64,000 nt of DNA from Methylobacillus gramineus. Its GTDB lineage: Bacteria; Pseudomonadota; Gammaproteobacteria; Burkholderiales; Methylophilaceae. Of the stretch, positions 1 through 64,000 are shown piece by piece. Where the stretch lies: the NCBI RefSeq assembly GCF_020532675.1, contig NZ_JAJAVE010000001.1, forward strand, positions 1,612,001 through 1,676,000, in the 5' to 3' direction. The translations under genes and the position numbers were made by a program. A model generated the notes under the pieces. It did not search any database. It had not been told where the DNA came from and saw only the letters and a list, made by a program, of their open reading frames with translations. Position 1 is the first letter of the stretch; every line of letters begins with the position of its first letter.

Positions 1-1
1 T

Positions 2-145
2 GTCACTGCGCATGAGCTGGCCCATTTGCGTGAAATGAACCATTCAGCCCGTTTCTGGGCCACGGTTGCCAAGATCTACCCGGATTACCGCCAAGCCGAA
101 ATTGCATTGAAAGCTTGCTCCTCACAGCTTTACCGCATGGGTTGA
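2..145 (+). CDS. YgjP/SprT-like zinc metallopeptidase, C-terminal fragment
   Basis: The left edge cuts this gene; only the last 47 codons are present, in frame from base 2 to the TGA at 143-145. The fragment opens with VTAHELAHLREMNHSARFW, which carries a zinc-metallopeptidase HExxH-like element (HELAH) followed by the NHSxxFW block of the YgjP/DUF45 (M48-type) family. Members of this family are small cytosolic zinc proteins whose substrate is not well established. The upstream two-thirds of the protein lies outside the window, so its length and start cannot be judged. The family call is based on this one conserved block. Confidence 0.75.
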   Translation, partial: VTAHELAHLREMNHSARFWATVAKIYPDYRQAEIALKACSSQLYRMG

Positions 146-212
146 CTATTTTTCTATCAATATTAGCCAGCCTAATGTTTCTATTTAAATGCAACAATAG
201 TATGATGACCTT

Positions 213-662
213 ATGCAACTGACCAAATTCACTGATCTGGGACTACGCGTCCTCATGTATGTTTCGCAACATGATCGCAGCAAACCGATCACAATCAGCG
301 AGATCGCGACGCAATTCAATATCCCTCGCAATCACCTGATCAAGGTGGTGACATTTCTGAACAAGACCGGATGGATACAAACCACACGCGGCCCCAATGG
401 TGGTTTGCGACTGGGCACTGACTCCATGTCACTCAAACTGGGGCATGTCATCCGCATACTGGAAGGCAGTGAGTCACTCGTTAACTGCCAGGAACCACCC
501 TGCCCACTTAGCGGGCAATGTGGACTTAAAGGCGCGTTGGATCAAGGCCTGAACGCGTTTTACCATTATATGGACTCTTATACCCTGAGCGATGTCATCC
601 AGAATCGCACTGCCAATGTGATTGTGCACTTGCAACATACCCATCTTGCCGGCTTGCACTGA
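213..662 (+). CDS. nsrR: NsrR, Rrf2-family nitric-oxide-sensing repressor
   Basis: 149-residue Rrf2-family regulator. The N-terminal half is a winged helix (MQLTKFTDLGLRVLMY, then IPRNHLIKVV and TTRGPNGGLRL). The C-terminal half has three cysteines, C92, C97 and C103, spaced CX4C-X5-C. This is the spacing of the [Fe-S] cluster ligands of NsrR, and it separates the protein from IscR. In characterised NsrR proteins, nitric oxide attacks the cluster and releases DNA, which derepresses NO detoxification genes. The next gene, 110 bp downstream on the same strand, is the flavohaemoglobin hmp, the usual NsrR target. The start is the ATG at 213; no better start lies upstream. Confidence 0.92.
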   Translation: MQLTKFTDLGLRVLMYVSQHDRSKPITISEIATQFNIPRNHLIKVVTFLNKTGWIQTTRGPNGGLRLGTDSMSLKLGHVIRILEGSESLVNCQEPPCPLSGQCGLKGALDQGLNAFYHYMDSYTLSDVIQNRTANVIVHLQHTHLAGLH

Positions 663-772
663 ATGGACAGCTGATGACAACAATGCCTACACCCCTATTT
701 TTAATCACCAGCCATGCATTGCCACATTGCTTGGATTAATTGTTTCATCTTATATACAACAAAGGAGATATT

Positions 773-1978
773 ATGCTATCCGCTACTGCCCGCCCCTACA
801 TTGATGCCAGTGTGCCCGTTCTGCGTGAGCACGGTGTCGACATCACCCGCGTGTTTTATCAGAACATGCTGACAGCCCATCCTGAGTTGAAAAATCTGTT
901 CAATATGGGCAATCAAGCCAATGGATTACAACAACAATCCCTGGCGGCGGCAGTATTTGCCTATGCCGCCAACATTGACAACCCTGCGGCACTGGCGCCT
1001 GTGGTAACGCGTATTGTGCACAAACATGCGGCCGTGGGGCTCAAACCCGAGCATTATCCAATTGTCGGTGAACACTTGTTGGGCGCCATCAAACAAGTAT
1101 TGGGAGATGCCGCAAGCGATGAATTGATCGCTGCCTGGGGCGAGGCTTATTGGCTATTGGCCAACCTGTTGATCGCAGAAGAAAAATCCCTTTACCAAGC
1201 CACAGCAACACAGCCTGGGCAATTAATGGCACTCAAGGTAGCACGCAAGGTGCAGGAAACCGATCAAGTTATCTCCTTTTATTTACAAGCAGATGGCAAG
1301 CAGCCTGGCCCATTCAAGCCCGGGCAATACATCAGCGTGGAAATGCAGTTTAATCAAGGGCGTGGCCGACAGTTAAGGCAATACAGCTTATCCGACTCCA
1401 CTGAAGCCCCATGGTGGAGAATATCGGTCAAGCGTGAACAGGAAAATGGCAAACCAGATGGACAAGTATCGCATTGGCTGCATGATGAAGTTGAGGCTGG
1501 TGACACTCTGCATGTCACCCCCGCTTTTGGTGAGTTCCAGCTTCACAACATTCAAGGCTCAGGCCCCGTAATACTACTTTCCGCTGGAGTCGGCATCACA
1601 CCTATGCTATCCATGCTGAATACGTTAAGGGATACATCCCCACAACGCCCAGTATTGTTCGCACATGCAACTCGTAGTCCTGCCTGGCAGACACACGGCC
1701 AGGAACTCCAGCAAGCACGCCTGTATATGCCAAAACTGGAAACTGCCCTGTTCTATGAAAGCATGGAGGGCACATTACCGGGGCTTGGCGGGATATATGA
1801 AGGTTATATGGATGCAGGCGCTTTATGGCCCGCATATTTGCAAAATGCAGATATATACATGTGTGGCCCGCTGGGCTTTATGCAGGCCCAACGCAAGAGT
1901 TTGATAGCAGCGGGTGTATCCGCTGATCGCATCCACAGGGAAGTGTTCGGACCAGATATGTTGGATCACTTACTCTAG
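773..1978 (+). CDS. hmp: Flavohaemoglobin, nitric oxide dioxygenase
   Basis: 401 residues, normal for Hmp. The ATG at 773 is chosen because AAAGGAGA sits just upstream and the protein then begins MLSATARPYID, as in other Hmp proteins; an in-frame ATG at 740 has no such site. The N-terminal globin domain (about 1-138) has the distal tyrosine region (VFYQNM) and the proximal histidine region (KHAAVGLKPEHY). An FAD-binding domain follows (GQYISVEM, RQYSLSD), then an NAD(P)H-binding domain (SAGVGITPMLSML), ending near EVFGPD. The enzyme oxidises NO to nitrate with O2 and NADH in the cytosol. Its position behind nsrR implies NO-inducible expression. Confidence 0.96.
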   Translation: MLSATARPYIDASVPVLREHGVDITRVFYQNMLTAHPELKNLFNMGNQANGLQQQSLAAAVFAYAANIDNPAALAPVVTRIVHKHAAVGLKPEHYPIVGEHLLGAIKQVLGDAASDELIAAWGEAYWLLANLLIAEEKSLYQATATQPGQLMALKVARKVQETDQVISFYLQADGKQPGPFKPGQYISVEMQFNQGRGRQLRQYSLSDSTEAPWWRISVKREQENGKPDGQVSHWLHDEVEAGDTLHVTPAFGEFQLHNIQGSGPVILLSAGVGITPMLSMLNTLRDTSPQRPVLFAHATRSPAWQTHGQELQQARLYMPKLETALFYESMEGTLPGLGGIYEGYMDAGALWPAYLQNADIYMCGPLGFMQAQRKSLIAAGVSADRIHREVFGPDMLDHLL

Positions 1979-1999
1979 GTAGGAGAGCGTATAGACAGA

Positions 2000-2023
2000 G
2001 AATGACCGTGTGCACGGTCATTC
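2000..2023. terminator. Hairpin between convergent hmp and bfd
   Basis: GAATGACCGTG (2000-2010) is repeated as its exact complement at 2013-2023, giving an 11-bp stem with a very tight loop, 22 bp after the hmp stop and 27 bp before the bfd stop. No run of T follows on either strand, so it may be a factor-assisted or RNA-stabilising 3' hairpin rather than a classical intrinsic terminator. Confidence 0.5.
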
Positions 2024-2049
2024 CAAAACTTGAGGATATTGGTATTGGC

Positions 2050-2250
2050 TCAGGCGAAGCTGATAGGCATAGCTGCCGAAGCGTCACCCTGATGGACTTC
2101 ACGCAAACACTGTTTAGCACAGCTGGCACATTGCCCACATTCCGAGGCAACACCAAGCTCTCGCCTTAAATCCTTGAGGCTACTTGCCCCGGCGCGCGCT
2201 GCTTGAAATATTTGACGATCCGTTACCGCGCGACAAACACAGACGTACAT
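2050..2250 (-). CDS. bfd: Bacterioferritin-associated ferredoxin Bfd
   Basis: 66 residues when started at MYVCVCRAVTDRQ; the longer reading up to 2331 adds 27 residues unlike the family and runs through the Fur-like box. The pattern CxC near the N-terminus and CGQCASC further on supplies the four cysteines of the BFD-like [2Fe-2S] domain. Bfd docks on bacterioferritin and donates electrons so that stored Fe(III) is reduced and released. A Fur-type operator lies ~55 bp upstream, which fits iron-starvation induction. Two bacterioferritin genes, its expected partners, lie ~14 kb away in this window. Confidence 0.92.
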   Translation of the reverse strand: MYVCVCRAVTDRQIFQAARAGASSLKDLRRELGVASECGQCASCAKQCLREVHQGDASAAMPISFA

Positions 2251-2305
2251 ATCAACCGACCAGATGCTTTCTTTGCAAGTTAAGAAATCAATTGAGTTAC
2301 AAAAC

Positions 2306-2326
2306 AAACGATAACTATTATCGTTT
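2306..2326. promoter_or_regulatory. Fur-box-like operator upstream of bfd
   Basis: AAACGATAA and its exact complement TTATCGTTT flank the three bases CTA, so the inverted repeat is perfect. The core reads GATAACTATTATC, very close to the 6-1-6 form of the Fur box (GATAAT-n-ATTATC). It sits 56-76 bp before the bfd start, a plausible repressor position. The match is by eye. Confidence 0.75.
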
Positions 2327-2683
2327 TTCACTCAAGTGCTTGTCAAGAAGCATTTGCATTTGATGTGTATGTTATTCACCTCTTAATAATACTGAGCTCT
2401 TCACAAGCAATTTGTTAATCATGACTGAACTATAAAAAGAGAATGGATTATTAATATTTATTGCAAATAAAAATGAGATTGATTACATTTAATATGGCTG
2501 TTAATTAGTTATTTTCTAAGTTTGCTTATATGAGGGTGCGCTTTTAGTGCGATGGACATTTAGTTAACTGCTTTTAATCAGTTTCTTACTCAGGTATTGC
2601 CTTTTGAAGCATGTATCACGCGCTTCCTTGATGCTGTATAAAAATCAATAACAAAGAACACTAGCAATATTGAGGGGAATTTT
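2327..2683. other. AT-rich intergenic stretch without a recognised gene
   Basis: About 350 bases of unusually AT-rich DNA between the Fur-like box and two tiny ORFs. I see no open frame with a ribosome binding site, no RNA-gene signature and no strong repeat. It probably contains the promoter for the small ORFs that follow at 2684. Confidence 0.5.
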
Positions 2684-2776
2684 ATGACATGGAAAACAAC
2701 ATTTAAAACCTGTGTTGTACTTGTTTTAACAATCTTGGTCTCGCTTACTCTTTCCAGAAAAGTCAGTTATGTTTAG
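2684..2776 (+). CDS. Candidate 30-residue membrane peptide
   Basis: This short frame begins with ATG at 2684 after a good ribosome binding site (GAGGGG, ~8 bp upstream). The product begins MTWKTTFKTC, continues with a hydrophobic stretch (VVLVLTILVSLTL) long enough for most of one membrane pass, and ends in a basic tail (SRKVSYV). The stop overlaps the start of the next tiny ORF. I do not recognise a family. The case for it is the ribosome binding site, one transmembrane-like segment and the overlap with its neighbour. It could equally be chance in AT-rich DNA. Confidence 0.4.
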   Translation: MTWKTTFKTCVVLVLTILVSLTLSRKVSYV

Positions 2777-2885
2777 GTTGATTAAATCCATCTTTCTGGC
2801 CATTCGCGAGGTCATTGATTTCAACTTCTGTATCTTAGGTCTTCTGCCAATAGCCATTATGTTATTGATTTTCATATTTTACTAA
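2769..2885 (+). CDS. Candidate 38-residue single-pass membrane peptide
   Basis: It starts with ATG at 2769, 8 bases inside the end of the preceding tiny ORF, and stops at 2883-2885. The N-terminal half is amphipathic and basic (MFRLIKSIFLAIREVIDF). The C-terminal half is a clear hydrophobic helix (ILGLLPIAIMLLIFIFY). The overlapping arrangement suggests translational coupling with the first peptide. No function can be assigned; small single-pass proteins of this kind are often subunits or regulators of membrane complexes. Its 3' end lies 37 bp before the stop codon of the convergent response regulator gene. Confidence 0.4.
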   Translation: MFRLIKSIFLAIREVIDFNFCILGLLPIAIMLLIFIFY

Positions 2886-2922
2886 TCAAACATTTAAGTT
2901 ATTACCCACCAAGGCTTATGAT

Positions 2923-3573
2923 TCAGATTGTCGTCCCAACTTCGCCCGACTCACCCCCCAACAGACGCAGTGTATTGATTGTAGTCACGAGACTCTGTAT
3001 GGACTGAGCCTGCATCTTGCGCATAATGCTTGCCCGGTGCAGTTTGATAGTATGTTCGACAGTGCCAAATTCTGCCGCAATCTGCTTGTTGAGCCGCCCC
3101 GCCACCACCTGTTCTAATACCTGTCGCTCCCGAGGGGTGAGCAAGGTCAAGCGTGCTTGAATAGACTGGACTAGATCGTGCTCTTTCAGTCGCTTGCGGT
3201 TCAACTGCAATGCCTGCTCTACCGCACATAAAAGAATGTGCGCATCCACCGGTTTGGTCAGAAAATCACATGCTCCCTGTTTCATGGCCCGGACGCAGTT
3301 GGCGACGTCCCCATTGCCGGTGAGAAAAATAATCGGAAGCAACGAACGGCGGCATAGCAGCTGCGCTTGCAGCTCCAGCCCTTGCATCTCGGGCATCGAG
3401 ATGTCAAGAATTACGCACCCAGGACGCTCGATGCGGGCGTTCTCCAAAAAAAGCCGGGCCGAAGAATATGTCTCCACTTCATACTGTGTGGAGAAAAATA
3501 GGCGTTCTACCGAACGCAGGATGAACTCATCGTCATCAACGATGAAAATGCAAGAAACATCAGACATGTTCAT
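2923..3573 (-). CDS. FixJ/NarL-type two-component response regulator
   Basis: 216 residues from the ATG at 3573 (MNMSDVSCIFIVDDDE); an ATG two codons later is also possible. The receiver domain has the acidic pocket D13-D15, phospho-acceptor D57 (VILDISMPEM), T85 and K107 (LTKPVD). A LuxR-type helix-turn-helix follows at about 144-205 (LTPRERQVLEQVVAGRLNKQIA). This is the FixJ/TodT architecture. The start lies inside the 3' end of the sensor kinase gene (14-bp overlap), so the two are translationally coupled and form a cognate pair. The targets are unknown; the adjacent divergent cyclase-chemoreceptor pair is one candidate. Confidence 0.9.
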   Translation of the reverse strand: MNMSDVSCIFIVDDDEFILRSVERLFFSTQYEVETYSSARLFLENARIERPGCVILDISMPEMQGLELQAQLLCRRSLLPIIFLTGNGDVANCVRAMKQGACDFLTKPVDAHILLCAVEQALQLNRKRLKEHDLVQSIQARLTLLTPRERQVLEQVVAGRLNKQIAAEFGTVEHTIKLHRASIMRKMQAQSIQSLVTTINTLRLLGGESGEVGTTI

Positions 3574-5533
3574 AGAGTGGTACGGTAAATTCCACGGTTG
3601 AGCCGAATGGTAACCGGGGCCGGGCCAATATCTCACCCCCATGAGCGGTGACGATCTGCTTACAGATATTTAGTCCCAAGCCCAGGCCATTCTTCTTGGT
3701 GGTAAAAAACGCAGAAAAAATCTCCTGCTGGCAGTTTGACGTAAACCCGCAACCACTATCCGTCACCGATAGTAATGCATGGGTAGCGCTGCTTCTTCGA
3801 GCAGACAACGTGATCACTCGCCTGGCTCCTGCAAGGCCATTTACCGCATCGATTGAATTCATGACCAAGTTGACAATAACCTGCTGCAATTGGATAGCGT
3901 CACCACGAATCTGTAATCCAGGCGCGCACTCTTGCAGTAGCAAAATGTCTTTCAGGCTAAGCTCGTAGCGCAGCAGGGTTTGTGCCGCAGAAAATATCTG
4001 GGAGACCTCAACCTTGGCCGGAGCATGTCGTCCAGGTGCCAGCATTCGCCTCACCCGCTCGATCACTGCCGTTGCCATCTTGGCCTGCCCAACAATGTCC
4101 GCCATTATCGCAAGATAGGCGGCCTGATCAAAAGGACGATGCTTGATTCTCATTTCTGCCGCTTGGCTATTAAGCAGGATAGAACTCAGAGGCTGGCTCA
4201 ATTCGTGCGCGACCGCACCTGTCATTTCTCCTGTCATCGTCACCCGCGCCAGATGAAATATCTTCAGCTCACTGTCCTTGAGCGCCATCGCTGATGCGAT
4301 CTGTCTAGAATGCGCGTCACGCATTGCCGTACGCAGTATCTTCATTGAATGCTCAATGGAAAAACCGAGCGCAACCACAGTAAAAAGAGAGGTCTGAGCC
4401 AGATAAAAATTTTGCTGTAAGAGAAACTGCATGGTGAAGATATTACCTAGGCTCAACAGCTTCAGGCTCAAAGCTAGGCCCAGCGGGATAAATGCGAGGC
4501 AAAAAAATATGGCATCAATGTGTTTTCGCAATGCCATCCGCACGGCAAAAAAAGACAACAACGCTATGTTCATTAGAATGAGATATGAAATGAACCAGTA
4601 TGCAGTTGCATAATCAACGATAAAAACTAAAGGCGCGATCGTTAAGAGCAGATATATCGCTACGTTAAAAGCTTTGATGACGACTACCGGAATATGCTTG
4701 TCCAGTTGAAGGAATCTCCTGGAAAAAAGAAAGAAAACACCTGCCGCTGCTGAATGAAAAACTAGCAACATCATGTTGTTCAAGTCAGGATACTTGCTGA
4801 GCATCATTTCAGCACTGATGCCGTAATACACTAGATTAGTGCATACGGTCAGCAGGAGAAATATCGCGAACAGCAGGTAAATTTTTTCCCGGGTCAATAT
4901 GAAAATAAACAATCCACAGAAACCAAAAGCTAGCAGGCAACCGAAATACGCACCCAAATAGAACTTTTGTCGCGATTTTTCTATAACGAAATCATCGGCC
5001 GATAGTAGCGACAGCGGTGTAGATTCCAGTAACCCATCATGCGAGCTCATGCGCATATAAATTCGCAGATGCTCTCCTGCATGCAGGGTCAATGGCAAAG
5101 AAAGTGTGTAGTTTCCCTGATACCTGAAGTCGAACTCTCGCCTGTCGCCACTAAGCACCTTCGACTTCAACTGCCCCGTGCTCGCGTCGACAACATACCA
5201 GTCGACATAATCCTGAAGAGGGGTTTTAAGATCAAGCACGATACTTTTTGGCTGCCCCCCCGCATTGCGCAGTTCGAACTTCAGCCACCAAGCAGACTGG
5301 GTAAAGCCAAAGTGTGGGGAATTGCCACTGCTATTTTTCCAGTCCTTTACTTTCTGTACATCCTCCACCGTGTTGTTTCTAGAAACATCTTCCAGATAAG
5401 CGTAACGCAGTATCACTTCTGACTGCTGGTGGTCGTTGACTTCATAGATGAGGTCGGCGGCGACGCTCATAGTGGGTATCAACGCGACGATCGACAATAC
5501 AAACAGCAAGCTAAAACGGCGGTATTTTGACAT
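3560..5533 (-). CDS. Sensor histidine kinase with 7TMR-DISM sensory module
   Basis: 657 residues. A signal peptide (about 1-26, ending SVAA) is followed by a periplasmic 7TMR-DISMED2-like carbohydrate-binding-fold domain (about 27-185). Seven hydrophobic segments occupy about 192-390, then a dimerisation/phospho-acceptor domain with H443 in VAHELSQPLSS, and an ATPase domain ending in GLGLGLNICKQIVTAHGG. The H-box is of the FixL/DctB type, matching the FixJ-like partner encoded immediately downstream. DISM kinases are thought to sense extracellular small molecules; the ligand here is unknown. The gene is divergent from the cyclase-chemoreceptor pair. Confidence 0.9.
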   Translation of the reverse strand: MSKYRRFSLLFVLSIVALIPTMSVAADLIYEVNDHQQSEVILRYAYLEDVSRNNTVEDVQKVKDWKNSSGNSPHFGFTQSAWWLKFELRNAGGQPKSIVLDLKTPLQDYVDWYVVDASTGQLKSKVLSGDRREFDFRYQGNYTLSLPLTLHAGEHLRIYMRMSSHDGLLESTPLSLLSADDFVIEKSRQKFYLGAYFGCLLAFGFCGLFIFILTREKIYLLFAIFLLLTVCTNLVYYGISAEMMLSKYPDLNNMMLLVFHSAAAGVFFLFSRRFLQLDKHIPVVVIKAFNVAIYLLLTIAPLVFIVDYATAYWFISYLILMNIALLSFFAVRMALRKHIDAIFFCLAFIPLGLALSLKLLSLGNIFTMQFLLQQNFYLAQTSLFTVVALGFSIEHSMKILRTAMRDAHSRQIASAMALKDSELKIFHLARVTMTGEMTGAVAHELSQPLSSILLNSQAAEMRIKHRPFDQAAYLAIMADIVGQAKMATAVIERVRRMLAPGRHAPAKVEVSQIFSAAQTLLRYELSLKDILLLQECAPGLQIRGDAIQLQQVIVNLVMNSIDAVNGLAGARRVITLSARRSSATHALLSVTDSGCGFTSNCQQEIFSAFFTTKKNGLGLGLNICKQIVTAHGGEILARPRLPFGSTVEFTVPLYEHV

Positions 5534-5737
5534 TTCTTATTCTAGTACGACCCCACGGTCGCCTTCACAATTATTGCAAGGCGAAGCGATCCTAGCGAAA
5601 GCAAAAATATTGATCAATAGAACTATGGTGTGATGGCTACTCTTCTGAAGCAAAGGTAATGTGAGCCCCGCTAAAAGATATAAAGTTTATACCGGTACCT
5701 CTGCTTCATCAGCCAAAACACACAAAAGGTGACCCAG

Positions 5738-6817
5738 ATGATCATCGCACGCAGGATCCATGAAATTTCTGGCGTCCTTGATCTAAATTTGGCGCAGCAA
5801 CGCAATAAAAAGCAATTCATCGCTGAGTTGAAGATACCCAGCTTGTCACTGCAGAGCATTGCGCTAATTGGCTTAATTGCAGCATATGCGGTTGGCCCGA
5901 GGCTTACCAAGGACATTCTCCTTGAAGTGTCAGGTTGCGTCGTTGGGATACTAGCGGGTATTTTCATTAGCCATCTCAGTCGAAATATGGCGACCTTGAA
6001 CATCGGAGGCTTTATCACGGTGCTCTTTGCCTGCATCGGCTTTCGGCTGATTCTGGTAGCGGCCGAGCGCACTGCTATCTGGACTTTGCCAGTTGGTGCG
6101 TTGATCGCTGTATCCATTGCGGTAATCGTAAGTAGCCCCGGAATCTATTCGCTTCTGATAGCAGTGGTCTGGTTTGTGCTGGACATTGATTTTGGTGTAG
6201 CAGGGGCTCCACAAAACGACGGATTGTGGCCTCAGTTGCTGACGTCAACAGCGATAGTCATTGGCCTGCTCCTCAATGCTGTTTTGTCACGTCTACGCCG
6301 CGTCAATGAGCTTTGTACATTGCGCCTTATTGATATGGCGTACAAGGATCACCTGACCGGCATACCCAATCGCCGTTGGTTCATTGAAGCTGTTGATCTC
6401 GCCCTGAAAGCCAGCCATCTGGATGGGTATTTATTGATTTTGGATGTTGATAACTTCAAGCGGATAAATGACGAATCTGGACATGACATTGGTGACGAGG
6501 TCCTCAAGGGAATCGGCAGCATCATCAGTACGGTAGCTGCAGGCCTACCTTACGGCAGGATAGGCGGGGAGGAGTTCTCGATCGTCGTTCGCGGCAAGCG
6601 CGAAGATGCCGAAGGATTGGCAGAACGTCTTCTGCAAGCAGTACGTGGAGCACCCATCTCAGGGCGGCATGTAACCGTCAGTATTGGAGCGAGTTTTTTA
6701 CAGGGTAAATCCATTTTTATCAGCATGCGCAAGGCAGACGATGCGCTCTACCGCGCGAAAGTCAGCGGAAAAGATCGCGTCGTGTTCTGTCCTGAACAAC
6801 CAGTCGGCAGCATCTGA
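5738..6817 (+). CDS. Membrane-bound diguanylate cyclase (GGDEF)
   Basis: 359 residues from the ATG at 5738, preceded by AAGGTGA; a GTG three codons upstream (5729) is an alternative. The first ~185 residues hold about six hydrophobic segments with no named sensor domain. The GGDEF domain follows ([12 protein letters not shown] ... [14 protein letters not shown]) with active-site motif GGEEF near residue 276, so cyclase activity making c-di-GMP from GTP is expected. The product-inhibition I-site RxxD that usually lies five residues before GGEEF is absent; that position reads GLPYG. The chemoreceptor gene follows after 31 bp, probably in the same transcript. Confidence 0.9.
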
Positions 6818-6848
6818 CCCATCACTCTCTTTGGAACCAGGAATCAAT

Positions 6849-8441
6849 ATGGAAATCGGAACTAGCATCAATGGTAAGTTGGCGATTGCTTTCACCGCGT
6901 TAGCCGGCATAGTACTTGTAGTATCAGCAATGTCGCTCACTTCGTTACAAAAGGCCAACGGCCGTTTCAACACATATCTCTCCGAAACTAACGCTAATGC
7001 GGTCCTGGTCGCTAAATTACAGGATGCCGTCAACAGCAGGGCTATTGGCGCACGCAATATGTTGCTGTTACGCAGCAACGAGGAAGTCGTGGCCGAAAGC
7101 GAGCGTGTAAAACAATTCCATCTACAGGTCGGCTCGCTTTTGGAACAACTACAGCGCAGCGCAACACACTCCAATGAAATTACTGCAACCGCGACCCAGA
7201 TGATTGGCAAGATGCAGCGACTTGAGGAAAGCTATGGCCCCGTGGCGCTATCGATCGTCCAGCTTGCTCTCGATGGTCAGCGAGAAGCCGCCGTCGAGAA
7301 GCTTAATAACGAATGCCAGCCGCTACTGGCAGAGTTGACCAAAGCTACCGCCGAATATTCAAATTATGCACAGGAGCAAGCTGTAACTCGCAAGGCTGCT
7401 GGCGAGGTTGCATTCAATTTTCAGCGCAATAGTCTAATCGGGATCTGCATTCTGGCCTTCCTCTCCGCCGCTGGCGCGGGTTTCTGGATTACACGCAAGC
7501 TGAACCTCTCACTCGGTAGTGAGCCGGTTTTACTTGGAGCAATAGCGCAACAAGTGGCAGGTGGTGATCTAAGAAAGGTGGTCGTCACTCAACAAATTCC
7601 AGCGGGAAGCGTCATGAATTCACTAACCACTATGCAGCAAGCGCTAGCAAAGCTAGTAGGCGAGGTACGCGACGCATCCAGCCTGATCTCCACCGGCTCT
7701 GCAGAAATCTCCACAGCTAATGTACACCTCAGCAGCCGGACTGAAGAACAAGCCGCCAGCCTGGAACAAACTGCTGCATCGATGGAGCAGTTGACCGTTG
7801 CGGTCAAGGGCAATGCTGATGCAGCTCGAGAGGCTGCAGAGTTATCGGCGTCAGCCTCCGACGTCGCGAAAAAAGGGGCCAACGTGGTTGCCAGCGTGAT
7901 CGACACCATGAAGGTAATCGATTCCAGTTCACAGCAAATCTCGCAGATACTCAGCAGCATCGAAGCCATTGCCTTCCAAACCAATATATTAGCGATCAAC
8001 GCTGCCGTCGAGGCCGCACGCGCGGGTGCCGAAGGAAAAGGCTTCGCCGTGGTTGCCAATGAAGTGCGTACTTTGGCGCATAACAGCGCTGCGGCTGCAA
8101 AGGAAATCAAATCACTGATTGAGACCTCTGTGGCTAATGTGGCTACCGGGGACAAACTGGCACAACAGGCAGGTGTGACAATGAATGAAATTGTCCATAG
8201 CGTTGATCACGTGGTCAGCATTATCAACCACATCAGCTCGTCTGCGGCTGAACAGAGCCGCGGGATCGCACAAGTGAACGTAGTGGTGAGCCAACTTGAT
8301 GGCCTGACGCAGGAAAACTCTGCAATGGTGGAAGAAACTGCCGCCGCCGCGGAACGCCTGAAGGAGCACGCGATGCACATGAACAGCCTGGTGGGAACCT
8401 TCTACCTTGATGAAGATGGCCAAGAACACCGCCATCGTTGA
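6849..8441 (+). CDS. Methyl-accepting chemotaxis protein
   Basis: 530 residues from the ATG at 6849 ([15 protein letters not shown]), with AGGA upstream; an open frame reaches back into the cyclase gene but is not family-like. A first membrane helix (about 9-31) precedes a periplasmic four-helix-bundle-type ligand domain. A second membrane helix follows (about 197-217, [18 protein letters not shown]), then a HAMP-like linker and a long cytoplasmic coiled coil. The signalling hairpin contains the conserved [20 protein letters not shown] block. The receptor should couple through CheW/CheA to the flagellar motor. Co-expression with a cyclase suggests linked control of motility and c-di-GMP. Confidence 0.92.
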
Positions 8442-8748
8442 GCCTAGATAGAATTGCTCCTACGACTTCATATTGATCAGCGCTACCTTAAGCTGTTCGC
8501 AGATTATCTGCAATTATTGATCAATACTATATAAATCCCCGATTTGCTGACAGGGATAAACAAACGCAATATCTGGGGGGCAGCTTACAATTGATATTGA
8601 ATATAACTGTAAACAAGATTAGCCAAGTTCAAATCATTATTAATGGCAACGGTGACGAGTAATCACTCGTGAATAATTAACGAGATTAAACTCATCCGTC
8701 TTATCACTTTACCCTTAATTCAAAGGTCTGTTGCAGAGAGTAATGTTC
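8442..8748. other. Intergenic gap after the chemoreceptor gene
   Basis: About 300 AT-rich bases between convergent genes. The only structure I note is ACGAGT/ACTCGT at 8655-8670 with a 4-base loop, without a following T-run. No gene, RNA or strong terminator is visible. Confidence 0.4.
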
Positions 8749-10881
8749 CTAGAATACCAAACTCAGATATAGGTTAGCCGCATGGGTATTAGTGTGATCG
8801 CTTTGTTGTCCACGATAGTTAATTCCGGCACTAAGGGCTGAAGTAAGCTGGCTATTAATCCCAATATCATAGACCAGAGAATCTCTATCAATGGGATTAC
8901 CTTGGACATCAAAGCTGCTACCACCGTTGAGTCTGGCCTTACTCTTTTGTGTGAGATCACCTTCCCCGTGACGTAGACCAATTGAGCCGCTAAGTCTGAT
9001 TGGGAGGGTATAGCTGGTCATTAGTAGGTGATCCATACGTACACCTATTGTGCTCAATGTGACGTTAGATTCTTTCCGTTTCAGTTTTAATGCTGCTTCA
9101 TCCCCATATTCACTAAAGCCTTCTCTCTGGATGTAAATCTGTGCCAAGTTGAAGAAGGGTTCAATGCTGCTAGCACCAGCTTGGATTCGGTATGCAGCAT
9201 CAGCAAAGGCCTGCAGGGCTTGGGCATTGTAATTTGCAGATTCACGACCTGTGAAACGACCAAATACTAGAGTGCGTTTGGTATCCAGGTGATGGTAGCC
9301 ATAGGATGTACCGACTTTCAGCTGTAGCTTGTCAAAGCTGAGTCCAGCATATCCCCCTAAATACACAGAATTAATATCGGCACTACTACGCTGCGTATTG
9401 AAGTTGGTATCGCCATAGCCACCAATCAAGCCTGCTCGCACTTGACCACTATTCCCTATGATACGGTCTATACCGATTAGACCTCCATGCATATGACGGG
9501 AGGTAGCATCGTTGTTACTGTTACGGTCAACATACCCGTGGATTGAACTGCTCTTGAACCAGACTTCATTGCCATCGGGTTGATAGAGTCGTTGAATGAC
9601 CGCGGAGCGGAGAAAGTCAGTATCATCAATCAAGGCAGCTTGTGAAGAAGCATGTATCTCACCAGCGAGCTGGGTGTAAGCAATTCGCGCAGTTGAAGCA
9701 TCAAACGTAGTTATTGTGTTCACCAGTAAACCGCTTCTTAAGCTCATGAGTCCTAATGAGGCCGAGCGTTGGTTAAAGGTGACAGCTACATCGGCAAAAC
9801 TCACGTTATTTCTGGTCATGCTCAGGGTCAGGTCGTTACCATTATTATTTAATGACGGGGTGAGGAAGGCCAGATTGCTATTCAAATTACTAAAAGTGCC
9901 ATTGATGCCGCTGGGTGCACTAAGAATGGTGTAGTTGGTGTTAGCAGCATAGCTGCCGGATGAGGCGATTACATTCAGGCTAGCTCCATTGATGATAATG
10001 ACGCCTCCTTGGCCCGAAACACTCACATGGTCTGAATTGCCCTGACTATCCACTTCAACTTGGAAAATAGAACCACTATCAAAACTGAGATTGCCTTTTA
10101 CGGTCAAGCTGCCACTAGGGTTACTAGGTGCTAGTATGCCGCCCGATGTCACCATCGTTTCACCAACATCACCAATGCCGCTTAATATTCCACCATTATT
10201 GACAGTCACTTGTGAATTGGAAAGATCACCATTCACTGCCAGTGTTCCTCCATTCACGGTAGTAGTGCCCAGGATACCGATCCCAACGCCACTAAAATTC
10301 CATGTGCCAATCCCGTCTTTAACTAGGTTCAGTATCCCATTTCCACTTAAAATTGCACCATAGAAAACTGAATCACCTCGTTGGTTCGTATTCACTGTGA
10401 GCGTGGCAGCTCCTGAAGAGGTAACCACATTGCCGAGTCCCGTTAAACCGCCAATCAGAACATCATTACCGGCCAAATCAAAAGTACTTAACAATCCATC
10501 AAGATTGATCTCAACGGTTTCAGAATTAATAGAACCTAGTGTTGCAACTTCAAGCTTACTGCTGCCATGAAAGGTCTGAGTCCCTCCTGTAATTGCGTCT
10601 TGCGCATCAATAACGAGGGCGCTGGAATGATAGAAAGACTGATTGCCTCCCGTAATACCACCAGTGGTACTTACATTGAGAATACTGTTGTCTGTGAAAC
10701 GTTGAAGGCCGCCGTTGATGCCCATAACCGTGTCGACGGTCAGCCTATCTGATCCACTGAAATCAATATCGGTGGTAATGTTTCCATTAATAGAAGTGAT
10801 GTAATCTGCAGCATGAACGGTTGAAACACCCGAATAGAGTAATGAAGTGAGGGTCATCCATTGCTTAAGTGTGAATTGCAT
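8749..10881 (-). CDS. Autotransporter (type Va secretion) outer membrane protein
   Basis: 710 residues. The signal peptide ends at STVHA (about residue 24). The passenger (about 25-400) is a low-complexity beta-helix rich in G, N, S and T with repeated units such as GGLQRF, GGNQSF and GGTQTF. It includes an autotransporter-associated repeat (GGTLAVNGDLSNSQVTVNNG). The C-terminal ~280 residues form the autotransporter beta-barrel and end in LYLSLVF, with the terminal phenylalanine recognised by the BAM complex. I see no protease or lipase catalytic motif in the passenger, so an adhesin or surface-structural role is more likely. The start has GAGGGA 6 bp upstream. It is divergent from the iron-uptake module. 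Confidence 0.9.
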   Translation of the reverse strand: MQFTLKQWMTLTSLLYSGVSTVHAADYITSINGNITTDIDFSGSDRLTVDTVMGINGGLQRFTDNSILNVSTTGGITGGNQSFYHSSALVIDAQDAITGGTQTFHGSSKLEVATLGSINSETVEINLDGLLSTFDLAGNDVLIGGLTGLGNVVTSSGAATLTVNTNQRGDSVFYGAILSGNGILNLVKDGIGTWNFSGVGIGILGTTTVNGGTLAVNGDLSNSQVTVNNGGILSGIGDVGETMVTSGGILAPSNPSGSLTVKGNLSFDSGSIFQVEVDSQGNSDHVSVSGQGGVIIINGASLNVIASSGSYAANTNYTILSAPSGINGTFSNLNSNLAFLTPSLNNNGNDLTLSMTRNNVSFADVAVTFNQRSASLGLMSLRSGLLVNTITTFDASTARIAYTQLAGEIHASSQAALIDDTDFLRSAVIQRLYQPDGNEVWFKSSSIHGYVDRNSNNDATSRHMHGGLIGIDRIIGNSGQVRAGLIGGYGDTNFNTQRSSADINSVYLGGYAGLSFDKLQLKVGTSYGYHHLDTKRTLVFGRFTGRESANYNAQALQAFADAAYRIQAGASSIEPFFNLAQIYIQREGFSEYGDEAALKLKRKESNVTLSTIGVRMDHLLMTSYTLPIRLSGSIGLRHGEGDLTQKSKARLNGGSSFDVQGNPIDRDSLVYDIGINSQLTSALSAGINYRGQQSDHTNTHAANLYLSLVF

Positions 10882-11258
10882 TAGTATCCCTCAATCTGTA
10901 ATAACTTTATTACGTTGCTGATTGTTGAGATTACAGGCACTAAATTATTCATCGGTCATCATGTCTTTCATAGTGCGCAGTATGCATCCTAAGAGTTTCA
11001 CTCAACAATTAAATTGCAAATTACTCGGGAGTTACCACCTTTACTGGCAGACCAACCTGCTTCAAGACTCGCATACGCTTAATCCACAAGATTTTATGAT
11101 CACAATCTGTCCAAGACATTAAACGTCTGCGCAAGGCGAGCTACTGGTAGCTATTTGGCACTCTAGATGATTCATGGCCAAAGATCACTAGGTATAAGCA
11201 GCGTCTCAGCCAAAAATCTGACAAGCGAGTATGGATTGCCAATCACAAGCCCCTGCCT
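10882..11258. other. Intergenic region between autotransporter and fecI-like gene
   Basis: About 380 bases that must hold the two divergent promoters. I see no gene with a ribosome binding site and no strong hairpin. The Fur-like box lies at its right end. Confidence 0.4.
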
Positions 11259-11277
11259 GATAATGAGAATGCTTATA
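11259..11277. promoter_or_regulatory. Fur-box-like operator upstream of first fecI
   Basis: GATAATGAGAATGCTTATA matches the 19-base Fur consensus (GATAATGATAATCATTATC) at 15 positions by my count. It lies 29-47 bp before the GTG start of the sigma factor gene, the expected place for iron repression of a FecI-type system. Confidence 0.75.
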
Positions 11278-11305
11278 CATTAAACTCCTCCCTACTCTAA
11301 ATATT

Positions 11306-11809
11306 GTGCCTGCTAAGAACATCCTCATTACCAGCCTGACACAGCAGTTGTATACCCTGCATCATGGATGGCTTAATGCTTGGCTACGCAAGAAGCTAGG
11401 CTGCCATGACACTGCAGCCGACTTGGCACAAGATACCTTTGTACGCCTGATCGTAGCAGGAAAAGCCCCCTCGCCCGAGCAGTCACGCGCTTATCTCGCC
11501 CAGATCGCCAAGGGTCTGGTCATTGACCTCTATCGAAGACGTCACCTAGAGCGCACCTATCAGGAGTGGCTCTTTCAATTACCTGAATCACAGTTACCAT
11601 CCCCCGAACACCAGGCCATAGTCTTACAGAGCTTAGTACAGCTTGACCAGATACTTGCCGAATTACCGCGCAAGGTACGCGAAACCTTCCTATTATCAAG
11701 ATTCGATGGCCTGACTTATAGCGAAATTGCACAAAAACTAGGTGTATCAGTAGCTTCGGTACGTGTCTATATGCTCAAGGCAGTGCAGGCTTGCATGGTG
11801 CAGCAATGA
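11306..11809 (+). CDS. FecI-type ECF sigma factor (first copy)
   Basis: 167 residues, starting with GTG at 11306. Region 2 (HHGWLNAWLRKKLGCHDTAADLAQDTFVRL) and region 4 (LPRKVRETFLLSRFDGLTYSEIAQKLGVS) are typical of iron-starvation FecI sigma factors. It should direct RNA polymerase to the promoter of the receptor gene two genes downstream when the anti-sigma/activator FecR relays receptor occupancy. The stop overlaps the FecR start (ATGA). No clear ribosome binding site precedes the GTG, so the exact start is uncertain. A Fur-like box lies immediately upstream. Confidence 0.92.
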   Translation: MPAKNILITSLTQQLYTLHHGWLNAWLRKKLGCHDTAADLAQDTFVRLIVAGKAPSPEQSRAYLAQIAKGLVIDLYRRRHLERTYQEWLFQLPESQLPSPEHQAIVLQSLVQLDQILAELPRKVRETFLLSRFDGLTYSEIAQKLGVSVASVRVYMLKAVQACMVQQ

Positions 11810-12750
11810 GTAATGGGGCAGAGCAAGCGCAGTTGAGGCAGCAGGCCCTGGAATGGCAAGTCATGCTGTGGTCCGGCGAGGTGACGCCAGCCGAGCAGGC
11901 TGGCTTCGAGGCATGGCTTGCTACCGGCCAGGAGCAGCAACAGGCTTGGGCAGAGCTTCAATCCATACAGCAAGCACTTCAAGAGATTCCCGCCCAAGCT
12001 GCAGGTTGGCTCAAAGATAAACCTAAGGCCGAGAAGCGTCGTCAACTGTTGCAGCTCCTCGGCATAACTGCCATCGTTGGTGGGAGCTTACCACTCGTCC
12101 GTCACAGCGATACCTGGCAAGACTTATCTGCAGACTATAGTACCCATACTGGCGAGCAACGGCGGCTGTTGCTGCCGGATGGCAGTCAATTGACGCTGAA
12201 TACTTCTAGCGCTGTTGATATAGACTTCAACGCTCAAGAGCGCAGGCTGATCCTGCACCGTGGTGAAATCCACCTTGCTAGCGCACCAGATATTGCCCGT
12301 CCTCTGAAGGTAGAGACCGTGCATGGAATGGCCCAAGCCTTGGGTACCCGTTTCAACGTACGCTTAAAACCAGATGAAACCCAAGTGTCCGTGCAGGATG
12401 GCACTGTGCACCTCCAGACATTGTATGCGGGCAATGCTGTCACGCTGGAAAGCGGCTGGCTGGCACGATTCTCGGCCTATGATATACAAGCTGCACTACC
12501 CAACGGTAACGAGGTCGCATGGCTTGAAGGCAAATTGGTGGCAGAGCGTATGCAACTGGATGCTTTTCTGGATGAGCTGGCTCGCTACCGTCCCGGGGTG
12601 ATCCGCTATAGCAATGCCGTTGGCAAACTGATCGTGTCCGGTGTCTATCCCCTCGCAGATACCGACCGCATACTTGAATCTCTGCTGTATGCCTTACCCC
12701 TTCGAATTGACTACTTTTCCAGATACTGGGTATCTGTGCGCACCCTGTGA
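11806..12750 (+). CDS. FecR-type sigma regulator (first copy)
   Basis: 314 residues from the ATG at 11806, sharing ATGA with the sigma factor stop. The N-terminal DUF4880-like cytoplasmic segment (QALEWQVMLWSGEVTPAEQAGFEAWL) binds the sigma factor. A short hydrophobic segment follows (LLQLLGITAIVGGSLPLV, about 86-103). The periplasmic FecR domain then contains TGEQRRLLLPDGSQLTLNTSS and ALGTRFNVR, ending in a DUF4974/STN-like region that contacts the receptor. It carries the surface signal from the TonB-dependent receptor to the sigma factor. Confidence 0.92.
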   Translation: MSNGAEQAQLRQQALEWQVMLWSGEVTPAEQAGFEAWLATGQEQQQAWAELQSIQQALQEIPAQAAGWLKDKPKAEKRRQLLQLLGITAIVGGSLPLVRHSDTWQDLSADYSTHTGEQRRLLLPDGSQLTLNTSSAVDIDFNAQERRLILHRGEIHLASAPDIARPLKVETVHGMAQALGTRFNVRLKPDETQVSVQDGTVHLQTLYAGNAVTLESGWLARFSAYDIQAALPNGNEVAWLEGKLVAERMQLDAFLDELARYRPGVIRYSNAVGKLIVSGVYPLADTDRILESLLYALPLRIDYFSRYWVSVRTL

Positions 12751-12756
12751 TCAAAT

Positions 12757-12773
12757 TTACCCTTGAAGGGTAA
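12757..12773. promoter_or_regulatory. Small inverted repeat between fecR and receptor gene
   Basis: TTACCCTT and AAGGGTAA face each other around a single base, 6 bp after the fecR stop. Read on the plus strand it is followed by A's, not T's, so it is not an intrinsic terminator in the gene direction. It may be a protein-binding site or partial RNA barrier at the point where the separate FecI-dependent receptor promoter is expected. Confidence 0.3.
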
Positions 12774-12853
12774 AAAATATGGCATGAGAATTAGCACTTT
12801 TATTTTTTCATTCGGGATAGCTATTGAAGACTATTCTCAATGAAAGATTGATC

Positions 12854-15364
12854 ATGTTGAAACAACTGTTGAAACAAGCCAGACCTACCGAGTCAGGCTT
12901 TCCCGCATTCCCCACCCGTAAACTCACAAGCCTGCTTCTGCTATCTGGCCTGAGCAGCATGGCCTTGGTGCCTATCGCCTGTGCTGATACAGCCCAAGTT
13001 AGCCAAGCTGGGCAGCCCTTCGCTATCGCTGCGGGACCTTTGGATCAGGTATTGAATGTGTTTGCCCGGGAAACCGGCATATTACTGGTCATTGATGCCG
13101 AGCTCACCACCGGCAAAACCAGTGAGGGACTGCATGGTCATTTTGACCTGCGCGCCGGTCTGGATAGAATCTTACGAGGTACCCAGCTGCAGGCCATAGG
13201 ACAAGCCAATGGCAGCTATATGCTGAAGCGTACGCAAACAGTCGGCCAGGCAGCAGCCAAGGAAGAAACCTTGCCTGCTGTCGAGGTGAAAGCGAACAGG
13301 ACGCGTGAGTCCGTTACTGAGCTCCCTGCAGCTTACGCTGGAGGTCAAGTGGCCAGTGGTGCCCGGATCGGTATGCTAGGCAATCGCGATTTCATGGACA
13401 CTCCCTTCAATATCACCTCCTATACAGCGCAGACAATACGCGATCAACAAGCCACTAGCCTAGTGGACGTAGTGGCCAATGACCCAGCGGTGCGGGTAAC
13501 CACCAACGGTCTAACAAGCGCTGCCGGACAAGGTGATGGCTTTATGATCAGAGGCTTCCGCACCTACAGTTCGGACGTCCTTTTCGATGGGGTGGCTGGG
13601 ATTGCCATGATCAATACGTTCCCGGTTGAAGCCCTGGAGCGGGTTGAGATTATGAAAGGGCCTAGTGCCATGCTGAGCGGCATGGGGCAGCGTGGGGGCG
13701 TGGGCGGCACTATCAATGTCGTACCCAAACGCGCCAGCGAGGAAGATTTAAACCGCCTGAGTTTCTCTTATCAGTCTGACCGACACTATGGTGCCCATGT
13801 CGACCTCAGTCGCCGTTTCGGCGACTTGAAGCAATGGGGGGTACGTTTCAACGGCATATACCGGGATGGGGATACCGCCGTGGATGGTCAGTCGCGTGAG
13901 TTCTCAGTGGCAACACTGGGGTTAGATTATCGCGGTGAAAATCTGCGCACCTCCCTGGACCTGGGATACCAGAACACCTCCACCCAAGCCCCCACCGGGG
14001 CTGGAGGATTTTCTCTGTTTAACATCAGCACACTCAAGGCACCACAAGCGGAAAAGCAGATTTCCCAAGATTGGGAGTACGCCAAAAACAAGGGGCAATA
14101 CGTACTCTTCAAGGCAGAATATGACATTGCTGATGACTGGACTGTGTATGGCGCAGTGGGCGCGAACTGGAATAAGTACCAGTGGCTGGCCTCGGATCTA
14201 TTTGTATTTAACAATGCAGGAGACGCGTTGGCCCAGTACTATTACTTTCCTGGATACAATGACCGCAAAAGCGCACAGGCCGGTATTCGTGGTCAATTCA
14301 GCACAGGCCCAGTCAAGCATCAGCTCGATTTCCAGCTATCCAAACTATGGCAGGAAAATGGCTACAGCTTCGGGAATGAATATGGCTACGGCTATGGCTT
14401 CCTGACCCAACTCACCAATATTTACAACTCAGCAAGCATCAACAAGCCATCCCTGGCCGGCTTCTCTTCCAGCGCACCGAAGACCAACACCATGGAACTG
14501 CCAACCATCGCATTGTCTGACACGCTATCCATGCTTGATAACCGCCTGTCGCTGATTCTTGGTGTACGCCATCAACAGGTCAAGACCAATGGCTATGATT
14601 TGGTCAGCGGAGCACGTCTGCAGCACTACGACGAAAGTGCTGTCACACCTAGTGTTGCCCTGGTAGTGAGGCCCCTGGAAAAATTATCTCTATACGCTAG
14701 TTATATTGAGGGATTGAGCCAAGGTCCAACCGCTTCTGCGGGGACCATAAACCAAGATACCCTGTTCCCGCCCATCAAGAGCAAGCAGGCTGAAACCGGG
14801 ATAAAGCTCGATCTGGGTCGCTTAGCCATGAGTGCGAGCGTGTTCCAGATTGAGCAGCCCAGTGGTATTCGCGTCTCTAATGGACTCAGCAGCGTATATA
14901 GGATGGCAGGTGAGCAGCGCAATCGTGGCCTGGAGTTGAACGTATTTGGTGAACTCTCGTCTGGTGTCCGAATACTGGGCGGCGCAGCCTGGACCGAAGC
15001 CAAGCTAACACATACAGAGAATGGAGTAGCAGATGGCAACCATGCACCGGGTGTACCAAGAAAACAAGCCAATCTAGGACTGGAATGGGATCCACTCCTA
15101 ATGCAGGGATTAACCTTGTCCGGCCGTATAGTTGCCACAGGGCGCCAATATTTGGATACCGCCAATCAGATGCGTACTGCAGGCTGGAGCCGGCTTGATG
15201 TAGGTGCCCGCTACAAGACGACCTCATGGAACCGTCCTCTCGTGTTACGCGCCAATATCGAGAACTTATTTGGCCGTGATTACTGGTCTTCGACCGTCGA
15301 TGGCAACTGGTTGATTCAGGGCCTACCGCGTACTGTGATGTTGTCAGCCACTGTAGACTTCTAA
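12854..15364 (+). CDS. TonB-dependent siderophore receptor with STN signalling domain (first copy)
   Basis: 836 residues from the ATG at 12854; a TTG ten codons upstream is less likely. The order is signal peptide (ending PIACA), STN signalling domain (QPFAIAAGPLDQVLNVFARETG), a linker containing the likely TonB box (ETLPAVEVKA), plug domain (VVANDPAVRV, FMIRGFRTYSSDVLFDG, MKGPSAMLSGMG) and a 22-strand-type barrel ending DYWSSTV...VMLSATVDF. The plug and barrel resemble hydroxamate or pyoverdine-type receptors (FoxA/FhuE/FpvA group). The substrate cannot be fixed from sequence. The STN domain and the FecI-FecR neighbours make it a transducing receptor. Confidence 0.93.
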   Translation: MLKQLLKQARPTESGFPAFPTRKLTSLLLLSGLSSMALVPIACADTAQVSQAGQPFAIAAGPLDQVLNVFARETGILLVIDAELTTGKTSEGLHGHFDLRAGLDRILRGTQLQAIGQANGSYMLKRTQTVGQAAAKEETLPAVEVKANRTRESVTELPAAYAGGQVASGARIGMLGNRDFMDTPFNITSYTAQTIRDQQATSLVDVVANDPAVRVTTNGLTSAAGQGDGFMIRGFRTYSSDVLFDGVAGIAMINTFPVEALERVEIMKGPSAMLSGMGQRGGVGGTINVVPKRASEEDLNRLSFSYQSDRHYGAHVDLSRRFGDLKQWGVRFNGIYRDGDTAVDGQSREFSVATLGLDYRGENLRTSLDLGYQNTSTQAPTGAGGFSLFNISTLKAPQAEKQISQDWEYAKNKGQYVLFKAEYDIADDWTVYGAVGANWNKYQWLASDLFVFNNAGDALAQYYYFPGYNDRKSAQAGIRGQFSTGPVKHQLDFQLSKLWQENGYSFGNEYGYGYGFLTQLTNIYNSASINKPSLAGFSSSAPKTNTMELPTIALSDTLSMLDNRLSLILGVRHQQVKTNGYDLVSGARLQHYDESAVTPSVALVVRPLEKLSLYASYIEGLSQGPTASAGTINQDTLFPPIKSKQAETGIKLDLGRLAMSASVFQIEQPSGIRVSNGLSSVYRMAGEQRNRGLELNVFGELSSGVRILGGAAWTEAKLTHTENGVADGNHAPGVPRKQANLGLEWDPLLMQGLTLSGRIVATGRQYLDTANQMRTAGWSRLDVGARYKTTSWNRPLVLRANIENLFGRDYWSSTVDGNWLIQGLPRTVMLSATVDF

Positions 15365-15505
15365 GTTCGTTAGATAATTGAATAAATAAGATTGTGAATA
15401 ACGAACGTCCATAAATAATGGATACTCAATAACACCGAATTACCTGCCAGAAGCAGGCATGTGAAATGTGAACCGCCTTATGGGTGCTGCTGATCATGAC
15501 TTCCT

Positions 15506-15528
15506 AGGAGCCTACGGGCTCCTTTTTT
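15506..15528 (+). terminator. Intrinsic terminator after receptor gene
   Basis: AGGAGCC (15506-15512) and GGCTCCT (15517-15523) form a 7-bp stem with loop TACG, followed by six T's. It lies ~140 bp after the receptor stop. Confidence 0.85.
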
Positions 15529-15730
15529 ATTACCCCATTTAGCCATTTCACAATCAAGATCATTACCCGGGATTGAACTTGCTCAGCACGAGCAAGATGA
15601 AATGGGCTGTATTCCATGACGCCCCCTGTATGGTCGACATGAAAAGTGAGCAGTTAACAAATGCAGGAAATTGGCACAACAGAAGTTAGTCGACCGGTTG
15701 GTCCGATGCGTTTAAGGAACAAGCCCATAA
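15529..15730. other. Intergenic stretch between two terminators
   Basis: No gene is visible. A 7-bp hairpin (CTTGCTC at 15578-15584 with GAGCAAG at 15590-15596) is present without a T-run. The segment is bounded by the plus-strand terminator of the receptor and the minus-strand terminator of the bacterioferritin pair. Confidence 0.35.
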
Positions 15731-15731
15731 T

Positions 15732-15758
15732 AAAAAACCGCAGACTTGCTGCGGTTTT
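15732..15758 (-). terminator. Intrinsic terminator of the bacterioferritin operon
   Basis: AAAACCGCAG (15734-15743) pairs with CTGCGGTTTT (15749-15758) around a 5-base loop. Read on the minus strand the stem is followed by a T-run, 36 bp after the last bacterioferritin stop codon. T's also follow on the plus strand, so it may work both ways. Confidence 0.88.
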
Positions 15759-15794
15759 CTTACTTGTAAGACGGCATTACATGGATTCAGCGTC

Positions 15795-16274
15795 TTAGTC
15801 TGCAGCTTCCATATGTGCCTGCAGGTAATTCGGCAAAGTCACATCGGCAATCAAGCCATGCTGTGTTTCCAGCCAGTCAATTGCACCTTCACTTTTTTCC
15901 AGCAGCTCTTCAAACAAATCGCGGGTTACATAATCCTGCAATTGCTCGCAGAGGGCAATCGCCTCCACCAACAAAGGACGATGAATATCTTTTTCATACT
16001 TGAGGTCACCCTGCAGGCATTCGACCACGTTTTCACCAATCAACAGCTTGCCTAGGTTTTGCAGGTTAGGTAAGCCATCCAGGAACAAGATACGCTCTAT
16101 CAACTCATCCGCCTCTTTCATGACGCGGATCGACTGCTTGTACTGGTAGTCATTCAGTTTTTCCAGACCCCAGTTGCGGAACATACGCGCGTGCAGGAAA
16201 TACTGATTGATCGAAGTAAGCTCATTCTTGAGCACCTTGTTCAGTATTTCAATGACTTGTTTATCACCCTTCAT
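15795..16274 (-). CDS. bfr: Bacterioferritin, haem-binding subunit without ferroxidase site
   Basis: 159 residues, normal Bfr length, starting [20 protein letters not shown] with GAGGAGA upstream. M52, the axial haem ligand that bridges two subunits, is present (IRVMKEAD). The di-iron ferroxidase centre is broken. E18 and E94 remain, but the residues equivalent to E. coli E51, H54, E127 and H130 are V51, E54, S128 and A131. This subunit should therefore hold haem and help iron release but not oxidise Fe(II). It is the second gene of the pair, 13 bp after the ferroxidase-competent subunit, and the two probably co-assemble into one 24-mer. Confidence 0.92.
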
Positions 16275-16287
16275 TTTGCTTCTCCTC

Positions 16288-16773
16288 TCAAACCGCTACG
16301 TCAGATTTCATCTGACTCTGCAGGTAATTTTCCAGTCCTATCATGCTGATCAGGCGCACTTGTTGCTCAATCCAGTAAGCATGATCCATTTCGGTATCAT
16401 CCAGCTGCACCAGTAACATATCGCGCGTGACGTAATCACTCGCTTTCTCGCACTGCGTCATGGCCGCTTTCAGATCTCCCACCACTTGATACTCAAGCGC
16501 CAGGTCAGCTTTCAGCATCTCGGGAACCGTCTTGCCAACCGTCAGGGGATTGCGCTTTTCCAGGTTAGGCTTACCTTCCAGGAACAAGATGCGCTGAATA
16601 ATAGCGCGAGCATGTTGGCGCTCATGTTCAGACTCATGCAGGCTTTTCTGTGCCAGCTGATTCAGGCCAAAATCCGCATACATCTCACCGTGAATCAAGT
16701 ACTGGTCAACCGCTGTCAACTCACCAGCCAGCAATTCATTCAAGGTTTCAATGATTTTTTTGTCGCCTTTCAT
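16288..16773 (-). CDS. bfr: Bacterioferritin, ferroxidase-active subunit lacking the haem methionine
   Basis: 161 residues, starting [20 protein letters not shown]. All six di-iron ligands can be matched: E18, E51, H54, E94, and E128/H131 in an ExxH motif shifted one position relative to E. coli numbering. Position 52, the haem-ligating methionine, is arginine (HERQHA). It should catalyse Fe(II) oxidation in a mixed shell with the following haem-binding subunit, as known for paired bacterioferritins in Neisseria and Magnetospirillum. The gene is first in its operon; a perfect 24-bp palindrome lies ~63 bp upstream. Confidence 0.92.
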
Positions 16774-16835
16774 AGCGCCTCCACGTGTTATTTTTCGATT
16801 GAATGGATCATACCGAAAAACCCAGGAAATGCATA

Positions 16836-16859
16836 CAATAATTTAACGTTAAATTATTG
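16836..16859. promoter_or_regulatory. Perfect 24-bp palindrome upstream of the bacterioferritin pair
   Basis: CAATAATTTAAC is followed directly by its exact reverse complement, with 12 of 12 pairs. It lies 63-86 bp before the first bacterioferritin start, in the position of an operator or upstream activator site. It does not match the Fur box well (no GATAAT...ATTATC core). The regulator is unknown; an iron- or redox-responsive dimeric protein is the natural guess. Confidence 0.55.
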
Positions 16860-16949
16860 ATTTTAAATGATTTTATAAATAATAACACCAACAAGAATCA
16901 TTCTTTATCCAGCTGTGAATAAGTGGAAAAATAGCGGGAAAATGGGGGA

Positions 16950-19370
16950 TCAGCGTAGACGCAGGGCATTGACAACTACAATAAGGGAGCTGATGGACAT
17001 GCCAATGGCTGCCATCCAGGGCGCAATCAGTCCAGTCGCAGCGAAAGGCAGGGCCACCACGTTATAAACCAGAGCCCAGGCAAAATTTTGCCTCACCACA
17101 CTCACGGTGAACCGGCTGGTATGAATAGCATGATCTATTTCCAGCAGGTTTTCATTCAAGAGTACGATATCTCCAGAAGCGCGCGCCATTTGCGTACCAT
17201 TGCCCATGGCAATCGATACCTGCGCACCTGCCAGCACCGGAGCATCATTGATGCCATCACCCACCATGACAATTACATCACCTCGCTGCTGTAGCTCACG
17301 CAAGGCCTGTAACTTTCCATCGGGAGATAATCCGGCCTGCCAGTCATGAATGCCGGCCAGCTCAGCAAAATGCTGCACTGCGGATGCTGTATCACCGCTG
17401 AGAATCGCCACCTGAATATTGCGTGCGGCCAACTTCTGCACCAACTCCGGCACTCCGGGCCGGGCTGCATCAGTCAATATAAAGGCAGCAAGAATATGGT
17501 GCATATCACTCAACCACACAACTGTTGCGCCAGCAGGAAGGGATTCAGGCAATGAATACTGCATAGCCACTGCCTGATTCAGGCTGGCATTCCCAACCCA
17601 ATACCGTACATGATTAATCTCGCCACTCATGCCTTTACCTGGCGTATTCACCACAGCGGTGACCGGCAATAAGGCTTGACCTGACAGTGCGGCACTAAAA
17701 CTCCGTGCCAAAGGATGCTCCGACGCCTGTTCCAGGCTGGCTGCCACCAGCAGGGCTTGTTCAACAGACCATTCAGCATGCACTATGGTTTGCATGATCA
17801 CGGGATGGCCCACGGTCAGGGTGCCTGTTTTATCAAACACCACCCGGGTGACCTGCGCCAGGCTTTCCAGTGCATGGCCACGTGTCATCAGCACACCACG
17901 CCTGACTAAATGAGACCCTGCTGCCGCGAATGCCGCGGGCGCTGCCAGCGATAAGGCACACGGGCAACTCACGACCAGCACAGCCAGCACAATTTCAAAA
18001 CAACGCTCGGGTGCAATCATCCACCAAGCAATCCCGATCACCAGCACAGCAAGCAACAAGATGGAGGTAAAGTAAACCGCCACATGGTCTGCTACCCTTG
18101 CCAGCCTTGGCTTTTCTGCCTGCGCGCGGTCAAGCAGGCGGGCAATACCGGCAATCACTGTCTGCTCCCCCAGTCCCGACACTTTGATAATGAGAGGACT
18201 TTCGTAATTAATACTACCCGCATAGACATAGCTTCCTATGCCTTTCGCTACAGGGCGACTTTCGCCCGTCAACAATGCCTCGTCCGCGCTGCTTTCACCG
18301 TCCACGACCACCCCATCAGCGGCTATCGTTTCACCGGGTTTGACCAGCAACTGGTCTCCCATATTGATTTCCTGCAACGTCACCAACTGGCCTTGCAGAT
18401 CAGCATCAAGACGGGTGGCCATCAAGGGAATCAACTTGTGCAGGTTTTCGGCAGCCTCCACTGATTTTTCACGTGCATTCCGTTCAAGATAGCGGGTAGA
18501 AAGCAGGAAGAAGATGAGCATGGTCAGGGTATCAAAATAGACTATGCCATGTCCTTGCAGCGTTACCCAGACACTGCCAATAAACCCGGTAAGCAGACCG
18601 AGCGTAATCGGTACATCCATCCCTATGCGCATATTGACGATGCCCCGCCAAGCAGCCTGATAAAAAGGCCAGGCGGAATAGGTCATGGCAGGCAAGGTCA
18701 TCACCAGGCTGAACCAGCGAAGCAATTGTTCCGTTGCAGGCTCCAGACCCTGTGCGGGACCCGCATAAAATGCAACAGCGATCATCATGACCTGGGCCGC
18801 CGATAGCCCGGCAATCGCCAGACGACGGAAGTCCAAACGGCGTTGCTGTTCACGCACAGCCTCCTGCTGTTGCGCGCTAAAAGGATGAGCGTGATAACCA
18901 AGCTTGCGTATTTCGGCCAATATCTGACTCAGCTTGATGTGGGCATCATCCCAGCTGATACGGGCCCGGTGCGATGCGTAGTTGATAGTGACGGCCTGCA
19001 CACCGGCAAGTTGCTGCAAATGGCGTTCATTGAGCCAGATGCAGGCCGCGCAGGTAATCCCTTCCAGGATCAGCGATGCTTCACGTAAATTGCCGTGTTC
19101 ATTGCTGACAAAACTCTTCTGGATGTCTGGATGGTCATATAGGACGAGCTGACGCAACTCATCCGGCACCAACTCCTCTGCGGTGTTGGGCAACTCCGTC
19201 CGGTGCTGGTAATAATCCTCCAGGCCATTGGCGACAATGGCTTCCGCCACCGCCTGGCATCCGTGGCAACACATGCTGCGAGGATGGCCCAGGATGCTGA
19301 CACGGAAATGGCTTGCCGCCGGAACTGGCAAGCCACAGTGGTAGCAGGAAGGTGAATCAGCGGCCGTCAT
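16950..19370 (-). CDS. ccoI: CcoI/FixI copper-translocating P-type ATPase for cbb3 assembly
   Basis: 806 residues. The N-terminus has a cysteine-rich metal-binding segment (CYHCGLP ... CCHGCQAV) followed by a heavy-metal-associated domain with CAAC. Eight membrane segments are expected. The transport motif CPC (VVSCPCALSLAAP), phosphorylation motif DKTGTL, and the hinge GDGINDAP are all present. In the CcoI/FixI family this pump supplies copper for the CuB centre of CcoN. It is the last gene of the cluster, 7 bp after the fixH-like gene, consistent with the ccoGHIS assembly operon; I see no ccoS frame. Confidence 0.95.
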   Translation of the reverse strand: MTAADSPSCYHCGLPVPAASHFRVSILGHPRSMCCHGCQAVAEAIVANGLEDYYQHRTELPNTAEELVPDELRQLVLYDHPDIQKSFVSNEHGNLREASLILEGITCAACIWLNERHLQQLAGVQAVTINYASHRARISWDDAHIKLSQILAEIRKLGYHAHPFSAQQQEAVREQQRRLDFRRLAIAGLSAAQVMMIAVAFYAGPAQGLEPATEQLLRWFSLVMTLPAMTYSAWPFYQAAWRGIVNMRIGMDVPITLGLLTGFIGSVWVTLQGHGIVYFDTLTMLIFFLLSTRYLERNAREKSVEAAENLHKLIPLMATRLDADLQGQLVTLQEINMGDQLLVKPGETIAADGVVVDGESSADEALLTGESRPVAKGIGSYVYAGSINYESPLIIKVSGLGEQTVIAGIARLLDRAQAEKPRLARVADHVAVYFTSILLLAVLVIGIAWWMIAPERCFEIVLAVLVVSCPCALSLAAPAAFAAAGSHLVRRGVLMTRGHALESLAQVTRVVFDKTGTLTVGHPVIMQTIVHAEWSVEQALLVAASLEQASEHPLARSFSAALSGQALLPVTAVVNTPGKGMSGEINHVRYWVGNASLNQAVAMQYSLPESLPAGATVVWLSDMHHILAAFILTDAARPGVPELVQKLAARNIQVAILSGDTASAVQHFAELAGIHDWQAGLSPDGKLQALRELQQRGDVIVMVGDGINDAPVLAGAQVSIAMGNGTQMARASGDIVLLNENLLEIDHAIHTSRFTVSVVRQNFAWALVYNVVALPFAATGLIAPWMAAIGMSISSLIVVVNALRLR

Positions 19371-19377
19371 TGCGGCC

Positions 19378-20175
19378 TTATTCGTCGCCTATAAACAGCG
19401 ACTGTTGCTTACGGTAGCGTTGATCACCTTGCTTCACCAGGACTTCAACAACCCAACGGCCTGAGTCTGGCAACGTTACCTGACTAACATATTCACCAGG
19501 GTCTTGCTCAACGGCTTCGTAAACTTTGTCATCGCGGCTATTGGCCATGCGCCAGAAATTCAACTGCACGGCGGCACCCGTGATTGCATGACCATCACTC
19601 TCTTGTAGATGCGCCGTAATTGACTGCTCATGGTCAGGCTGCAATACATCCAGCCCGCGCAGGCTTAGCTTCCAGCCCAGCTCCTGCTGCTGCTCCAGTT
19701 GCTGTAAATGCGGCTGATAGCTCTTATTACGATCATGTGGCATGACACCGGGAAACCCGGTATGGACACGCTGGTTTTCAGGATGTGGCAGGAATAGCGA
19801 GGTCAACCCCTGTGGCAGGCCGCGACCCGCAATTGACAACAATGCCGCATTGGAAATCACTAAACAAATGAAAAAGGCAATAATCAGCTTGGGAGCCCAA
19901 TGCATGGATTGCTGTTTTTGCTGCATACCGCCGAACACGCCCAGCAGCCCGGCATTGGCAAGATACACTGCGAAATGGATCGCCATCACATCGCCGCCAG
20001 CCCAATGCTGAGTGCAATAGACAATATAAGAAACAAAGGGTAGAGCCCCGCTCAACACCGCTGCCCAGAAATTGGATAAGCCCAGGCGACGAATGATAAA
20101 GAACAGGGCAATGGCAAACAGCAGGCCACCAAATAAGGTTTCTGCAATACTTAAGATAGGAATAAAGCTCAACAT
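19378..20175 (-). CDS. FixH/CcoH-family assembly protein with extended N-terminal membrane region
   Basis: 265 residues, longer than a typical CcoH/FixH (about 150-170). The first ~125 residues hold three to four hydrophobic segments not found in the minimal protein (ETLFGGLLFAIALFFIIRR, FWAAVLSGALPFVSYIVY, APKLIIAFFICLVISNAALL). The C-terminal ~125 residues are a FixH-like periplasmic beta-domain (HLQESDGHAITGAAVQLNFWR ... GRWVVEVLVKQG). CcoH associates with CcoN and CcoP and is required for stable assembly. It lies between ccoG (4 bp) and ccoI (7 bp). The FixH assignment rests on the C-terminal domain and position. Confidence 0.82.
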   Translation of the reverse strand: MLSFIPILSIAETLFGGLLFAIALFFIIRRLGLSNFWAAVLSGALPFVSYIVYCTQHWAGGDVMAIHFAVYLANAGLLGVFGGMQQKQQSMHWAPKLIIAFFICLVISNAALLSIAGRGLPQGLTSLFLPHPENQRVHTGFPGVMPHDRNKSYQPHLQQLEQQQELGWKLSLRGLDVLQPDHEQSITAHLQESDGHAITGAAVQLNFWRMANSRDDKVYEAVEQDPGEYVSQVTLPDSGRWVVEVLVKQGDQRYRKQQSLFIGDE

Positions 20176-20179
20176 GTCA

Positions 20180-21619
20180 TTAATGGCTATGGAAATTGGT
20201 TTTAACTACAACAGGCTCAGCCTCTGCAATCGTAGGAATCACAATAAATGAAAAGTGCTTGGTGGCTTTGGCCTGCTCACTGCTCAAGTCCACCTTGGCA
20301 TTCAGGCTCAGCGTCTTGCCTGCCCGTACCCGAATCTCAGGAATATTCCCCATATCCAATGCATTGGCCGGAATACCCTGCACCTTCAGGTAATAACGCT
20401 GCTCATGTTCGGTTTTATTGATGATGTTGATCTGATAGCGATTACGTACACTACCATCTGACAACATGACAAACAGCGGTTGACGCACTTGCTGCACATT
20501 CGCCTCAGTGTCACTGCGTGTACCAATGTTGTAGAACAGGATAGTAGAAGCCACCACCAGCGAAGCAGCATACCCCAGCACCTTGGGGCGCCTCCATTCC
20601 AGCCTGGGCCGATGCGGCACAGGGCTGGCGATGTTCTGTTCGGAATCATAACGAATCAATCCGCGTGGAGAGCCAACCGAATCCATGACATTATTACAGG
20701 CATCAATACACAAGCCACAGGAAATGCATTGATATTGCAGTCCGTCACGAATATCAATGCCCGTTGGGCATACTTGCACACAGAATCCGCAGTCTATACA
20801 GTCGCCATGCCCCTGCGCCTGGCGCTCCTCACGTATACGCAAGCCTTTGCCTGGCGCAATGCGGCCCGCAGTACCCTCTCCCCGACGAACATCATAAGCA
20901 ACCGCCAGCGTATCTTCTTCATACATGACGCCCTGGAATCGCGCATAAGGACACGCCAGGGTACAAATGTGTTCACGGGACAAACCGGCCGCTACATAGG
21001 TCGTAATGGTCAATACCACCACCGTGATATAGCCAGCCTCTGCCGCCTGCCCGGTAAACAGGTGGTAAACAAAATCCGGTGCATAAGTGAAATAAGCGGC
21101 GAAAGTGACCCCAGTCCAAAACGAGATCAATATCATCAAACTATGTGACACGCCCATTTTCAGGATTTTTTCTGCATTCCATGGCTGCTTGATCAAACGT
21201 AAACGCGCCGGACGTTCACCCTGCACCATGCGTTCAATCATGATGAACAGGTCAGTCCATAAAGTCTGGAAGCAGAAATAGCCACACCAGGCACGGCCTA
21301 TCAGCCCAGTAGTGAAGAACAGCAGAGCGGCGGCAATAAACAGCAGCATGGCCAGCCAGAAGATATCCTGGGGGTACACCACCAGGTTGAATATAAAGAA
21401 GCGACGTGACTCAAGGTCAAACAACAAGGCTTGGCTGGCAGCATTGCTGCGCTCCCACTGCATCCATGGCAAGAGGAAATACACCGAGTAGGCAATCACC
21501 ATGACAGCCGTCTTGAACGTGCGGAACTTGCCTTTAACCGAGCGGGTAACAATCGGGATTTGCCGATTGAGTAGCGGGGATGGCTTCTTTACAGGGCTTA
21601 CTGGACTGGTTGCTTCCAT
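20180..21619 (-). CDS. ccoG: CcoG/FixG/RdxA polyferredoxin, cbb3 assembly
   Basis: 479 residues from the ATG at 21619 (MEATSPVSPVKK); a TTG reading 15 codons longer is unlikely. It is an integral membrane protein with about five helices and two [4Fe-4S] ferredoxin motifs (CIDCGFCVQVCP and CISCGLCIDACN), plus a periplasmic C-terminal immunoglobulin-like domain (YQINIINKTEHEQRYYL). CcoG is known to reduce Cu(II) for delivery to the cbb3 copper centre. The gene lies 98 bp after ccoP and is followed closely by the fixH-like gene and ccoI. Confidence 0.94.
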   Translation of the reverse strand: MEATSPVSPVKKPSPLLNRQIPIVTRSVKGKFRTFKTAVMVIAYSVYFLLPWMQWERSNAASQALLFDLESRRFFIFNLVVYPQDIFWLAMLLFIAAALLFFTTGLIGRAWCGYFCFQTLWTDLFIMIERMVQGERPARLRLIKQPWNAEKILKMGVSHSLMILISFWTGVTFAAYFTYAPDFVYHLFTGQAAEAGYITVVVLTITTYVAAGLSREHICTLACPYARFQGVMYEEDTLAVAYDVRRGEGTAGRIAPGKGLRIREERQAQGHGDCIDCGFCVQVCPTGIDIRDGLQYQCISCGLCIDACNNVMDSVGSPRGLIRYDSEQNIASPVPHRPRLEWRRPKVLGYAASLVVASTILFYNIGTRSDTEANVQQVRQPLFVMLSDGSVRNRYQINIINKTEHEQRYYLKVQGIPANALDMGNIPEIRVRAGKTLSLNAKVDLSSEQAKATKHFSFIVIPTIAEAEPVVVKTNFHSH

Positions 21620-21717
21620 AAATCTCGAATCACCACCCTTGTTGAATGTAGCGGTTACGGCCAAAGTAATAAAGGCCCACGCGACAACGTGAGCCTTTAT
21701 CGATCACCATACTCGTA

Positions 21718-22662
21718 TTACTTACCACCGCCCAGACTGTCGTGTACATAGACAGTCAACAACTTGATTTGTTCTGGCTTGAGACGACCACCCCAGGCAG
21801 GCATCACACCACGATCAAGACCGCCAGTGATCACCCTCTTTACCTCAGCGAGCTTGCTTTCCTGAGTAGACTTAGCAGGCACATCGGCCCACAACCAGAT
21901 TTTATCTGTCAGATTCGCGGAACCCATCTGCGTATTGCCCTTGGCATCAGCGCCATGGCAGTAATAGCATCCAGCATCTTCGCTCTTGAACAATTGTGCA
22001 CCAGCGGTTGCAAAGGCATTATCGTGCGGCTCACCCGACAGGCTCAGTACATAATTTGCCAGTTGCGTAATCTGCTGCTCGTTCAGCACTTCCTTGAAAG
22101 CAGGCATAAAGCCTTTACGCCCATGCACAATGGTTTGCTGGATTTCATCATGGGTACCACCAAACTGCCAGTGATCGTCAGTCAGGTTAGGGGAAAAACC
22201 GATCTTGCCCTGACCGCCAGCTTGGTGACAAGGTGCGCAGTTGTCAGAGAACAGGGTTTTACCCGCAGAGTTAACAAACTGCATCAACTCGGCATCCTTG
22301 GACACATCCTCGAACGACATCGCAGCCACTTTATCAAACCACTGCTTTTGCACCCCTTCCATCTCGTTCATTTCATGCATGAACTTGGAACGCATATTCC
22401 AGTGGGTGGTTTTCTCTACCTCTTTGCCATCCACCGTCGTCGCTTTATAGGTAATGGTGTGCAAGCCGGGAATGCCCTTGGTGAACTTGTCACCAATTGG
22501 CCATGCCGGATAGAACAACCAATACACCACAGTAAAGATAAACGTAATGTAAAAGCCCCATATCCACCAGGTAGGAAGCGGATTGGTATATTCCTCAATC
22601 CCATCCCAGTTATGCCCCGTGGTCTTTGGTGTTGCTGTAGTCGTAGTCTTATCCTGACTCAT
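21718..22662 (-). CDS. ccoP: cbb3-type cytochrome c oxidase, dihaem subunit CcoP
   Basis: 314 residues. An N-terminal membrane anchor (WWIWGFYITFIFTVVYWLFY) follows the conserved WDGIEEYTNPLP segment. Two class I cytochrome c domains follow, with haem motifs CAPCH and CYYCH, and methionine ligand regions (GFMPAFKEVL, GVMPAWGG). CcoP passes electrons from soluble cytochromes to CcoO and the CcoN active site, on the periplasmic face. It is the last structural gene, 14 bp after ccoQ. Confidence 0.97.
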   Translation of the reverse strand: MSQDKTTTTATPKTTGHNWDGIEEYTNPLPTWWIWGFYITFIFTVVYWLFYPAWPIGDKFTKGIPGLHTITYKATTVDGKEVEKTTHWNMRSKFMHEMNEMEGVQKQWFDKVAAMSFEDVSKDAELMQFVNSAGKTLFSDNCAPCHQAGGQGKIGFSPNLTDDHWQFGGTHDEIQQTIVHGRKGFMPAFKEVLNEQQITQLANYVLSLSGEPHDNAFATAGAQLFKSEDAGCYYCHGADAKGNTQMGSANLTDKIWLWADVPAKSTQESKLAEVKRVITGGLDRGVMPAWGGRLKPEQIKLLTVYVHDSLGGGK

Positions 22663-22676
22663 GTGCTTCTTCCTAA

Positions 22677-22844
22677 CTAAATTTCGTCGTCTTGCAGCGG
22701 GATGTTTTTATGACTTTCAAGTCTCTCGCCACGCTTCTTGCTTCCGAAGACATAGAACAGAATGCCGCAGAAAACGATGAAAAAAATCGCCAACGACAAA
22801 GGCTTGGTATTTTCAAATCGCGTAAACCAGAGCAGCCATTCCAT
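22677..22844 (-). CDS. ccoQ: CcoQ, small cbb3 oxidase subunit
   Basis: 55 residues starting MEWLLWFTRFENTKPL. One membrane helix (LAIFFIVFCGILFYVFG) is followed by a charged cytoplasmic tail (SKKRGERLESHK) ending QDDEI. It fits exactly between ccoO (11 bp) and ccoP (14 bp), the canonical position of ccoQ, which stabilises the complex. The ATG at 22844 is used; another ATG five bases upstream is out of frame. Confidence 0.92.
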   Translation of the reverse strand: MEWLLWFTRFENTKPLSLAIFFIVFCGILFYVFGSKKRGERLESHKNIPLQDDEI

Positions 22845-22855
22845 CGCATTGCCTC

Positions 22856-23590
22856 TTAACGGAATTTGACGAAATAATCGTCATCATATTTCTTGAAATC
22901 AACCATAGTGCCCAGCACCTGCAAATAGGCAACCAACGCATCCAGCTCGGTAATATTGCTTGGATCGGTATCGTAGTTACCCAACTTGGCCTGAGCTACC
23001 AGGTTTTTCTCTGCATCAGGAATATGCAGCGTTTTCGCAACATCCTCACCAAAATCCTTCACGTTACGCTCGTACTCTGCCTGACTGTTGGAGTAAGGCA
23101 CACCAGCAACACGCAATGCCTTCAGGCGCAATGTTATATCCGAGTAGTCCAGGTCGTTTTTAGCCAGCCAGGGATAATTAGGCATGACAGACTGAGGCAC
23201 CAGTGAACGTGGCGCGATCAAATGCTGGGTGTGCCAGTCATTGGAATACTTGCCGCCCACACGTGCCAAATCAGGACCTGTACGCTTTGAGCCCCACTGG
23301 AACGGATGGTCATACTTGGATTCAGCCGCCAGTGAGTAATGCCCATAACGCAATGCTTCGTCGCGGAACGGACGTATCATTTGTGAATGGCACAGATAGC
23401 AGCCTTCACGGGTATAGATATCACGACCACGCTGCTCAAGAGGGGTGTAAGGACGCACGCCATCCACCTTCTCAATTGTTTCCTTGATGAAGAACAGCGG
23501 GATGATTTCAACCATACCCCCAGCACTGATGGCCAGCATTGTGAATATCAGCAATATGCCGAGGTTACGCTCAATTTTGTCATGCTTCAT
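22856..23590 (-). CDS. ccoO: cbb3-type cytochrome c oxidase, monohaem subunit CcoO
   Basis: 244 residues. One N-terminal membrane helix (LGILLIFTMLAISAGGMVEIIP) is followed by a periplasmic cytochrome c domain with haem motif CYLCH and the family block SQMIRPFRDEALRYGHYS. The motif KRTGPDLARVGGKYSNDWH and the methionine ligand region (SVMPNYPWL) also match CcoO. It is the electron entry point to the catalytic subunit. It starts 41 bp after ccoN ends. Confidence 0.97.
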   Translation of the reverse strand: MKHDKIERNLGILLIFTMLAISAGGMVEIIPLFFIKETIEKVDGVRPYTPLEQRGRDIYTREGCYLCHSQMIRPFRDEALRYGHYSLAAESKYDHPFQWGSKRTGPDLARVGGKYSNDWHTQHLIAPRSLVPQSVMPNYPWLAKNDLDYSDITLRLKALRVAGVPYSNSQAEYERNVKDFGEDVAKTLHIPDAEKNLVAQAKLGNYDTDPSNITELDALVAYLQVLGTMVDFKKYDDDYFVKFR

Positions 23591-23631
23591 GAATAACTCC
23601 AGTACCTTGTCTCTTTACAATCAAGCGCCTA

Positions 23632-25089
23632 TCAGGCTGTTGCCACGTTCAGGCCAGCATGAGCTTCTGTGCTGCCCTGACGGATAGTCTTATACATGTT
23701 GTAGCACATGATGATCATGCCAGTCAGGAAGAATGCCCCACCCAACGCACGCATGACATAGAACGGATGCGCTGCAGCAACAGACTCAACGAAAGAGTAC
23801 TGCAAGTTACCGAAGTCATCGAAAGCACGCCACATCAACCCTTGCATAATGCCGGAAATCCACATCGCCACGATGTACAGCAATACACCGGTTGTCGCCA
23901 ACCAGAAGTGCACATTGATCAGGCGCAGGCTATACATCTCAGTATTCCAGATACGCGGCACCATGTGATACATACTGCCAAAGGTAATCATGGCCACCCA
24001 GCCCAGAGCGCCTGAGTGCACATGGCCCACAGTCCAGTCTGTGTAATGGGAAAGTGCATTCACATCCTTCAGTGACATCATCGGGCCTTCAAAGGTAGAC
24101 ATACCATAGAAGGAAAGCGCCACAATAAGGAAGCGGATCACTGGATCTGTACGCAACTTGTCCCAGGCGCCTGACAGCGTCATGATACCGTTGATCATAC
24201 CGCCCCAGGAAGGCAGCAACAGCATGATGGAGAATGTGGCCGCCAGTGTACCGGTCCAGTCAGGCAATGCAGTCCAGTGCAGGTGATGCGCACCAGCCCA
24301 CATGTACAGGAAAATAATGGCCCAGAAATGCAGGATGGAAAGACGGTAGGAATATACCGGACGACCTGCCTGCTTGGGCACAAAGTAATACATCATGCCC
24401 AGGAATGCTGCTGTCAGGAAGAAACCTACGGCATTATGCCCATACCACCACTGCGTCATCGCATCCTGGGTGCCGGAGAACAGGCTATAGGATTCTAGCG
24501 AGAACAGCTTCACGGGCACTTGCAGGTTGTTAAAGATATGCAATAGAGCCGTTGCCAAAATGAATGCCAGGTAAAACCAGTTGGCTACATAAATGTGAGG
24601 CTGTTTACGCTTCATCAGGGTACCAACGAAGATACCCAGGTAAGCGACCCATACCACCAGAATAAGCAAGTCTATCGGCCATACCATCTCGGCATACTCA
24701 CGTGCCTGGGTATAACCAAACATATAGCCCAGTGCAGATAGCGCTACCGCCGTTTGCCAGCCCCAGAACGTGAAGTTAGCAAGTCGCTCACCGCCGAACA
24801 AACGCGCCTGACAGGTGCGCTGCACAACGTAATATGAGGTAGCAAACAACGCACTGCCGCCAAAACCGAATATCACACCACTGGTGTGTACCGGGCGCAA
24901 ACGACCAAAAGTAATGTACGCACTATCAAAATTCAGGAATGGAAATGCCAGTTCAGAAGCGATATACACGCCTACGAACATACCAATCGCACCCCAGACC
25001 AACGTCATGATGGCAAACTTGCGGACAATATCGTAATTATATTGCTCACTAGTACCAACACCAGCAGTCGTCACGCTTGCCGTTGCCAT
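23632..25089 (-). CDS. ccoN: cbb3-type cytochrome c oxidase, catalytic subunit CcoN
   Basis: 485 residues from the ATG at 25089 ([10 protein letters not shown]), preceded by GAGGAGA; a reading six codons longer lacks support. It has twelve membrane helices of the haem-copper oxidase fold, with histidine ligands in [35 protein letters not shown] and [12 protein letters not shown]. It reduces O2 to water at a haem b3-CuB centre with high oxygen affinity. It heads the ccoNOQP set. I could not find a clear FNR/ANR half-site pair in the 80 bp before it; sco1 and ompW lie upstream in the same direction and might share the transcript. Confidence 0.97.
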
Positions 25090-25169
25090 TACTATCTCCT
25101 CACACAAAAGCTATACTGGAAAAATCCCAAAATTATATTCCGTATCCAATCGCTTGGACAAGAAAAACC

Positions 25170-25745
25170 CTAAAAAAATTGGGTAATATCATGCGCCAGC
25201 TGTTCCGGCGACTGATCATGCTTCAGATACGCTCTGATTTTCCCATTACGGTCAAACAGATAGACACCTGCACTATGATCTACCGTATAGGCTCCACCAC
25301 CCTCTACGGCCTGTTTCGCATACATCACCCGATAATGACTGGCTGTACTTTTAAGTTGTGCCTCGGTGCCATAAAGGCCAATAAATCCCGGGTAAAACGA
25401 AGGTACATACTGTGCCAGCACCTGCTGCGTATCCCGTTCAGGATCCACTGTCACAAATAGCACCTGCACCTGCTCTGCCTGCTTGCCCAGCAACTTCATG
25501 GCATCCGCAAGCGCCAACATGGTGGTTGGACATACATCAGGACAATGCGTGTAGCCAAAAAATACAGCCACCAACTTGCCCTGAAAATCCTCCAGATGCC
25601 GCACCTTGCCAGTATGGTCTCTTAACTCAAATGCCCCTGAGATCTCAGTCCCTGTGACATCAGCCCCATACAATTGCATTTCCTGCTTGCCCTGCCCACA
25701 CCCTATTAACAACAAGGAGAGCAGGATAAAAATCGATGCGCGCAT
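25170..25745 (-). CDS. SCO1/SenC-family copper chaperone lipoprotein
   Basis: 191 residues from the ATG at 25745 (MRASIFILLSLLLIGCGQG), with AAAGAGG upstream. The lipobox LIGC predicts a lipoprotein. The thioredoxin-like SCO domain has the copper-binding CPDVC motif (GYTHCPDVCPTTM) and the distal histidine (YTVDHSAGVYLF). SCO proteins deliver copper to, or keep reduced, the cysteines of oxidase copper centres. The position 80 bp upstream of ccoN points to a role in cbb3 maturation. Confidence 0.92.
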   Translation of the reverse strand: MRASIFILLSLLLIGCGQGKQEMQLYGADVTGTEISGAFELRDHTGKVRHLEDFQGKLVAVFFGYTHCPDVCPTTMLALADAMKLLGKQAEQVQVLFVTVDPERDTQQVLAQYVPSFYPGFIGLYGTEAQLKSTASHYRVMYAKQAVEGGGAYTVDHSAGVYLFDRNGKIRAYLKHDQSPEQLAHDITQFF

Positions 25746-25844
25746 GCTTAAACCTCTTTTGACAGAATTGTCCAAACCGCCATTATCAGCCACGAGGACA
25801 ATCCAGCCAATCAATCCGGGAATCAAGTCTGGAAATCCACTCCC

Positions 25845-26507
25845 TTAAAAACGCTTGCCAAAACCAAACCCCACCACCCACGGATTGATATCAAGACTAT
25901 CTATCTTGGTACCATTCTTCAGTCTGACGTCAGTATCGATCCAAAGATACTTGATATCGGCATTGATCAACCAACCATCTGGCAGGTTGTAGTCAAACCC
26001 GGCCTGCAATGCAGGCCCCCAACTATTACGCTCAACCCGGATATCCTGATTCAGCTGGTCAGAATGCAGGCCATTATCCATGAAGCGGGTGTAATTCACG
26101 CCTGCCCCCACATATGGATCAAAAGTCTGGTCAGGCCTGAAATGCCACTGCGCAGTCAGTGTAGGAGGCAGCAGATTCACCGATCCCAAATCCTCATTCG
26201 CCACGCCATTAGCGCCCTTGATGCCGACGTTATGTCGCGTACCAAGTGCCAACACCAGCTCCAGGGCAATATTTTTAGTCACATAGTAGGAAATATCGAG
26301 CTCAGGAATGACCTTATCACTCACCTCAAGCTTGGCACCCGCCCCTGCCCCCAATAAACTATTGGTATAGTCACCCAACTTGCTGTCTTCATTCGGGCTC
26401 ACATTCACAGCGCGTGCTCGCACTACCCAATCCCCAGCTTCAGCAAATGCCAACCCAGGCACCATCAAAGCACTTACCAATAACATAGTATTTCTGATTT
26501 GCATCAT
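25845..26507 (-). CDS. OmpW-family outer membrane protein
   Basis: 220 residues with a signal peptide (MMQIRNTMLLVSALMVPGLA, cleaved near AFAEA) and an eight-stranded barrel. Family blocks include GDWVVRARAVNVSPNEDS, PELDISYYVTKNIALEL and the end GFGFGKRF, with a terminal aromatic residue for BAM recognition. OmpW proteins admit small hydrophobic molecules. In several proteobacteria OmpW is induced by low oxygen, which would suit its place upstream of sco1-ccoN. Either of two adjacent ATG codons may be the start. Confidence 0.88.
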   Translation of the reverse strand: MMQIRNTMLLVSALMVPGLAFAEAGDWVVRARAVNVSPNEDSKLGDYTNSLLGAGAGAKLEVSDKVIPELDISYYVTKNIALELVLALGTRHNVGIKGANGVANEDLGSVNLLPPTLTAQWHFRPDQTFDPYVGAGVNYTRFMDNGLHSDQLNQDIRVERNSWGPALQAGFDYNLPDGWLINADIKYLWIDTDVRLKNGTKIDSLDINPWVVGFGFGKRF

Positions 26508-26799
26508 ACGCTCACTTTACCTATTAACCATAAAAAACTTATGGGTTTAATTCTACCCCCATTACCCATATTTTAAAAGTGGTTAATATCCCACTACGGC
26601 ACTCAACTATTAGCACCCTTACTAAAACCCATTATTTTACAAAGTTATAAGCCTCGCCATCTTCTACAACACAGGTAAATCTTCCATAGCCAACACTTTA
26701 TTAATATTCCCTCGGTATATTTGGCAGCGCCAGCTATCCAAGCACAAGGCCTTCCGTTTACAATTAGTCTTTTAGCTTGCATAGGTATGGAGAAACAAG

Positions 26800-27720
26800 A
26801 TGTCGATGGCTGACCGCGATGGCCTGATTTGGTATGACGGGAAAATGGTACCTTGGCGCGAGGCAACCACCCACGTATTAACCCACACACTGCATTACGG
26901 CATGGGAGTATTTGAAGGCGTACGCGCTTACAAGACAGACAAAGGTCCAGCCATTTTCCGCCTCAAGGAACATACTGACCGCCTGTTCCGCTCTGCGCAT
27001 ATTCTGGGCATGAAAATGCCTTTTGATAAAGCAACGCTGATAGAAGCGCAAAAGGCTGCAGTTCGTGAGAATAATCTGGAATCTGCCTACATGCGCCCGA
27101 TGGCATTCTATGGCGCAGAAGCCATGGGCATTTCCGCAAAAACCCTCTCCACTCACGTCATTGTGGCCGCCTGGACTTGGGGTGCTTACATGGGCGATGC
27201 TGCCATCCAGAATGGTATCCGCGTTAAAACCTCATCATTTTCACGCCATCATGTGAACATCACCATGTGTAAGGCCAAAGCCAACGGCAACTACATGAAC
27301 TCCATTCTCGCGCATCAAGAAGCTGCTCAGGATGGCTACGATGAAGCCCTGCTGCTGGACGTTGACGGCTTTGTCGCTGAAGGCTCAGGGGAGAACATAT
27401 TTATTGTACGCAATGGCAAGCTTTATACCCCTGACCTCACCAGCGCCCTTGAAGGCATCACTCGTGACACCATTGTGCAACTGGCAGATGAGATCGGCCT
27501 GAAAGTCATTGAAAAACGAATCACGCGCGATGAAGTCTACTCTGCTGACGAGGCCTTCTTTACTGGCACCGCAGCTGAGGTTACACCGATTCGTGAACTA
27601 GACAATCGTGCGATTGGCAATGGTAAGCGCGGCCCGATTACAGAACAGCTGCAGACTCTGTACTTTGATATTGTCAAAGGCAAGTCCGCCAAGCATCAAG
27701 ACTGGCTGACCCTAGTTTAA
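26800..27720 (+). CDS. ilvE: Branched-chain amino acid aminotransferase
   Basis: 306 residues, typical of IlvE. GGAGA precedes the ATG at 26800. Fold-type IV PLP enzyme features are present: THTLHYGMGVFEGVRAY, the PLP lysine in NITMCKAKANGNYMNS, and the phosphate-binding block VAEGSGENIF. It performs the last step of valine, leucine and isoleucine synthesis (transamination of 2-oxo acids with glutamate). The zinc-finger gene follows after 28 bp in what looks like a two-gene operon ended by a strong terminator. Confidence 0.96.
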   Translation: MSMADRDGLIWYDGKMVPWREATTHVLTHTLHYGMGVFEGVRAYKTDKGPAIFRLKEHTDRLFRSAHILGMKMPFDKATLIEAQKAAVRENNLESAYMRPMAFYGAEAMGISAKTLSTHVIVAAWTWGAYMGDAAIQNGIRVKTSSFSRHHVNITMCKAKANGNYMNSILAHQEAAQDGYDEALLLDVDGFVAEGSGENIFIVRNGKLYTPDLTSALEGITRDTIVQLADEIGLKVIEKRITRDEVYSADEAFFTGTAAEVTPIRELDNRAIGNGKRGPITEQLQTLYFDIVKGKSAKHQDWLTLV

Positions 27721-27748
27721 TTCACTCATTTCAGGAAGACTGAACATC

Positions 27749-27937
27749 ATGTCAGACACCAGAGAAATAGAAGTTACTGCACAAGACCTGCCACTGCACT
27801 GCCCCACCAAGGAAGTGGCATTGTGGAGTTCTCACCCGCGTGTCTTTCTGGATATTAGTGAAACCGGTCACATCAGTTGTCCTTATTGCGGCACCAAGTA
27901 CGCTTTGAAAACTGGTGAAGTCGTACATTCGCACTAG
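27749..27937 (+). CDS. Small zinc-finger domain protein (CHCC type)
   Basis: 62 residues with candidate zinc ligands C18, a histidine in the TGHISCPYC region and the CPYC pair, in the pattern of the zf-CHCC family related to the NDUFS6 subunit of complex I. The end (KTGEVVHSH) is typical. The gene is commonly found next to ilvE in betaproteobacteria. The function is unknown. Confidence 0.88.
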   Translation: MSDTREIEVTAQDLPLHCPTKEVALWSSHPRVFLDISETGHISCPYCGTKYALKTGEVVHSH

Positions 27938-27957
27938 GCTCTCTCAGCGTAATGAAT

Positions 27958-27986
27958 AAAAAAGCGGAGCTAGCTCCGCTTTTTTA
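27958..27986. terminator. Bidirectional intrinsic terminator
   Basis: The 16-base palindrome GCGGAGCTAGCTCCGC (27964-27979) is flanked by six A's on the left and seven T's on the right. It can end transcription of the ilvE operon from the left and of murI from the right. Confidence 0.93.
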
Positions 27987-28010
27987 TTATCCAGTCGGCT
28001 TGCAAACCCA

Positions 28011-28844
28011 TTAAGGCTCTGCAGCGACCTCTTGCACAGTGAACGTCCAATTCTCTTGCGGCTCATTCCATAACGCTGCAATCACACCCCTGGCGCTTAC
28101 CGCATCAGCCTGATTACTGAAAAAACTCACCTGACCATTATCAGAGCCTGCATTCAACAATTGATGCTCGTGCAGTCGCTTTCCCAACTGTTTAGCCACG
28201 GCAGCCCCTGTCTCAATCAGGGTCACGTCATTACCGACAATCTCCCGGATGGCTCCGGACAGAAAAGGATAATGCGTACAGCCCAGAACCAGCGTATCTA
28301 CGCCCTGTGCTAGCAGGGGCTCAAGATATTGCCTAAGCAAATGCCGCACAGATTCATTATCCAGTTCACCGCGCTCCACACACTCGACCAGACCATGTCC
28401 AGCCTGGGTCACGATTTGAATATCCTGGCCGTAACTTTCCAGCAACGCTGCAAATTGCGCACTCTTCAAAGTACCACTCGTTGCAAGCACACCCACCACC
28501 CCAGTTTTAGTGGCCAGTACAGCGGGTTTTACCGCAGGCTCCATCCCAATCACGGGTAGTGAATAGTGTTGACGCAGCAACCCTACTGCGGCGGCAGTTG
28601 CTGTATTGCAAGCCACCACCAGGGCTTTTACCCCTGCCTGTCTGATAAGGAAATCCGCAAGATAAAAACTCCGCTCAGCAATCATCTCCGGCGACTTGGT
28701 ACCATAGGGCGCAAAATGCGAATCAGCGTAATACGCCAGGTGTTCGTGAGGCAGGGCGCTGCGAATATGCCGCAATACGGAAATGCCTCCCACGCCGGAA
28801 TCAAAAATACCTATGGCTGAATTTGTGGCGCTCACGAAATGCAT
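28011..28844 (-). CDS. murI: Glutamate racemase
   Basis: 277 residues from the ATG at 28844 (MHFVSATNSAIGIFDSG); an upstream start adds 17 residues without family support. The two catalytic cysteines lie in VACNTATA and LGCTHYPFL, and the N-terminal IFDSGVGG and AYYADSHFAPYG blocks are conserved. It supplies D-glutamate for peptidoglycan. It is divergent from the corrinoid adenosyltransferase gene (107 bp apart). Confidence 0.96.
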   Translation of the reverse strand: MHFVSATNSAIGIFDSGVGGISVLRHIRSALPHEHLAYYADSHFAPYGTKSPEMIAERSFYLADFLIRQAGVKALVVACNTATAAAVGLLRQHYSLPVIGMEPAVKPAVLATKTGVVGVLATSGTLKSAQFAALLESYGQDIQIVTQAGHGLVECVERGELDNESVRHLLRQYLEPLLAQGVDTLVLGCTHYPFLSGAIREIVGNDVTLIETGAAVAKQLGKRLHEHQLLNAGSDNGQVSFFSNQADAVSARGVIAALWNEPQENWTFTVQEVAAEP

Positions 28845-28951
28845 TACCTGAAGTGTTGAAAGTCCTAGCAAGTTTAGCCCATGCACTCTCGGCATGCCAT
28901 GCTCAGCATCAGCTTCCGATACAATATATCCACCTTATAAGGAGAAGCAGC

Positions 28952-29497
28952 ATGGGCAACCGACTGAGCAAAATATACACAAGAACTGGGGATGACGGCA
29001 CCACAGGCTTAGGTGATGGTAGTCGCATAGATAAAGATAGCCTGCGCGTCGAGGCAATGGGAACCGTTGATGAGTTGAATGCAATATTGGGAATTCTGTT
29101 GACCGATGCATTACCTGCCAATATCAGCCATATGCTCACTCTGATCCAGCACGACTTATTCGACCTTGGCGGAGAACTCTCCATTCCGGGGCATACATTA
29201 TTGCCGTCTCATAGAACCGATGCACTGGAACAATTACTGGACACATTAAATGCGGAGCTACCCCCTCTGAAAGAATTTATTCTCCCCGGAGGCACAACCG
29301 CCGCAGCTTATTGTCACCTGGGCCGTACGGTATGCAGACGGGCAGAACGTATCTTGATTGCGCTGAGTCGACAGCAGAACATAGGTCCAGTTGCCATTCC
29401 TTATATCAACCGCTTATCCGACCTGCTATTTGTTATGTCACGCAGCCTGAACAAGAGCGCTGGAAGCAATGATGTGCTTTGGAAGCACCAGCGGTGA
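28952..29497 (+). CDS. PduO-type ATP:cob(I)alamin adenosyltransferase
   Basis: 181 residues from the ATG at 28952 with AAGGAGA upstream; the open frame extends 43 codons further upstream without family resemblance. The N-terminal ATP loop (YTRTGDDGTTGLGDGSRIDKDS), DELNAILG, and the C-terminal CRRAERILIAL and YINRLSDLLFVMSR blocks are diagnostic of the PduO/MMAB family. It transfers the adenosyl group of ATP to cob(I)alamin, making coenzyme B12. Confidence 0.94.
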   Translation: MGNRLSKIYTRTGDDGTTGLGDGSRIDKDSLRVEAMGTVDELNAILGILLTDALPANISHMLTLIQHDLFDLGGELSIPGHTLLPSHRTDALEQLLDTLNAELPPLKEFILPGGTTAAAYCHLGRTVCRRAERILIALSRQQNIGPVAIPYINRLSDLLFVMSRSLNKSAGSNDVLWKHQR

Positions 29498-29853
29498 ACG
29501 AAAACAAACAGTGACATGTTTATATACGAACACATAATATAGATATAAAGAATAAATATTTTTCATTATTAAAATTCATTGTTACAGTGCTGTCATTCTT
29601 TTATGGGATGTAGTCCGTGACTAGCATGCAAGCTCTGAATCATTATAAAACCGCCAGTCGCTCCCCATTACAGAATCCCATTTCTCATCCGTTGTATATG
29701 CTGGATCTGTGCATACAATGCGCTGTGGCAGGCGTATACAACCCGTGTTGAATACCTACTGCTCAGCGTCAGCGGATATCTATACCATTTAGTCAGAATA
29801 AGGCGGCACTCACCGGTCATCCGGAAGCGGCACAATCATCAGGGAGAATTATC
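29498..29853. other. Intergenic region upstream of the porin gene
   Basis: About 355 bases, AT-rich at first. It should carry the promoter of the porin gene. I see no ORF with a ribosome binding site, no strong hairpin and no recognisable RNA gene. Confidence 0.4.
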
Positions 29854-31434
29854 TTGTTCAAAAAATCAGGCATTATTGAGTTATTAATTGCCAGCGGCAT
29901 CGCACTTTCCAGTGGTCTGATTTACGCCGCCGAAGAAGTCACGACGACACTCAGCGCAGAAGAAGCAGATCAGCAGGAACGCATCAAAGCGCGCAAGGCT
30001 GAATTGGCGGCCGAAGCCGCCAAAGCAAAGAAAGCAGAAGTCGGTTACTGGGTTGCGCCGCGCGCTTATGGCACTACGCGTGAATCGGAACCACCCAAAT
30101 TCACCAAACCCATTAACAAGACCTGGCTCAAGGACTATACAGACATTGACTGGCTGGACGTAGGTGCGGATTACCGCTTTCGCTACGAAAACCGTGAGAA
30201 CGATTTCCGCCGTGGTACAAATGTTACAGACGAGCCTTTCCTGTTGCGTTCACGGATTTATGTCGCAGTGCGCAACAAGTTCGACCCTTTACGCTTCACA
30301 CTGGAAGCAGAGGATGCACGCCGCAATCACAGCAATTTTACCCGTGACAATCGTGATGTGGATTTAGCTGAACCAATTCAGGCTTACGCAGAACTCTTCT
30401 TCAAGGATGCGCTCGGCAAGGATGATCTCGATAATGATCGTCCTGTCAGCATAAAAGCTGGTCGCATGGCTTTTGAACAGCTAGACCGCCGCCTGATTGC
30501 ACGAAACGAATGGCGTAATACCACCAATACTTTCCAGGGTGTGCGCGCTACGTTTGGCCAGCATAAAAATGACTGGGAGCTGGATCTATTTGCATTGCAA
30601 CCGATCGTACGCTTTACCGAACAACTTAATCAGCGCGATAAAGCGCAATGGTTTTATGGTGCTGTATTTGATTGGCGCAAATGGTCTGATATCGTCACTT
30701 TGTCCCCCTCTTACTTCTACCTGAAGCAAGATGGCGATGAGGTCAAGTACACATCCAATGGTACTCCCGCCACCGCTGCCCAGCGCATAGATCGTGAAAT
30801 CCACACTGCAGGCTTACGTGGTTATGGGGTAATTGGCAAGACGGGTTTTGATTATGACGCCAGCTATTATCGCCAATGGGGTGAAGAAGACAGAACCCCT
30901 ACAGCCAAGCGTGATCATCGTGCATACTCCTATATAGCCGAAGTCGGCTATACAGCCGACCATGCCTGGAAACCACGTTTCAGCGCTAATTATGGCGTAG
31001 CTAGTGGAAACAAGGCATCCAGTGTCGGCACTCAGGAACGCTTTGATCGTTTATTCGGCTTTGCCCGCCCTTGGTCAAGCAACGACTACATCCAGATGGA
31101 AAACGTCAACTCCACCAAGATACGCGCCGAGTTCAGCCCATTTACCGGCGTGAATATCGACACTGGCTACAGCTGGTACAAGCTTGACAGCGCAACTGAC
31201 CGCTGGAATGCGGGTAACAATCTGACTGATGCAACTGGCAACAGCGGTCGTGACTTGGGTGAGGAGTGGGATATCCGCGTAAGATTCCCTGTTATTGACA
31301 AGGTCTCAGCCAACGTCGGCTATGCATACTTTAAGGGCGGTGACTTCACCAAGGCCACATCCCAAAGAATTGAAGCTGGACGTAAGGATACCTCTAACTT
31401 CTTCTATGTAGAATTAACCGTTAGCGCCTTCTAA
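29854..31434 (+). CDS. Alginate-export-type outer membrane barrel / putative porin
   Basis: 526 residues beginning with TTG at 29854, supported by AGGGAG 8 bp upstream and an immediate signal peptide (FKKSGIIELLIASGIALSS, cleaved near IYAAEE). Next comes a charged, alanine/lysine/glutamate-rich coiled-coil-like segment (about 35-62), as in some trimeric porins. The barrel matches the alginate_exp family style (DWLDVGADYRFRYENREN; RSRIYVAVRNKFDPLRFTLEAEDAR; GRMAFEQLDRRLIARNEWRN). It ends VELTVSAF with terminal F. The substrate is unknown; standing first in the sulfur gene block suggests passage of sulfate or organosulfur anions. A terminator follows. Confidence 0.82.
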   Translation: MFKKSGIIELLIASGIALSSGLIYAAEEVTTTLSAEEADQQERIKARKAELAAEAAKAKKAEVGYWVAPRAYGTTRESEPPKFTKPINKTWLKDYTDIDWLDVGADYRFRYENRENDFRRGTNVTDEPFLLRSRIYVAVRNKFDPLRFTLEAEDARRNHSNFTRDNRDVDLAEPIQAYAELFFKDALGKDDLDNDRPVSIKAGRMAFEQLDRRLIARNEWRNTTNTFQGVRATFGQHKNDWELDLFALQPIVRFTEQLNQRDKAQWFYGAVFDWRKWSDIVTLSPSYFYLKQDGDEVKYTSNGTPATAAQRIDREIHTAGLRGYGVIGKTGFDYDASYYRQWGEEDRTPTAKRDHRAYSYIAEVGYTADHAWKPRFSANYGVASGNKASSVGTQERFDRLFGFARPWSSNDYIQMENVNSTKIRAEFSPFTGVNIDTGYSWYKLDSATDRWNAGNNLTDATGNSGRDLGEEWDIRVRFPVIDKVSANVGYAYFKGGDFTKATSQRIEAGRKDTSNFFYVELTVSAF

Positions 31435-31468
31435 ACTTCTCTAATCATTTTGTATATCTCTTAATTTA

Positions 31469-31502
31469 ACCGGGACTCTTCATTGAATCCCGGTATTTTT
31501 TT
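31469..31502 (+). terminator. Intrinsic terminator after porin gene
   Basis: ACCGGGA (31469-31475) pairs with TCCCGGT (31488-31494) around a 12-base loop, followed by A and seven T's. It separates the porin gene from the YezD-sulfate-binding operon. Confidence 0.85.
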
Positions 31503-31624
31503 GCCTGACCCAGCCCTCAATATTCACTTATGATATAAAAATATAAAAACAAATTATTTTTAACTATTTAAAGTTGTTGCTAGAGTAGCAGCATCGCATT
31601 CGATTAACTCCCAAAGGTCTGAAC

Positions 31625-31822
31625 ATGTCGCAAGAAATTCAATCCCGAGCAAGCAACGAAGTGCTGCAAGAAATCATCCGCTCAATTGATCTCCTGCGAT
31701 TTGGCTCCATCGAGATCACAGTACACGATGGTCGAGTGACACAAATTGAGCGCAGGGAAAAAGTACGCTTCAACAATGATATTCAAAAACAAAAAGCAGC
31801 CAACAATACGGTTGCCGCATAA
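31625..31822 (+). CDS. YezD-like (DUF2292) small protein
   Basis: 65 residues. The core EVLQEIIRSIDLLRFGSI followed by ITVHDGRVTQIERREKVRF is the DUF2292/YezD pattern. Family members are tiny cytosolic proteins often encoded beside sulfur assimilation genes, but no biochemical role is established. It sits 42 bp before a sulfate-binding protein gene and is probably co-transcribed, which supports a link to sulfur metabolism. Confidence 0.85.
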   Translation: MSQEIQSRASNEVLQEIIRSIDLLRFGSIEITVHDGRVTQIERREKVRFNNDIQKQKAANNTVAA

Positions 31823-31864
31823 GCAGTAGCACTCATCAGCACACACCATACAAAAGGAATTTGC

Positions 31865-32875
31865 ATGAAATCGTTTTTCCCTGGTCTTTCAGGCTTGATC
31901 GCCATTGCAGTACTGGCAAGCCCTATCGCGGCAGCTGCGGCTGACATCACCCTATTGAATGTTTCTTACGACCCTACGCGTGAACTTTATCAAGAGTACA
32001 ACACCGCATTCGCCAAATATTGGCAAGGCAAAACTGGCGATAAAGTCACCATCAAAGCCTCACACGGCGGCTCAGGCAAACAGGCACGATCCGTCATTGA
32101 TGGCTTGCAGGCAGATGTTGTCACCCTGGCACTGGCTTACGATGTAGATGCACTACATGAGAAAGGCAAACTGATCAATAAAGACTGGATCAAGCGTTTA
32201 CCAGACAATAGCTCGCCTTATACCTCCACGATTGTGTTTCTGGTGCGCAAGGGCAACCCCAAGCAAATTAAGGACTGGGATGACCTGGCCAGGTCTGGCG
32301 TGAGCGTGATTACGCCTAACCCAAAAACCTCTGGTGGCGCCCGCTGGAATTACCTGGCAGCCTGGGCTTATGGTCAAAAAAAGTTTAATAACGATGAAAC
32401 CAAGACTCGTGAATTCCTTGGAAAAATCCTGAAAAACGTTCCAGTGCTTGATTCTGGTGCACGTGGATCTACCACCACCTTCGTGGAACGCGGCATCGGT
32501 GATGTATTGCTGGCCTGGGAAAACGAAGCATTCCTGGCGCAGAAAGAACTTGGTCCAGACAAGTTCGAGATTGTCGCTCCTTCGCTTTCGATTCTGGCCG
32601 AACCCTCAGTATCCGTCGTCGACAAAGTGATAGACAAACGAGGTACTCGCAAGGTTGCAGAAGCTTATCTGGAACATTTGTATAGCGAAGAAGGCCAGGA
32701 AATTGCGGCAAAGAACTACTATCGTCCACGCCTTGAATCAGTGGCCAAGAAGTATGAAAAGAGTTTCCCAAAACTATCTTTGGTCACTATCGATGGTGCT
32801 TTTGGTGGATGGCAAAAAGCCCAAAAAACCCACTTCTCTGACGGTGGGACTTTTGACCAGATTTATCAGCAATAA
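31865..32875 (+). CDS. sbp: Periplasmic sulfate-binding protein (first copy)
   Basis: 336 residues with signal peptide (ending IAAAAA). The mature protein has the sulfate-binding family blocks [54 protein letters not shown] and [13 protein letters not shown]. It delivers sulfate (possibly thiosulfate) to the CysTWA transporter. No permease is adjacent; cysT, cysW and cysA lie ~7 kb downstream beyond the encapsulin locus, next to a second copy of this gene. AAAGGAA precedes the start. Confidence 0.94.
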
Positions 32876-32949
32876 GGTTTTATCTTCCAATTAACGGGGC
32901 AGCGCCGGGCAAAATCTGGCGCCGCCGACAAGTAAAGGAGACTCACACT

Positions 32950-33288
32950 ATGAGTACTGCATTAATTGTAGGTGGCGACCAGATTGACGGCATCAAACAG
33001 GAGCTGTCCAATTTCGGTATTACGCATATCAATCACTGGTCTGGCCGCAAGGTGGGCGATGGCAAGAAAATCATCCCTCAAGATACCGATCTGATCATAT
33101 TGATCACAGACTGGATCAGCCATACGTTTACTCACAAGATCAAGCAGAATGCGGCCAAACGGGGCGTCAAAATTGTTTACACCCCCAATGGCCCGGCAGC
33201 ATTGCGTACCAGGCTCAAAAGACTGGATCCGGATTACGTTGTGGAGGCCGAATGTAGAGAAGATCAATCTGGATTTTCACTACATTAA
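32950..33288 (+). CDS. DUF2325 family protein
   Basis: 112 residues. The N-terminus STALIVGGDQIDGIKQEL resembles a dinucleotide-binding loop, and the block DTDLIILITDWISHTFTHKIKQNA plus KRGVKIVYTPNGP is characteristic of DUF2325. The function is unknown. It has a strong ribosome binding site (AAAGGAG) and lies 74 bp after the sulfate-binding protein and 75 bp before the Mop gene, all on one strand. Confidence 0.85.
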   Translation: MSTALIVGGDQIDGIKQELSNFGITHINHWSGRKVGDGKKIIPQDTDLIILITDWISHTFTHKIKQNAAKRGVKIVYTPNGPAALRTRLKRLDPDYVVEAECREDQSGFSLH

Positions 33289-33363
33289 GAACACTCAAAA
33301 GCCTCACATGCCGAACTGAAGTAAGCATCCGGCATATTGATCGTACGCAAAAGGAGATTCACC

Positions 33364-33579
33364 ATGGCAATACACGCAATTAACGTCCGTAACCAATTCC
33401 GCGGCAGAATCAAGGAAATAGTCGTTGGCCCGGTCGTATCAGAGGTTGATGTTGAAACGCCTGTGGGTATTGTCACCTCTGTGATTACCACACGTTCCAT
33501 CACAGAGCTCAACCTGCAAGTTGGTACGGAAGTGCTGGCCCTGATTAAGGCAACAGAGGTATCCCTCGCCAAAGTCTAG
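33364..33579 (+). CDS. Mop/TOBE-domain molybdenum-pterin-binding protein
   Basis: 71 residues from the ATG at 33364, preceded by AAAGGAGA; the upstream in-frame ATG lacks a site. A single Mop domain is visible (INVRNQFRGRIKEIVVGP ... SEVDVETPVGIVTSVITT RSITEL), ending in LIKATEVSLAKV. Mop proteins (molbindins) bind molybdate or related oxyanions in the cytosol. Beside sulfate uptake genes it could buffer molybdate, which competes for the sulfate transporter, or sense oxyanions; this is inference. Confidence 0.9.
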   Translation: MAIHAINVRNQFRGRIKEIVVGPVVSEVDVETPVGIVTSVITTRSITELNLQVGTEVLALIKATEVSLAKV

Positions 33580-33617
33580 CAAAGGGTTATGCAGTTCGCT
33601 GCTTGTATACGTAATAA

Positions 33618-33647
33618 TAAAAAAGGCCGGGAATCCCGGCCTTTTTT
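33618..33647. terminator. Bidirectional terminator between Mop gene and encapsulin operon
   Basis: GGCCGGG (33625-33631) pairs with CCCGGCC (33635-33641) around AAT, with A's before and six T's after. It lies between convergent transcription units and can end both. Confidence 0.93.
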
Positions 33648-33669
33648 ATTGAGACTACCCATGCATCAA

Positions 33670-35574
33670 CTACAAACCATTTACACCTTTAGCAGACGCC
33701 AGCTTGAACAAGGCATTCTGCAACACATCAATTTCTGCATACGTGTTATAGAACGCCAGTGATGGCCGGACTGTAGTTTCCACACCGAAGCGGCGCAGGA
33801 TAGGCTGTGCGCAATGATGACCAGAACGTACGGCGATGCCTTCCTGATTCAGGGCAGCACCCACTTCTTCGCTCTTGTAACCATGCAGGTTAAACGACAA
33901 TACGCTGGCCTTTTCCTTCGCTGTGCCAATCAAACGCAACCCGGGCACCTTGTTCAGCGCGGCTGTTGCATAGACCAGGAGCTCATGCTCGTAACGGGCA
34001 ATATTGTCTATACCCAAGCGCTCAACATACTCCAGCGCAGCACCCATGCCCACGGCATCGGCAATATTGCCGGTACCGGCTTCAAACTTGGCTGGCGCTC
34101 CATGGTAGACCGTCTTTTCAAACGTCACGTCCTGGATCATATTGCCGCCACCTTGCCATGCAGGCATATCATTCAGCACTTCCGGCTTGCCATACAACGC
34201 GCCTATACCGGTTGGGCCAAACACCTTGTGACCAGAAAACACAAAGAAGTCACAATCCAGCGCTTGAACATCCGTACGCATATGTGACACAGACTGCGCA
34301 CCATCCAACAATACCTTGGCACCGACACTATGGGCCATCTGTATCATCTGCTGCGCAGGCGTTACTGTGCCCAGAGCATTGGATACCTGAGTGAAGGAGA
34401 CCAGCTTGGTACGCGATGTCAACAGCTTCTGATATTCATCCAGCAATACCTGTCCGCTGTCATCTACCGGCACCACCTTGAGCTTGGCACCGGTTTCCTG
34501 GCATAACTGCTGCCAGGGCACAATATTGGCGTGATGCTCAAGATTGGTCACAATAACTTCGTCGCCCTCACCCAAATGCTTCTTGCCCCAGGTTTTGGCA
34601 ACCAGGTTGATCGCTTCCGTGGTACCACGCACAAACACGATGTTATCTACCGAAGGCGCATTGATGAAACGACGAACAGTTTCACGAGCCCCTTCATAAG
34701 CATCAGTCGCGCGTGCTGCCAGCTCATGCGCAGCACGATGGATATTGGAGTTTTCGTGCTGATAGAAATAGGACAGACGGTCTATCACCACCTGCGGCTT
34801 TTGCGTAGTGGCCGCATTGTCCAGCCAGATCAGTGGCCTGCCATTGACCAACTCACGCAGAATAGGAAAATCCTTGCGCACCAGATTGGCGTCAAACGGC
34901 GGATGCGCTGAACTGGATACTTGTGGCACCCCAGAACGATCACCCAGGAAGTAATAAGGTGTCGCCTTGTTTTCAGGCGCTGACTTACCCGCACCACTAG
35001 CAGAACTATTCACTGGCGAGACCAAAAGGCTTTGCAAGTCCAACTGGTAAGGAATATCAATCCCCCCCAGCAAGCTGCTAATATCCAGTGCGCCCAGTAT
35101 GCTGCCATCTAGCGGCAACGAGGATGCCCCAGGAGTCGGCCCTACTGCATCTAAGCGCTCCTGGGTGAATTCAGGTGGCAGATGGGATGGCGACACGCCA
35201 AAACTAGGCGCACTAACGGGTATCGTTTCCGCACCGGGCACGATGTTAGTCACTGCAGGCAAGCCCGCAGGAACAGCCGATACGGCGGATGGAGCGGCTG
35301 GCACCGGCGCACCTATGGTCGGGCTTCCAGCCGCATACGGCGCGGCTGAGTCGGTCAATGAAGCAGTCGATGGAATGCCCTGTGCTTGTGGGAAGCCTTC
35401 AGAGTAAATCTCGTTGGCAATGCGGGTCAGTTCATCGATATCCAGATGTCCGCCTGCCTGAGCCTCTCGCCCCACAGCCAGAGCTGCCCCCATACGGGGA
35501 TGCTCACCCGGCACTGATGCCAGTATGGCCTCGGGCTCGAACGAAGACAAATCGTTGAAGTTACTTGTAGTCAT
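33670..35574 (-). CDS. Family 2A encapsulin cargo: cysteine desulfurase (SufS-like) with targeting extension
   Basis: 634 residues, about 225 longer than an ordinary SufS. Residues ~225-634 are a group II cysteine desulfurase: FPILRELVNGRPLIWLDNAATT, PLP lysine K450 (FSGHKVFGPTG) and catalytic cysteine C588 (RSGHHCAQPIL). It takes sulfur from cysteine as persulfide and releases alanine. Residues 1-225 are rich in A, P, S and G and look disordered. They contain short conserved-looking islands (DELTRIANEIYSEGFP, HLPPEFTQERLDAVG, ALDISSLLGG, ATPYYFLGDRSG), as in encapsulin cargo proteins, where this tail binds the shell interior. The start overlaps the shell gene by 14 bp. Confidence 0.94.
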   Translation of the reverse strand: MTTSNFNDLSSFEPEAILASVPGEHPRMGAALAVGREAQAGGHLDIDELTRIANEIYSEGFPQAQGIPSTASLTDSAAPYAAGSPTIGAPVPAAPSAVSAVPAGLPAVTNIVPGAETIPVSAPSFGVSPSHLPPEFTQERLDAVGPTPGASSLPLDGSILGALDISSLLGGIDIPYQLDLQSLLVSPVNSSASGAGKSAPENKATPYYFLGDRSGVPQVSSSAHPPFDANLVRKDFPILRELVNGRPLIWLDNAATTQKPQVVIDRLSYFYQHENSNIHRAAHELAARATDAYEGARETVRRFINAPSVDNIVFVRGTTEAINLVAKTWGKKHLGEGDEVIVTNLEHHANIVPWQQLCQETGAKLKVVPVDDSGQVLLDEYQKLLTSRTKLVSFTQVSNALGTVTPAQQMIQMAHSVGAKVLLDGAQSVSHMRTDVQALDCDFFVFSGHKVFGPTGIGALYGKPEVLNDMPAWQGGGNMIQDVTFEKTVYHGAPAKFEAGTGNIADAVGMGAALEYVERLGIDNIARYEHELLVYATAALNKVPGLRLIGTAKEKASVLSFNLHGYKSEEVGAALNQEGIAVRSGHHCAQPILRRFGVETTVRPSLAFYNTYAEIDVLQNALFKLASAKGVNGL

Positions 35575-36478
35575 AGTAGTTGCCTACGTCTACATTCTCC
35601 AGCACGGCAATCGCATCTTCGGTCAATACCGCCAGCGAGCAATAAAGTGAAACCAGATAGGAAGCAATCGCTTTGTGATTGATACCCATGAAGCGTACAG
35701 ACAGGCCCATGGTTTGCTGGCCTGGCAAGTTAGGTTGATACAGACCGACCACGCCCTGACGGCTCTCACCAGTACGTAGCAAGATGATGTTGGTCTTGCC
35801 TTTAGTCACACGCAGCTTGTCGCATGGAATCAGAGGGATACCGCGCCAGGTAATGAATTGTGAGCCGAACAGGCTCACAGTTGGTGGTGGTACGCCGCGA
35901 CGTGTGCACTCACGGCCAAATGCCGCAATCGCCTGTGGGTGGGCCAGGAAGAAAGCTGGCTCTTTCCACACACGTGAAATCAGTTCATCAAAATCATCTG
36001 GTGTTGGTGAGCCGGTACGTGACTTGACCTTTTGACCATCAGCCACATTGTGCAACAGGCCGTATTCCTTGTTATTGATCAGTTCGCTTTCTTGGCGCTC
36101 TTTCACTGTTTCAATAGTCAGGCGCAGTTGCTCACGAATCTGGTTATGCGGGCTGCTATACAGGTCAGAAATACGCGTATGTACATCCACCACAGTGTTC
36201 ACGGCATTGAGCACATACTCACGGCCCCACTCTTCGTAATCCACGAACGTGGCTGGCAACTCGCGTTCATCCTTATTGGAACAATCCACCTGCACATTGT
36301 GGTTGTCTTTCACCTTGTTAACACGGTAAATACCTGCTTCTACCGGCACCCACTGTAGCAGGTGTACCAACCAACGCGGGGTGATAGCACCCAGCATTGG
36401 CACCGTTTTGGTCGCATTGGCTAACGTACGGGCTGCAACATCACCCAATGCGGTATGGCCCTGATGAATATCTGACAT
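35561..36478 (-). CDS. Family 2A encapsulin shell protein
   Basis: 305 residues, the size of SrpI-type family 2A encapsulins. Recognisable blocks are ALGDVAARTLANATKTVPML, TPRWLVHLLQWVPVEAGIYR, TRISDLYSSPHNQIREQLRL, SRVWKEPAFFLAHPQAIAAF and the C-terminal VSLYCSLAVLTEDAIAVLEN. The fold is that of the HK97 phage capsid protein, self-assembling into a closed icosahedral shell. With a cysteine desulfurase cargo, family 2A shells are known to accumulate elemental sulfur. AAAGGAGAG lies just before the ATG, and the cargo gene is translationally coupled downstream. Confidence 0.95.
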   Translation of the reverse strand: MSDIHQGHTALGDVAARTLANATKTVPMLGAITPRWLVHLLQWVPVEAGIYRVNKVKDNHNVQVDCSNKDERELPATFVDYEEWGREYVLNAVNTVVDVHTRISDLYSSPHNQIREQLRLTIETVKERQESELINNKEYGLLHNVADGQKVKSRTGSPTPDDFDELISRVWKEPAFFLAHPQAIAAFGRECTRRGVPPPTVSLFGSQFITWRGIPLIPCDKLRVTKGKTNIILLRTGESRQGVVGLYQPNLPGQQTMGLSVRFMGINHKAIASYLVSLYCSLAVLTEDAIAVLENVDVGNYYDYK

Positions 36479-36552
36479 GAATCTCTCCTTTTAAATACCA
36501 GTTTCTAAAGATGCGGCATATAACAACCGCCGGTTAAAATGTATTCATACTC

Positions 36553-37509
36553 TTAAGTTGAAGCATCGGATTGACGGCTTGATGACACCGCATCCTTCAT
36601 CTGTGCCTGAGTAATATTGCTATTAGGGGGCACGCTGTAAGTCAGCCAGACATTACCGCCAATGACCGAACCACGACCAATCGTGATACGTCCCAGAATA
36701 GTCGCTCCTGCATAGATCACCACATCATCCTCAACAATGGGATGACGCTCATTCCCCTTGACCAGAGCACCATCCGCATCCACCGGAAAACGCTTGGCGC
36801 CTAACGTTACTGCCTGGTAGAGACGCACATGGCGCCCAATAATGCTGGTTTCTCCGATCACCACACCCGTCCCATGATCAATAAAGAAACCTTCGCTAAT
36901 TTGTGCCCCAGGGTGTATATCAATCCCAGTGGCTGAGTGAGCAATCTCAGTAATCATACGGGCAATCAATGGCACGCCCAGCTGGTGCAACACATGAGCA
37001 ATGCGGTAATGAATAATGGCATTAATCCCGGGATAGCACACCAGCACCTCATCCACACTTCTGGCAGCAGGATCACCCTCATAGGCGGCCCGTATATCAC
37101 TATCCAGCAACACGCGAACTGCTGGCAGGCGACTGGCAAAATCACGTACCAATACAATTGCTCGCTCACGTGATACTTCTGGAGTCGCTGCTACTTCTGC
37201 CACAAAGTTGAGTTCCAACCTCACCTGCGCCACTAGCTCACGCAGCGCCACATCCAGGGTATGTCCAACAAAATAATCCAAGCCTTCTTCACGTAAATCC
37301 GGCAGCCCCAAACGATTGGGAAACAAGGCTGCACCCAAGCCATCAACCACGCTAGCGAGCACTTTTCGTGCAGGCAGCTTGGGAGGACGATTCAGGCGAT
37401 TCCTATGCTCCAGGGAAGCCTGCCGTACTTCACGTAAGTCACTCACTATCTGACTAATCCCTAAATCATCAGGAAATAAGGATTCATCATTATTCACATC
37501 TCGACTCAT
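36553..37509 (-). CDS. epsC: Serine O-acetyltransferase, EpsC/SrpH type
   Basis: 318 residues. The N-terminal helical region (ISQIVSDLREVRQASLEHRN) is the EpsC type, longer than plain CysE. The C-terminal left-handed beta-helix contains the active-site region DIHPGAQISEGFFIDHGTGV and hexapeptide turns (VVIYAGATILGRITIGRGSVIGGNVWL). It makes O-acetylserine from serine and acetyl-CoA, the carbon acceptor for sulfide in cysteine synthesis. It is the first gene of the encapsulin operon, matching srpH beside srpI in cyanobacteria, and would raise cysteine supply for the encapsulated desulfurase. Confidence 0.93.
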   Translation of the reverse strand: MSRDVNNDESLFPDDLGISQIVSDLREVRQASLEHRNRLNRPPKLPARKVLASVVDGLGAALFPNRLGLPDLREEGLDYFVGHTLDVALRELVAQVRLELNFVAEVAATPEVSRERAIVLVRDFASRLPAVRVLLDSDIRAAYEGDPAARSVDEVLVCYPGINAIIHYRIAHVLHQLGVPLIARMITEIAHSATGIDIHPGAQISEGFFIDHGTGVVIGETSIIGRHVRLYQAVTLGAKRFPVDADGALVKGNERHPIVEDDVVIYAGATILGRITIGRGSVIGGNVWLTYSVPPNSNITQAQMKDAVSSSRQSDAST

Positions 37510-37540
37510 ATACCTGCATCCAAAATTGAGACCTACAAAC

Positions 37541-37575
37541 GAAAAAAGCCAGTAGCCTGGTTGGCATACTGGCTT
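37541..37575 (-). terminator. Intrinsic-terminator hairpin in the leader of the epsC-encapsulin operon
   Basis: Read on the minus strand, AAGCCAGTA (37575 down to 37567) pairs perfectly with TACTGGCTT (37554 down to 37546) around a 12-base loop and is followed by a T-run ending at 37542. It stands only 32-66 bp before the epsC start codon, in the same direction. No other gene on this strand needs it, so it most likely acts as a transcription attenuator in the operon leader. Confidence 0.7.
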
Positions 37576-37587
37576 CCGGTGTTCCGG

Positions 37588-37626
37588 TCAGCTAAACACT
37601 AATAATAAACAATTAGTAATTATCAT
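37588..37626 (-). other. Possible 12-codon leader peptide before the attenuator
   Basis: On the minus strand ATG at 37626 opens MIITNCLLLVFS, with stop TGA at 37590-37588, 12 bp before the terminator stem. It contains one cysteine codon followed by three successive TTA leucine codons. The ribosome binding site is poor. The geometry resembles leader-peptide attenuation, but such a short frame can occur by chance. Confidence 0.2.
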
Positions 37627-37902
37627 GCAGACACTTGCTCTTTTTGTGGAAGTTACAAGACCGCTTAACTACTTATGCTAATAGCATCGCTACGTTCTAT
37701 GAATGGTGCAGCAAACTCATCAATAATGGAAGACTATCATATATTCACATTAATTATATACATATAAGTTAAAAATATATAAGAGATTTATTTACAAATA
37801 ACAAAAACAGCCATACATATTCAACTATATTCTTTTACATTATTTTTTAGATTGCATATAGTGCGCACATGCTCCGTTCCATCCATCATTATTGAGGCCT
37901 AC
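37627..37902. other. Divergent promoter region between epsC and second sbp
   Basis: About 275 bases, strongly AT-rich near 37735-37860. It must hold promoters for both the encapsulin operon (minus) and the sulfate-transport operon (plus). I see no ORF and no recognisable operator; CysB sites are too degenerate to call by eye. Confidence 0.45.
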
Positions 37903-38892
37903 ATGTTAAAAAAAATATTGGCTATCGGCTTGTTGACCGCAACATCACTGGCTTACGCAGACACCACATTACTTAACGTCTCCTATGACGTTACCCGCGA
38001 GTTTTACAAAGATTTCAATCCTGCATTTGCCAAATACTGGAAGCAAAAAACCGGTGAATCCGTTGTAGTAAATCAGTCCCACGGCGGCTCAAGCAAGCAG
38101 GCACGCTCCGTTGTGGATGGTTTGCAAGCTGACATTATTTCCATGAACCAGAGCAATGACATCGACATTCTTGCAGAACGTGGCAAGCTGATTCCTGCCG
38201 ACTGGCAAAAACGCCTGCCAAATGACAGCTCACCGACCACATCAACAACAGTATTTTTGGTTCGCAAGGGTAATCCAAAGCAGATCACAGACTGGGCTGA
38301 CTTGATCAAACCAGGCATTAAAGTTGTCGTCCCCAACCCCAAAACTTCAGGCAATGGCCGTTACAGCTATTTGGCAGCATGGGGTGCCGTCATTAAAAAA
38401 GGCGGAGACGAAGCCAAGGCACGTGATTTTGTCACCCGCTTATTCAAGAACGTACCAGTTCTGGATACTGGCGGCCGTGGTGCCACCACTACCTTTGTCC
38501 AGCGCAGCATTGGTGATGTATTACTCACTTTTGAAAACGAAGTATTCCTGATCAAGAAAGAGCTAGGGAATGACCAGTTTGACGTGGTCTACCCTTCTGC
38601 CAGCATACTGGCCGAGAATCCAATTTCCCTGGTAGACAAAGTGGTCGACAAGCGCAAGACGCGCCAGGTCGCTCAGGCTTACCTTGAGTTCCATTACTCG
38701 GAAGAAGGCCAGGAGATTGCCGCCCAGCATTACTTGCGTCCACGCTCTGCCGCCGTTATCACCAAGCACAAGGCCGATTTCAAACCAATTGATCTGTTTA
38801 CGGTAGATGAGTTATTTGGTGGCTGGCAGAAAGCACAGAAAACACACTTTGCCGATGGCGGTGTATTTGATCAGATTTACTCGAGCAAGTAA
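37903..38892 (+). CDS. sbp: Periplasmic sulfate-binding protein (second copy)
   Basis: 329 residues from the ATG at 37903 (MLKKILAIGLLTATSLAYA), with TTGAGG upstream; an ATG 17 codons earlier gives a non-signal N-terminus. The mature protein is a clear paralogue of the copy at 31865 (LLNVSYDVTREFYKDFN; SHGGSSKQARSVVDGLQAD; PNPKTSGNGRYSYLAAW). It heads a plus-strand run with the EAL protein (14 bp later), cysT, cysW and cysA, so it is the likely primary binding protein of that transporter. Confidence 0.94.
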   Translation: MLKKILAIGLLTATSLAYADTTLLNVSYDVTREFYKDFNPAFAKYWKQKTGESVVVNQSHGGSSKQARSVVDGLQADIISMNQSNDIDILAERGKLIPADWQKRLPNDSSPTTSTTVFLVRKGNPKQITDWADLIKPGIKVVVPNPKTSGNGRYSYLAAWGAVIKKGGDEAKARDFVTRLFKNVPVLDTGGRGATTTFVQRSIGDVLLTFENEVFLIKKELGNDQFDVVYPSASILAENPISLVDKVVDKRKTRQVAQAYLEFHYSEEGQEIAAQHYLRPRSAAVITKHKADFKPIDLFTVDELFGGWQKAQKTHFADGGVFDQIYSSK

Positions 38893-38906
38893 TGTAAGGA
38901 AGGCAC

Positions 38907-39821
38907 ATGTCGAAAACACATGAAAACCAAAGCACGCCAGCACAGGCAACCAAAATATCCTCGGCCCATATAGAGCAGTTGAAGATTCAGTTAAGGGAAT
39001 CGCTCTATCTGGATCTTGATGAATACGGCCTGGAAGAGCAGCAATCCGGCGAGTTTAATAGCACCTTTCTCGGCATACAGCTAAATAGCGCCTTCCAGCC
39101 TATTTATGATAGCGAAGCAGGTGATTTGCATGGGCACGAAGCTTTTTTACGCCCATCTCTTGGCGGCTTACAAGCGATCAGCCCTGAGTTTGCATTCAGC
39201 TTTGCCGAACAAGGTGGCAAGCTGGTGAAGTTTGACCGTGTTGCGCGTACTCTACATGTGCTCAACTTCCGCCAGATCTATGCGGAAAATGGCCTGCTGT
39301 TCCTCAATGTGCACCCTAACCTGCTGATTAGCGTCAATGCGCACGGCAAAGTGTTTGAGCGCATATTGCATTCAAACTCTGTGCCGACAGACAGAGTGGT
39401 GATTGAGATTCAGGAAAGCGTTCTGGAGCATGAAAATCAGTTGGCTGAAGCCATAGAGAATTATCGTGAGCGTGGTTACGGGATCGCAATCGACAACTTT
39501 GGCAATAAGCACTCCCATCTGGAACGCTTGTGGAAGCTGTCACCCGAGTTCGTCAAATTCGACACCAGCCTGATCAAGGAAGCAGAACGCAACCCTCGTT
39601 TGCGCAAGATATTGCCGGGCCTGATTCAATTGGCACGAGACATTGGCGCGCAGCCAGTCATTACCGGCATAGAATCCCAAACCGGTCTGGAAATTGCCAT
39701 CGAGTCTGGTAGTACCTTGTTGCAAGGCTATTTCCTGGGGAAACCCGTCACCGCACGCGAATTGCAGCCTACCGATGCCATCAAGCCCGCACTGCACCTG
39801 AAAAAACGTGCAGCGGCTTAA
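38907..39821 (+). CDS. EAL-domain protein, partly degenerate, within the sulfate-transport cluster
   Basis: 304 residues, one EAL domain (about 55-290) after a ~50-residue N-terminus without a known domain. Expected metal and catalytic residues that remain are E78 (reads EAF, not EAL), N134 (LFLNVHP), E167 (IEIQES), D196, K218, E256 and Q273. The second aspartate of the DDFG motif is asparagine (IDNFG, N197). Activity against c-di-GMP may therefore be weak or lost, leaving a binding or protein-interaction role. It has no membrane segment. The position 14 bp after sbp and before cysT is unusual for a c-di-GMP protein. Confidence 0.85.
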   Translation: MSKTHENQSTPAQATKISSAHIEQLKIQLRESLYLDLDEYGLEEQQSGEFNSTFLGIQLNSAFQPIYDSEAGDLHGHEAFLRPSLGGLQAISPEFAFSFAEQGGKLVKFDRVARTLHVLNFRQIYAENGLLFLNVHPNLLISVNAHGKVFERILHSNSVPTDRVVIEIQESVLEHENQLAEAIENYRERGYGIAIDNFGNKHSHLERLWKLSPEFVKFDTSLIKEAERNPRLRKILPGLIQLARDIGAQPVITGIESQTGLEIAIESGSTLLQGYFLGKPVTARELQPTDAIKPALHLKKRAAA

Positions 39822-39968
39822 CTTTCACGGTGTAAGTTAATTAGCCGCGGCCTGAAATAACAGACGGCTATATCATTATAAAAACATATTCTATTTACAA
39901 GCCAGGCGGTCTGTTACATTGGCAGCCGCTGAACGCGTTCGCTGCATAGACTGGATTGATTGAACAAC

Positions 39969-40805
39969 ATGGCAAAAAATAAACAGAAAAACGTATTACC
40001 AGGATTCAATCTATCCTTGGGCTACACCCTGCTCTACCTCAGCCTGATTGTGCTGATTCCATTATCTGCTGCATTTTTCAAAACCACTGAACTGACCTTT
40101 GCCGAGTTCTGGCATACGGTCACCACGCCACGCGTGATTGCCTCATATAAACTGACGTTTGGCGCCTCGTTATTTGCAGCCGTGATCAATGCCATTTTTG
40201 GCTTGCTCACTGCATGGGTGCTGACGCGCTACACCTTTCCTGGCAAAAAGCTGGTGGATGCGCTGGTTGACTTGCCATTTGCACTACCTACCGCAGTCGC
40301 AGGTATTGCGCTAACAGCAGTGTATGCCACCAATGGCTGGCTGGGCAGTCTACTAGAGCCACATGGCATCAAGGTCGCATTCACGCCACTGGGTGTCGTC
40401 GTCGCCCTGACATTCATCGGACTCCCTTTTGTCGTCCGCACCGTACAACCAGTTCTTGAGGACCTGGAAGCTGAAACTGAAGAAGCCGCTGCCAGCCTTG
40501 GTGCAAACCGTTGGCAAACATTCAGCCGAGTGATTCTTCCAGCACTCTGGCCCGCCCTGCTCACTGGCTTTGCCCTGGCATTTGCGCGTGCGGTCGGTGA
40601 ATATGGCTCAGTCATCTTCATTGCGGGCAATATGCCCATGGTCTCGGAAATCACGCCGCTGATCATTATCACCAAACTGGAACAGTACGATTACGCCGGG
40701 GCAACCGCTGTTGCCGTGGTCATGCTGGTAATTTCATTCCTGCTCTTGTTTGCCATTAATGGCTTGCAATGGTGGAGTAGCCGCCGTAACAGTGCATCGA
40801 GATAG
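39969..40805 (+). CDS. cysT: Sulfate ABC transporter permease CysT (CysU)
   Basis: 278 residues from the ATG at 39969; a TTG three codons earlier is possible. Six membrane segments are expected and the permease signature [21 protein letters not shown] is present, with [13 protein letters not shown] near the end as in CysT. It forms the inner membrane channel with CysW. The 147-bp gap before it is larger than the other gaps in the operon and contains an 8-bp inverted repeat (TAACAGAC at 39858 and GTCTGTTA at 39909). Confidence 0.95.
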
Positions 40806-40816
40806 GAATAGAAAAA

Positions 40817-41710
40817 ATGTCGACAACCGTTTCCCAACTCGCTCATTACAATGCCAAGGTAGCACGTAGTCGTGCCACCTCGGAACCTGCATGGATACGC
40901 TGGAGCCTGATTATTGTCTCGCTGCTGTTCCTCAGCCTGTTCCTGTTTATCCCATTGGCTGCAGTATTTACAGAAGCGCTGCGCAAAGGTTTTGAAACCT
41001 ATATTGCGGCATTGATAGAGCCTGATGCGCTTTCTGCGATCAAGCTGACATTGATTGCGGCTGCCATTGCTTTACCGCTCAACCTGGTATTCGGTGTAGC
41101 CGCAGCCTGGGCCATTGCCAAGTTTGAGTTCAAGGGTAAAAGCATACTGATCACCCTAATTGATCTGCCTTTTGCAGTGTCTCCCGTGATTGCCGGTTTG
41201 ATCTATGTACTGATTTTCGGTCTACAGGGCTGGTTCGGCGAATGGTTGATTGATAATGATCTCAAGGTGATATTTGCCATTCCTGGCATTGTGCTGGCCA
41301 CGATCTTTGTCACCTTCCCGTTTATTGCGCGCGAACTTATTCCGCTGATGCAAGCGCAAGGCAAGGATGAGGAAGAAGCTGGCCTGGTGCTGGGCGCTTC
41401 TGGCTGGCAGATTCTCTGGCATATCACACTGCCCAATATCAAGTGGGGTTTGCTCTATGGCGTGATCCTGACCAATGCCCGTGCCATGGGCGAATTCGGT
41501 GCGGTATCCGTAGTGTCAGGGCATATCCGCGGCATGACCAACACCATGCCGCTTCATGTGGAAATCCTCTACAACGAATACAACTACGCTGCTGCGTTTG
41601 CTGTGGCTTCGTTACTGGCTTTCCTGGCACTGATTACTTTGGCATTGAAGTCCTACATTGAATGGCAAAGCGCGCGTAGCGTTGTCGCTGCAAAACCCGT
41701 AGACGAATAA
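40817..41710 (+). CDS. cysW: Sulfate ABC transporter permease CysW
   Basis: 297 residues, six membrane segments, starting 11 bp after cysT. The binding-protein-dependent transport signature reads [21 protein letters not shown], and [22 protein letters not shown] is typical of CysW. It pairs with CysT; both couple to the CysA ATPase. Confidence 0.95.
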
Positions 41711-41752
41711 ACAAGATTCATCTTAAAGAATACCTGGCACAAGGATAGCCCC

Positions 41753-42829
41753 ATGAGTATCGAGATCCGCAATATCAAGAAAGAATTCGGCAGTTTCACC
41801 GCCCTGAACAATGTCAATCTGGACGTACCGAGTGGCGAACTGGTCGCCCTACTTGGACCCTCAGGATGCGGCAAGACTACCCTGTTACGTATCATCGCCG
41901 GTCTTGAATCACCAGACACTGGCAGCATTCACTTTCATGGGCAGGAAGCCACAGACCGCGATGTACGCGAACGCCAGGTAGGTTTTGTATTCCAGCATTA
42001 CGCGCTGTTCCGCCATATGACGGTATTTGAAAATGTAGCCTTCGGCCTGCGCGTTCGCCCAAAGAAAACGCGCCCGACAGAAGCGGAAATACACAGACGC
42101 GTGCACCAGTTGCTGGAGCTGGTTCAGCTAGACTGGTTGGCAGACCGTTACCCACCACAACTCTCAGGCGGCCAACGTCAGCGTATTGCGCTAGCTCGCG
42201 CATTGGCTGTAGAACCCAAGGTATTGCTGCTGGATGAGCCGTTTGGCGCACTTGATGCCAAGGTACGCAAGGATTTACGCCGCTGGCTGCGCCGCCTGCA
42301 TGATGAGTTGCACATTACCAGCGTCTTTGTGACACATGACCAGGAAGAAGCGTTGGAAGTAGCTGATCGTATCGTGGTCATGAACCAGGGCAAGATTGAG
42401 CAGATAGGCACACCACAAGATGTTTACGATAATCCAGCCTCACCGTTTGTCTACAAATTCCTCGGCAACGTTAACCAATTTCATAGCCGCGTCAATGAAG
42501 GCCAGGCGCATATTGGCGACATTTCATTGACCCTAAATGCGCATCACTCGACGCAAAATAGCAATGCGCTGGCCTATGTCAGACCGCACGACATTGATGT
42601 CTATACAGAGCAAAACGGCCAACCTGCATTACAAGCGATTGTCAGCTATATCCATGCCGCTGGTCCGCTGGTCAGGCTGGAGCTGCAGCCGATCAATGAA
42701 ACCGACACGATAGAAGCGGAAATCACCCGTGAACGCTTTCGCGAACTTGCCCTCAATCAGGGCTCGCACGTGTACCTGAAGCCACGCAACGTACAAGTTT
42801 TTCTGGAATCTGCAATTACACAAAGCTAA
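41753..42829 (+). CDS. cysA: Sulfate ABC transporter ATP-binding protein CysA
   Basis: 358 residues. Walker A (GPSGCGKTT), the signature LSGGQRQR, Walker B with D-loop ([12 protein letters not shown]) and the switch histidine (VTHDQEE) are intact. The C-terminal regulatory TOBE-like domain contains YVRPHDIDV. It powers import of sulfate bound by Sbp. AAGGA precedes the ATG. A very strong terminator follows, closing the operon. Confidence 0.96.
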
Positions 42830-42862
42830 CTACACTGTTCGCCCAGCCGACCTGACAACAGG

Positions 42863-42902
42863 AGGCCGTTACATGAGATTAATCATGTAACGGCCTTTTT
42901 TA
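42863..42902 (+). terminator. Strong intrinsic terminator after cysA
   Basis: A perfect 14-bp stem (42863-42876 with 42883-42896, beginning AGGCCGTTACATGA) with a 6-base loop is followed by six T's, 34 bp after the cysA stop. Confidence 0.95.
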
Positions 42903-42931
42903 TTGCCCCTCACCTACAAGGATGAATCATC

Positions 42932-44194
42932 ATGACGGGATTAAGAACTAGCACACTTTCTACACTGGCTTTGTCGGTCATCAGTATCGGCATCGCGAGC
43001 ATTGCATCCGCGACAGACGGCTACTTTGCCCACGGTTATGGGGTGAAGTCTCAAGGTGTGGGGGGCGTAGGGATTGCCTTGCCACAGGATGCACTGGTCT
43101 CTGCCAGCAACCCGGCTGGATTGGCCTGGGTAGGCGATCGCCTTGATATTGGGGCCACCTGGTTTCGTCCCCAACGGGAAGCTGAAATTGAAAACAACGC
43201 AGGGCCTATCAATGGCAAATACGATGCCAATGACAAAGAAAACTTCATCATCCCGGAAATAGGCTACAACAAGCAGGTCAGCGAAACACTGAACGCGGGG
43301 GTCGCTGTATACGGCAATGGCGGCATGAATACTGATTACAAAACTGCGGTTCCATTATTGGGCAACAGGCGCGCGGGCATCGATCTAATCCAGGTATTTA
43401 TCAAACCTGCGCTGGCATGGAAACTCTCACCGACCCAGTCTATAGGTGTGGGGCTTAACCTTGCCTATCAACGGTTTGAGGCCAAAGGCCTGCAGAACTT
43501 CGATAATAACTTTTCCGAAGCACCTGGGCATGTGACGAATAAAGGCCATGATTCCTCTTATGGTATCGGCGCACATATCGGCTGGCTTGGCCAGTTTGGT
43601 GATCACGTGACATTGGGCGCCAGTTATCAAACAAAAACCTCCATGAGCAAGTTCGACAAATATCGCGGCCTGTTTGCTGAACAGGGAGACTTCGACATTC
43701 CCGCCAGCTATGGCCTGGGCATCGCCATCAAGCTGACCCCAAACTGGACGGTAGCTGGGGATGTGCAGCGCATTCGCTATAGCGATGTCGACTCTGTAGG
43801 CAACTCGATTGCCAACTTCTTCGCACAACAGCAACTTGGCTCAGACCGCGGAGCCGGCTTTGGTTGGCGCGATGTCACCGCATATAAAATTGGCACGCTA
43901 TACCAAGTGAATGACCAACTCACATTACGTGCTGGCTACAACCATGCAACACAGCCTATTGCGCGCGGCGAAACGCTGTTCAATATCCTGGCACCAGCTG
44001 TTGTTCAAGATCACGTCACCCTGGGGGCAACCTGGAAATTCGAGAACAAGAGCGAACTGTCACTGAGTTATGTGCATGCGTTTGAAAACAAGGTAAACGG
44101 GAATAACTCCATCAACCCTGCATTTGGTGGTGGCGATGTTAACCTCAAGATGTATCAAGATTCACTAGGCATTGCTTACGCCTGGGCGCTATAA
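42932..44194 (+). CDS. FadL/OmpP1/TodX-family outer membrane channel
   Basis: 420 residues with a signal peptide (ending IASIASA) and the family N-terminus TDGYFAHGYGVKSQGVGGVGIALPQDALVSASNPAGL. It has a 14-stranded barrel, ending YQDSLGIAYAWAL. FadL-type proteins move hydrophobic compounds (fatty acids, aromatics, hydrocarbons) across the outer membrane by lateral diffusion. AAGGA precedes the ATG. It is a separate unit between the cysA terminator and the YeeE pair, so a link to sulfur is only positional. Confidence 0.92.
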   Translation: MTGLRTSTLSTLALSVISIGIASIASATDGYFAHGYGVKSQGVGGVGIALPQDALVSASNPAGLAWVGDRLDIGATWFRPQREAEIENNAGPINGKYDANDKENFIIPEIGYNKQVSETLNAGVAVYGNGGMNTDYKTAVPLLGNRRAGIDLIQVFIKPALAWKLSPTQSIGVGLNLAYQRFEAKGLQNFDNNFSEAPGHVTNKGHDSSYGIGAHIGWLGQFGDHVTLGASYQTKTSMSKFDKYRGLFAEQGDFDIPASYGLGIAIKLTPNWTVAGDVQRIRYSDVDSVGNSIANFFAQQQLGSDRGAGFGWRDVTAYKIGTLYQVNDQLTLRAGYNHATQPIARGETLFNILAPAVVQDHVTLGATWKFENKSELSLSYVHAFENKVNGNNSINPAFGGGDVNLKMYQDSLGIAYAWAL

Positions 44195-44265
44195 CATTGG
44201 AGTCCATGTTAAATAAGCATTAACTCTGTTATAAAGTCTGATATTCAACAGGAAAGCGCTGCCTC

Positions 44266-44697
44266 ATGAGCATAGACTGGAATGCCTTCACCCCATGGTC
44301 ATCTCTGGCTGGTGGGCTGCTCATCGGCCTATCAGCGGCTGCACTTATTCTGCTGAATGGCAGGATTGCCGGTATCAGCGGCATTCTTGGCGGCCTGCTG
44401 CAATTCCGTAGTCTAGAAACAGGCTGGCGCCTTGCCTTTATTACAGGCCTGATCCTGGCGCCCCTGCTTTACGGCAGCTTCACCACCCTGCCATCCGTCA
44501 TTAACGTCGGTGATCTCTCCACACTGGCTATTGCCGGACTATTGGTCGGATTCGGCACCAGCCTAGGTAACGGTTGCACCAGCGGCCACGGCGTTTGTGG
44601 GCTTTCTCGCTTATCATTACGCTCACTGATCGCCACCCTTCTATTCATGGGTTCAGGGTTCCTCACAGTATTCCTGCTCCGCCATGTATTTTCATGA
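44266..44697 (+). CDS. YeeE/YedE-family membrane protein, N-terminal half-type
   Basis: 143 residues with four hydrophobic segments. The signature [12 protein letters not shown] carries the conserved cysteine of the YeeE/YedE (TsuA-related) sulfur-compound transporters. Full-length members have two such halves in one chain; here they are two genes separated by 10 bp. Single-chain relatives import thiosulfate. Confidence 0.9.
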
Positions 44698-44707
44698 GTA
44701 AGCCCAT

Positions 44708-45112
44708 ATGTATTTTCTGAGCACTTTCCTGATCGGCCTGCTATTTGGTGTAGGCCTGATATTGTCAGGTATGACCAATCCAGCAAAAGTCATCGGCTTT
44801 CTTGACCTGTCCGGCCACTGGGACCCGTCATTGGCACTGGTCATGGGAGGGGCTATTCTCGTTGCATTTCCTGCATTCCAGCTGGCAAAAAAACGATCCA
44901 AATCGCTGCTTGGAAATGAAATACAGTTACCGAAAAAAACCACCATTGACCGGAAATTGACCATAGGCGCAGTTATCTTCGGTATAGGCTGGGGGCTGGG
45001 CGGCTATTGTCCTGGCCCTGCAGTGACATCCTTGATTAGTGGTGGAATGTCTCCTTTTATTTTCACTATCACCATGTTGATAGGCTTATTGATAGGCAGA
45101 AAATATCAATAA
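44708..45112 (+). CDS. YeeE/YedE-family membrane protein, C-terminal half-type (DUF6691)
   Basis: 134 residues, about four membrane segments. It starts [21 protein letters not shown] and has the paired signature [14 protein letters not shown] with the second conserved cysteine. With the preceding gene it should form a complete transporter, probably for thiosulfate or another reduced sulfur species. Similar split pairs often accompany sulfur-oxidation or sulfur-trafficking genes. Confidence 0.9.
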
Positions 45113-45172
45113 CCAGGTGATGAGTCATACGTAATTACAGTGATCTCGGTGTGTCGATTCACTTGCTTACGT

Positions 45173-45178
45173 TATAAT
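45173..45178 (+). promoter_or_regulatory. Likely -10 element upstream of pcnB
   Basis: An exact TATAAT lies 42-47 bp before the pcnB ATG. No good -35 hexamer is visible at the right spacing. It is the best candidate for the promoter of the pcnB-folK-pan operon. Confidence 0.4.
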
Positions 45179-45219
45179 CGGTCTCTTTAGCGCTCCAGAA
45201 CGTCAGGCTAAACCCGATA

Positions 45220-46593
45220 ATGATCAAAAAACTGCTGCAACGCGTTTTTCAGTCCTCCAAAAAACCCGCATCGCCCCCTGTCGTCAAAGACGCACGAGCC
45301 TCCGGTACTGGCAATGCCAAGCGCATTCCATCAAAAATACATCGTATTGATCGCAAATTGATTAGTCATGCGGCGATCAAAACCACTGATGGGTTGCAGA
45401 AAGCCGGTTTTGAAGCATTTATCGTCGGCGGTGCAGTGCGCGATCTTTTGCTGAAAAAACGCCCCAAAGATTTTGATATCGCCACCAATGCCACGCCGGA
45501 ACAGGTGAATCGCATCTTCCGCCGTTCGCGCATTATTGGCCGTCGTTTTCGTTTGGTTCACGTGATGTTTGGTGATGAGACGATTGAAGTCTCCACATTC
45601 CGTGGAAGCCATCTGGGCGATGAAGGTGATTCCAAGGTGGCCGATAGCGGTCGGATTTTGCGTGACAATGTCTTTGGCAATCAGGAAGAAGACGCTGTCC
45701 GTCGCGACTTCACGGCAAATGCCCTCTACTACGATCCCTCAAGCGAAGAAGTGCTGGATTTCCACAATGGCGTAGCCGATATCCAGGCGGGTATCCTGCG
45801 CATGATTGGTGACCCTGCCACACGTTACCGTGAAGACCCGGTGCGCATGCTCCGAGGCGTCAGGCTTTCAGCAAAACTAGGGCTCAAGTTAGATGCCGCC
45901 ACGGAAAAGCCCATTTCACAATTGGCTGATCTGCTACATGATGTACCGCCCTCTCGGCTGTTTGACGAGATGCTTAAACTATTCCTGTCCGGGCATGCGC
46001 TGGAAAGCGCCAGTGCCTTACGCCAGCATGGGCTGCATCATGGCTTGCTGCCTTTGCTGGATGTTGTGCTGGAACAACCCATGGGTGAGCGCTTCGTCAA
46101 GATTGCGCTGAAAAATACCGATGACCGTGTATTGGCAGAGAAGCCGGTTTCTCCAGGCTTTCTCTTTGCCACCTTGCTATGGCACGAGGTATTGCTCGCC
46201 TGGAAGAAATTTGAGAAGCAAGGTCAGCGACCGATTCCAGCATTGCATATGGCCATGGATGAAGTGTCTGACATTCAGTCAGAAAAAATGGCTATCCATA
46301 AGCGTTTCAGTATCACGATGAAAGAAATCTGGGGATTGCAACCACGCTTTGAACAGCGCTCTGGCAAGCGGCCATACAGCCTGCTGGAAAACCCGCGCTA
46401 TCGTGCTGCCTATGATTTTCTGCTGCTCCGTTGCGAGTCTGGCGAATTACCTGAAGAGCTTGGGCAGTGGTGGACAGCCTTTGCGCTGGCAGATGGCGAG
46501 CAACGCCTTACGATGTTGCAGCCTGATACCACGCCGAAAAAACGCAGACGTCGTCGCAGCCCGAGCAAGCCAAGCGCCAACGCTGGAGATTAA
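45220..46593 (+). CDS. pcnB: Poly(A) polymerase I
   Basis: 457 residues. The nucleotidyltransferase core has FIVGGAVRDLLLKKRPKDFDIATNATPEQ, with the catalytic DxD aspartates in DFDI. The RNA-binding blocks RRIIGRRFRLVHV-like and RRDFTANALYYD follow. A basic C-terminal tail (TPKKRRRRRSPSKPS) distinguishes poly(A) polymerase from CCA-adding enzymes. It adds 3' poly(A) tails that promote RNA decay. folK begins 3 bp after the stop, so the genes are co-transcribed. Confidence 0.93.
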   Translation: MIKKLLQRVFQSSKKPASPPVVKDARASGTGNAKRIPSKIHRIDRKLISHAAIKTTDGLQKAGFEAFIVGGAVRDLLLKKRPKDFDIATNATPEQVNRIFRRSRIIGRRFRLVHVMFGDETIEVSTFRGSHLGDEGDSKVADSGRILRDNVFGNQEEDAVRRDFTANALYYDPSSEEVLDFHNGVADIQAGILRMIGDPATRYREDPVRMLRGVRLSAKLGLKLDAATEKPISQLADLLHDVPPSRLFDEMLKLFLSGHALESASALRQHGLHHGLLPLLDVVLEQPMGERFVKIALKNTDDRVLAEKPVSPGFLFATLLWHEVLLAWKKFEKQGQRPIPALHMAMDEVSDIQSEKMAIHKRFSITMKEIWGLQPRFEQRSGKRPYSLLENPRYRAAYDFLLLRCESGELPEELGQWWTAFALADGEQRLTMLQPDTTPKKRRRRRSPSKPSANAGD

Positions 46594-46596
46594 GCC

Positions 46597-47079
46597 GTGG
46601 CACGTGCATATATCGCCCTCGGCAGCAACCTGCAGCAGCCCGACATTCAAGTGACGCGTGCATTAAGCGAGCTGTCCTCATTACCACAGACCACCTTGGT
46701 CAAGGCCTCATCGCTTTACCGCACCGCACCGGTTGGCTACGATAATCAGCCAGACTTCATCAATGCGGTTGCCGAGATAGAGACCGGTCTTGCCCCACTG
46801 GAGTTGCTGCATGCCATATTGGCACTGGAAACACTACATGGTCGTGAGCGTCCGTTTCCCAATGCACCCCGGGTGCTGGACCTAGACCTTCTATTTTATG
46901 AAGGTGCATCGCTGCAGACGCCAGAACTGACGGTACCTCACCCACGCATGCATGAACGTGGATTTGTACTGTTGCCACTGGCTGAAATTGCTGCAGAACT
47001 AGACATTCCCGGTCATGGCAAGGTGGTTGAGCTGGCACAGCACTGTATGGACCAGGGCGTTGAAAGAATAGTGGACTAG
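46597..47079 (+). CDS. folK: HPPK, folate pyrophosphokinase
   Basis: 160 residues starting with GTG at 46597. The N-terminal IALGSNLQQP, the loop YRTAPVGYDNQPDFINAVAEIET and the metal-binding RVLDLDLLFYEG are diagnostic. It transfers pyrophosphate from ATP to 6-hydroxymethyl-7,8-dihydropterin in folate synthesis. Confidence 0.95.
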   Translation: MARAYIALGSNLQQPDIQVTRALSELSSLPQTTLVKASSLYRTAPVGYDNQPDFINAVAEIETGLAPLELLHAILALETLHGRERPFPNAPRVLDLDLLFYEGASLQTPELTVPHPRMHERGFVLLPLAEIAAELDIPGHGKVVELAQHCMDQGVERIVD

Positions 47080-47088
47080 AAGAGCGTG

Positions 47089-47736
47089 ATGAGTATTTTT
47101 GACCGTTTTCATTACATCGTCATTGAAGGCCCTATTGGCAGTGGCAAGAGTACGCTTGCGCGCAAGCTGGGTGATATGTTTCCGGTAAACCTGCTACTGG
47201 AAAATGCAGATGCCAATCCGTTTCTGCCCAAGTTTTACCAGGATGCCCCACGCTATGCCTTGTCCACCCAGATGTTCTTCCTGTTTCAGCGAGTAGAACA
47301 AATACGTAGCCTCAACCAGCGCGACATGTTTAGTCAACATACGATAGCTGACTTCTTTCTTGAAAAAGACCCGTTATTTGCCCAGATGAATCTCAACGAT
47401 GAGGAATATGCGCTTTATCGCCAGATGTACAAACATCTGCATGTTCAGGTGCCAACACCAGACCTGGTGATCTATCTGCAAACCCCGGTCGATACACTGC
47501 ATGAGCGTGTGAACCAGCGCCACACCAGCTATGAGCAGGAAATCCCCAAGGAATACCTTGGCAGACTTGCCGATGCTTACAGCAACTTCTTCCACCAATA
47601 CGACGGGGCGCCGGTACTCATCGTCAACAATGAAAAACTCGACATTACGGAACAAGAATCCGCAATGAATATGCTGCTTGAGAGAGTGATGCAAATACGC
47701 AGCAGGCGCGAATTCTTCAACCCCAATATGGAGTAA
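47089..47736 (+). CDS. Deoxynucleoside kinase family protein
   Basis: 215 residues from the ATG at 47089 (the preceding codon, GTG at 47086, is also in frame). The P-loop is GPIGSGKST. The conserved ENADANPFLPKFYQD, TQMFFLFQR, LEKDPLFAQMNL and the LID region ERVNQRHTSYEQEI place it in the deoxyadenosine/deoxyguanosine kinase family. It phosphorylates deoxynucleosides for salvage; the base preference cannot be read. Its place between folK and panB is a recurrent betaproteobacterial order. Confidence 0.88.
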   Translation: MSIFDRFHYIVIEGPIGSGKSTLARKLGDMFPVNLLLENADANPFLPKFYQDAPRYALSTQMFFLFQRVEQIRSLNQRDMFSQHTIADFFLEKDPLFAQMNLNDEEYALYRQMYKHLHVQVPTPDLVIYLQTPVDTLHERVNQRHTSYEQEIPKEYLGRLADAYSNFFHQYDGAPVLIVNNEKLDITEQESAMNMLLERVMQIRSRREFFNPNME

Positions 47737-47742
47737 GTGGGC

Positions 47743-48531
47743 ATGAATCTGCTTTCCTTGCAGCAAAAGAAACAGAACCGCGAGAAAATCGCCGTACTCA
47801 CCAGCTACGATGCAAGTTTTGCCGCATTATCTGAAAAATCCGGTGTAGATGTCCTCTTGGTAGGCGACTCCCTTGGCATGACAATACAAGGCCACAGTAG
47901 TACCTTGCCGGTATCCATGACGGATATGCAATATCACACACGCTGTGTAGCCAATGGCACCAGCAATGTCTTGATCGTGACCGACATGCCTTTCGGCAGC
48001 TACCAGCAAACGCCGGAGCAGGCATTTGAAAATGCCGCGGTATTGATGACCGCTGGCGCGCACATGGTCAAGGTCGAAGGCGGCACCATCATGCGCTCAA
48101 CCGTGAAGTTTCTGGTTGAACGTGGCATTCCTGTATGCGGTCATTTGGGCCTGACGCCCCAATCGGTGCACCAATTAGGTGGTTACCGGGTACAAGGTCG
48201 CAGTGAAGCCGCTGCAAAACAGCTGCTGGAAGATGCCAAGATACTGGAGGAAGCTGGTGCTGGGCTATTGGTACTGGAAATGGTACCGAGTAGCCTCGCC
48301 CGCACCATCAGTGAAGCGCTCACGATCCCGACCATAGGGATTGGCGCGGGGGTGGACTGTGACGGACAGGTCTTGGTGTTACAGGATATGCTGGGAATTT
48401 ATGCAGGAAAATCACCGCGTTTCGTGCGCAATTTCATGCAAGATAATTCCAGCATTCAGGAAGCCGTAACGGCTTATGTGGCGGCCGTAAAAAACAAGTC
48501 TTTTCCGGCAGCAGAACATAGTTTTGAGTGA
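47743..48531 (+). CDS. panB: 3-methyl-2-oxobutanoate hydroxymethyltransferase
   Basis: 262 residues from the ATG at 47743; a GTG two codons upstream is possible. Diagnostic blocks are [36 protein letters not shown] and [20 protein letters not shown]. It transfers a hydroxymethyl group from methylene-tetrahydrofolate to 2-oxoisovalerate, giving ketopantoate for coenzyme A synthesis. The stop overlaps the panC start by 4 bp. Confidence 0.96.
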
Positions 48532-49376
48532 GATCTGAGTTGGAAATTATTGCCAAAATCGATGTATTGCGTGAGTGCCTGGCGCAAGAAGCAGCGATTG
48601 CCTTTGTCCCCACCATGGGCAACCTGCACGCAGGCCATATTCATCTGGTAGAACAAGCCCGGAAGCACGGACAGTGTGTAGTGGTCAGTATCTTTGTGAA
48701 TCCACTGCAATTTGGTGCCAATGAAGACCTCACCAGCTATCCGCGCACCTTGAAGGAAGATTGCGAACAACTAATCGCAGCAGGCGCTGACGTTGTCTTC
48801 ACGCCCACTGAGCAAACACTTTACCCCGTGGCACAAACCATGTTGATCGAACCGCCACCGATTGCCAATGAGCTCTGTGGCGCAAACCGGCCAGGCCATT
48901 TCAGAGGCGTGGCTACCGTTGTCATGAAACTGTTCAACATCGTGCAACCGCATAGCGCCATCTTTGGTAGCAAGGACTTCCAGCAGCTATTCATCATTCG
49001 TGAACTGGTCAGGCAGTTCAACCTGCCAATCAACATTATCGCAGGGGATACCCAGCGCGAAGATAGTGGCCTCGCGCTCAGCTCGCGCAATGGTTACCTG
49101 ACTCCAGCACAGAAGCTGGAAGCGCAGCGCCTGTACCGCACCCTGCAGATGGTGGTCGACAATGTAAAAAAAGGCAACCGGGACTATGCATTGATCGAGA
49201 CACAATCCAGCCAATACTTGACGCAACTGGGCTGGATCGTTGATTACATTTCAATCCGCTCTGCGACCACCCTCGCACCAGCCAGCGCTGAGGACACGGC
49301 GCTGGTCGTGCTGGGGGCCGCCAAACAGGGTAAAACAAGGCTGATAGATAACATCGAGTTTTCTTTAGAGAATTAA
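48528..49376 (+). CDS. panC: Pantothenate synthetase
   Basis: 282 residues from a GTG that overlaps the panB stop (GTGA). ATP-binding HxGH-like motif [38 protein letters not shown] and [15 protein letters not shown] are typical. It joins pantoate and beta-alanine using ATP. panD, which makes the beta-alanine, lies ~8 kb further on. Confidence 0.96.
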
Positions 49377-49479
49377 GCTTCCGAGTACCGCGCAAGTTAG
49401 CGCGAAGACAAAGCCCATGATCATACTGCCGTATTAATCACAGGCTACTCTGCTGGCACCCCAACTCTGCCTGCCCACC

Positions 49480-50271
49480 ATGAAATCTACTATTTCAGCT
49501 TGTTCCTGCTTGATTCGCTATGCCAGCTTGCTCTTAAGCATAATCATGCTCATCGGCTGTAATTCCTCGGCGTCGCCACTTGCAGCCGCACATCGTGTTA
49601 ACACCGCCGATGCATTATGGCGCATCACCCATGAACAATGTGTGCCGCACCAGCTTACCGAGCACGCACCCACGCCTTGTGCCAAGGTCAATCTGGCTGA
49701 TCAATATGTCATCCTCAAGGACAGAGTCGGCCCTTTACAACACTTGCTGATTCCCACTGAGAAAATCAGCGGCATTGAGTCAGCTATGCTGCTAGGCCCA
49801 ACGGGGCACCATCTTGTTGCCCACGCCTGGCAGGAACGTAGCTGGCTGAACCAGCTGTACGGACAAGCGATCCCTGACCAAGCCCTTTCCCTCACCATTA
49901 ACGCTAGACGCGCACGCACACAAAACCAGCTCCATATTCATATATCCTGCCTTAAGCCTGCATTCAGGAAGCATTTGGATAGCCTGACACCCGGGCTGAA
50001 TGAGCAATGGCAACGCATCAACAATGGCATGAATCAGCATCCATACTGGGCAAGGACCATGAGCCAAAGCGAGCTGACCGATCGCAATCCCTTTCAACTG
50101 CTGAATCAGGGCTTGCCACAAGCACAAGGCCATATGGAAGAATTCGGCCTTGGGTTAGCCACCATGCAGGATGGCCGTTTTATCCTGCTCGCCAGTCAAC
50201 AATCCGGCCTGCTGCCTCATGCCTCCATGGAAGAAATCCAGGATCATGAATGCCCCCAGCTTTTTCATTAA
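49480..50271 (+). CDS. cdh: CDP-diacylglycerol pyrophosphatase
   Basis: 263 residues. The N-terminus is a membrane anchor or lipoprotein signal (LLLSIIMLIGCNSS). The domain has the family blocks ALWRITHEQCVPHQLTEH, ADQYVILKDRVGPLQHLLIP, the HIT-like motif NQLHIHISCLKP, and the C-terminal EEIQDHECPQLFH. This matches Cdh of enterobacteria, which hydrolyses CDP-diacylglycerol to phosphatidate and CMP. It is monocistronic, after panC (103 bp) and convergent with ypfJ. Confidence 0.88.
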   Translation: MKSTISACSCLIRYASLLLSIIMLIGCNSSASPLAAAHRVNTADALWRITHEQCVPHQLTEHAPTPCAKVNLADQYVILKDRVGPLQHLLIPTEKISGIESAMLLGPTGHHLVAHAWQERSWLNQLYGQAIPDQALSLTINARRARTQNQLHIHISCLKPAFRKHLDSLTPGLNEQWQRINNGMNQHPYWARTMSQSELTDRNPFQLLNQGLPQAQGHMEEFGLGLATMQDGRFILLASQQSGLLPHASMEEIQDHECPQLFH

Positions 50272-50324
50272 GCCTGCACTTTATGAATCATTTAACAAAT
50301 AACAGTATTGAACTGCCTTTGTAA

Positions 50325-51170
50325 TTATCTCTTGCTGAAAGTATCGCAAGCCTCCACTTTTCCATCCTTATAACCTGTATTAAACCACTGCATGCGTTGC
50401 TCACTGCTGCCATGGGTAAAACTCTCCGGCACTACATAGCCTTGACCGCGTTTTTGCAGGTTATCATCGCCAATCTGGGCAGCGGCATTGAGCGCAGACT
50501 CAATATCTCCAGCTTCCACCATGTTGTACTGGCTATCGGCATGATGTGCCCAGACGCCCGCCAGGCAATCCGCCTGTAACTCCTGCAGCACAGACAGTCG
50601 ATTGGCTTCCACCTCAGTGGCACGTGCACGCAATTGATCAACTTTGGGCAATACTCCCAGCAGATTCTGCACATGATGGCCAACTTCATGCGCAATCACA
50701 TAGGCCCGGGCAAACTCCCCTGGAGCACCCAGTTGCCGTTCCAGGGTTTCATAAAATCCAAGATCGATATACACCGTATGATCGGCAGAACAATAGAAAG
50801 GCCCCATTGCACTCTCCCCCACTCCACAGCCGGTTTGTGTGGTGTTGATACGCCCGCCAAACAGCACCAGCTTTGGTTCCTGGTAGCGCTTGCCTGCATC
50901 ACTGAACAACTTGCCCCAGACATCCTCGGTACTGGCCAGCACGGTGGAAACAAACATGGCCTGCCTGTCACCCCCTGCCGGTGCAGTGCCTTGTTGCACA
51001 GAAGGGCTGCTGCCTCCATCCAGCAAGCCGAGTATCGTCAGCGGATTCACGCCAAATATCCAGCCTGCCAGTAATGCAATTACCACGGCACCAAGCCCAA
51101 CACTTCGCCCGCCTCCACCGCCACGCCTGTCTTCAACATTGCCAGAACGCCGAAATCCATCCCATTTCAT
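50325..51170 (-). CDS. ypfJ: YpfJ-type neutral zinc metallopeptidase
   Basis: 281 residues from the ATG at 51170 (MKWDGFRRSGNVEDRRG), with GGGAGA upstream; a longer reading is not supported. A glycine-rich stretch precedes one membrane helix (VGLGAVVIALLAGWIFGV), then the zinc protease domain with HEVGHH (about residue 170) and the third ligand region QELQADCLAGVWAHH. The family is conserved but its substrates are unknown. Confidence 0.9.
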   Translation of the reverse strand: MKWDGFRRSGNVEDRRGGGGGRSVGLGAVVIALLAGWIFGVNPLTILGLLDGGSSPSVQQGTAPAGGDRQAMFVSTVLASTEDVWGKLFSDAGKRYQEPKLVLFGGRINTTQTGCGVGESAMGPFYCSADHTVYIDLGFYETLERQLGAPGEFARAYVIAHEVGHHVQNLLGVLPKVDQLRARATEVEANRLSVLQELQADCLAGVWAHHADSQYNMVEAGDIESALNAAAQIGDDNLQKRGQGYVVPESFTHGSSEQRMQWFNTGYKDGKVEACDTFSKR

Positions 51171-51271
51171 TTTTATCTCCCTGTTGGCGACGATCCTATT
51201 GTCTGCCAATCCTAAATTAATCCCGCACCAGCTGCCGATAAATATTATTGCCTGTGCATTCTGCCAAGCGA

Positions 51272-51290
51272 TAGAATGAGAATAATTATC
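51272..51290. promoter_or_regulatory. Fur-box-like operator upstream of second fecI
   Basis: TAGAATGAGAATAATTATC matches 15 of 19 positions of the Fur consensus by my count. It lies 19-37 bp before the ATG at 51309. Its position parallels the box in front of the first fecI copy. Confidence 0.75.
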
Positions 51291-51308
51291 AGAACCAACT
51301 ACTCCACC

Positions 51309-51839
51309 ATGTCCATTTCAGACAGTCTAAAATCCAATCAGGTCGGCCAGCTCTATCATGAGCACCATGGCTGGCTGTCAGGCTGGCTCAGCAAAAAACT
51401 GGGGTGTCCACACAATGCTGCGGATATTACCCAGGATGCATTTATGCGGCTGTTGCTCAAGCATGAAGCGCTAAAGGATCTAACAACACCGCGTGCCTAT
51501 CTGGTCAGGATTGCCAAGGGGCTGCTGATTGATCAGTGGCGTCGCCAGGAGCTGGAGCAGCGTTATCTGGATGCATTAAGCCTGCATGACCAGCCATCTT
51601 CGGCTTCGCAAGAGTTGCAAGCTATCATCCTCGAAACCCTGCTCGAAGTTGATGCCATGCTGAACCGCCTGAACCCCAAGGCCAAACAGGCATTTCTGCT
51701 TGCCCAGATCGACGGCCTGACCTATCAGGAAATTGCAGATATCATTGGAGTCTCGGAACGCATGGTGAAAAAATACATGGCCACGGCCATGCTGCATTGC
51801 CTGCTATTGAGGCGTGAACTCAACGAAGCACGGACATGA
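51309..51839 (+). CDS. FecI-type ECF sigma factor (second copy)
   Basis: 176 residues from the ATG at 51309 (MSISDSLKSNQVGQLYHEHH); an earlier in-frame ATG at 51276 overlaps the Fur-like box. Region 2 (HHGWLSGWLSKKLGCPHNAADITQDAFMRL) and region 4 (LNPKAKQAFLLAQIDGLTYQEIADIIGVS) parallel the first copy closely. It should activate the receptor gene two genes downstream. The stop overlaps the fecR start (ATGA). Confidence 0.93.
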   Translation: MSISDSLKSNQVGQLYHEHHGWLSGWLSKKLGCPHNAADITQDAFMRLLLKHEALKDLTTPRAYLVRIAKGLLIDQWRRQELEQRYLDALSLHDQPSSASQELQAIILETLLEVDAMLNRLNPKAKQAFLLAQIDGLTYQEIADIIGVSERMVKKYMATAMLHCLLLRRELNEART

Positions 51840-52816
51840 GCCATAACGCTGAACTCACGGCCTTGCAGCAGGCAGCAGAATGGTTTGCTGTATTGCGCGA
51901 TGACCAGGTACGTGAGCATGATCGACATGCCTGGCAGACCTGGTTTAACGCCAGCCCATTGCACCAGACCGCCTGGCAAGAAGTCGAGGCCATCAACTCG
52001 CCATTCCACCAGCTATCAGACATTGCCATCAAGCCCGCCGCGCTCAATGCCTTGAACCGTCCCACATCACGCCGCCAGGCATTAAAACTGCTGGGATTTG
52101 CAGGCACCGCCTTGATTAGCGGCATGTTACTGAAACGCTATAGCCCCTGGCAGGATTGGGCTACCACTCTGACCGCAAGCGCCGAGACACATAGCACCAT
52201 GCTAGGAAAAACTGGGATGCTCCCCCTGGCCGATGGTGGCAAGCTATGGCTCAACACGCATAGTCAGGTCAAGGTGGAATATGGCATGACATTACGCCGC
52301 ATTCGCTTGATTGCCGGTGAGATTTTGCTGCAGTCAGGCAAAGATACTGACCAGCCCTCCCGCCCATTGGTGGTAGATACTCCCCATGGACGTCTGACCG
52401 CATTGGGCACCCGCTTCAGCGTGCAGCAGCAAGCGCAGCATACCCTGCTCGCCGTTTATGATGGTCAGGTTGCGATTAGCCCCAAACAAGGCAAGTCCTT
52501 CATCATTGTTGCGGGGTGGCAAGCACGGTTTGATGCCAGCCATATTGAGCATCCCCAGCCAGCCTCTCTTGCACGAGAAGCCTGGACCCGTGGCACTCTG
52601 ATCGCAGATAACCGCAGGCTTGATGACTTTATTGCCGAGCTGGGAAATTACTTTCCAGGCAAACTCAGCGTTGCGCCCGAAATAGCCCACCTAAGACTGA
52701 TGGGTGCTTATCCTTTCAGCAATGTACCGCTTGTACTGGACGAGATTGCCAACACGCTGCCGCTTAAGCTGCAACACTCCACCTCCAATACGATTGAACT
52801 GGTACCACGACCTTAA
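51836..52816 (+). CDS. FecR-type sigma regulator (second copy)
   Basis: 326 residues. The N-terminal sigma-binding part (ALQQAAEWFAVLRDDQVREHDRHAW), a hydrophobic segment (ALKLLGFAGTALISGMLL, about 82-99), the FecR domain (LADGGKLWLNTHSQVKVEYG; TALGTRFSV) and a C-terminal DUF4974-like region are present. It transmits the receptor signal to the preceding sigma factor. Confidence 0.92.
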   Translation: MSHNAELTALQQAAEWFAVLRDDQVREHDRHAWQTWFNASPLHQTAWQEVEAINSPFHQLSDIAIKPAALNALNRPTSRRQALKLLGFAGTALISGMLLKRYSPWQDWATTLTASAETHSTMLGKTGMLPLADGGKLWLNTHSQVKVEYGMTLRRIRLIAGEILLQSGKDTDQPSRPLVVDTPHGRLTALGTRFSVQQQAQHTLLAVYDGQVAISPKQGKSFIIVAGWQARFDASHIEHPQPASLAREAWTRGTLIADNRRLDDFIAELGNYFPGKLSVAPEIAHLRLMGAYPFSNVPLVLDEIANTLPLKLQHSTSNTIELVPRP

Positions 52817-52911
52817 TCCAGCAAAATTTCAGCGCCAGGGTTCCCTTTTTTAACAGTGCTTCGGTTTAGAGATAAAGCCATTCATTTCTAAATACAGAAT
52901 CAGGGAGCCTC

Positions 52912-55326
52912 ATGCATACACCTCAGATTTCCATCAAGCCGCTGGCGCGTCAATGGCGTGCAGCCATACTCGCACTTTCACTTGGCAGCACACTCAGCAG
53001 CATGAACATGGTCCACGCTGCTGAAACCAGCACCCCACTGCACGAATACCATATCCCGGCAGGCCCTTTGAGCCAGGCACTCAGCCACTTTGCTGCCGAA
53101 TCAGGCATCCTGCTTTCTGCCGATGCATCGTTGGCAGACGGAAAAACCAGCACAGGCCTCAATGGCCGATATACAGTGGAATCTGGTTTTGAGAAATTGC
53201 TGGTAGGTTCTGGCCTAAGTGTCAAACGGCAAGACAATCAGCGCTATACCATCATCCCACGAGAACATAGAGCCGAAATACTCCCTGAGATTAAAGTCAG
53301 CGCAGGCGACCAAAACATCAACCTATTACCCTCGGCATATGCTGGCGAACAGGTCGCTAAAGGCGTCAGGCTAGGTGTGTTGGGCAACACATCTAATATG
53401 CGCGCACCTTTCAGCACCACCAGTTACACCGCGATATCCATACAGAATCAGCAGGCCAGAACCATCGCTGAATCAATCAATCGTGATCCCTCAGTACGCT
53501 ACACGGTATTACCTGGAGGTAATGTGGATAATCTCTATATCCGCGGTTTCCCAATTTGGGAGGGTAACTCCGGCGAAATCGCTTTTGATGGTATTTATGG
53601 TATTGCACCCAATTACCGAGTACGGACAGAGTATGTGGAACGCATTGAAGTCATCAAGGGGCCAGGCGCCTTATTGTTTGGCATTTCCCCTAATGGCTCG
53701 GTCGGCGGTGTTATTAATATTGCTCCCAAGAGAGCCAATCGTGATGTAACGAACTTGACCACAACACTGATCAGCAATAATCAGGCTGGTGGTCACCTGG
53801 ATATAGGCAGGCGCTTTGGCTCTGATGCCCAGCTTGGGGTTCGTTTCAACGGTAGTTATTACAACGGCGACACCGCGGTGGACAAGCAATCCACTGAAGG
53901 CCACACCGGCGCACTGGCACTGGATTTTGAGGGCGAGCGCTTCCGTTCTACGCTAGACATCATCCTGCAGAAAGAAGATATCAATGCCCCTAGCCGCCCA
54001 TTGATGCCATCAGGCATTAGCCGCATGCCCAGCGCACCAGACGGCAAGCGCAATGTAACCCAACCCTGGGAGTGGTCAGAAAACAAAGAGCAATCCGTCT
54101 TGCTGCGCACGGAATACGATATCAACCAGCATCTTTCGTTATTTGCCAACGCTGGTACATCCTCAGCCAAGGTGTCTCGGGTTTACGACTCAGCACCACG
54201 ATTGGTGAACGAAAGTGGTACAACCCAGGTAACCCCAACCTACGGAGTATTTGACGTAGCTCGGACCACCTATGATGCCGGCTTACGCAGCAAATTCCAG
54301 ACTGGTTTTATCGCGCACTCCGTGACTTTCCAGACCAGCGTCTATCGAGACCGACTGGATCGTGCCCTGCGTGCAGGAACAACAGTCACATCCAACATCT
54401 ATGACACTACAGATTATGCCGAGCAGCAGATTTCCAGGCCAGGCAATATCCCGCGTATTTACGACAACCAAAACACTAGCTTTGCGCTCGTCGATACGAT
54501 GTCGATATTGGATGATAAGCTGCAGCTTTCACTGGGTCTGCGCCACCAGCGGATCAAAACCACCAATTACAATGCGCTAGGACTCAGCAGCAACAATCGT
54601 TATGACCGTAGTGTTTCGACGCCTGCAGTAGGGATTGTGATACAGCCCGTCAAGAACCTGTCTCTTTATGCCAACTATATTGAGGGCCTCAGCAAAGGGG
54701 ATATTGCCCCGCCTGCAGCGGTGAACTATGGCGAGGTATTAGCCCCATACAAGAGCAAGCAATATGAAGCGGGTATCAAGTATGACACCGGACATTTCAT
54801 GACTACGGCCGCCCTGTTCCAGATTGAAAAACCTAGCGGGGGTTTGAGTAACGGCGTGTTTTCTTCCAATAGTGAACAACGCAACAGAGGGTTGGAGCTT
54901 TATGGCTATGGCACAATCTCGCCAGCATTACGTGCCATAGGCGGCATCACGCTTCTGGATAGTGAAATTACCAGCTCTGCCTTATCCAACGTTGCAGGGA
55001 ATCGTCCTATCGGCACCAGCAAACAGCAAGCCAACTTAGGGCTGGAATGGGATGTTAGCGGGATTTCAGGCCTGACGCTTTCCACTGACTTAATTTATAC
55101 AGGCAAGCAATATGTTAATCAGGCCAATACGCTGAGCATCCCATCATGGACAAGAATCGATATTGGTGGCCGTTATCAAACCAGCATTGCTGGAAGGAAT
55201 ACCACTTTACGCGCCACCATCCAGAATCTTGCTGATCGCGATTACTGGTCTGGCATCACATCCTGGGGAGCTGTGTCTCCAGCAATCCCCAGAACGTTTG
55301 TCTTGTCCGCATCCATAGACCTCTAG
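52912..55326 (+). CDS. TonB-dependent siderophore receptor with STN signalling domain (second copy)
   Basis: 804 residues with a signal peptide (ending MVHAAE) and an STN domain (HEYHIPAGPLSQALSHFAAESG). A likely TonB box region (ILPEIKVSA) follows, then the plug (INRDPSVRYTVLPGGNVDN; IKGPGALLFGISPNGSVGGV) and a barrel ending LADRDYWSGIT...FVLSASIDL. It is a paralogue of the receptor at 12854, with divergent plug loops, so a different ferric siderophore is likely. The ligand cannot be named. A start preceded by GGGAG supports 52912. Confidence 0.93.
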   Translation: MHTPQISIKPLARQWRAAILALSLGSTLSSMNMVHAAETSTPLHEYHIPAGPLSQALSHFAAESGILLSADASLADGKTSTGLNGRYTVESGFEKLLVGSGLSVKRQDNQRYTIIPREHRAEILPEIKVSAGDQNINLLPSAYAGEQVAKGVRLGVLGNTSNMRAPFSTTSYTAISIQNQQARTIAESINRDPSVRYTVLPGGNVDNLYIRGFPIWEGNSGEIAFDGIYGIAPNYRVRTEYVERIEVIKGPGALLFGISPNGSVGGVINIAPKRANRDVTNLTTTLISNNQAGGHLDIGRRFGSDAQLGVRFNGSYYNGDTAVDKQSTEGHTGALALDFEGERFRSTLDIILQKEDINAPSRPLMPSGISRMPSAPDGKRNVTQPWEWSENKEQSVLLRTEYDINQHLSLFANAGTSSAKVSRVYDSAPRLVNESGTTQVTPTYGVFDVARTTYDAGLRSKFQTGFIAHSVTFQTSVYRDRLDRALRAGTTVTSNIYDTTDYAEQQISRPGNIPRIYDNQNTSFALVDTMSILDDKLQLSLGLRHQRIKTTNYNALGLSSNNRYDRSVSTPAVGIVIQPVKNLSLYANYIEGLSKGDIAPPAAVNYGEVLAPYKSKQYEAGIKYDTGHFMTTAALFQIEKPSGGLSNGVFSSNSEQRNRGLELYGYGTISPALRAIGGITLLDSEITSSALSNVAGNRPIGTSKQQANLGLEWDVSGISGLTLSTDLIYTGKQYVNQANTLSIPSWTRIDIGGRYQTSIAGRNTTLRATIQNLADRDYWSGITSWGAVSPAIPRTFVLSASIDL

Positions 55327-55334
55327 CTCCCGGA

Positions 55335-55363
55335 GCTGTAGCCAGGTATTACCTTGCTACAGC
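55335..55363. terminator. Hairpin between convergent receptor and DUF4153 genes
   Basis: GCTGTAGC (55335-55342) pairs with GCTACAGC (55356-55363), and AGGT/ACCT extends the pairing inside. No T-run follows. It lies between two convergent stops, 9 bp after the receptor gene. Confidence 0.55.
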
Positions 55364-55364
55364 C

Positions 55365-57107
55365 CTATTCGCCCTGAACCCCATACTTCATATCACCTAT
55401 CCACAATTCGCCCCAGCGCGCTGGCTTGCTGGCAAAGTCCTGGCTATCCAATGCTTGCAGGGTTTCCTGCGTGTTCAATTTATGTAGATCCACTCCGCTT
55501 AACCTGCCACTCGACTTCCATCGCCCCTGGCTCAATTCAAAAATAAGGCTCGAATAGCCATTGAGTAAAATCAGTTCATCCATGCCATCGTGATTCAGAT
55601 CCAATTTAAGCACTGGGCAAGGCTTGTCTTTCTGGCAATTAAGGTACAAAGCCTGCCGATTCAACTGCTCACGTACCTCCTGAAGAAATGCCGCTGGAAG
55701 CTCGGCATCATGCGGATATATCTTGAGCTGTTGCCGCACTGATTCGTCACTCTGTTCTGGACCATTCCCTGGCTTAAAAGTACGGTAGGTCACCTTACTC
55801 GCATCGGTCGCTTTTTTCCGGAGCAAGGCCGCTTGTGGGTGAGATTGCTCGCGACTGAGACTCAACAATGCTTGGTTACCATAACGCCCAGCTTCCAGGC
55901 GCAGATACTCAAAATCAAAACTGCTGATATCCACCTTTTGTTGCAACAAACGCGCCACCTGACTATTCACGGCAATCCTGGCCGGATCCAGCACCGGGCT
56001 ACAAGTCAGGATCGCCAGTGCCACGGTGATCAGGGCCGCACCGATATTCACCCGGCTGGCAGATGCCATCCAGATCGGTTGCCGACGCAACACCACCCAG
56101 GCATAACCCAGCGCATAAATCGCCATGACGACAATCACCAGGGCGGCCCAGACGCGATCAATGGTCCAACCATATTGGGTAACACGCAAACCCAGGGAAT
56201 ACACACACAATGCGATATACACTGGCATTACCAGCAAACTTAGGCCTATAAAACGCAATAGCCATCTGGGAAAACGTTGCTCCCCTGAAGCATCCTGCCA
56301 GGCTGCATTGAACAAAAATACGGTCCAGGCCAGTAAGCTCAGCATCAGGCTGGTGGCATAGCCTGTCTTCCAGAGCAACGCAAGGCCCTGGAAAGGCAAA
56401 GCCAACAAGAATAGGAGCAGGATAAAACTCACGAGTGGCAACAACCAGCCCAGGATATTCAGGCTTGCGCGGTAAATCCCCACCAAGGCCTCTTCCTTGG
56501 CGGCATAAAGAGAAAGGCCTATGCCAAAGATAATGGTGGTGGCTGGATAGGCAAAGATTCTGCTGGTAAACCAATCCATGAGCGTGTTGACATTGAGCAC
56601 CTTGAACAAGCCCGCAAGCAAGAACAATAATGTCCAGAACAGCCCGGTGAAGAGCGCCGCCAGCATCAGCTTGATCCAGTTGCGCCAGGCCGCAGAAAAG
56701 AGCAGTGGGTAATCGCTGGCCCAGCTACCCCGGCTCAGTTTATGTTCGGCAAACGGCAGCAAGACAAACCAGCTGGATAAGGCGATCACATTCAGGATAA
56801 AGCCCAGCTCTCCCGTTTTATTGACCGGTAAGTCCGCCACCCATGCCTGGTGCCCCATATAAGCTGCAGCGCCTGCCATCAGTACGGAAAAGCCGGTTGC
56901 CATGCTCCACAATAGTGTCTGCTGGCGATAGTGGGAAAGCACCATCAGGCTGAGTGGCAGGGTGATGATCACGGCATATAAGGGCCAAATTAAACTAAAA
57001 TACTGTCCTGGTATTGATAGCTTCAGCAGCCACTCGTGCAGCAACCACAGGCTCACTCCCTGCAGTGCAGCCCAGGCAATTATCCAGCCCCGCTCTTGCT
57101 TATCCAT
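55365..57107 (-). CDS. DUF4153-domain polytopic membrane protein
   Basis: 580 residues from the ATG at 57107 (MDKQERGWIIAWAALQGV), with GGGAG upstream. About eleven hydrophobic segments fill the first ~385 residues in the DUF4153 pattern (WRNWIKLMLAALFTGLFWTLL; FAYPATTIIFGIGLSLY). The C-terminal ~190 residues are soluble and include a calcium-loop-like segment (LDLNHDGMDELILLNG). The function is unknown. It is divergent from panD. Confidence 0.85.
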   Translation of the reverse strand: MDKQERGWIIAWAALQGVSLWLLHEWLLKLSIPGQYFSLIWPLYAVIITLPLSLMVLSHYRQQTLLWSMATGFSVLMAGAAAYMGHQAWVADLPVNKTGELGFILNVIALSSWFVLLPFAEHKLSRGSWASDYPLLFSAAWRNWIKLMLAALFTGLFWTLLFLLAGLFKVLNVNTLMDWFTSRIFAYPATTIIFGIGLSLYAAKEEALVGIYRASLNILGWLLPLVSFILLLFLLALPFQGLALLWKTGYATSLMLSLLAWTVFLFNAAWQDASGEQRFPRWLLRFIGLSLLVMPVYIALCVYSLGLRVTQYGWTIDRVWAALVIVVMAIYALGYAWVVLRRQPIWMASASRVNIGAALITVALAILTCSPVLDPARIAVNSQVARLLQQKVDISSFDFEYLRLEAGRYGNQALLSLSREQSHPQAALLRKKATDASKVTYRTFKPGNGPEQSDESVRQQLKIYPHDAELPAAFLQEVREQLNRQALYLNCQKDKPCPVLKLDLNHDGMDELILLNGYSSLIFELSQGRWKSSGRLSGVDLHKLNTQETLQALDSQDFASKPARWGELWIGDMKYGVQGE

Positions 57108-57203
57108 AATGCTATATCTCCCTCTGCAATAAAACTTCATTTATTCAGCGTGTTGTTTACACTATAATAGCCGGTCTTATTTTTACATTACAATTGGTAG
57201 GCC

Positions 57204-57584
57204 ATGCAAAGAACTATGCTCAAATCCAAGCTACATCGCGTGCGCGTAACGCACTCGGAGCTGGACTATGAGGGATCCTGCGCCATTGATGAAGCGTTGC
57301 TGGAAGCCGCGGACATCCGTGAATACCAGCAAATCGACATCTACAATATCAATAACGGTGAACGTTTCACAACCTACGCCATTCGCGCCCAGCGTAATTC
57401 CGGCACAATTTCGGTCAACGGAGCGGCTGCCCGCAAGGCAAGCCCCGGCGATCTGCTGATTATTGCGACTTATGCCAGCTATACCGAAGCTGAGCTGGCA
57501 ACATTTAACCCCCAACTGGTGTACGTTGATACAGAAAACCGTATCAAGGACCAACGCCAGCATATACCTGTACAAGCCGCCTAA
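57204..57584 (+). CDS. panD: Aspartate 1-decarboxylase proenzyme
   Basis: 126 residues, as usual. The self-cleavage site G24-S25 lies in [10 protein letters not shown]; cleavage makes the pyruvoyl group. Y58 and the block [23 protein letters not shown] are conserved. It makes beta-alanine for PanC. A TATAAT at 57163-57168 may be its -10 element. The stop overlaps the rsfS start (TAATG). Confidence 0.96.
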
Positions 57585-57943
57585 TGCTAGATCTAGAAGA
57601 AATGAAGCTGGCCGTCGTCGACGCGCTGGAAGATATCAAAGCCTTTGATATCACGGTGATGGATGTGCGCAAGCTCACCTCCATGACCAATTACATGATA
57701 GTCGCCAGCGCGAACTCCACGCGCCAGGCCAAGGCTGTTGCCGATAACGTACGCGAAAAACTCAAAGCCAAGGGTGCCAACCTGCAAGGCACCGAAGGTG
57801 AAAAAGAAGGTGAATGGGTGCTGGTTGACCTGGGCGATATCGTCGTTCACGTCATGATTCCTGCTACCCGTGCCTATTACAACCTGGAACAACTCTGGGG
57901 TGAGGCCGAAAACCGCCGCGGTCATATCAAACCCACAGAGTAG
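57584..57943 (+). CDS. rsfS: Ribosomal silencing factor RsfS
   Basis: 119 residues. The blocks DALEDIKAFDITVMDVRKL, NYMIVASANSTRQAKAVAD and GEWVLVDLGDIVVHVM are those of RsfS/YbeB, which binds L14 and blocks subunit joining in stationary phase. The usual neighbour rlmH follows after 10 bp. nadD, often placed before it, is replaced here by panD. Confidence 0.96.
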   Translation: MLDLEEMKLAVVDALEDIKAFDITVMDVRKLTSMTNYMIVASANSTRQAKAVADNVREKLKAKGANLQGTEGEKEGEWVLVDLGDIVVHVMIPATRAYYNLEQLWGEAENRRGHIKPTE

Positions 57944-57953
57944 TTAGCCCCTC

Positions 57954-58421
57954 TTGAAGCTGCGGATTATTTCTGTCGGTCATAAAATGCCAGACTGGGT
58001 GCAATCCGCATGCACCGAATATATCAAGCGCATGCCTCGCGAAATGTCGGTAGATATCGTCGAGATCAAGCCTGACAAACGCGCTTCCGGGAAAAATGCG
58101 GCCGTTGTACAGGAAGCTGAAGCCAAGCGCATACTGGAAGCCGCTGGACGCGACTACCTGGTAGCTCTGGATGAACGCGGCCAGGAAGTCAGCACCTTGC
58201 AACTGGCAGAGCGCATGAAAACCTGGCTGGGAAACGGCCGTGACATCAGCCTGATCATAGGCGGTGCTGACGGCCTGCATGAAGATATCAAGCAACAAGC
58301 TGATTGGCTGTGGAGCCTGTCGCGCCTCACCATGCCACACGGCATGGTACGCGTGATGCTGAGTGAGCAGCTTTATCGCGCCCATAGCGTCATCAACAAT
58401 CATCCCTACCACCGCGAATAA
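57954..58421 (+). CDS. rlmH: 23S rRNA pseudouridine-1915 N3-methyltransferase RlmH
   Basis: 155 residues starting with TTG at 57954 (KLRIISVGHKMPDWVQ). SPOUT-fold features include LVALDERGQEVSTLQLAERM, FLIIGGADG-like SLIIGGADGLHED and the trefoil knot SLSRLTMPHGMVRVMLSEQLYRA. The stop overlaps the photolyase start (TAATG). Confidence 0.95.
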   Translation: MKLRIISVGHKMPDWVQSACTEYIKRMPREMSVDIVEIKPDKRASGKNAAVVQEAEAKRILEAAGRDYLVALDERGQEVSTLQLAERMKTWLGNGRDISLIIGGADGLHEDIKQQADWLWSLSRLTMPHGMVRVMLSEQLYRAHSVINNHPYHRE

Positions 58422-59860
58422 TGGACAAAGCCCTCGTCTGGTTCCGGCGTGACCTGCGCGATTATGACCATGCAGCACTTTACCATGCGCTGAAATCCGC
58501 CAGGCAGGTGTATTGCGTCTTCATTTTTGATACTGACCTTCTTACCGCTCTGACCGACAAGGCTGACCGTCGGGTCGAGTTTATCTGGGAGAGCGTTAGA
58601 GAACTCAAATCCGCTCTGCAACAGCATGGAGGCGAGCTGATTGTCAGAACCGGCAATCCCGTCAAACTCATTCCCTTACTGGCCCAGCAGCTGCAAGTGG
58701 AAGCCGTGTTCTGTAACCACGATTACGAACCTGCTGCCATCCAGCGCGATCAATCAGTGCAACAATCCGTGGCGCAGAGCCATATTGAATTCCACAGTTA
58801 CAAAGACCAGGTCATTTTCGAGAAAAATGAAATTCTCACCAAAACCGGTACCGCATTCAGTGTCTTCACGCCTTACAAGAATGCCTGCCTCAGAACACTC
58901 AATGACTTTTACCTGAAGGCCTATCCAGTAGACCGGTATCTGGGGAGTCTGGCTGCTCATCCCCATGAGCCCATGCTAGACCTGCAGAGCCTTGGGTTCG
59001 AACCTACCAACCTGCAGTCTCTCAAACTACCAACGGGTATGTCGGGTGGAGTCGCACTATTTGAAGACTTCAGCCAACGCATCCAGCGCTACCGTGACAC
59101 ACGGGACTTTCCTGGCATTAAAGGCCCCTCCTACCTGTCAGTGCACTTACGTTTTGGCACTGTTTCCATCCGTCACCTGGCAAGAACTGCCTGGAATACC
59201 GGGGGGCAAGGCGCCGAAACCTGGCTCAACGAGCTATTGTGGCGCGATTTCTATTTCCAGATATTGCATCACCACCCTCAAGTAGCTGCAGGCCAGGCTT
59301 TCAGGCCCGAATTCAATCAAATTCCGTTTCCCAATGACCCATCGCTGTTTGCCGCCTGGTGTGAAGGCCGTACCGGTTACCCGCTGGTGGATGCTGCCAT
59401 GCGCCAGCTCAACCAGACTGGCTACATGCATAATCGATTGCGCATGGTAACAGCCAGTTTCCTCGTCAAGGATTTGCTCATTGACTGGCGCTGGGGTGAG
59501 CAGTATTTTGCAGAAAAATTGATTGATTTCGACCTATCCGCCAATAATGGCGGCTGGCAATGGGCCGCCTCTACCGGATGCGATGCACAACCATGGTTCC
59601 GTATCTTCAACCCGGTGACTCAATCAGAAAAATTTGATGCTGAAGGCAAGTTCATCCGCAAATATGTGCCTGAGCTATCGCAGTGTGACAACAATGAAAT
59701 CCATGCTCCCTGGCTGATCCCACCCCTGCGCCAGCAATCACTGAACATCCTGATCGGCAAACACTATCCACTGCCAGTGGTAGACCATGCCACCAGGCGA
59801 GAACAGGTATTGGCATTGTACAAACAGGCATCCAATCCTGATCAGGGCATCAAGCCGTAG
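58421..59860 (+). CDS. phrB: Deoxyribodipyrimidine photolyase
   Basis: 479 residues. The N-terminal antenna domain starts DKALVWFRRDLRDYDH. The FAD-binding domain has LLWRDFYFQILHHHP, EGRTGYPLVDAAMRQL, MHNRLRMVTASFLVKDLL and LSANNGGWQWAASTGCDAQPWFR in separate blocks, as in class I CPD photolyases. It repairs cyclobutane pyrimidine dimers using light. It is translationally coupled to rlmH and overlaps the convergent fbp gene by 11 bp. Confidence 0.95.
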   Translation: MDKALVWFRRDLRDYDHAALYHALKSARQVYCVFIFDTDLLTALTDKADRRVEFIWESVRELKSALQQHGGELIVRTGNPVKLIPLLAQQLQVEAVFCNHDYEPAAIQRDQSVQQSVAQSHIEFHSYKDQVIFEKNEILTKTGTAFSVFTPYKNACLRTLNDFYLKAYPVDRYLGSLAAHPHEPMLDLQSLGFEPTNLQSLKLPTGMSGGVALFEDFSQRIQRYRDTRDFPGIKGPSYLSVHLRFGTVSIRHLARTAWNTGGQGAETWLNELLWRDFYFQILHHHPQVAAGQAFRPEFNQIPFPNDPSLFAAWCEGRTGYPLVDAAMRQLNQTGYMHNRLRMVTASFLVKDLLIDWRWGEQYFAEKLIDFDLSANNGGWQWAASTGCDAQPWFRIFNPVTQSEKFDAEGKFIRKYVPELSQCDNNEIHAPWLIPPLRQQSLNILIGKHYPLPVVDHATRREQVLALYKQASNPDQGIKP

Positions 59861-60857
59861 GATCTTTCAGCGAATGATAACTGAGCAACAACTCAACCTC
59901 CTCCTGTGCGCCTAATATCACCGGCACCCGCTGGTGCAGTGCAGTTGGTTCTATTTCCAACAGACGCTTGTGCCCTGTCGTCGCAAGGCCACCAGCCTGC
60001 TCAATTAACCAGCCCATGGGACTGGCCTCATACAGCAGCCGCAAACGCCCGCCCTTGCCCTTGGTACGGCTGTCCAGGGGATACAAAAACACCCCGCCCC
60101 TAATCAGCAGCCTATGCACCTCCGCCACCATGGAGGCCACCCAGCGCATATTGAAATCCTTGCCTCTTGCTCCTTGAGTACCCGCCAAACACTCATCAAT
60201 GTAGCGCTGCACAGGCGGCTGCCAGAATCTCTGATTGGACATATTGATGGCAAACTCCTGCGCTTCAGGGGCAATACGCATCGCTGGATGCGTCAGCATG
60301 AATTCACCGCTATCAGGATCGAGCGTAAATCCGTTCACGCCCTGGCCTGTAGTCAACACCAGCATGGTAGACGTACCATACAATGCATACCCTGCACATA
60401 CTTGCTGCGTGCCCAGTTGGAGAAAATCCTGCTCAGTCAGGGGCCCTTCACTGTCAGGACCAGGCAATACTGAAAAGATACTGCCCACCGAGAGGTTGAG
60501 ATTGACGTTGGACGAACCATCCAAAGGATCAAATACCAGCAGAAACCCACCAGCCTTGGCTGAGAACTCAAGCGTATGCTCCATTTCCTCAGAGGCAATG
60601 CCTGCGATATAAGGATTGTCTTCGGCCATCTTGATGAAGATATCGTTACTAATCACATCCAGTGTTTTTTGCTGTTCACCCTGAATATTTTCGTGCCCGA
60701 CATTGCCCATATTGCCCAACAATGCGCCATGACTGACCTCTCTGGCCACCAGCTTGCAGGCTTGGGCAATGTCCCCAATCACCGACAACAGATGTTGGGA
60801 ATGATCGACACCATGCTGCTGGGTTTCAAAAAAATGTAATAAGGTAGGTGGGTGCAT
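59850..60857 (-). CDS. fbp: Fructose-1,6-bisphosphatase class 1
   Basis: 335 residues. The metal-binding block VFDPLDGSSNVNLNLSVGSIF and the active-site region GGVFLYPLDSRTKGKGGRLRLLYEASPMG are characteristic. It hydrolyses fructose-1,6-bisphosphate to fructose-6-phosphate in gluconeogenesis and in regeneration of the formaldehyde acceptor of ribulose monophosphate methylotrophs. Its 3' end overlaps phrB by 11 bp, tail to tail. Confidence 0.96.
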   Translation of the reverse strand: MHPPTLLHFFETQQHGVDHSQHLLSVIGDIAQACKLVAREVSHGALLGNMGNVGHENIQGEQQKTLDVISNDIFIKMAEDNPYIAGIASEEMEHTLEFSAKAGGFLLVFDPLDGSSNVNLNLSVGSIFSVLPGPDSEGPLTEQDFLQLGTQQVCAGYALYGTSTMLVLTTGQGVNGFTLDPDSGEFMLTHPAMRIAPEAQEFAINMSNQRFWQPPVQRYIDECLAGTQGARGKDFNMRWVASMVAEVHRLLIRGGVFLYPLDSRTKGKGGRLRLLYEASPMGWLIEQAGGLATTGHKRLLEIEPTALHQRVPVILGAQEEVELLLSYHSLKDPTA

Positions 60858-61029
60858 GCATTTCTTCCATCAGGAAATAAATATGATCACGTTTTAAGCC
60901 GGAATGGCGCAGCCTAGGGCTCATTGCAAGGCCAGCAGTGTTTCATTTTTACAACTAATACACAAAGACCATGCCAACAGCATTTCAAATGAGTGGACAA
61001 GTAAAAATCGCTCGGTTAAAGTTGGCTCC

Positions 61030-61051
61030 GTGTGTCAATTTAGAGACACAC
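61030..61051. promoter_or_regulatory. Hairpin in the region upstream of mlaA
   Basis: GTGTGTC (61030-61036) pairs with GACACAC (61045-61051) around eight bases. It lies 20 bp before the mlaA start, likely in the 5' untranslated region. No T-run follows. It could affect mRNA stability or translation. Confidence 0.35.
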
Positions 61052-61071
61052 CATCATAACTAGGACAATGT

Positions 61072-61785
61072 ATGCGCTTTCAAATTTCCGCAATAACTGC
61101 CAGTGTCGCTCTTGCTCTGACACTTACTGGCTGTGCCTCCCAAGCTAACAAAGATCCGCTGGAAAGCATAAACCGCGGAGTCTACAAATTCAATGACACT
61201 GCTGATAAAGCAGTTCTCAAGCCAATTGCAGGTGCATACAAAGCAGTACTGCCTAGCCCGATCAGAACCGGCGTGAATAACTTCTTCACCAATCTGACCA
61301 CCATCACATCGATTATCAACAATATTCTCCAGCTTGAGCTAGGCAAGGCCATGGACAACACCGGCCGTGTATTGATCAATAGCACCTTAGGCCTGGGTGG
61401 CGTTATTGATGTCGCATCCATGGACAACGTTCCCAGACATTACGCTGACTTCGGCCAGACCCTTGGACATTGGGGCATGAGCAGTGGTGCCTACCTGGTG
61501 ATTCCATTCCTCGGCCCTAGCACTGCACGTGACTTTGCTGGCATGGGTGTAGACACACTGGTGTTTGATCCTATCCAGTACGTGGACAATGTGCGCGCCC
61601 GTAACCAGTTACGTGCAGTCAAGTTCATCGACCTGCGCTCGCAATACCTGCCAGCCAGTGATTTACTGGATGATGCTGCGCTTGATCCTTATACCTTCAT
61701 GCGTGATGCTTACCTCGCACGTCGTGAACAGTTTGTCACTGGCAAGGCGCCGGTTGATGCCACGTATGAAGATGATGATGAATAA
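61072..61785 (+). CDS. mlaA: MlaA (VacJ) outer membrane phospholipid-transport lipoprotein
   Basis: 237 residues with lipobox LTGC (about residue 21). The family block DPLESINRGVYKFND, then VLPSPIRTGVNNFFTNL, GRVLINSTLGLGGVIDVAS and GAYLVIPFLGPSTARD. MlaA removes mislocalised phospholipids from the outer leaflet of the outer membrane and passes them to MlaC. The acidic tail (TYEDDDE) is common. It stands alone, without mlaBCDEF, and is followed by a terminator. Confidence 0.95.
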   Translation: MRFQISAITASVALALTLTGCASQANKDPLESINRGVYKFNDTADKAVLKPIAGAYKAVLPSPIRTGVNNFFTNLTTITSIINNILQLELGKAMDNTGRVLINSTLGLGGVIDVASMDNVPRHYADFGQTLGHWGMSSGAYLVIPFLGPSTARDFAGMGVDTLVFDPIQYVDNVRARNQLRAVKFIDLRSQYLPASDLLDDAALDPYTFMRDAYLARREQFVTGKAPVDATYEDDDE

Positions 61786-61821
61786 CAAGTGAATTGAGCA
61801 GTAGATTGCTCTGTCATGAAT

Positions 61822-61852
61822 AAAAAAAGCCCCGAATTTCGGGGCTTTTTTT
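61822..61852. terminator. Bidirectional terminator between mlaA and pmbA
   Basis: GCCCCGA (61829-61835) pairs with TCGGGGC (61839-61845), with seven A's before and seven T's after. It can terminate both mlaA and the convergent pmbA. Confidence 0.94.
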
Positions 61853-61899
61853 ATTGTGCTTATTTTGAGTTTAAGCTGAGAAATTATGAGTCAAGCGGC

Positions 61900-63288
61900 T
61901 CATTCGCCACTGGCCACCGTCATGCGCTCAATCAGGATAGAGCCGGTTTGCTTGGAGCCCTGGGTCAAAACATCACTGCCCACCGCGACTATCTGCTTCA
62001 ACATGTCAGCCAGGTTGCCAGCAATGGTGATTTCCTCCACAGGATAAGCAATCACGCCATTCTCCACCCAGAAACCAGCAGCGCCGCGCGAATAATCACC
62101 CGTCACCATATTCAGCCCATGCCCGAGCAACTCGGTCACCAGCAAGCCTGTTCCCATGGTATTGAGCAAGCCTTGGAAATCCAGATCGCCGTGTTGAATG
62201 ATCAGATTATGATTACCGCCAGCATTGCCAGTAGTGGTCATGCCGAGCTTGCGTGCGGAATAACTGCCCAGCATATAGCCTTGCAGCACGCCATCCTTGA
62301 TCAGCATACGCGGCTTGGTAGATACGCCTTCATTATCAAATGGCGAGCTCGCCAGGCCACGCTTGATATGCGGCAATTCCTCAATGTTGATACTGCTGGA
62401 CATCACCTGTTTGCCCAGGCTATCCAGCAGGAAGGAGGACTTGCGGTAGAGGCTGCCGCCCGAAATAGCTGAAATCAGATGCGAAATCAGGCCAGAGGCC
62501 AGCGGCGCCTCGAACAATACCGGAACTTGTGCAGTCTTGATCTTGCGTGACCCCAGGCGCCTGACTGTACGCTCGCCTGCACGTAAACCCACGGAACGTG
62601 GTGAATCCAGCTCAGCCGCATGCCTGGCACTGGTGTACCAGTAATCACGCTGCATGCTTTCGCCTTCCTCAGCAATCACCGAACAGCTGATGCCATGTCG
62701 TGAGCTTGGGTAACCGGCATTGAAACCATTGCTATTCGCGTAGGAAAACAGGCCTTCATAGGTGGAAACTGAAGCCCCTTCAGAATTCACAATCCGCGTA
62801 TCGGCATCGCGCGCAGCCTGCTCGCACTCCAGGGCAATGGCAATCGCTTCATCCACCGAGAGCGGCCAAGGATGGTGCAGATCCAAATCTGGTATGTCAT
62901 GTGCCAGCAAGGCCGGATCAGCCAGGCCACAGAACTCGTCCTGAGCCGTATAGCGGGCAATATTACAGGCGGCGGCCACGGTATCACTCAATGCCTGTGG
63001 AGACAGGTCGGAAGTGCTGGCATGGCCTTTTTGCTGGCCGAAATAGACCGTTACCGACATGCCTTTATCACGGTTGTACTCTATGGTTTCGGTTTCGCCC
63101 ATACGCACCGAAACATTCTGCCCGATCCCGAGGCTAACCTCAGCTTCAGCAGAAGTTGCGCCGGAAGACTTAGCCAAACGCAACACTTCGTCACTCATGG
63201 CCTTGAGCTGATCAAGCGAATATGAAAAGCGCGCACTGCCCGCTGTCTGGTCTTTCACAAGAGTCTCTTTGCAAAAAACTGTTATCAT
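61900..63288 (-). CDS. pmbA: PmbA/TldE metalloprotease subunit
   Basis: 462 residues as read from the ATG at 63288; a GTG at 63258 (VKDQTAGSARFSYS) with AAAGAGA upstream is an equally good start. Blocks typical of PmbA/TldE are GATSAEAEVSLGIGQNVSVR, SEGASVSTYEGLFSYANSNG and GLLVTELLGHGLNMVTGDYSRGAAGFWVENG in parts. PmbA pairs with TldD, which holds the zinc, to process peptides such as microcins and CcdA. tldD is not in the window. Confidence 0.94.
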   Translation of the reverse strand: MITVFCKETLVKDQTAGSARFSYSLDQLKAMSDEVLRLAKSSGATSAEAEVSLGIGQNVSVRMGETETIEYNRDKGMSVTVYFGQQKGHASTSDLSPQALSDTVAAACNIARYTAQDEFCGLADPALLAHDIPDLDLHHPWPLSVDEAIAIALECEQAARDADTRIVNSEGASVSTYEGLFSYANSNGFNAGYPSSRHGISCSVIAEEGESMQRDYWYTSARHAAELDSPRSVGLRAGERTVRRLGSRKIKTAQVPVLFEAPLASGLISHLISAISGGSLYRKSSFLLDSLGKQVMSSSINIEELPHIKRGLASSPFDNEGVSTKPRMLIKDGVLQGYMLGSYSARKLGMTTTGNAGGNHNLIIQHGDLDFQGLLNTMGTGLLVTELLGHGLNMVTGDYSRGAAGFWVENGVIAYPVEEITIAGNLADMLKQIVAVGSDVLTQGSKQTGSILIERMTVASGE

Positions 63289-63296
63289 ACATCAGC

Positions 63297-63839
63297 ATGA
63301 AACCTAACAAGACAGAAAACTCGGCTGATGAGCTAGAGCCCATCAGCAAAACCAAACGCAAAGCCGAAGCGGATGCATTACAGGATATAGGCGTGACACT
63401 GGTTGATTTACCCAAGGAAAAGCTGAAAAAGCTGGCCTTGCCAGAAACATTGCTGGACGCCGTCAATGAGGCCAAGCGCCTGACCGCCAATGGTGCCATC
63501 CGTCGACAAATGCAGTATCTGGGTCGCTTGATGCGCGATATTGACACCGCGCCCATCCTCGATCAGTTACAACGTTGGGAAGGCACCCATACGGAAGAAA
63601 ATGCATACTTCCACCGGCTGGAGCGCTGGCGTACTCGCCTGATAGAAGATGAATCCGCACTGGCGGAATTCATGAATGAATATCCGCAGACTGAGGCCCA
63701 GCAAATCCGCAACCTGATCCGCAATGCCAGGCGCGAGGAAAGTGCGGGGAAACCGCCAAAAAGCAGCCGTGAACTGTTTAAGTTATTACGCACGATCACG
63801 GAAAATAATCATACTGACACTGAACTCGACAGTCATTAG
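63297..63839 (+). CDS. darP: DarP (YjgA), ribosome-associated protein of 50S assembly
   Basis: 180 residues from the ATG at 63297 (MKPNKTENSADELEPISK). The DUF615 pattern is clear: SKTKRKAEADALQDIG, VTLVDLPKEKLKKLALPE, IRRQMQYLGRLMRDID and a helical C-terminus (NEYPQTEAQQIRNLIRNARR). DarP binds late 50S precursors. It is divergent from pmbA with almost no space between the start codons, as in many proteobacteria. Confidence 0.93.
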   Translation: MKPNKTENSADELEPISKTKRKAEADALQDIGVTLVDLPKEKLKKLALPETLLDAVNEAKRLTANGAIRRQMQYLGRLMRDIDTAPILDQLQRWEGTHTEENAYFHRLERWRTRLIEDESALAEFMNEYPQTEAQQIRNLIRNARREESAGKPPKSSRELFKLLRTITENNHTDTELDSH

Positions 63840-63879
63840 AGACTCAGTGTAGTAGCCAAAAGTTGACGTCGTACTAATC

Positions 63880-64000
63880 TCTTAACTAGTGAACTACTGG
63901 ATTGTGGCGAATCCGGTGACATTAAAAATCGCTCTCCGCGATCAGGGTATTCCTGATTGACGAATGAGCTTCAGCCATGTGAACCAACACCTTGAATAGC
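63880..64000 (-). pseudogene. Possible decayed IS5-type transposase fragment at the edge
   Basis: On the minus strand from the right edge, one frame begins LFKVLV and another frame reads EYLI followed by a stop-containing, frame-shifted ERFLM. IS5-family transposases have LFKVLV, then ~11 residues, then EYLIRDRLSFM, so the fragments fall in the right order but in different frames. No inverted repeat is visible. The evidence is thin and the rest, if any, lies outside the window. No other gene is seen between 63840 and 64000. Confidence 0.25.

Follow-up and report, generated by a model that had tools for sequence, protein, structure and literature searches.

The window, that is, the whole 64,000-nucleotide stretch of DNA that was analysed, contains on its minus strand an operon encoding a serine O-acetyltransferase (epsC), a family 2A encapsulin shell protein and the cargo cysteine desulfurase of the encapsulin (Table 1). 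On the other side of the epsC leader, a divergent gene encodes a sulfate-binding protein. Further along, on the plus strand, cysA precedes a gene for a FadL-type outer membrane protein. Two copies of a conserved RNA element were identified, one ahead of epsC and one between cysA and the FadL-type gene. The sulfate-binding protein gene and cysT are separated by an EAL-domain gene of the c-di-GMP phosphodiesterase type; comparable EAL genes occur close to encapsulin in other loci of the Methylophilaceae, and Nitrosomonas loci have more distant ones, with matches in 28 of the 80 loci. The encapsulin operon also adjoins DUF2325 and TOBE-domain genes, which have matches in 17 and 6 of the 80 loci, respectively; the methanotroph loci examined showed no DUF2325.

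Table 1 Genes and RNA features of the window
Feature	Position	Strand	Family match or composition
Encapsulin cargo cysteine desulfurase	33670..35574	(-)	NF041166
Family 2A encapsulin shell protein (SrpI-like)	35561..36478	(-)	NF041162, PF19307
epsC, serine O-acetyltransferase	36553..37509	(-)	NF041874, above cut-off
Conserved RNA element, copy 1	37540..37592	(-)	GCUGA + CCGG hairpin + A + terminator + T-run
Intrinsic terminator of copy 1	37542..37575	(-)	9-bp stem, bulged T, 3 inner pairs, T-run
Candidate 5' recognition hairpin	37576..37587	(-)	CCGG-AACA-CCGG
Conserved 5' flank	37588..37592	(-)	GCTGA; mostly GCYNA across copies
12-codon ORF	37588..37626	(-)	TGA stop within the conserved GCTGA
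Hairpin upstream of copy 1	37598..37617		ACTAAT/ATTAGT
cysA, sulfate ABC transporter ATPase	41753..42829	(+)	PF00005, PF17850 CysA_C_terminal
Conserved RNA element, copy 2	42846..42902	(+)	GCC GA CCTG ACAA CAGG A GGCC + terminator
FadL/OmpP1/TodX-type outer membrane protein	42932..44194	(+)	PF03349
DUF2325 and TOBE-domain genes	32950..33579	(+)
EAL-domain gene	38907..39821	(+)

Copy 1 forms the leader of the epsC-encapsulin-cysteine desulfurase operon. A GC-rich stem followed by a T-run lies on the sense strand ahead of the first gene: the perfect 9-bp stem (AAGCCAGTA/TACTGGCTT, 37575-37546), prolonged by three more inner pairs beyond a bulged T, is followed by a T-run at 37547-37542, 32 nt before the epsC ATG. 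For the 66-nt stretch the folding energy is -24 kcal/mol (z = -2.9), a value equalled by none of 200 shuffles. Coordinates and folding thus bear out the hairpin and T-run that had been described here from the letters alone, and the CCGG hairpin placed upstream of them by the same sequence-only reading is also present and is kept in relatives. A simple terminator scan of the window did not list this terminator, probably because its loop limit was 8. The GCY of the 5' flank is able to pair with RGC (37574-37572) at the base of the terminator stem. Scanning of 37510-37900 revealed no minus-strand promoter-like site, either before or after the hairpin.

The CCGG hairpin and the terminator precede epsC in all six Methylobacillus genomes and also in Methylovorus sp. 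MM2. The core GCTGA-CCGG-NNNN-CCGG-A-AGCCAG...CTGGCT-T-run is kept in all seven with small changes, including compensatory ones within the kept architecture among the six Methylobacillus genomes, while the rest of the leader varies. The conservation in relatives on which the attenuator proposal had been made to depend is therefore found. In one locus (L008), the upstream DNA is unrelated, as judged by eye, and the element is retained. Two further features of the sequence-only reading, the ACTAAT/ATTAGT hairpin and the 12-codon ORF with one Cys codon, are indeed present in the window; however, inspection by eye showed that neither is kept across the same seven genomes, and the hairpin is no part of the element. 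The ORF is in register only in the nearest relative (L007/L029, M. caricis), where it lacks the Cys codon.

An alignment of 55 non-identical copies (53 distinct), among them copies from gammaproteobacterial methanotrophs, supports two helices, with 96.1% of cells paired. Two-sided changes occur in 10 of the 15 base pairs, and none of 500 shuffles reached the observed values, so that the covariance analysis of the leader suggested by the sequence-only reading comes out in favour of a conserved structure. In the first hairpin no pair is ever lost, the stem being CCGG/CCGG, CCAG/CTGG or CTGG/CCAG. Within the terminator, the base AGCCAG hardly changes, and the inner part is freely variable, mostly with compensation. 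Positions A5, A18 (unpaired), C2, C6, G9, C14, G17 and G20 are invariant.

A larger set of 124 copies was obtained from 126 module rows after removal of two judged to be chance (L107, L136); the weak matches L259_3041 and L268 were likewise judged chance. For one copy table, the duplicates L215, L231, L233 and L266 were left out and eight other rows added. The invariant positions remain nearly so in the 124 copies, with single exceptions at C2 (L241) and at G9/C14 (one copy). The module usually reads GCYNA-CYNG-ANNN-CNRG-A-RGCC. Its flank is GCYNA in all copies save one GTTGA, its stem mostly CYNG/CNRG with rare mismatches, and its loop mostly ANNN, 19 loop types being present in the 126 rows (two of these in the rows dropped as chance). 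Compensatory variants of the 5' hairpin include CCAG/CTGG, CCTG/CAGG, CTAG/CTAG, CTGG/CCAG and CCGT/ACGG, and a few copies carry one mismatch.

With a relaxed 5' pattern, 128 distinct modules were found in 1.58 Mb of loci plus the window. A terminator is joined to 127 of them (123 by script, four with a slightly different tail by eye), although modules without a terminator are under-sampled here because many loci were selected by a model that includes it. The single degraded module of the 128 is in L267. Natural variants with degraded terminators were observed before cysK at L267:7905-7953 (minus strand) and at L053:1880-1960, the latter outside the relaxed pattern.

Copy 2 consists of GCCGACCTGACAACAGGAGGCC and a terminator wholly unlike that of copy 1, and is thus a divergent copy. 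A gap of 16 nt separates it from cysA upstream and one of 29 nt from the FadL-type gene downstream, and it has no clear promoter of its own. The sequence-only reading of the epsC leader had not mentioned this copy. Although outside the training set of the covariance model, it scores 40.2 bits (E 2.6e-8 in the window); the 65.7 bits of copy 1 are not independent because copy 1 is row 1 of the alignment from which the model was built. A copy occupies the equivalent place in six other Methylophilaceae (G001, G006, G021, G029, G440, G447). The stretch searched in G005 gave no copy 2 match and no FadL hit, and that in G003 no FadL hit and only a 20.8-bit match after cysA. In G196 and G601, the element also precedes a FadL-type gene, just 30% identical. 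Copy 2 suggests that the FadL-type porin beside cysA belongs to sulfur uptake. The idea that the element is simply the general terminator type of the genome was discarded, as just two matches at E 0.01 or better are found genome-wide. A looser pattern search of the genome returned the epsC copy and one poor match with two mismatches.

We used the covariance model built from the 55 copies to survey other genomes, a strong match being one of 40 bits or more. Strong matches were found in 51 of 150 Methylophilaceae genomes and in 55 of 151 methanotroph genomes of the order of G196, which we take to be the Methylococcales because matches in its member G670 share their coordinates with those in Methylobacter tundripaludum SV96 (G544/L072); some of these genomes supplied training copies. 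In a class-wide sample of 369 genomes, only G196 and the genome of the window reached 40 bits or more, and in a phylum-wide sample of 398 genomes, only the latter and G001. These two samples therefore gave no such match outside the two groups, under stricter filters that lose weak matches. Weak hits outside the two groups (about 25-38 bits) were rejected after inspection of seven of their alignments (L113, L114, L301-L305): five have no 5' hairpin, and in the two closest, L303 (G900) and L113 (G231), this hairpin is altered.

Within the Methylophilaceae, the element largely co-occurs with encapsulin: among 37 genomes, a strong copy is present in 19 of 22 with encapsulin versus 1 of 15 without. 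The lone encapsulin-free exception, G023, keeps only epsC and encapsulin stubs behind the element. There (L276:996-1400), the epsC-encapsulin operon has been deleted to these stubs and the promoter and the RNA element persist; this locus is a relic. Encapsulin operons without the element also exist, in three Methylophilaceae, and 6 of the 18 encapsulin genomes of another set, including Nitrosomonas, gave no match.

The genes behind the element form a restricted group. Among 115 distinct copies (loci L111-L299), 112 precede one of seven kinds of gene: epsC (50), cysK (34), FadL-type (9), encapsulin (8), sfnR-like (7), cysJ (2) or OsmC-like (2). The other three comprise two with none of these genes and one at the edge of its locus. 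Of the 124 copies in the overlapping set, 119 stand before listed genes, one matches the cargo gene only and four match none. Downstream genes were classified by similarity to reference proteins, from a list drawn up after seeing which genes follow, and the loci are chosen stretches around strong matches, not every strong match. Furthermore, epsC and encapsulin are over-represented because the genomes of one set (18 searched) were chosen for holding encapsulin. The copies before sfnR-like, cysJ, OsmC-like and FadL genes came from model searches.

CysK and CysJ score above NCBIfam cut-offs. The 358-residue sigma54 regulator falls short of the cut-off in all 25 families listed, and is called SfnR-like by neighbourhood, since its homologues (53-59% identity) stand beside sfnG, msuE or ssuD in all three regions examined; these were picked from 12 listed rows, one of them on account of a sulfonate transporter in its annotation. 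The OsmC-like gene does not reach its family cut-off, and both FadL and OsmC count as sulfur genes by context only. No gene was assigned after the element in L251. At L241:965-1095 (G597), two tandem copies stand before a gene for an exported protein with no visible sulfur link.

The pairing of the GCY flank with RGC would extend the first hairpin into the base of the terminator. In the 55-copy alignment, this extended hairpin, inner stem included, has 99.5% of cells paired. At positions 3 and 19, where the two structures would compete, the 124 copies have UA (104), CG (8), UG (5) or C.A (7). The association between these positions is strong (Fisher's test, p 6e-6, ignoring relatedness), but only about three independent double changes were counted by eye, with no tree. 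The C.A combination indicates that the competing pair is not strictly kept, and the pairing of position 19 with position 65 in all 124 copies follows from the selection rule. The existence of an alternative, antiterminator hairpin is thus plausible from the alignments rather than proved. Its median energy is about -8 kcal/mol versus about -19 kcal/mol for the terminator; being far weaker, it must be assumed to have a stabilising binding factor.

When the 70 nt preceding the element were scored, 57 of the 124 copies (46%) had a sigma70-like site with 8 or more of 12 matches whose downstream end is 8-20 nt from GCYNA, versus 9.5% in simple shuffles. Among the methanotroph cysK copies, an exact TTGACA is the usual -35 box. 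None of the copies before FadL or sfnR-like genes has a 9-of-12 promoter, and in the window no clear site was found in this 70-nt stretch. In Methylophilaceae epsC leaders, the dyad GTTAGC-N4-GCTGAC is observed just 5' of the element (for example in L010, L041 and L162). Dyads of this type pair at 5 or more of 6 positions in 12 of the 124 copies, versus 1-7 at other gaps; one of the 12, in L019, has other letters. The dyad is a candidate for either an additional RNA hairpin or a DNA site of the LysR type.

We consider it likely that the element is a cis-acting, promoter-proximal transcription attenuator of a sulfur-acquisition regulon, gated by a protein or a ligand. RNA polymerase would start a few nucleotides upstream or, for copy 2, arrive from cysA, and the short 5' hairpin would form first. 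By default, the overlapping terminator would then form and transcription would stop ahead of the gene. Under sulfur shortage, this hairpin at the 5' side may be stabilised, most likely by an RNA-binding protein and possibly by a small ligand. The last terminator pairs beside the T-run would then be blocked, because GCY can pair with RGC, and polymerase would read through into epsC-encapsulin-cysteine desulfurase, cysK, cysJ, the sfnR-like gene or fadL. The small size of the sensor and its variable loop favour a protein over direct ligand binding. Sulfur limitation is proposed as the inducing state on the basis of the gene set and of Synechococcus, where, as reported in PMC8049743, the family 2A encapsulin and cysteine desulfurase genes are raised on sulfate starvation. 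The tight coupling of hairpin and terminator and the promoter-like sites shortly upstream in many relatives also speak for this reading. Speaking against it are the weakness of the extended hairpin, the C.A combination at positions 3 and 19, the lack of a promoter-like site near the element in the window, the lack of 9-of-12 promoters at FadL and sfnR-like copies, the encapsulin genomes with no match, and the loci L241 and L251. Conservation, covariation and recurrence before several kinds of sulfur gene give strong comparative support to the earlier proposal of an attenuator with a sulfur link, maybe a new RNA element; the regulated read-through that it called for we still infer, together with sulfur status as the signal, the direction and the factor.

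Several other explanations were weighed. The hairpin of 21 nt, with its GA/A internal loop, could be a true riboswitch, sensing a sulfur metabolite directly (O-acetylserine, cysteine or a sulfide-derived compound, for instance) and opening or closing the terminator. The downstream genes are nearly all sulfur genes and the invariant A5, A18, C2, C6, G9, C14, G17 and G20 exceed what pairing needs, but the hairpin is very small for an aptamer, its loop is poorly conserved, and neither a pseudoknot or junction nor an Rfam match was seen; we regard a riboswitch as unlikely. A constitutive, unregulated leaky terminator that just reduces expression (or, in the case of copy 2, terminates the cysA message), with the hairpin aiding folding, would account for a terminator that is nearly always there and for the tolerance of degraded ones (L267, L053). 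It would not need a GCYNA flank and a 5' hairpin kept across two distant groups and seven kinds of gene, and appears rather doubtful. Alternatively, a promoter-like site and a strong terminator spaced by roughly 60-70 nt in many copies could delimit a short trans-acting small RNA, the downstream genes being reached by leaky read-through only. Against this, the unpaired loops vary freely while conservation lies in the stems and the flank, copies stand before several genes of one pathway, and copy 2 directly follows cysA with no clear promoter. Such a small RNA thus seems improbable.

A DNA operator was also considered, in which the CCGG dyad (in Methylophilaceae also the GTTAGC-N4-GCTGAC dyad) would bind a CysB-like protein. 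The dyad shape and the excess of the GTTAGC-N4-GCTGAC type at one gap (12 of 124) are in its favour. However, the dyad abuts the terminator in 127 of the 128 modules (with the under-sampling of terminator-free modules noted above) and the predicted -10 box is upstream of it; in addition, compensatory pair changes or even mismatches occur at its middle positions, making an operator quite improbable. Least probable of these readings is attenuation through a leader peptide, which the sequence-only reading had offered as one route of control. The 12-codon ORF, with its Cys and TTA codons, is found in the window and, minus the Cys codon, in the nearest relative, but not in other Methylobacillus species. 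In many relatives, only a few nucleotides separate the predicted start from GCYGA, so that a leader peptide would not fit between start and element, as in the methanotroph cysK copies and in Methylophilus.

The attenuator gated by a protein or ligand therefore remains our preferred reading, and the element probably acts as an on/off gate for sulfur genes in two methane- or methanol-eating groups. With a little less confidence, we see in it a regulon-wide RNA switch responding to sulfur status in methylotrophic proteobacteria, read by an RNA-binding antiterminator or a metabolite. If so, encapsulated cysteine desulfurase and sulfur scavenging would share one RNA signal. A module with such a clear gene set makes the question of regulation directly testable, and in methanotrophs and methylotrophs the element could flag sulfur genes, the FadL-type porin next to cysA being one example. 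For family 2A encapsulin operons in these bacteria we are aware of no described mode of control, and in proteobacteria few cases of RNA-level regulation of sulfur assimilation are known beyond methionine and SAM.

Protein-dependent antitermination leaders include those of the BglG/SacY RAT, ANTAR/NasR-EutV, PyrR and GlpP systems. Like these, the element has a short hairpin that overlaps the terminator base, is promoter-proximal and is reused across the operons of a regulon; unlike RAT or ANTAR leaders, it shows no resemblance to their known sequence rules. Searches for ANTAR and CAT_RBD candidates yielded no binding factor. CAT_RBD proteins were detected in none of 10 element-bearing genomes, and the same search finds them in 4 of 14 control genomes; a BglG-family RAT leader was rejected on this ground. 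ANTAR genes occur in 10 of 10 element-bearing genomes versus 0 of 14 controls, which comprise no element-free relatives. In three of the four neighbourhoods examined by eye, their neighbours are genes for nitrate transport or nitrite reductase; an ANTAR protein was therefore set aside but stays a candidate factor. ANTAR leaders consist of two hairpins with six-base loops, with A at loop position 1 and G at position 4. In contrast, the first hairpin of the element has a four-base loop and the second is a terminator with a variable loop. The DUF2325 and EAL neighbours were also rejected as regulators, since both stand beside encapsulin in element-free Nitrosomonas loci as well.

With SAM/S-box riboswitches and T-boxes, the element would share RNA leader control of sulfur or cysteine genes via transcription termination. 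Unlike them, its sensor part spans about 21 nt, and no Rfam family, whether riboswitch, leader or T-box, overlaps the element in the window stretch and the seven loci compared. The SfnR/CysB sulfonate and sulfone regulon is controlled by DNA-binding proteins. The likeness here is a homologous regulator (53-59% identity), and the difference is that the sfnR-like gene itself bears the RNA element. The Synechococcus encapsulin work (PMC8049743) concerns the same kind of genes, and the word terminator occurs 0 times in its main text. No description of the element was found among the matches listed in open-access full texts, including passages of PMC8049743 and PMC2965389, a body of text with most subscription papers and all preprints outside it. 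Overall, by comparison with known systems, the element is probably an attenuator of a known general kind, with a recognition module that is undescribed in the literature searched and a gene set centred on sulfur.
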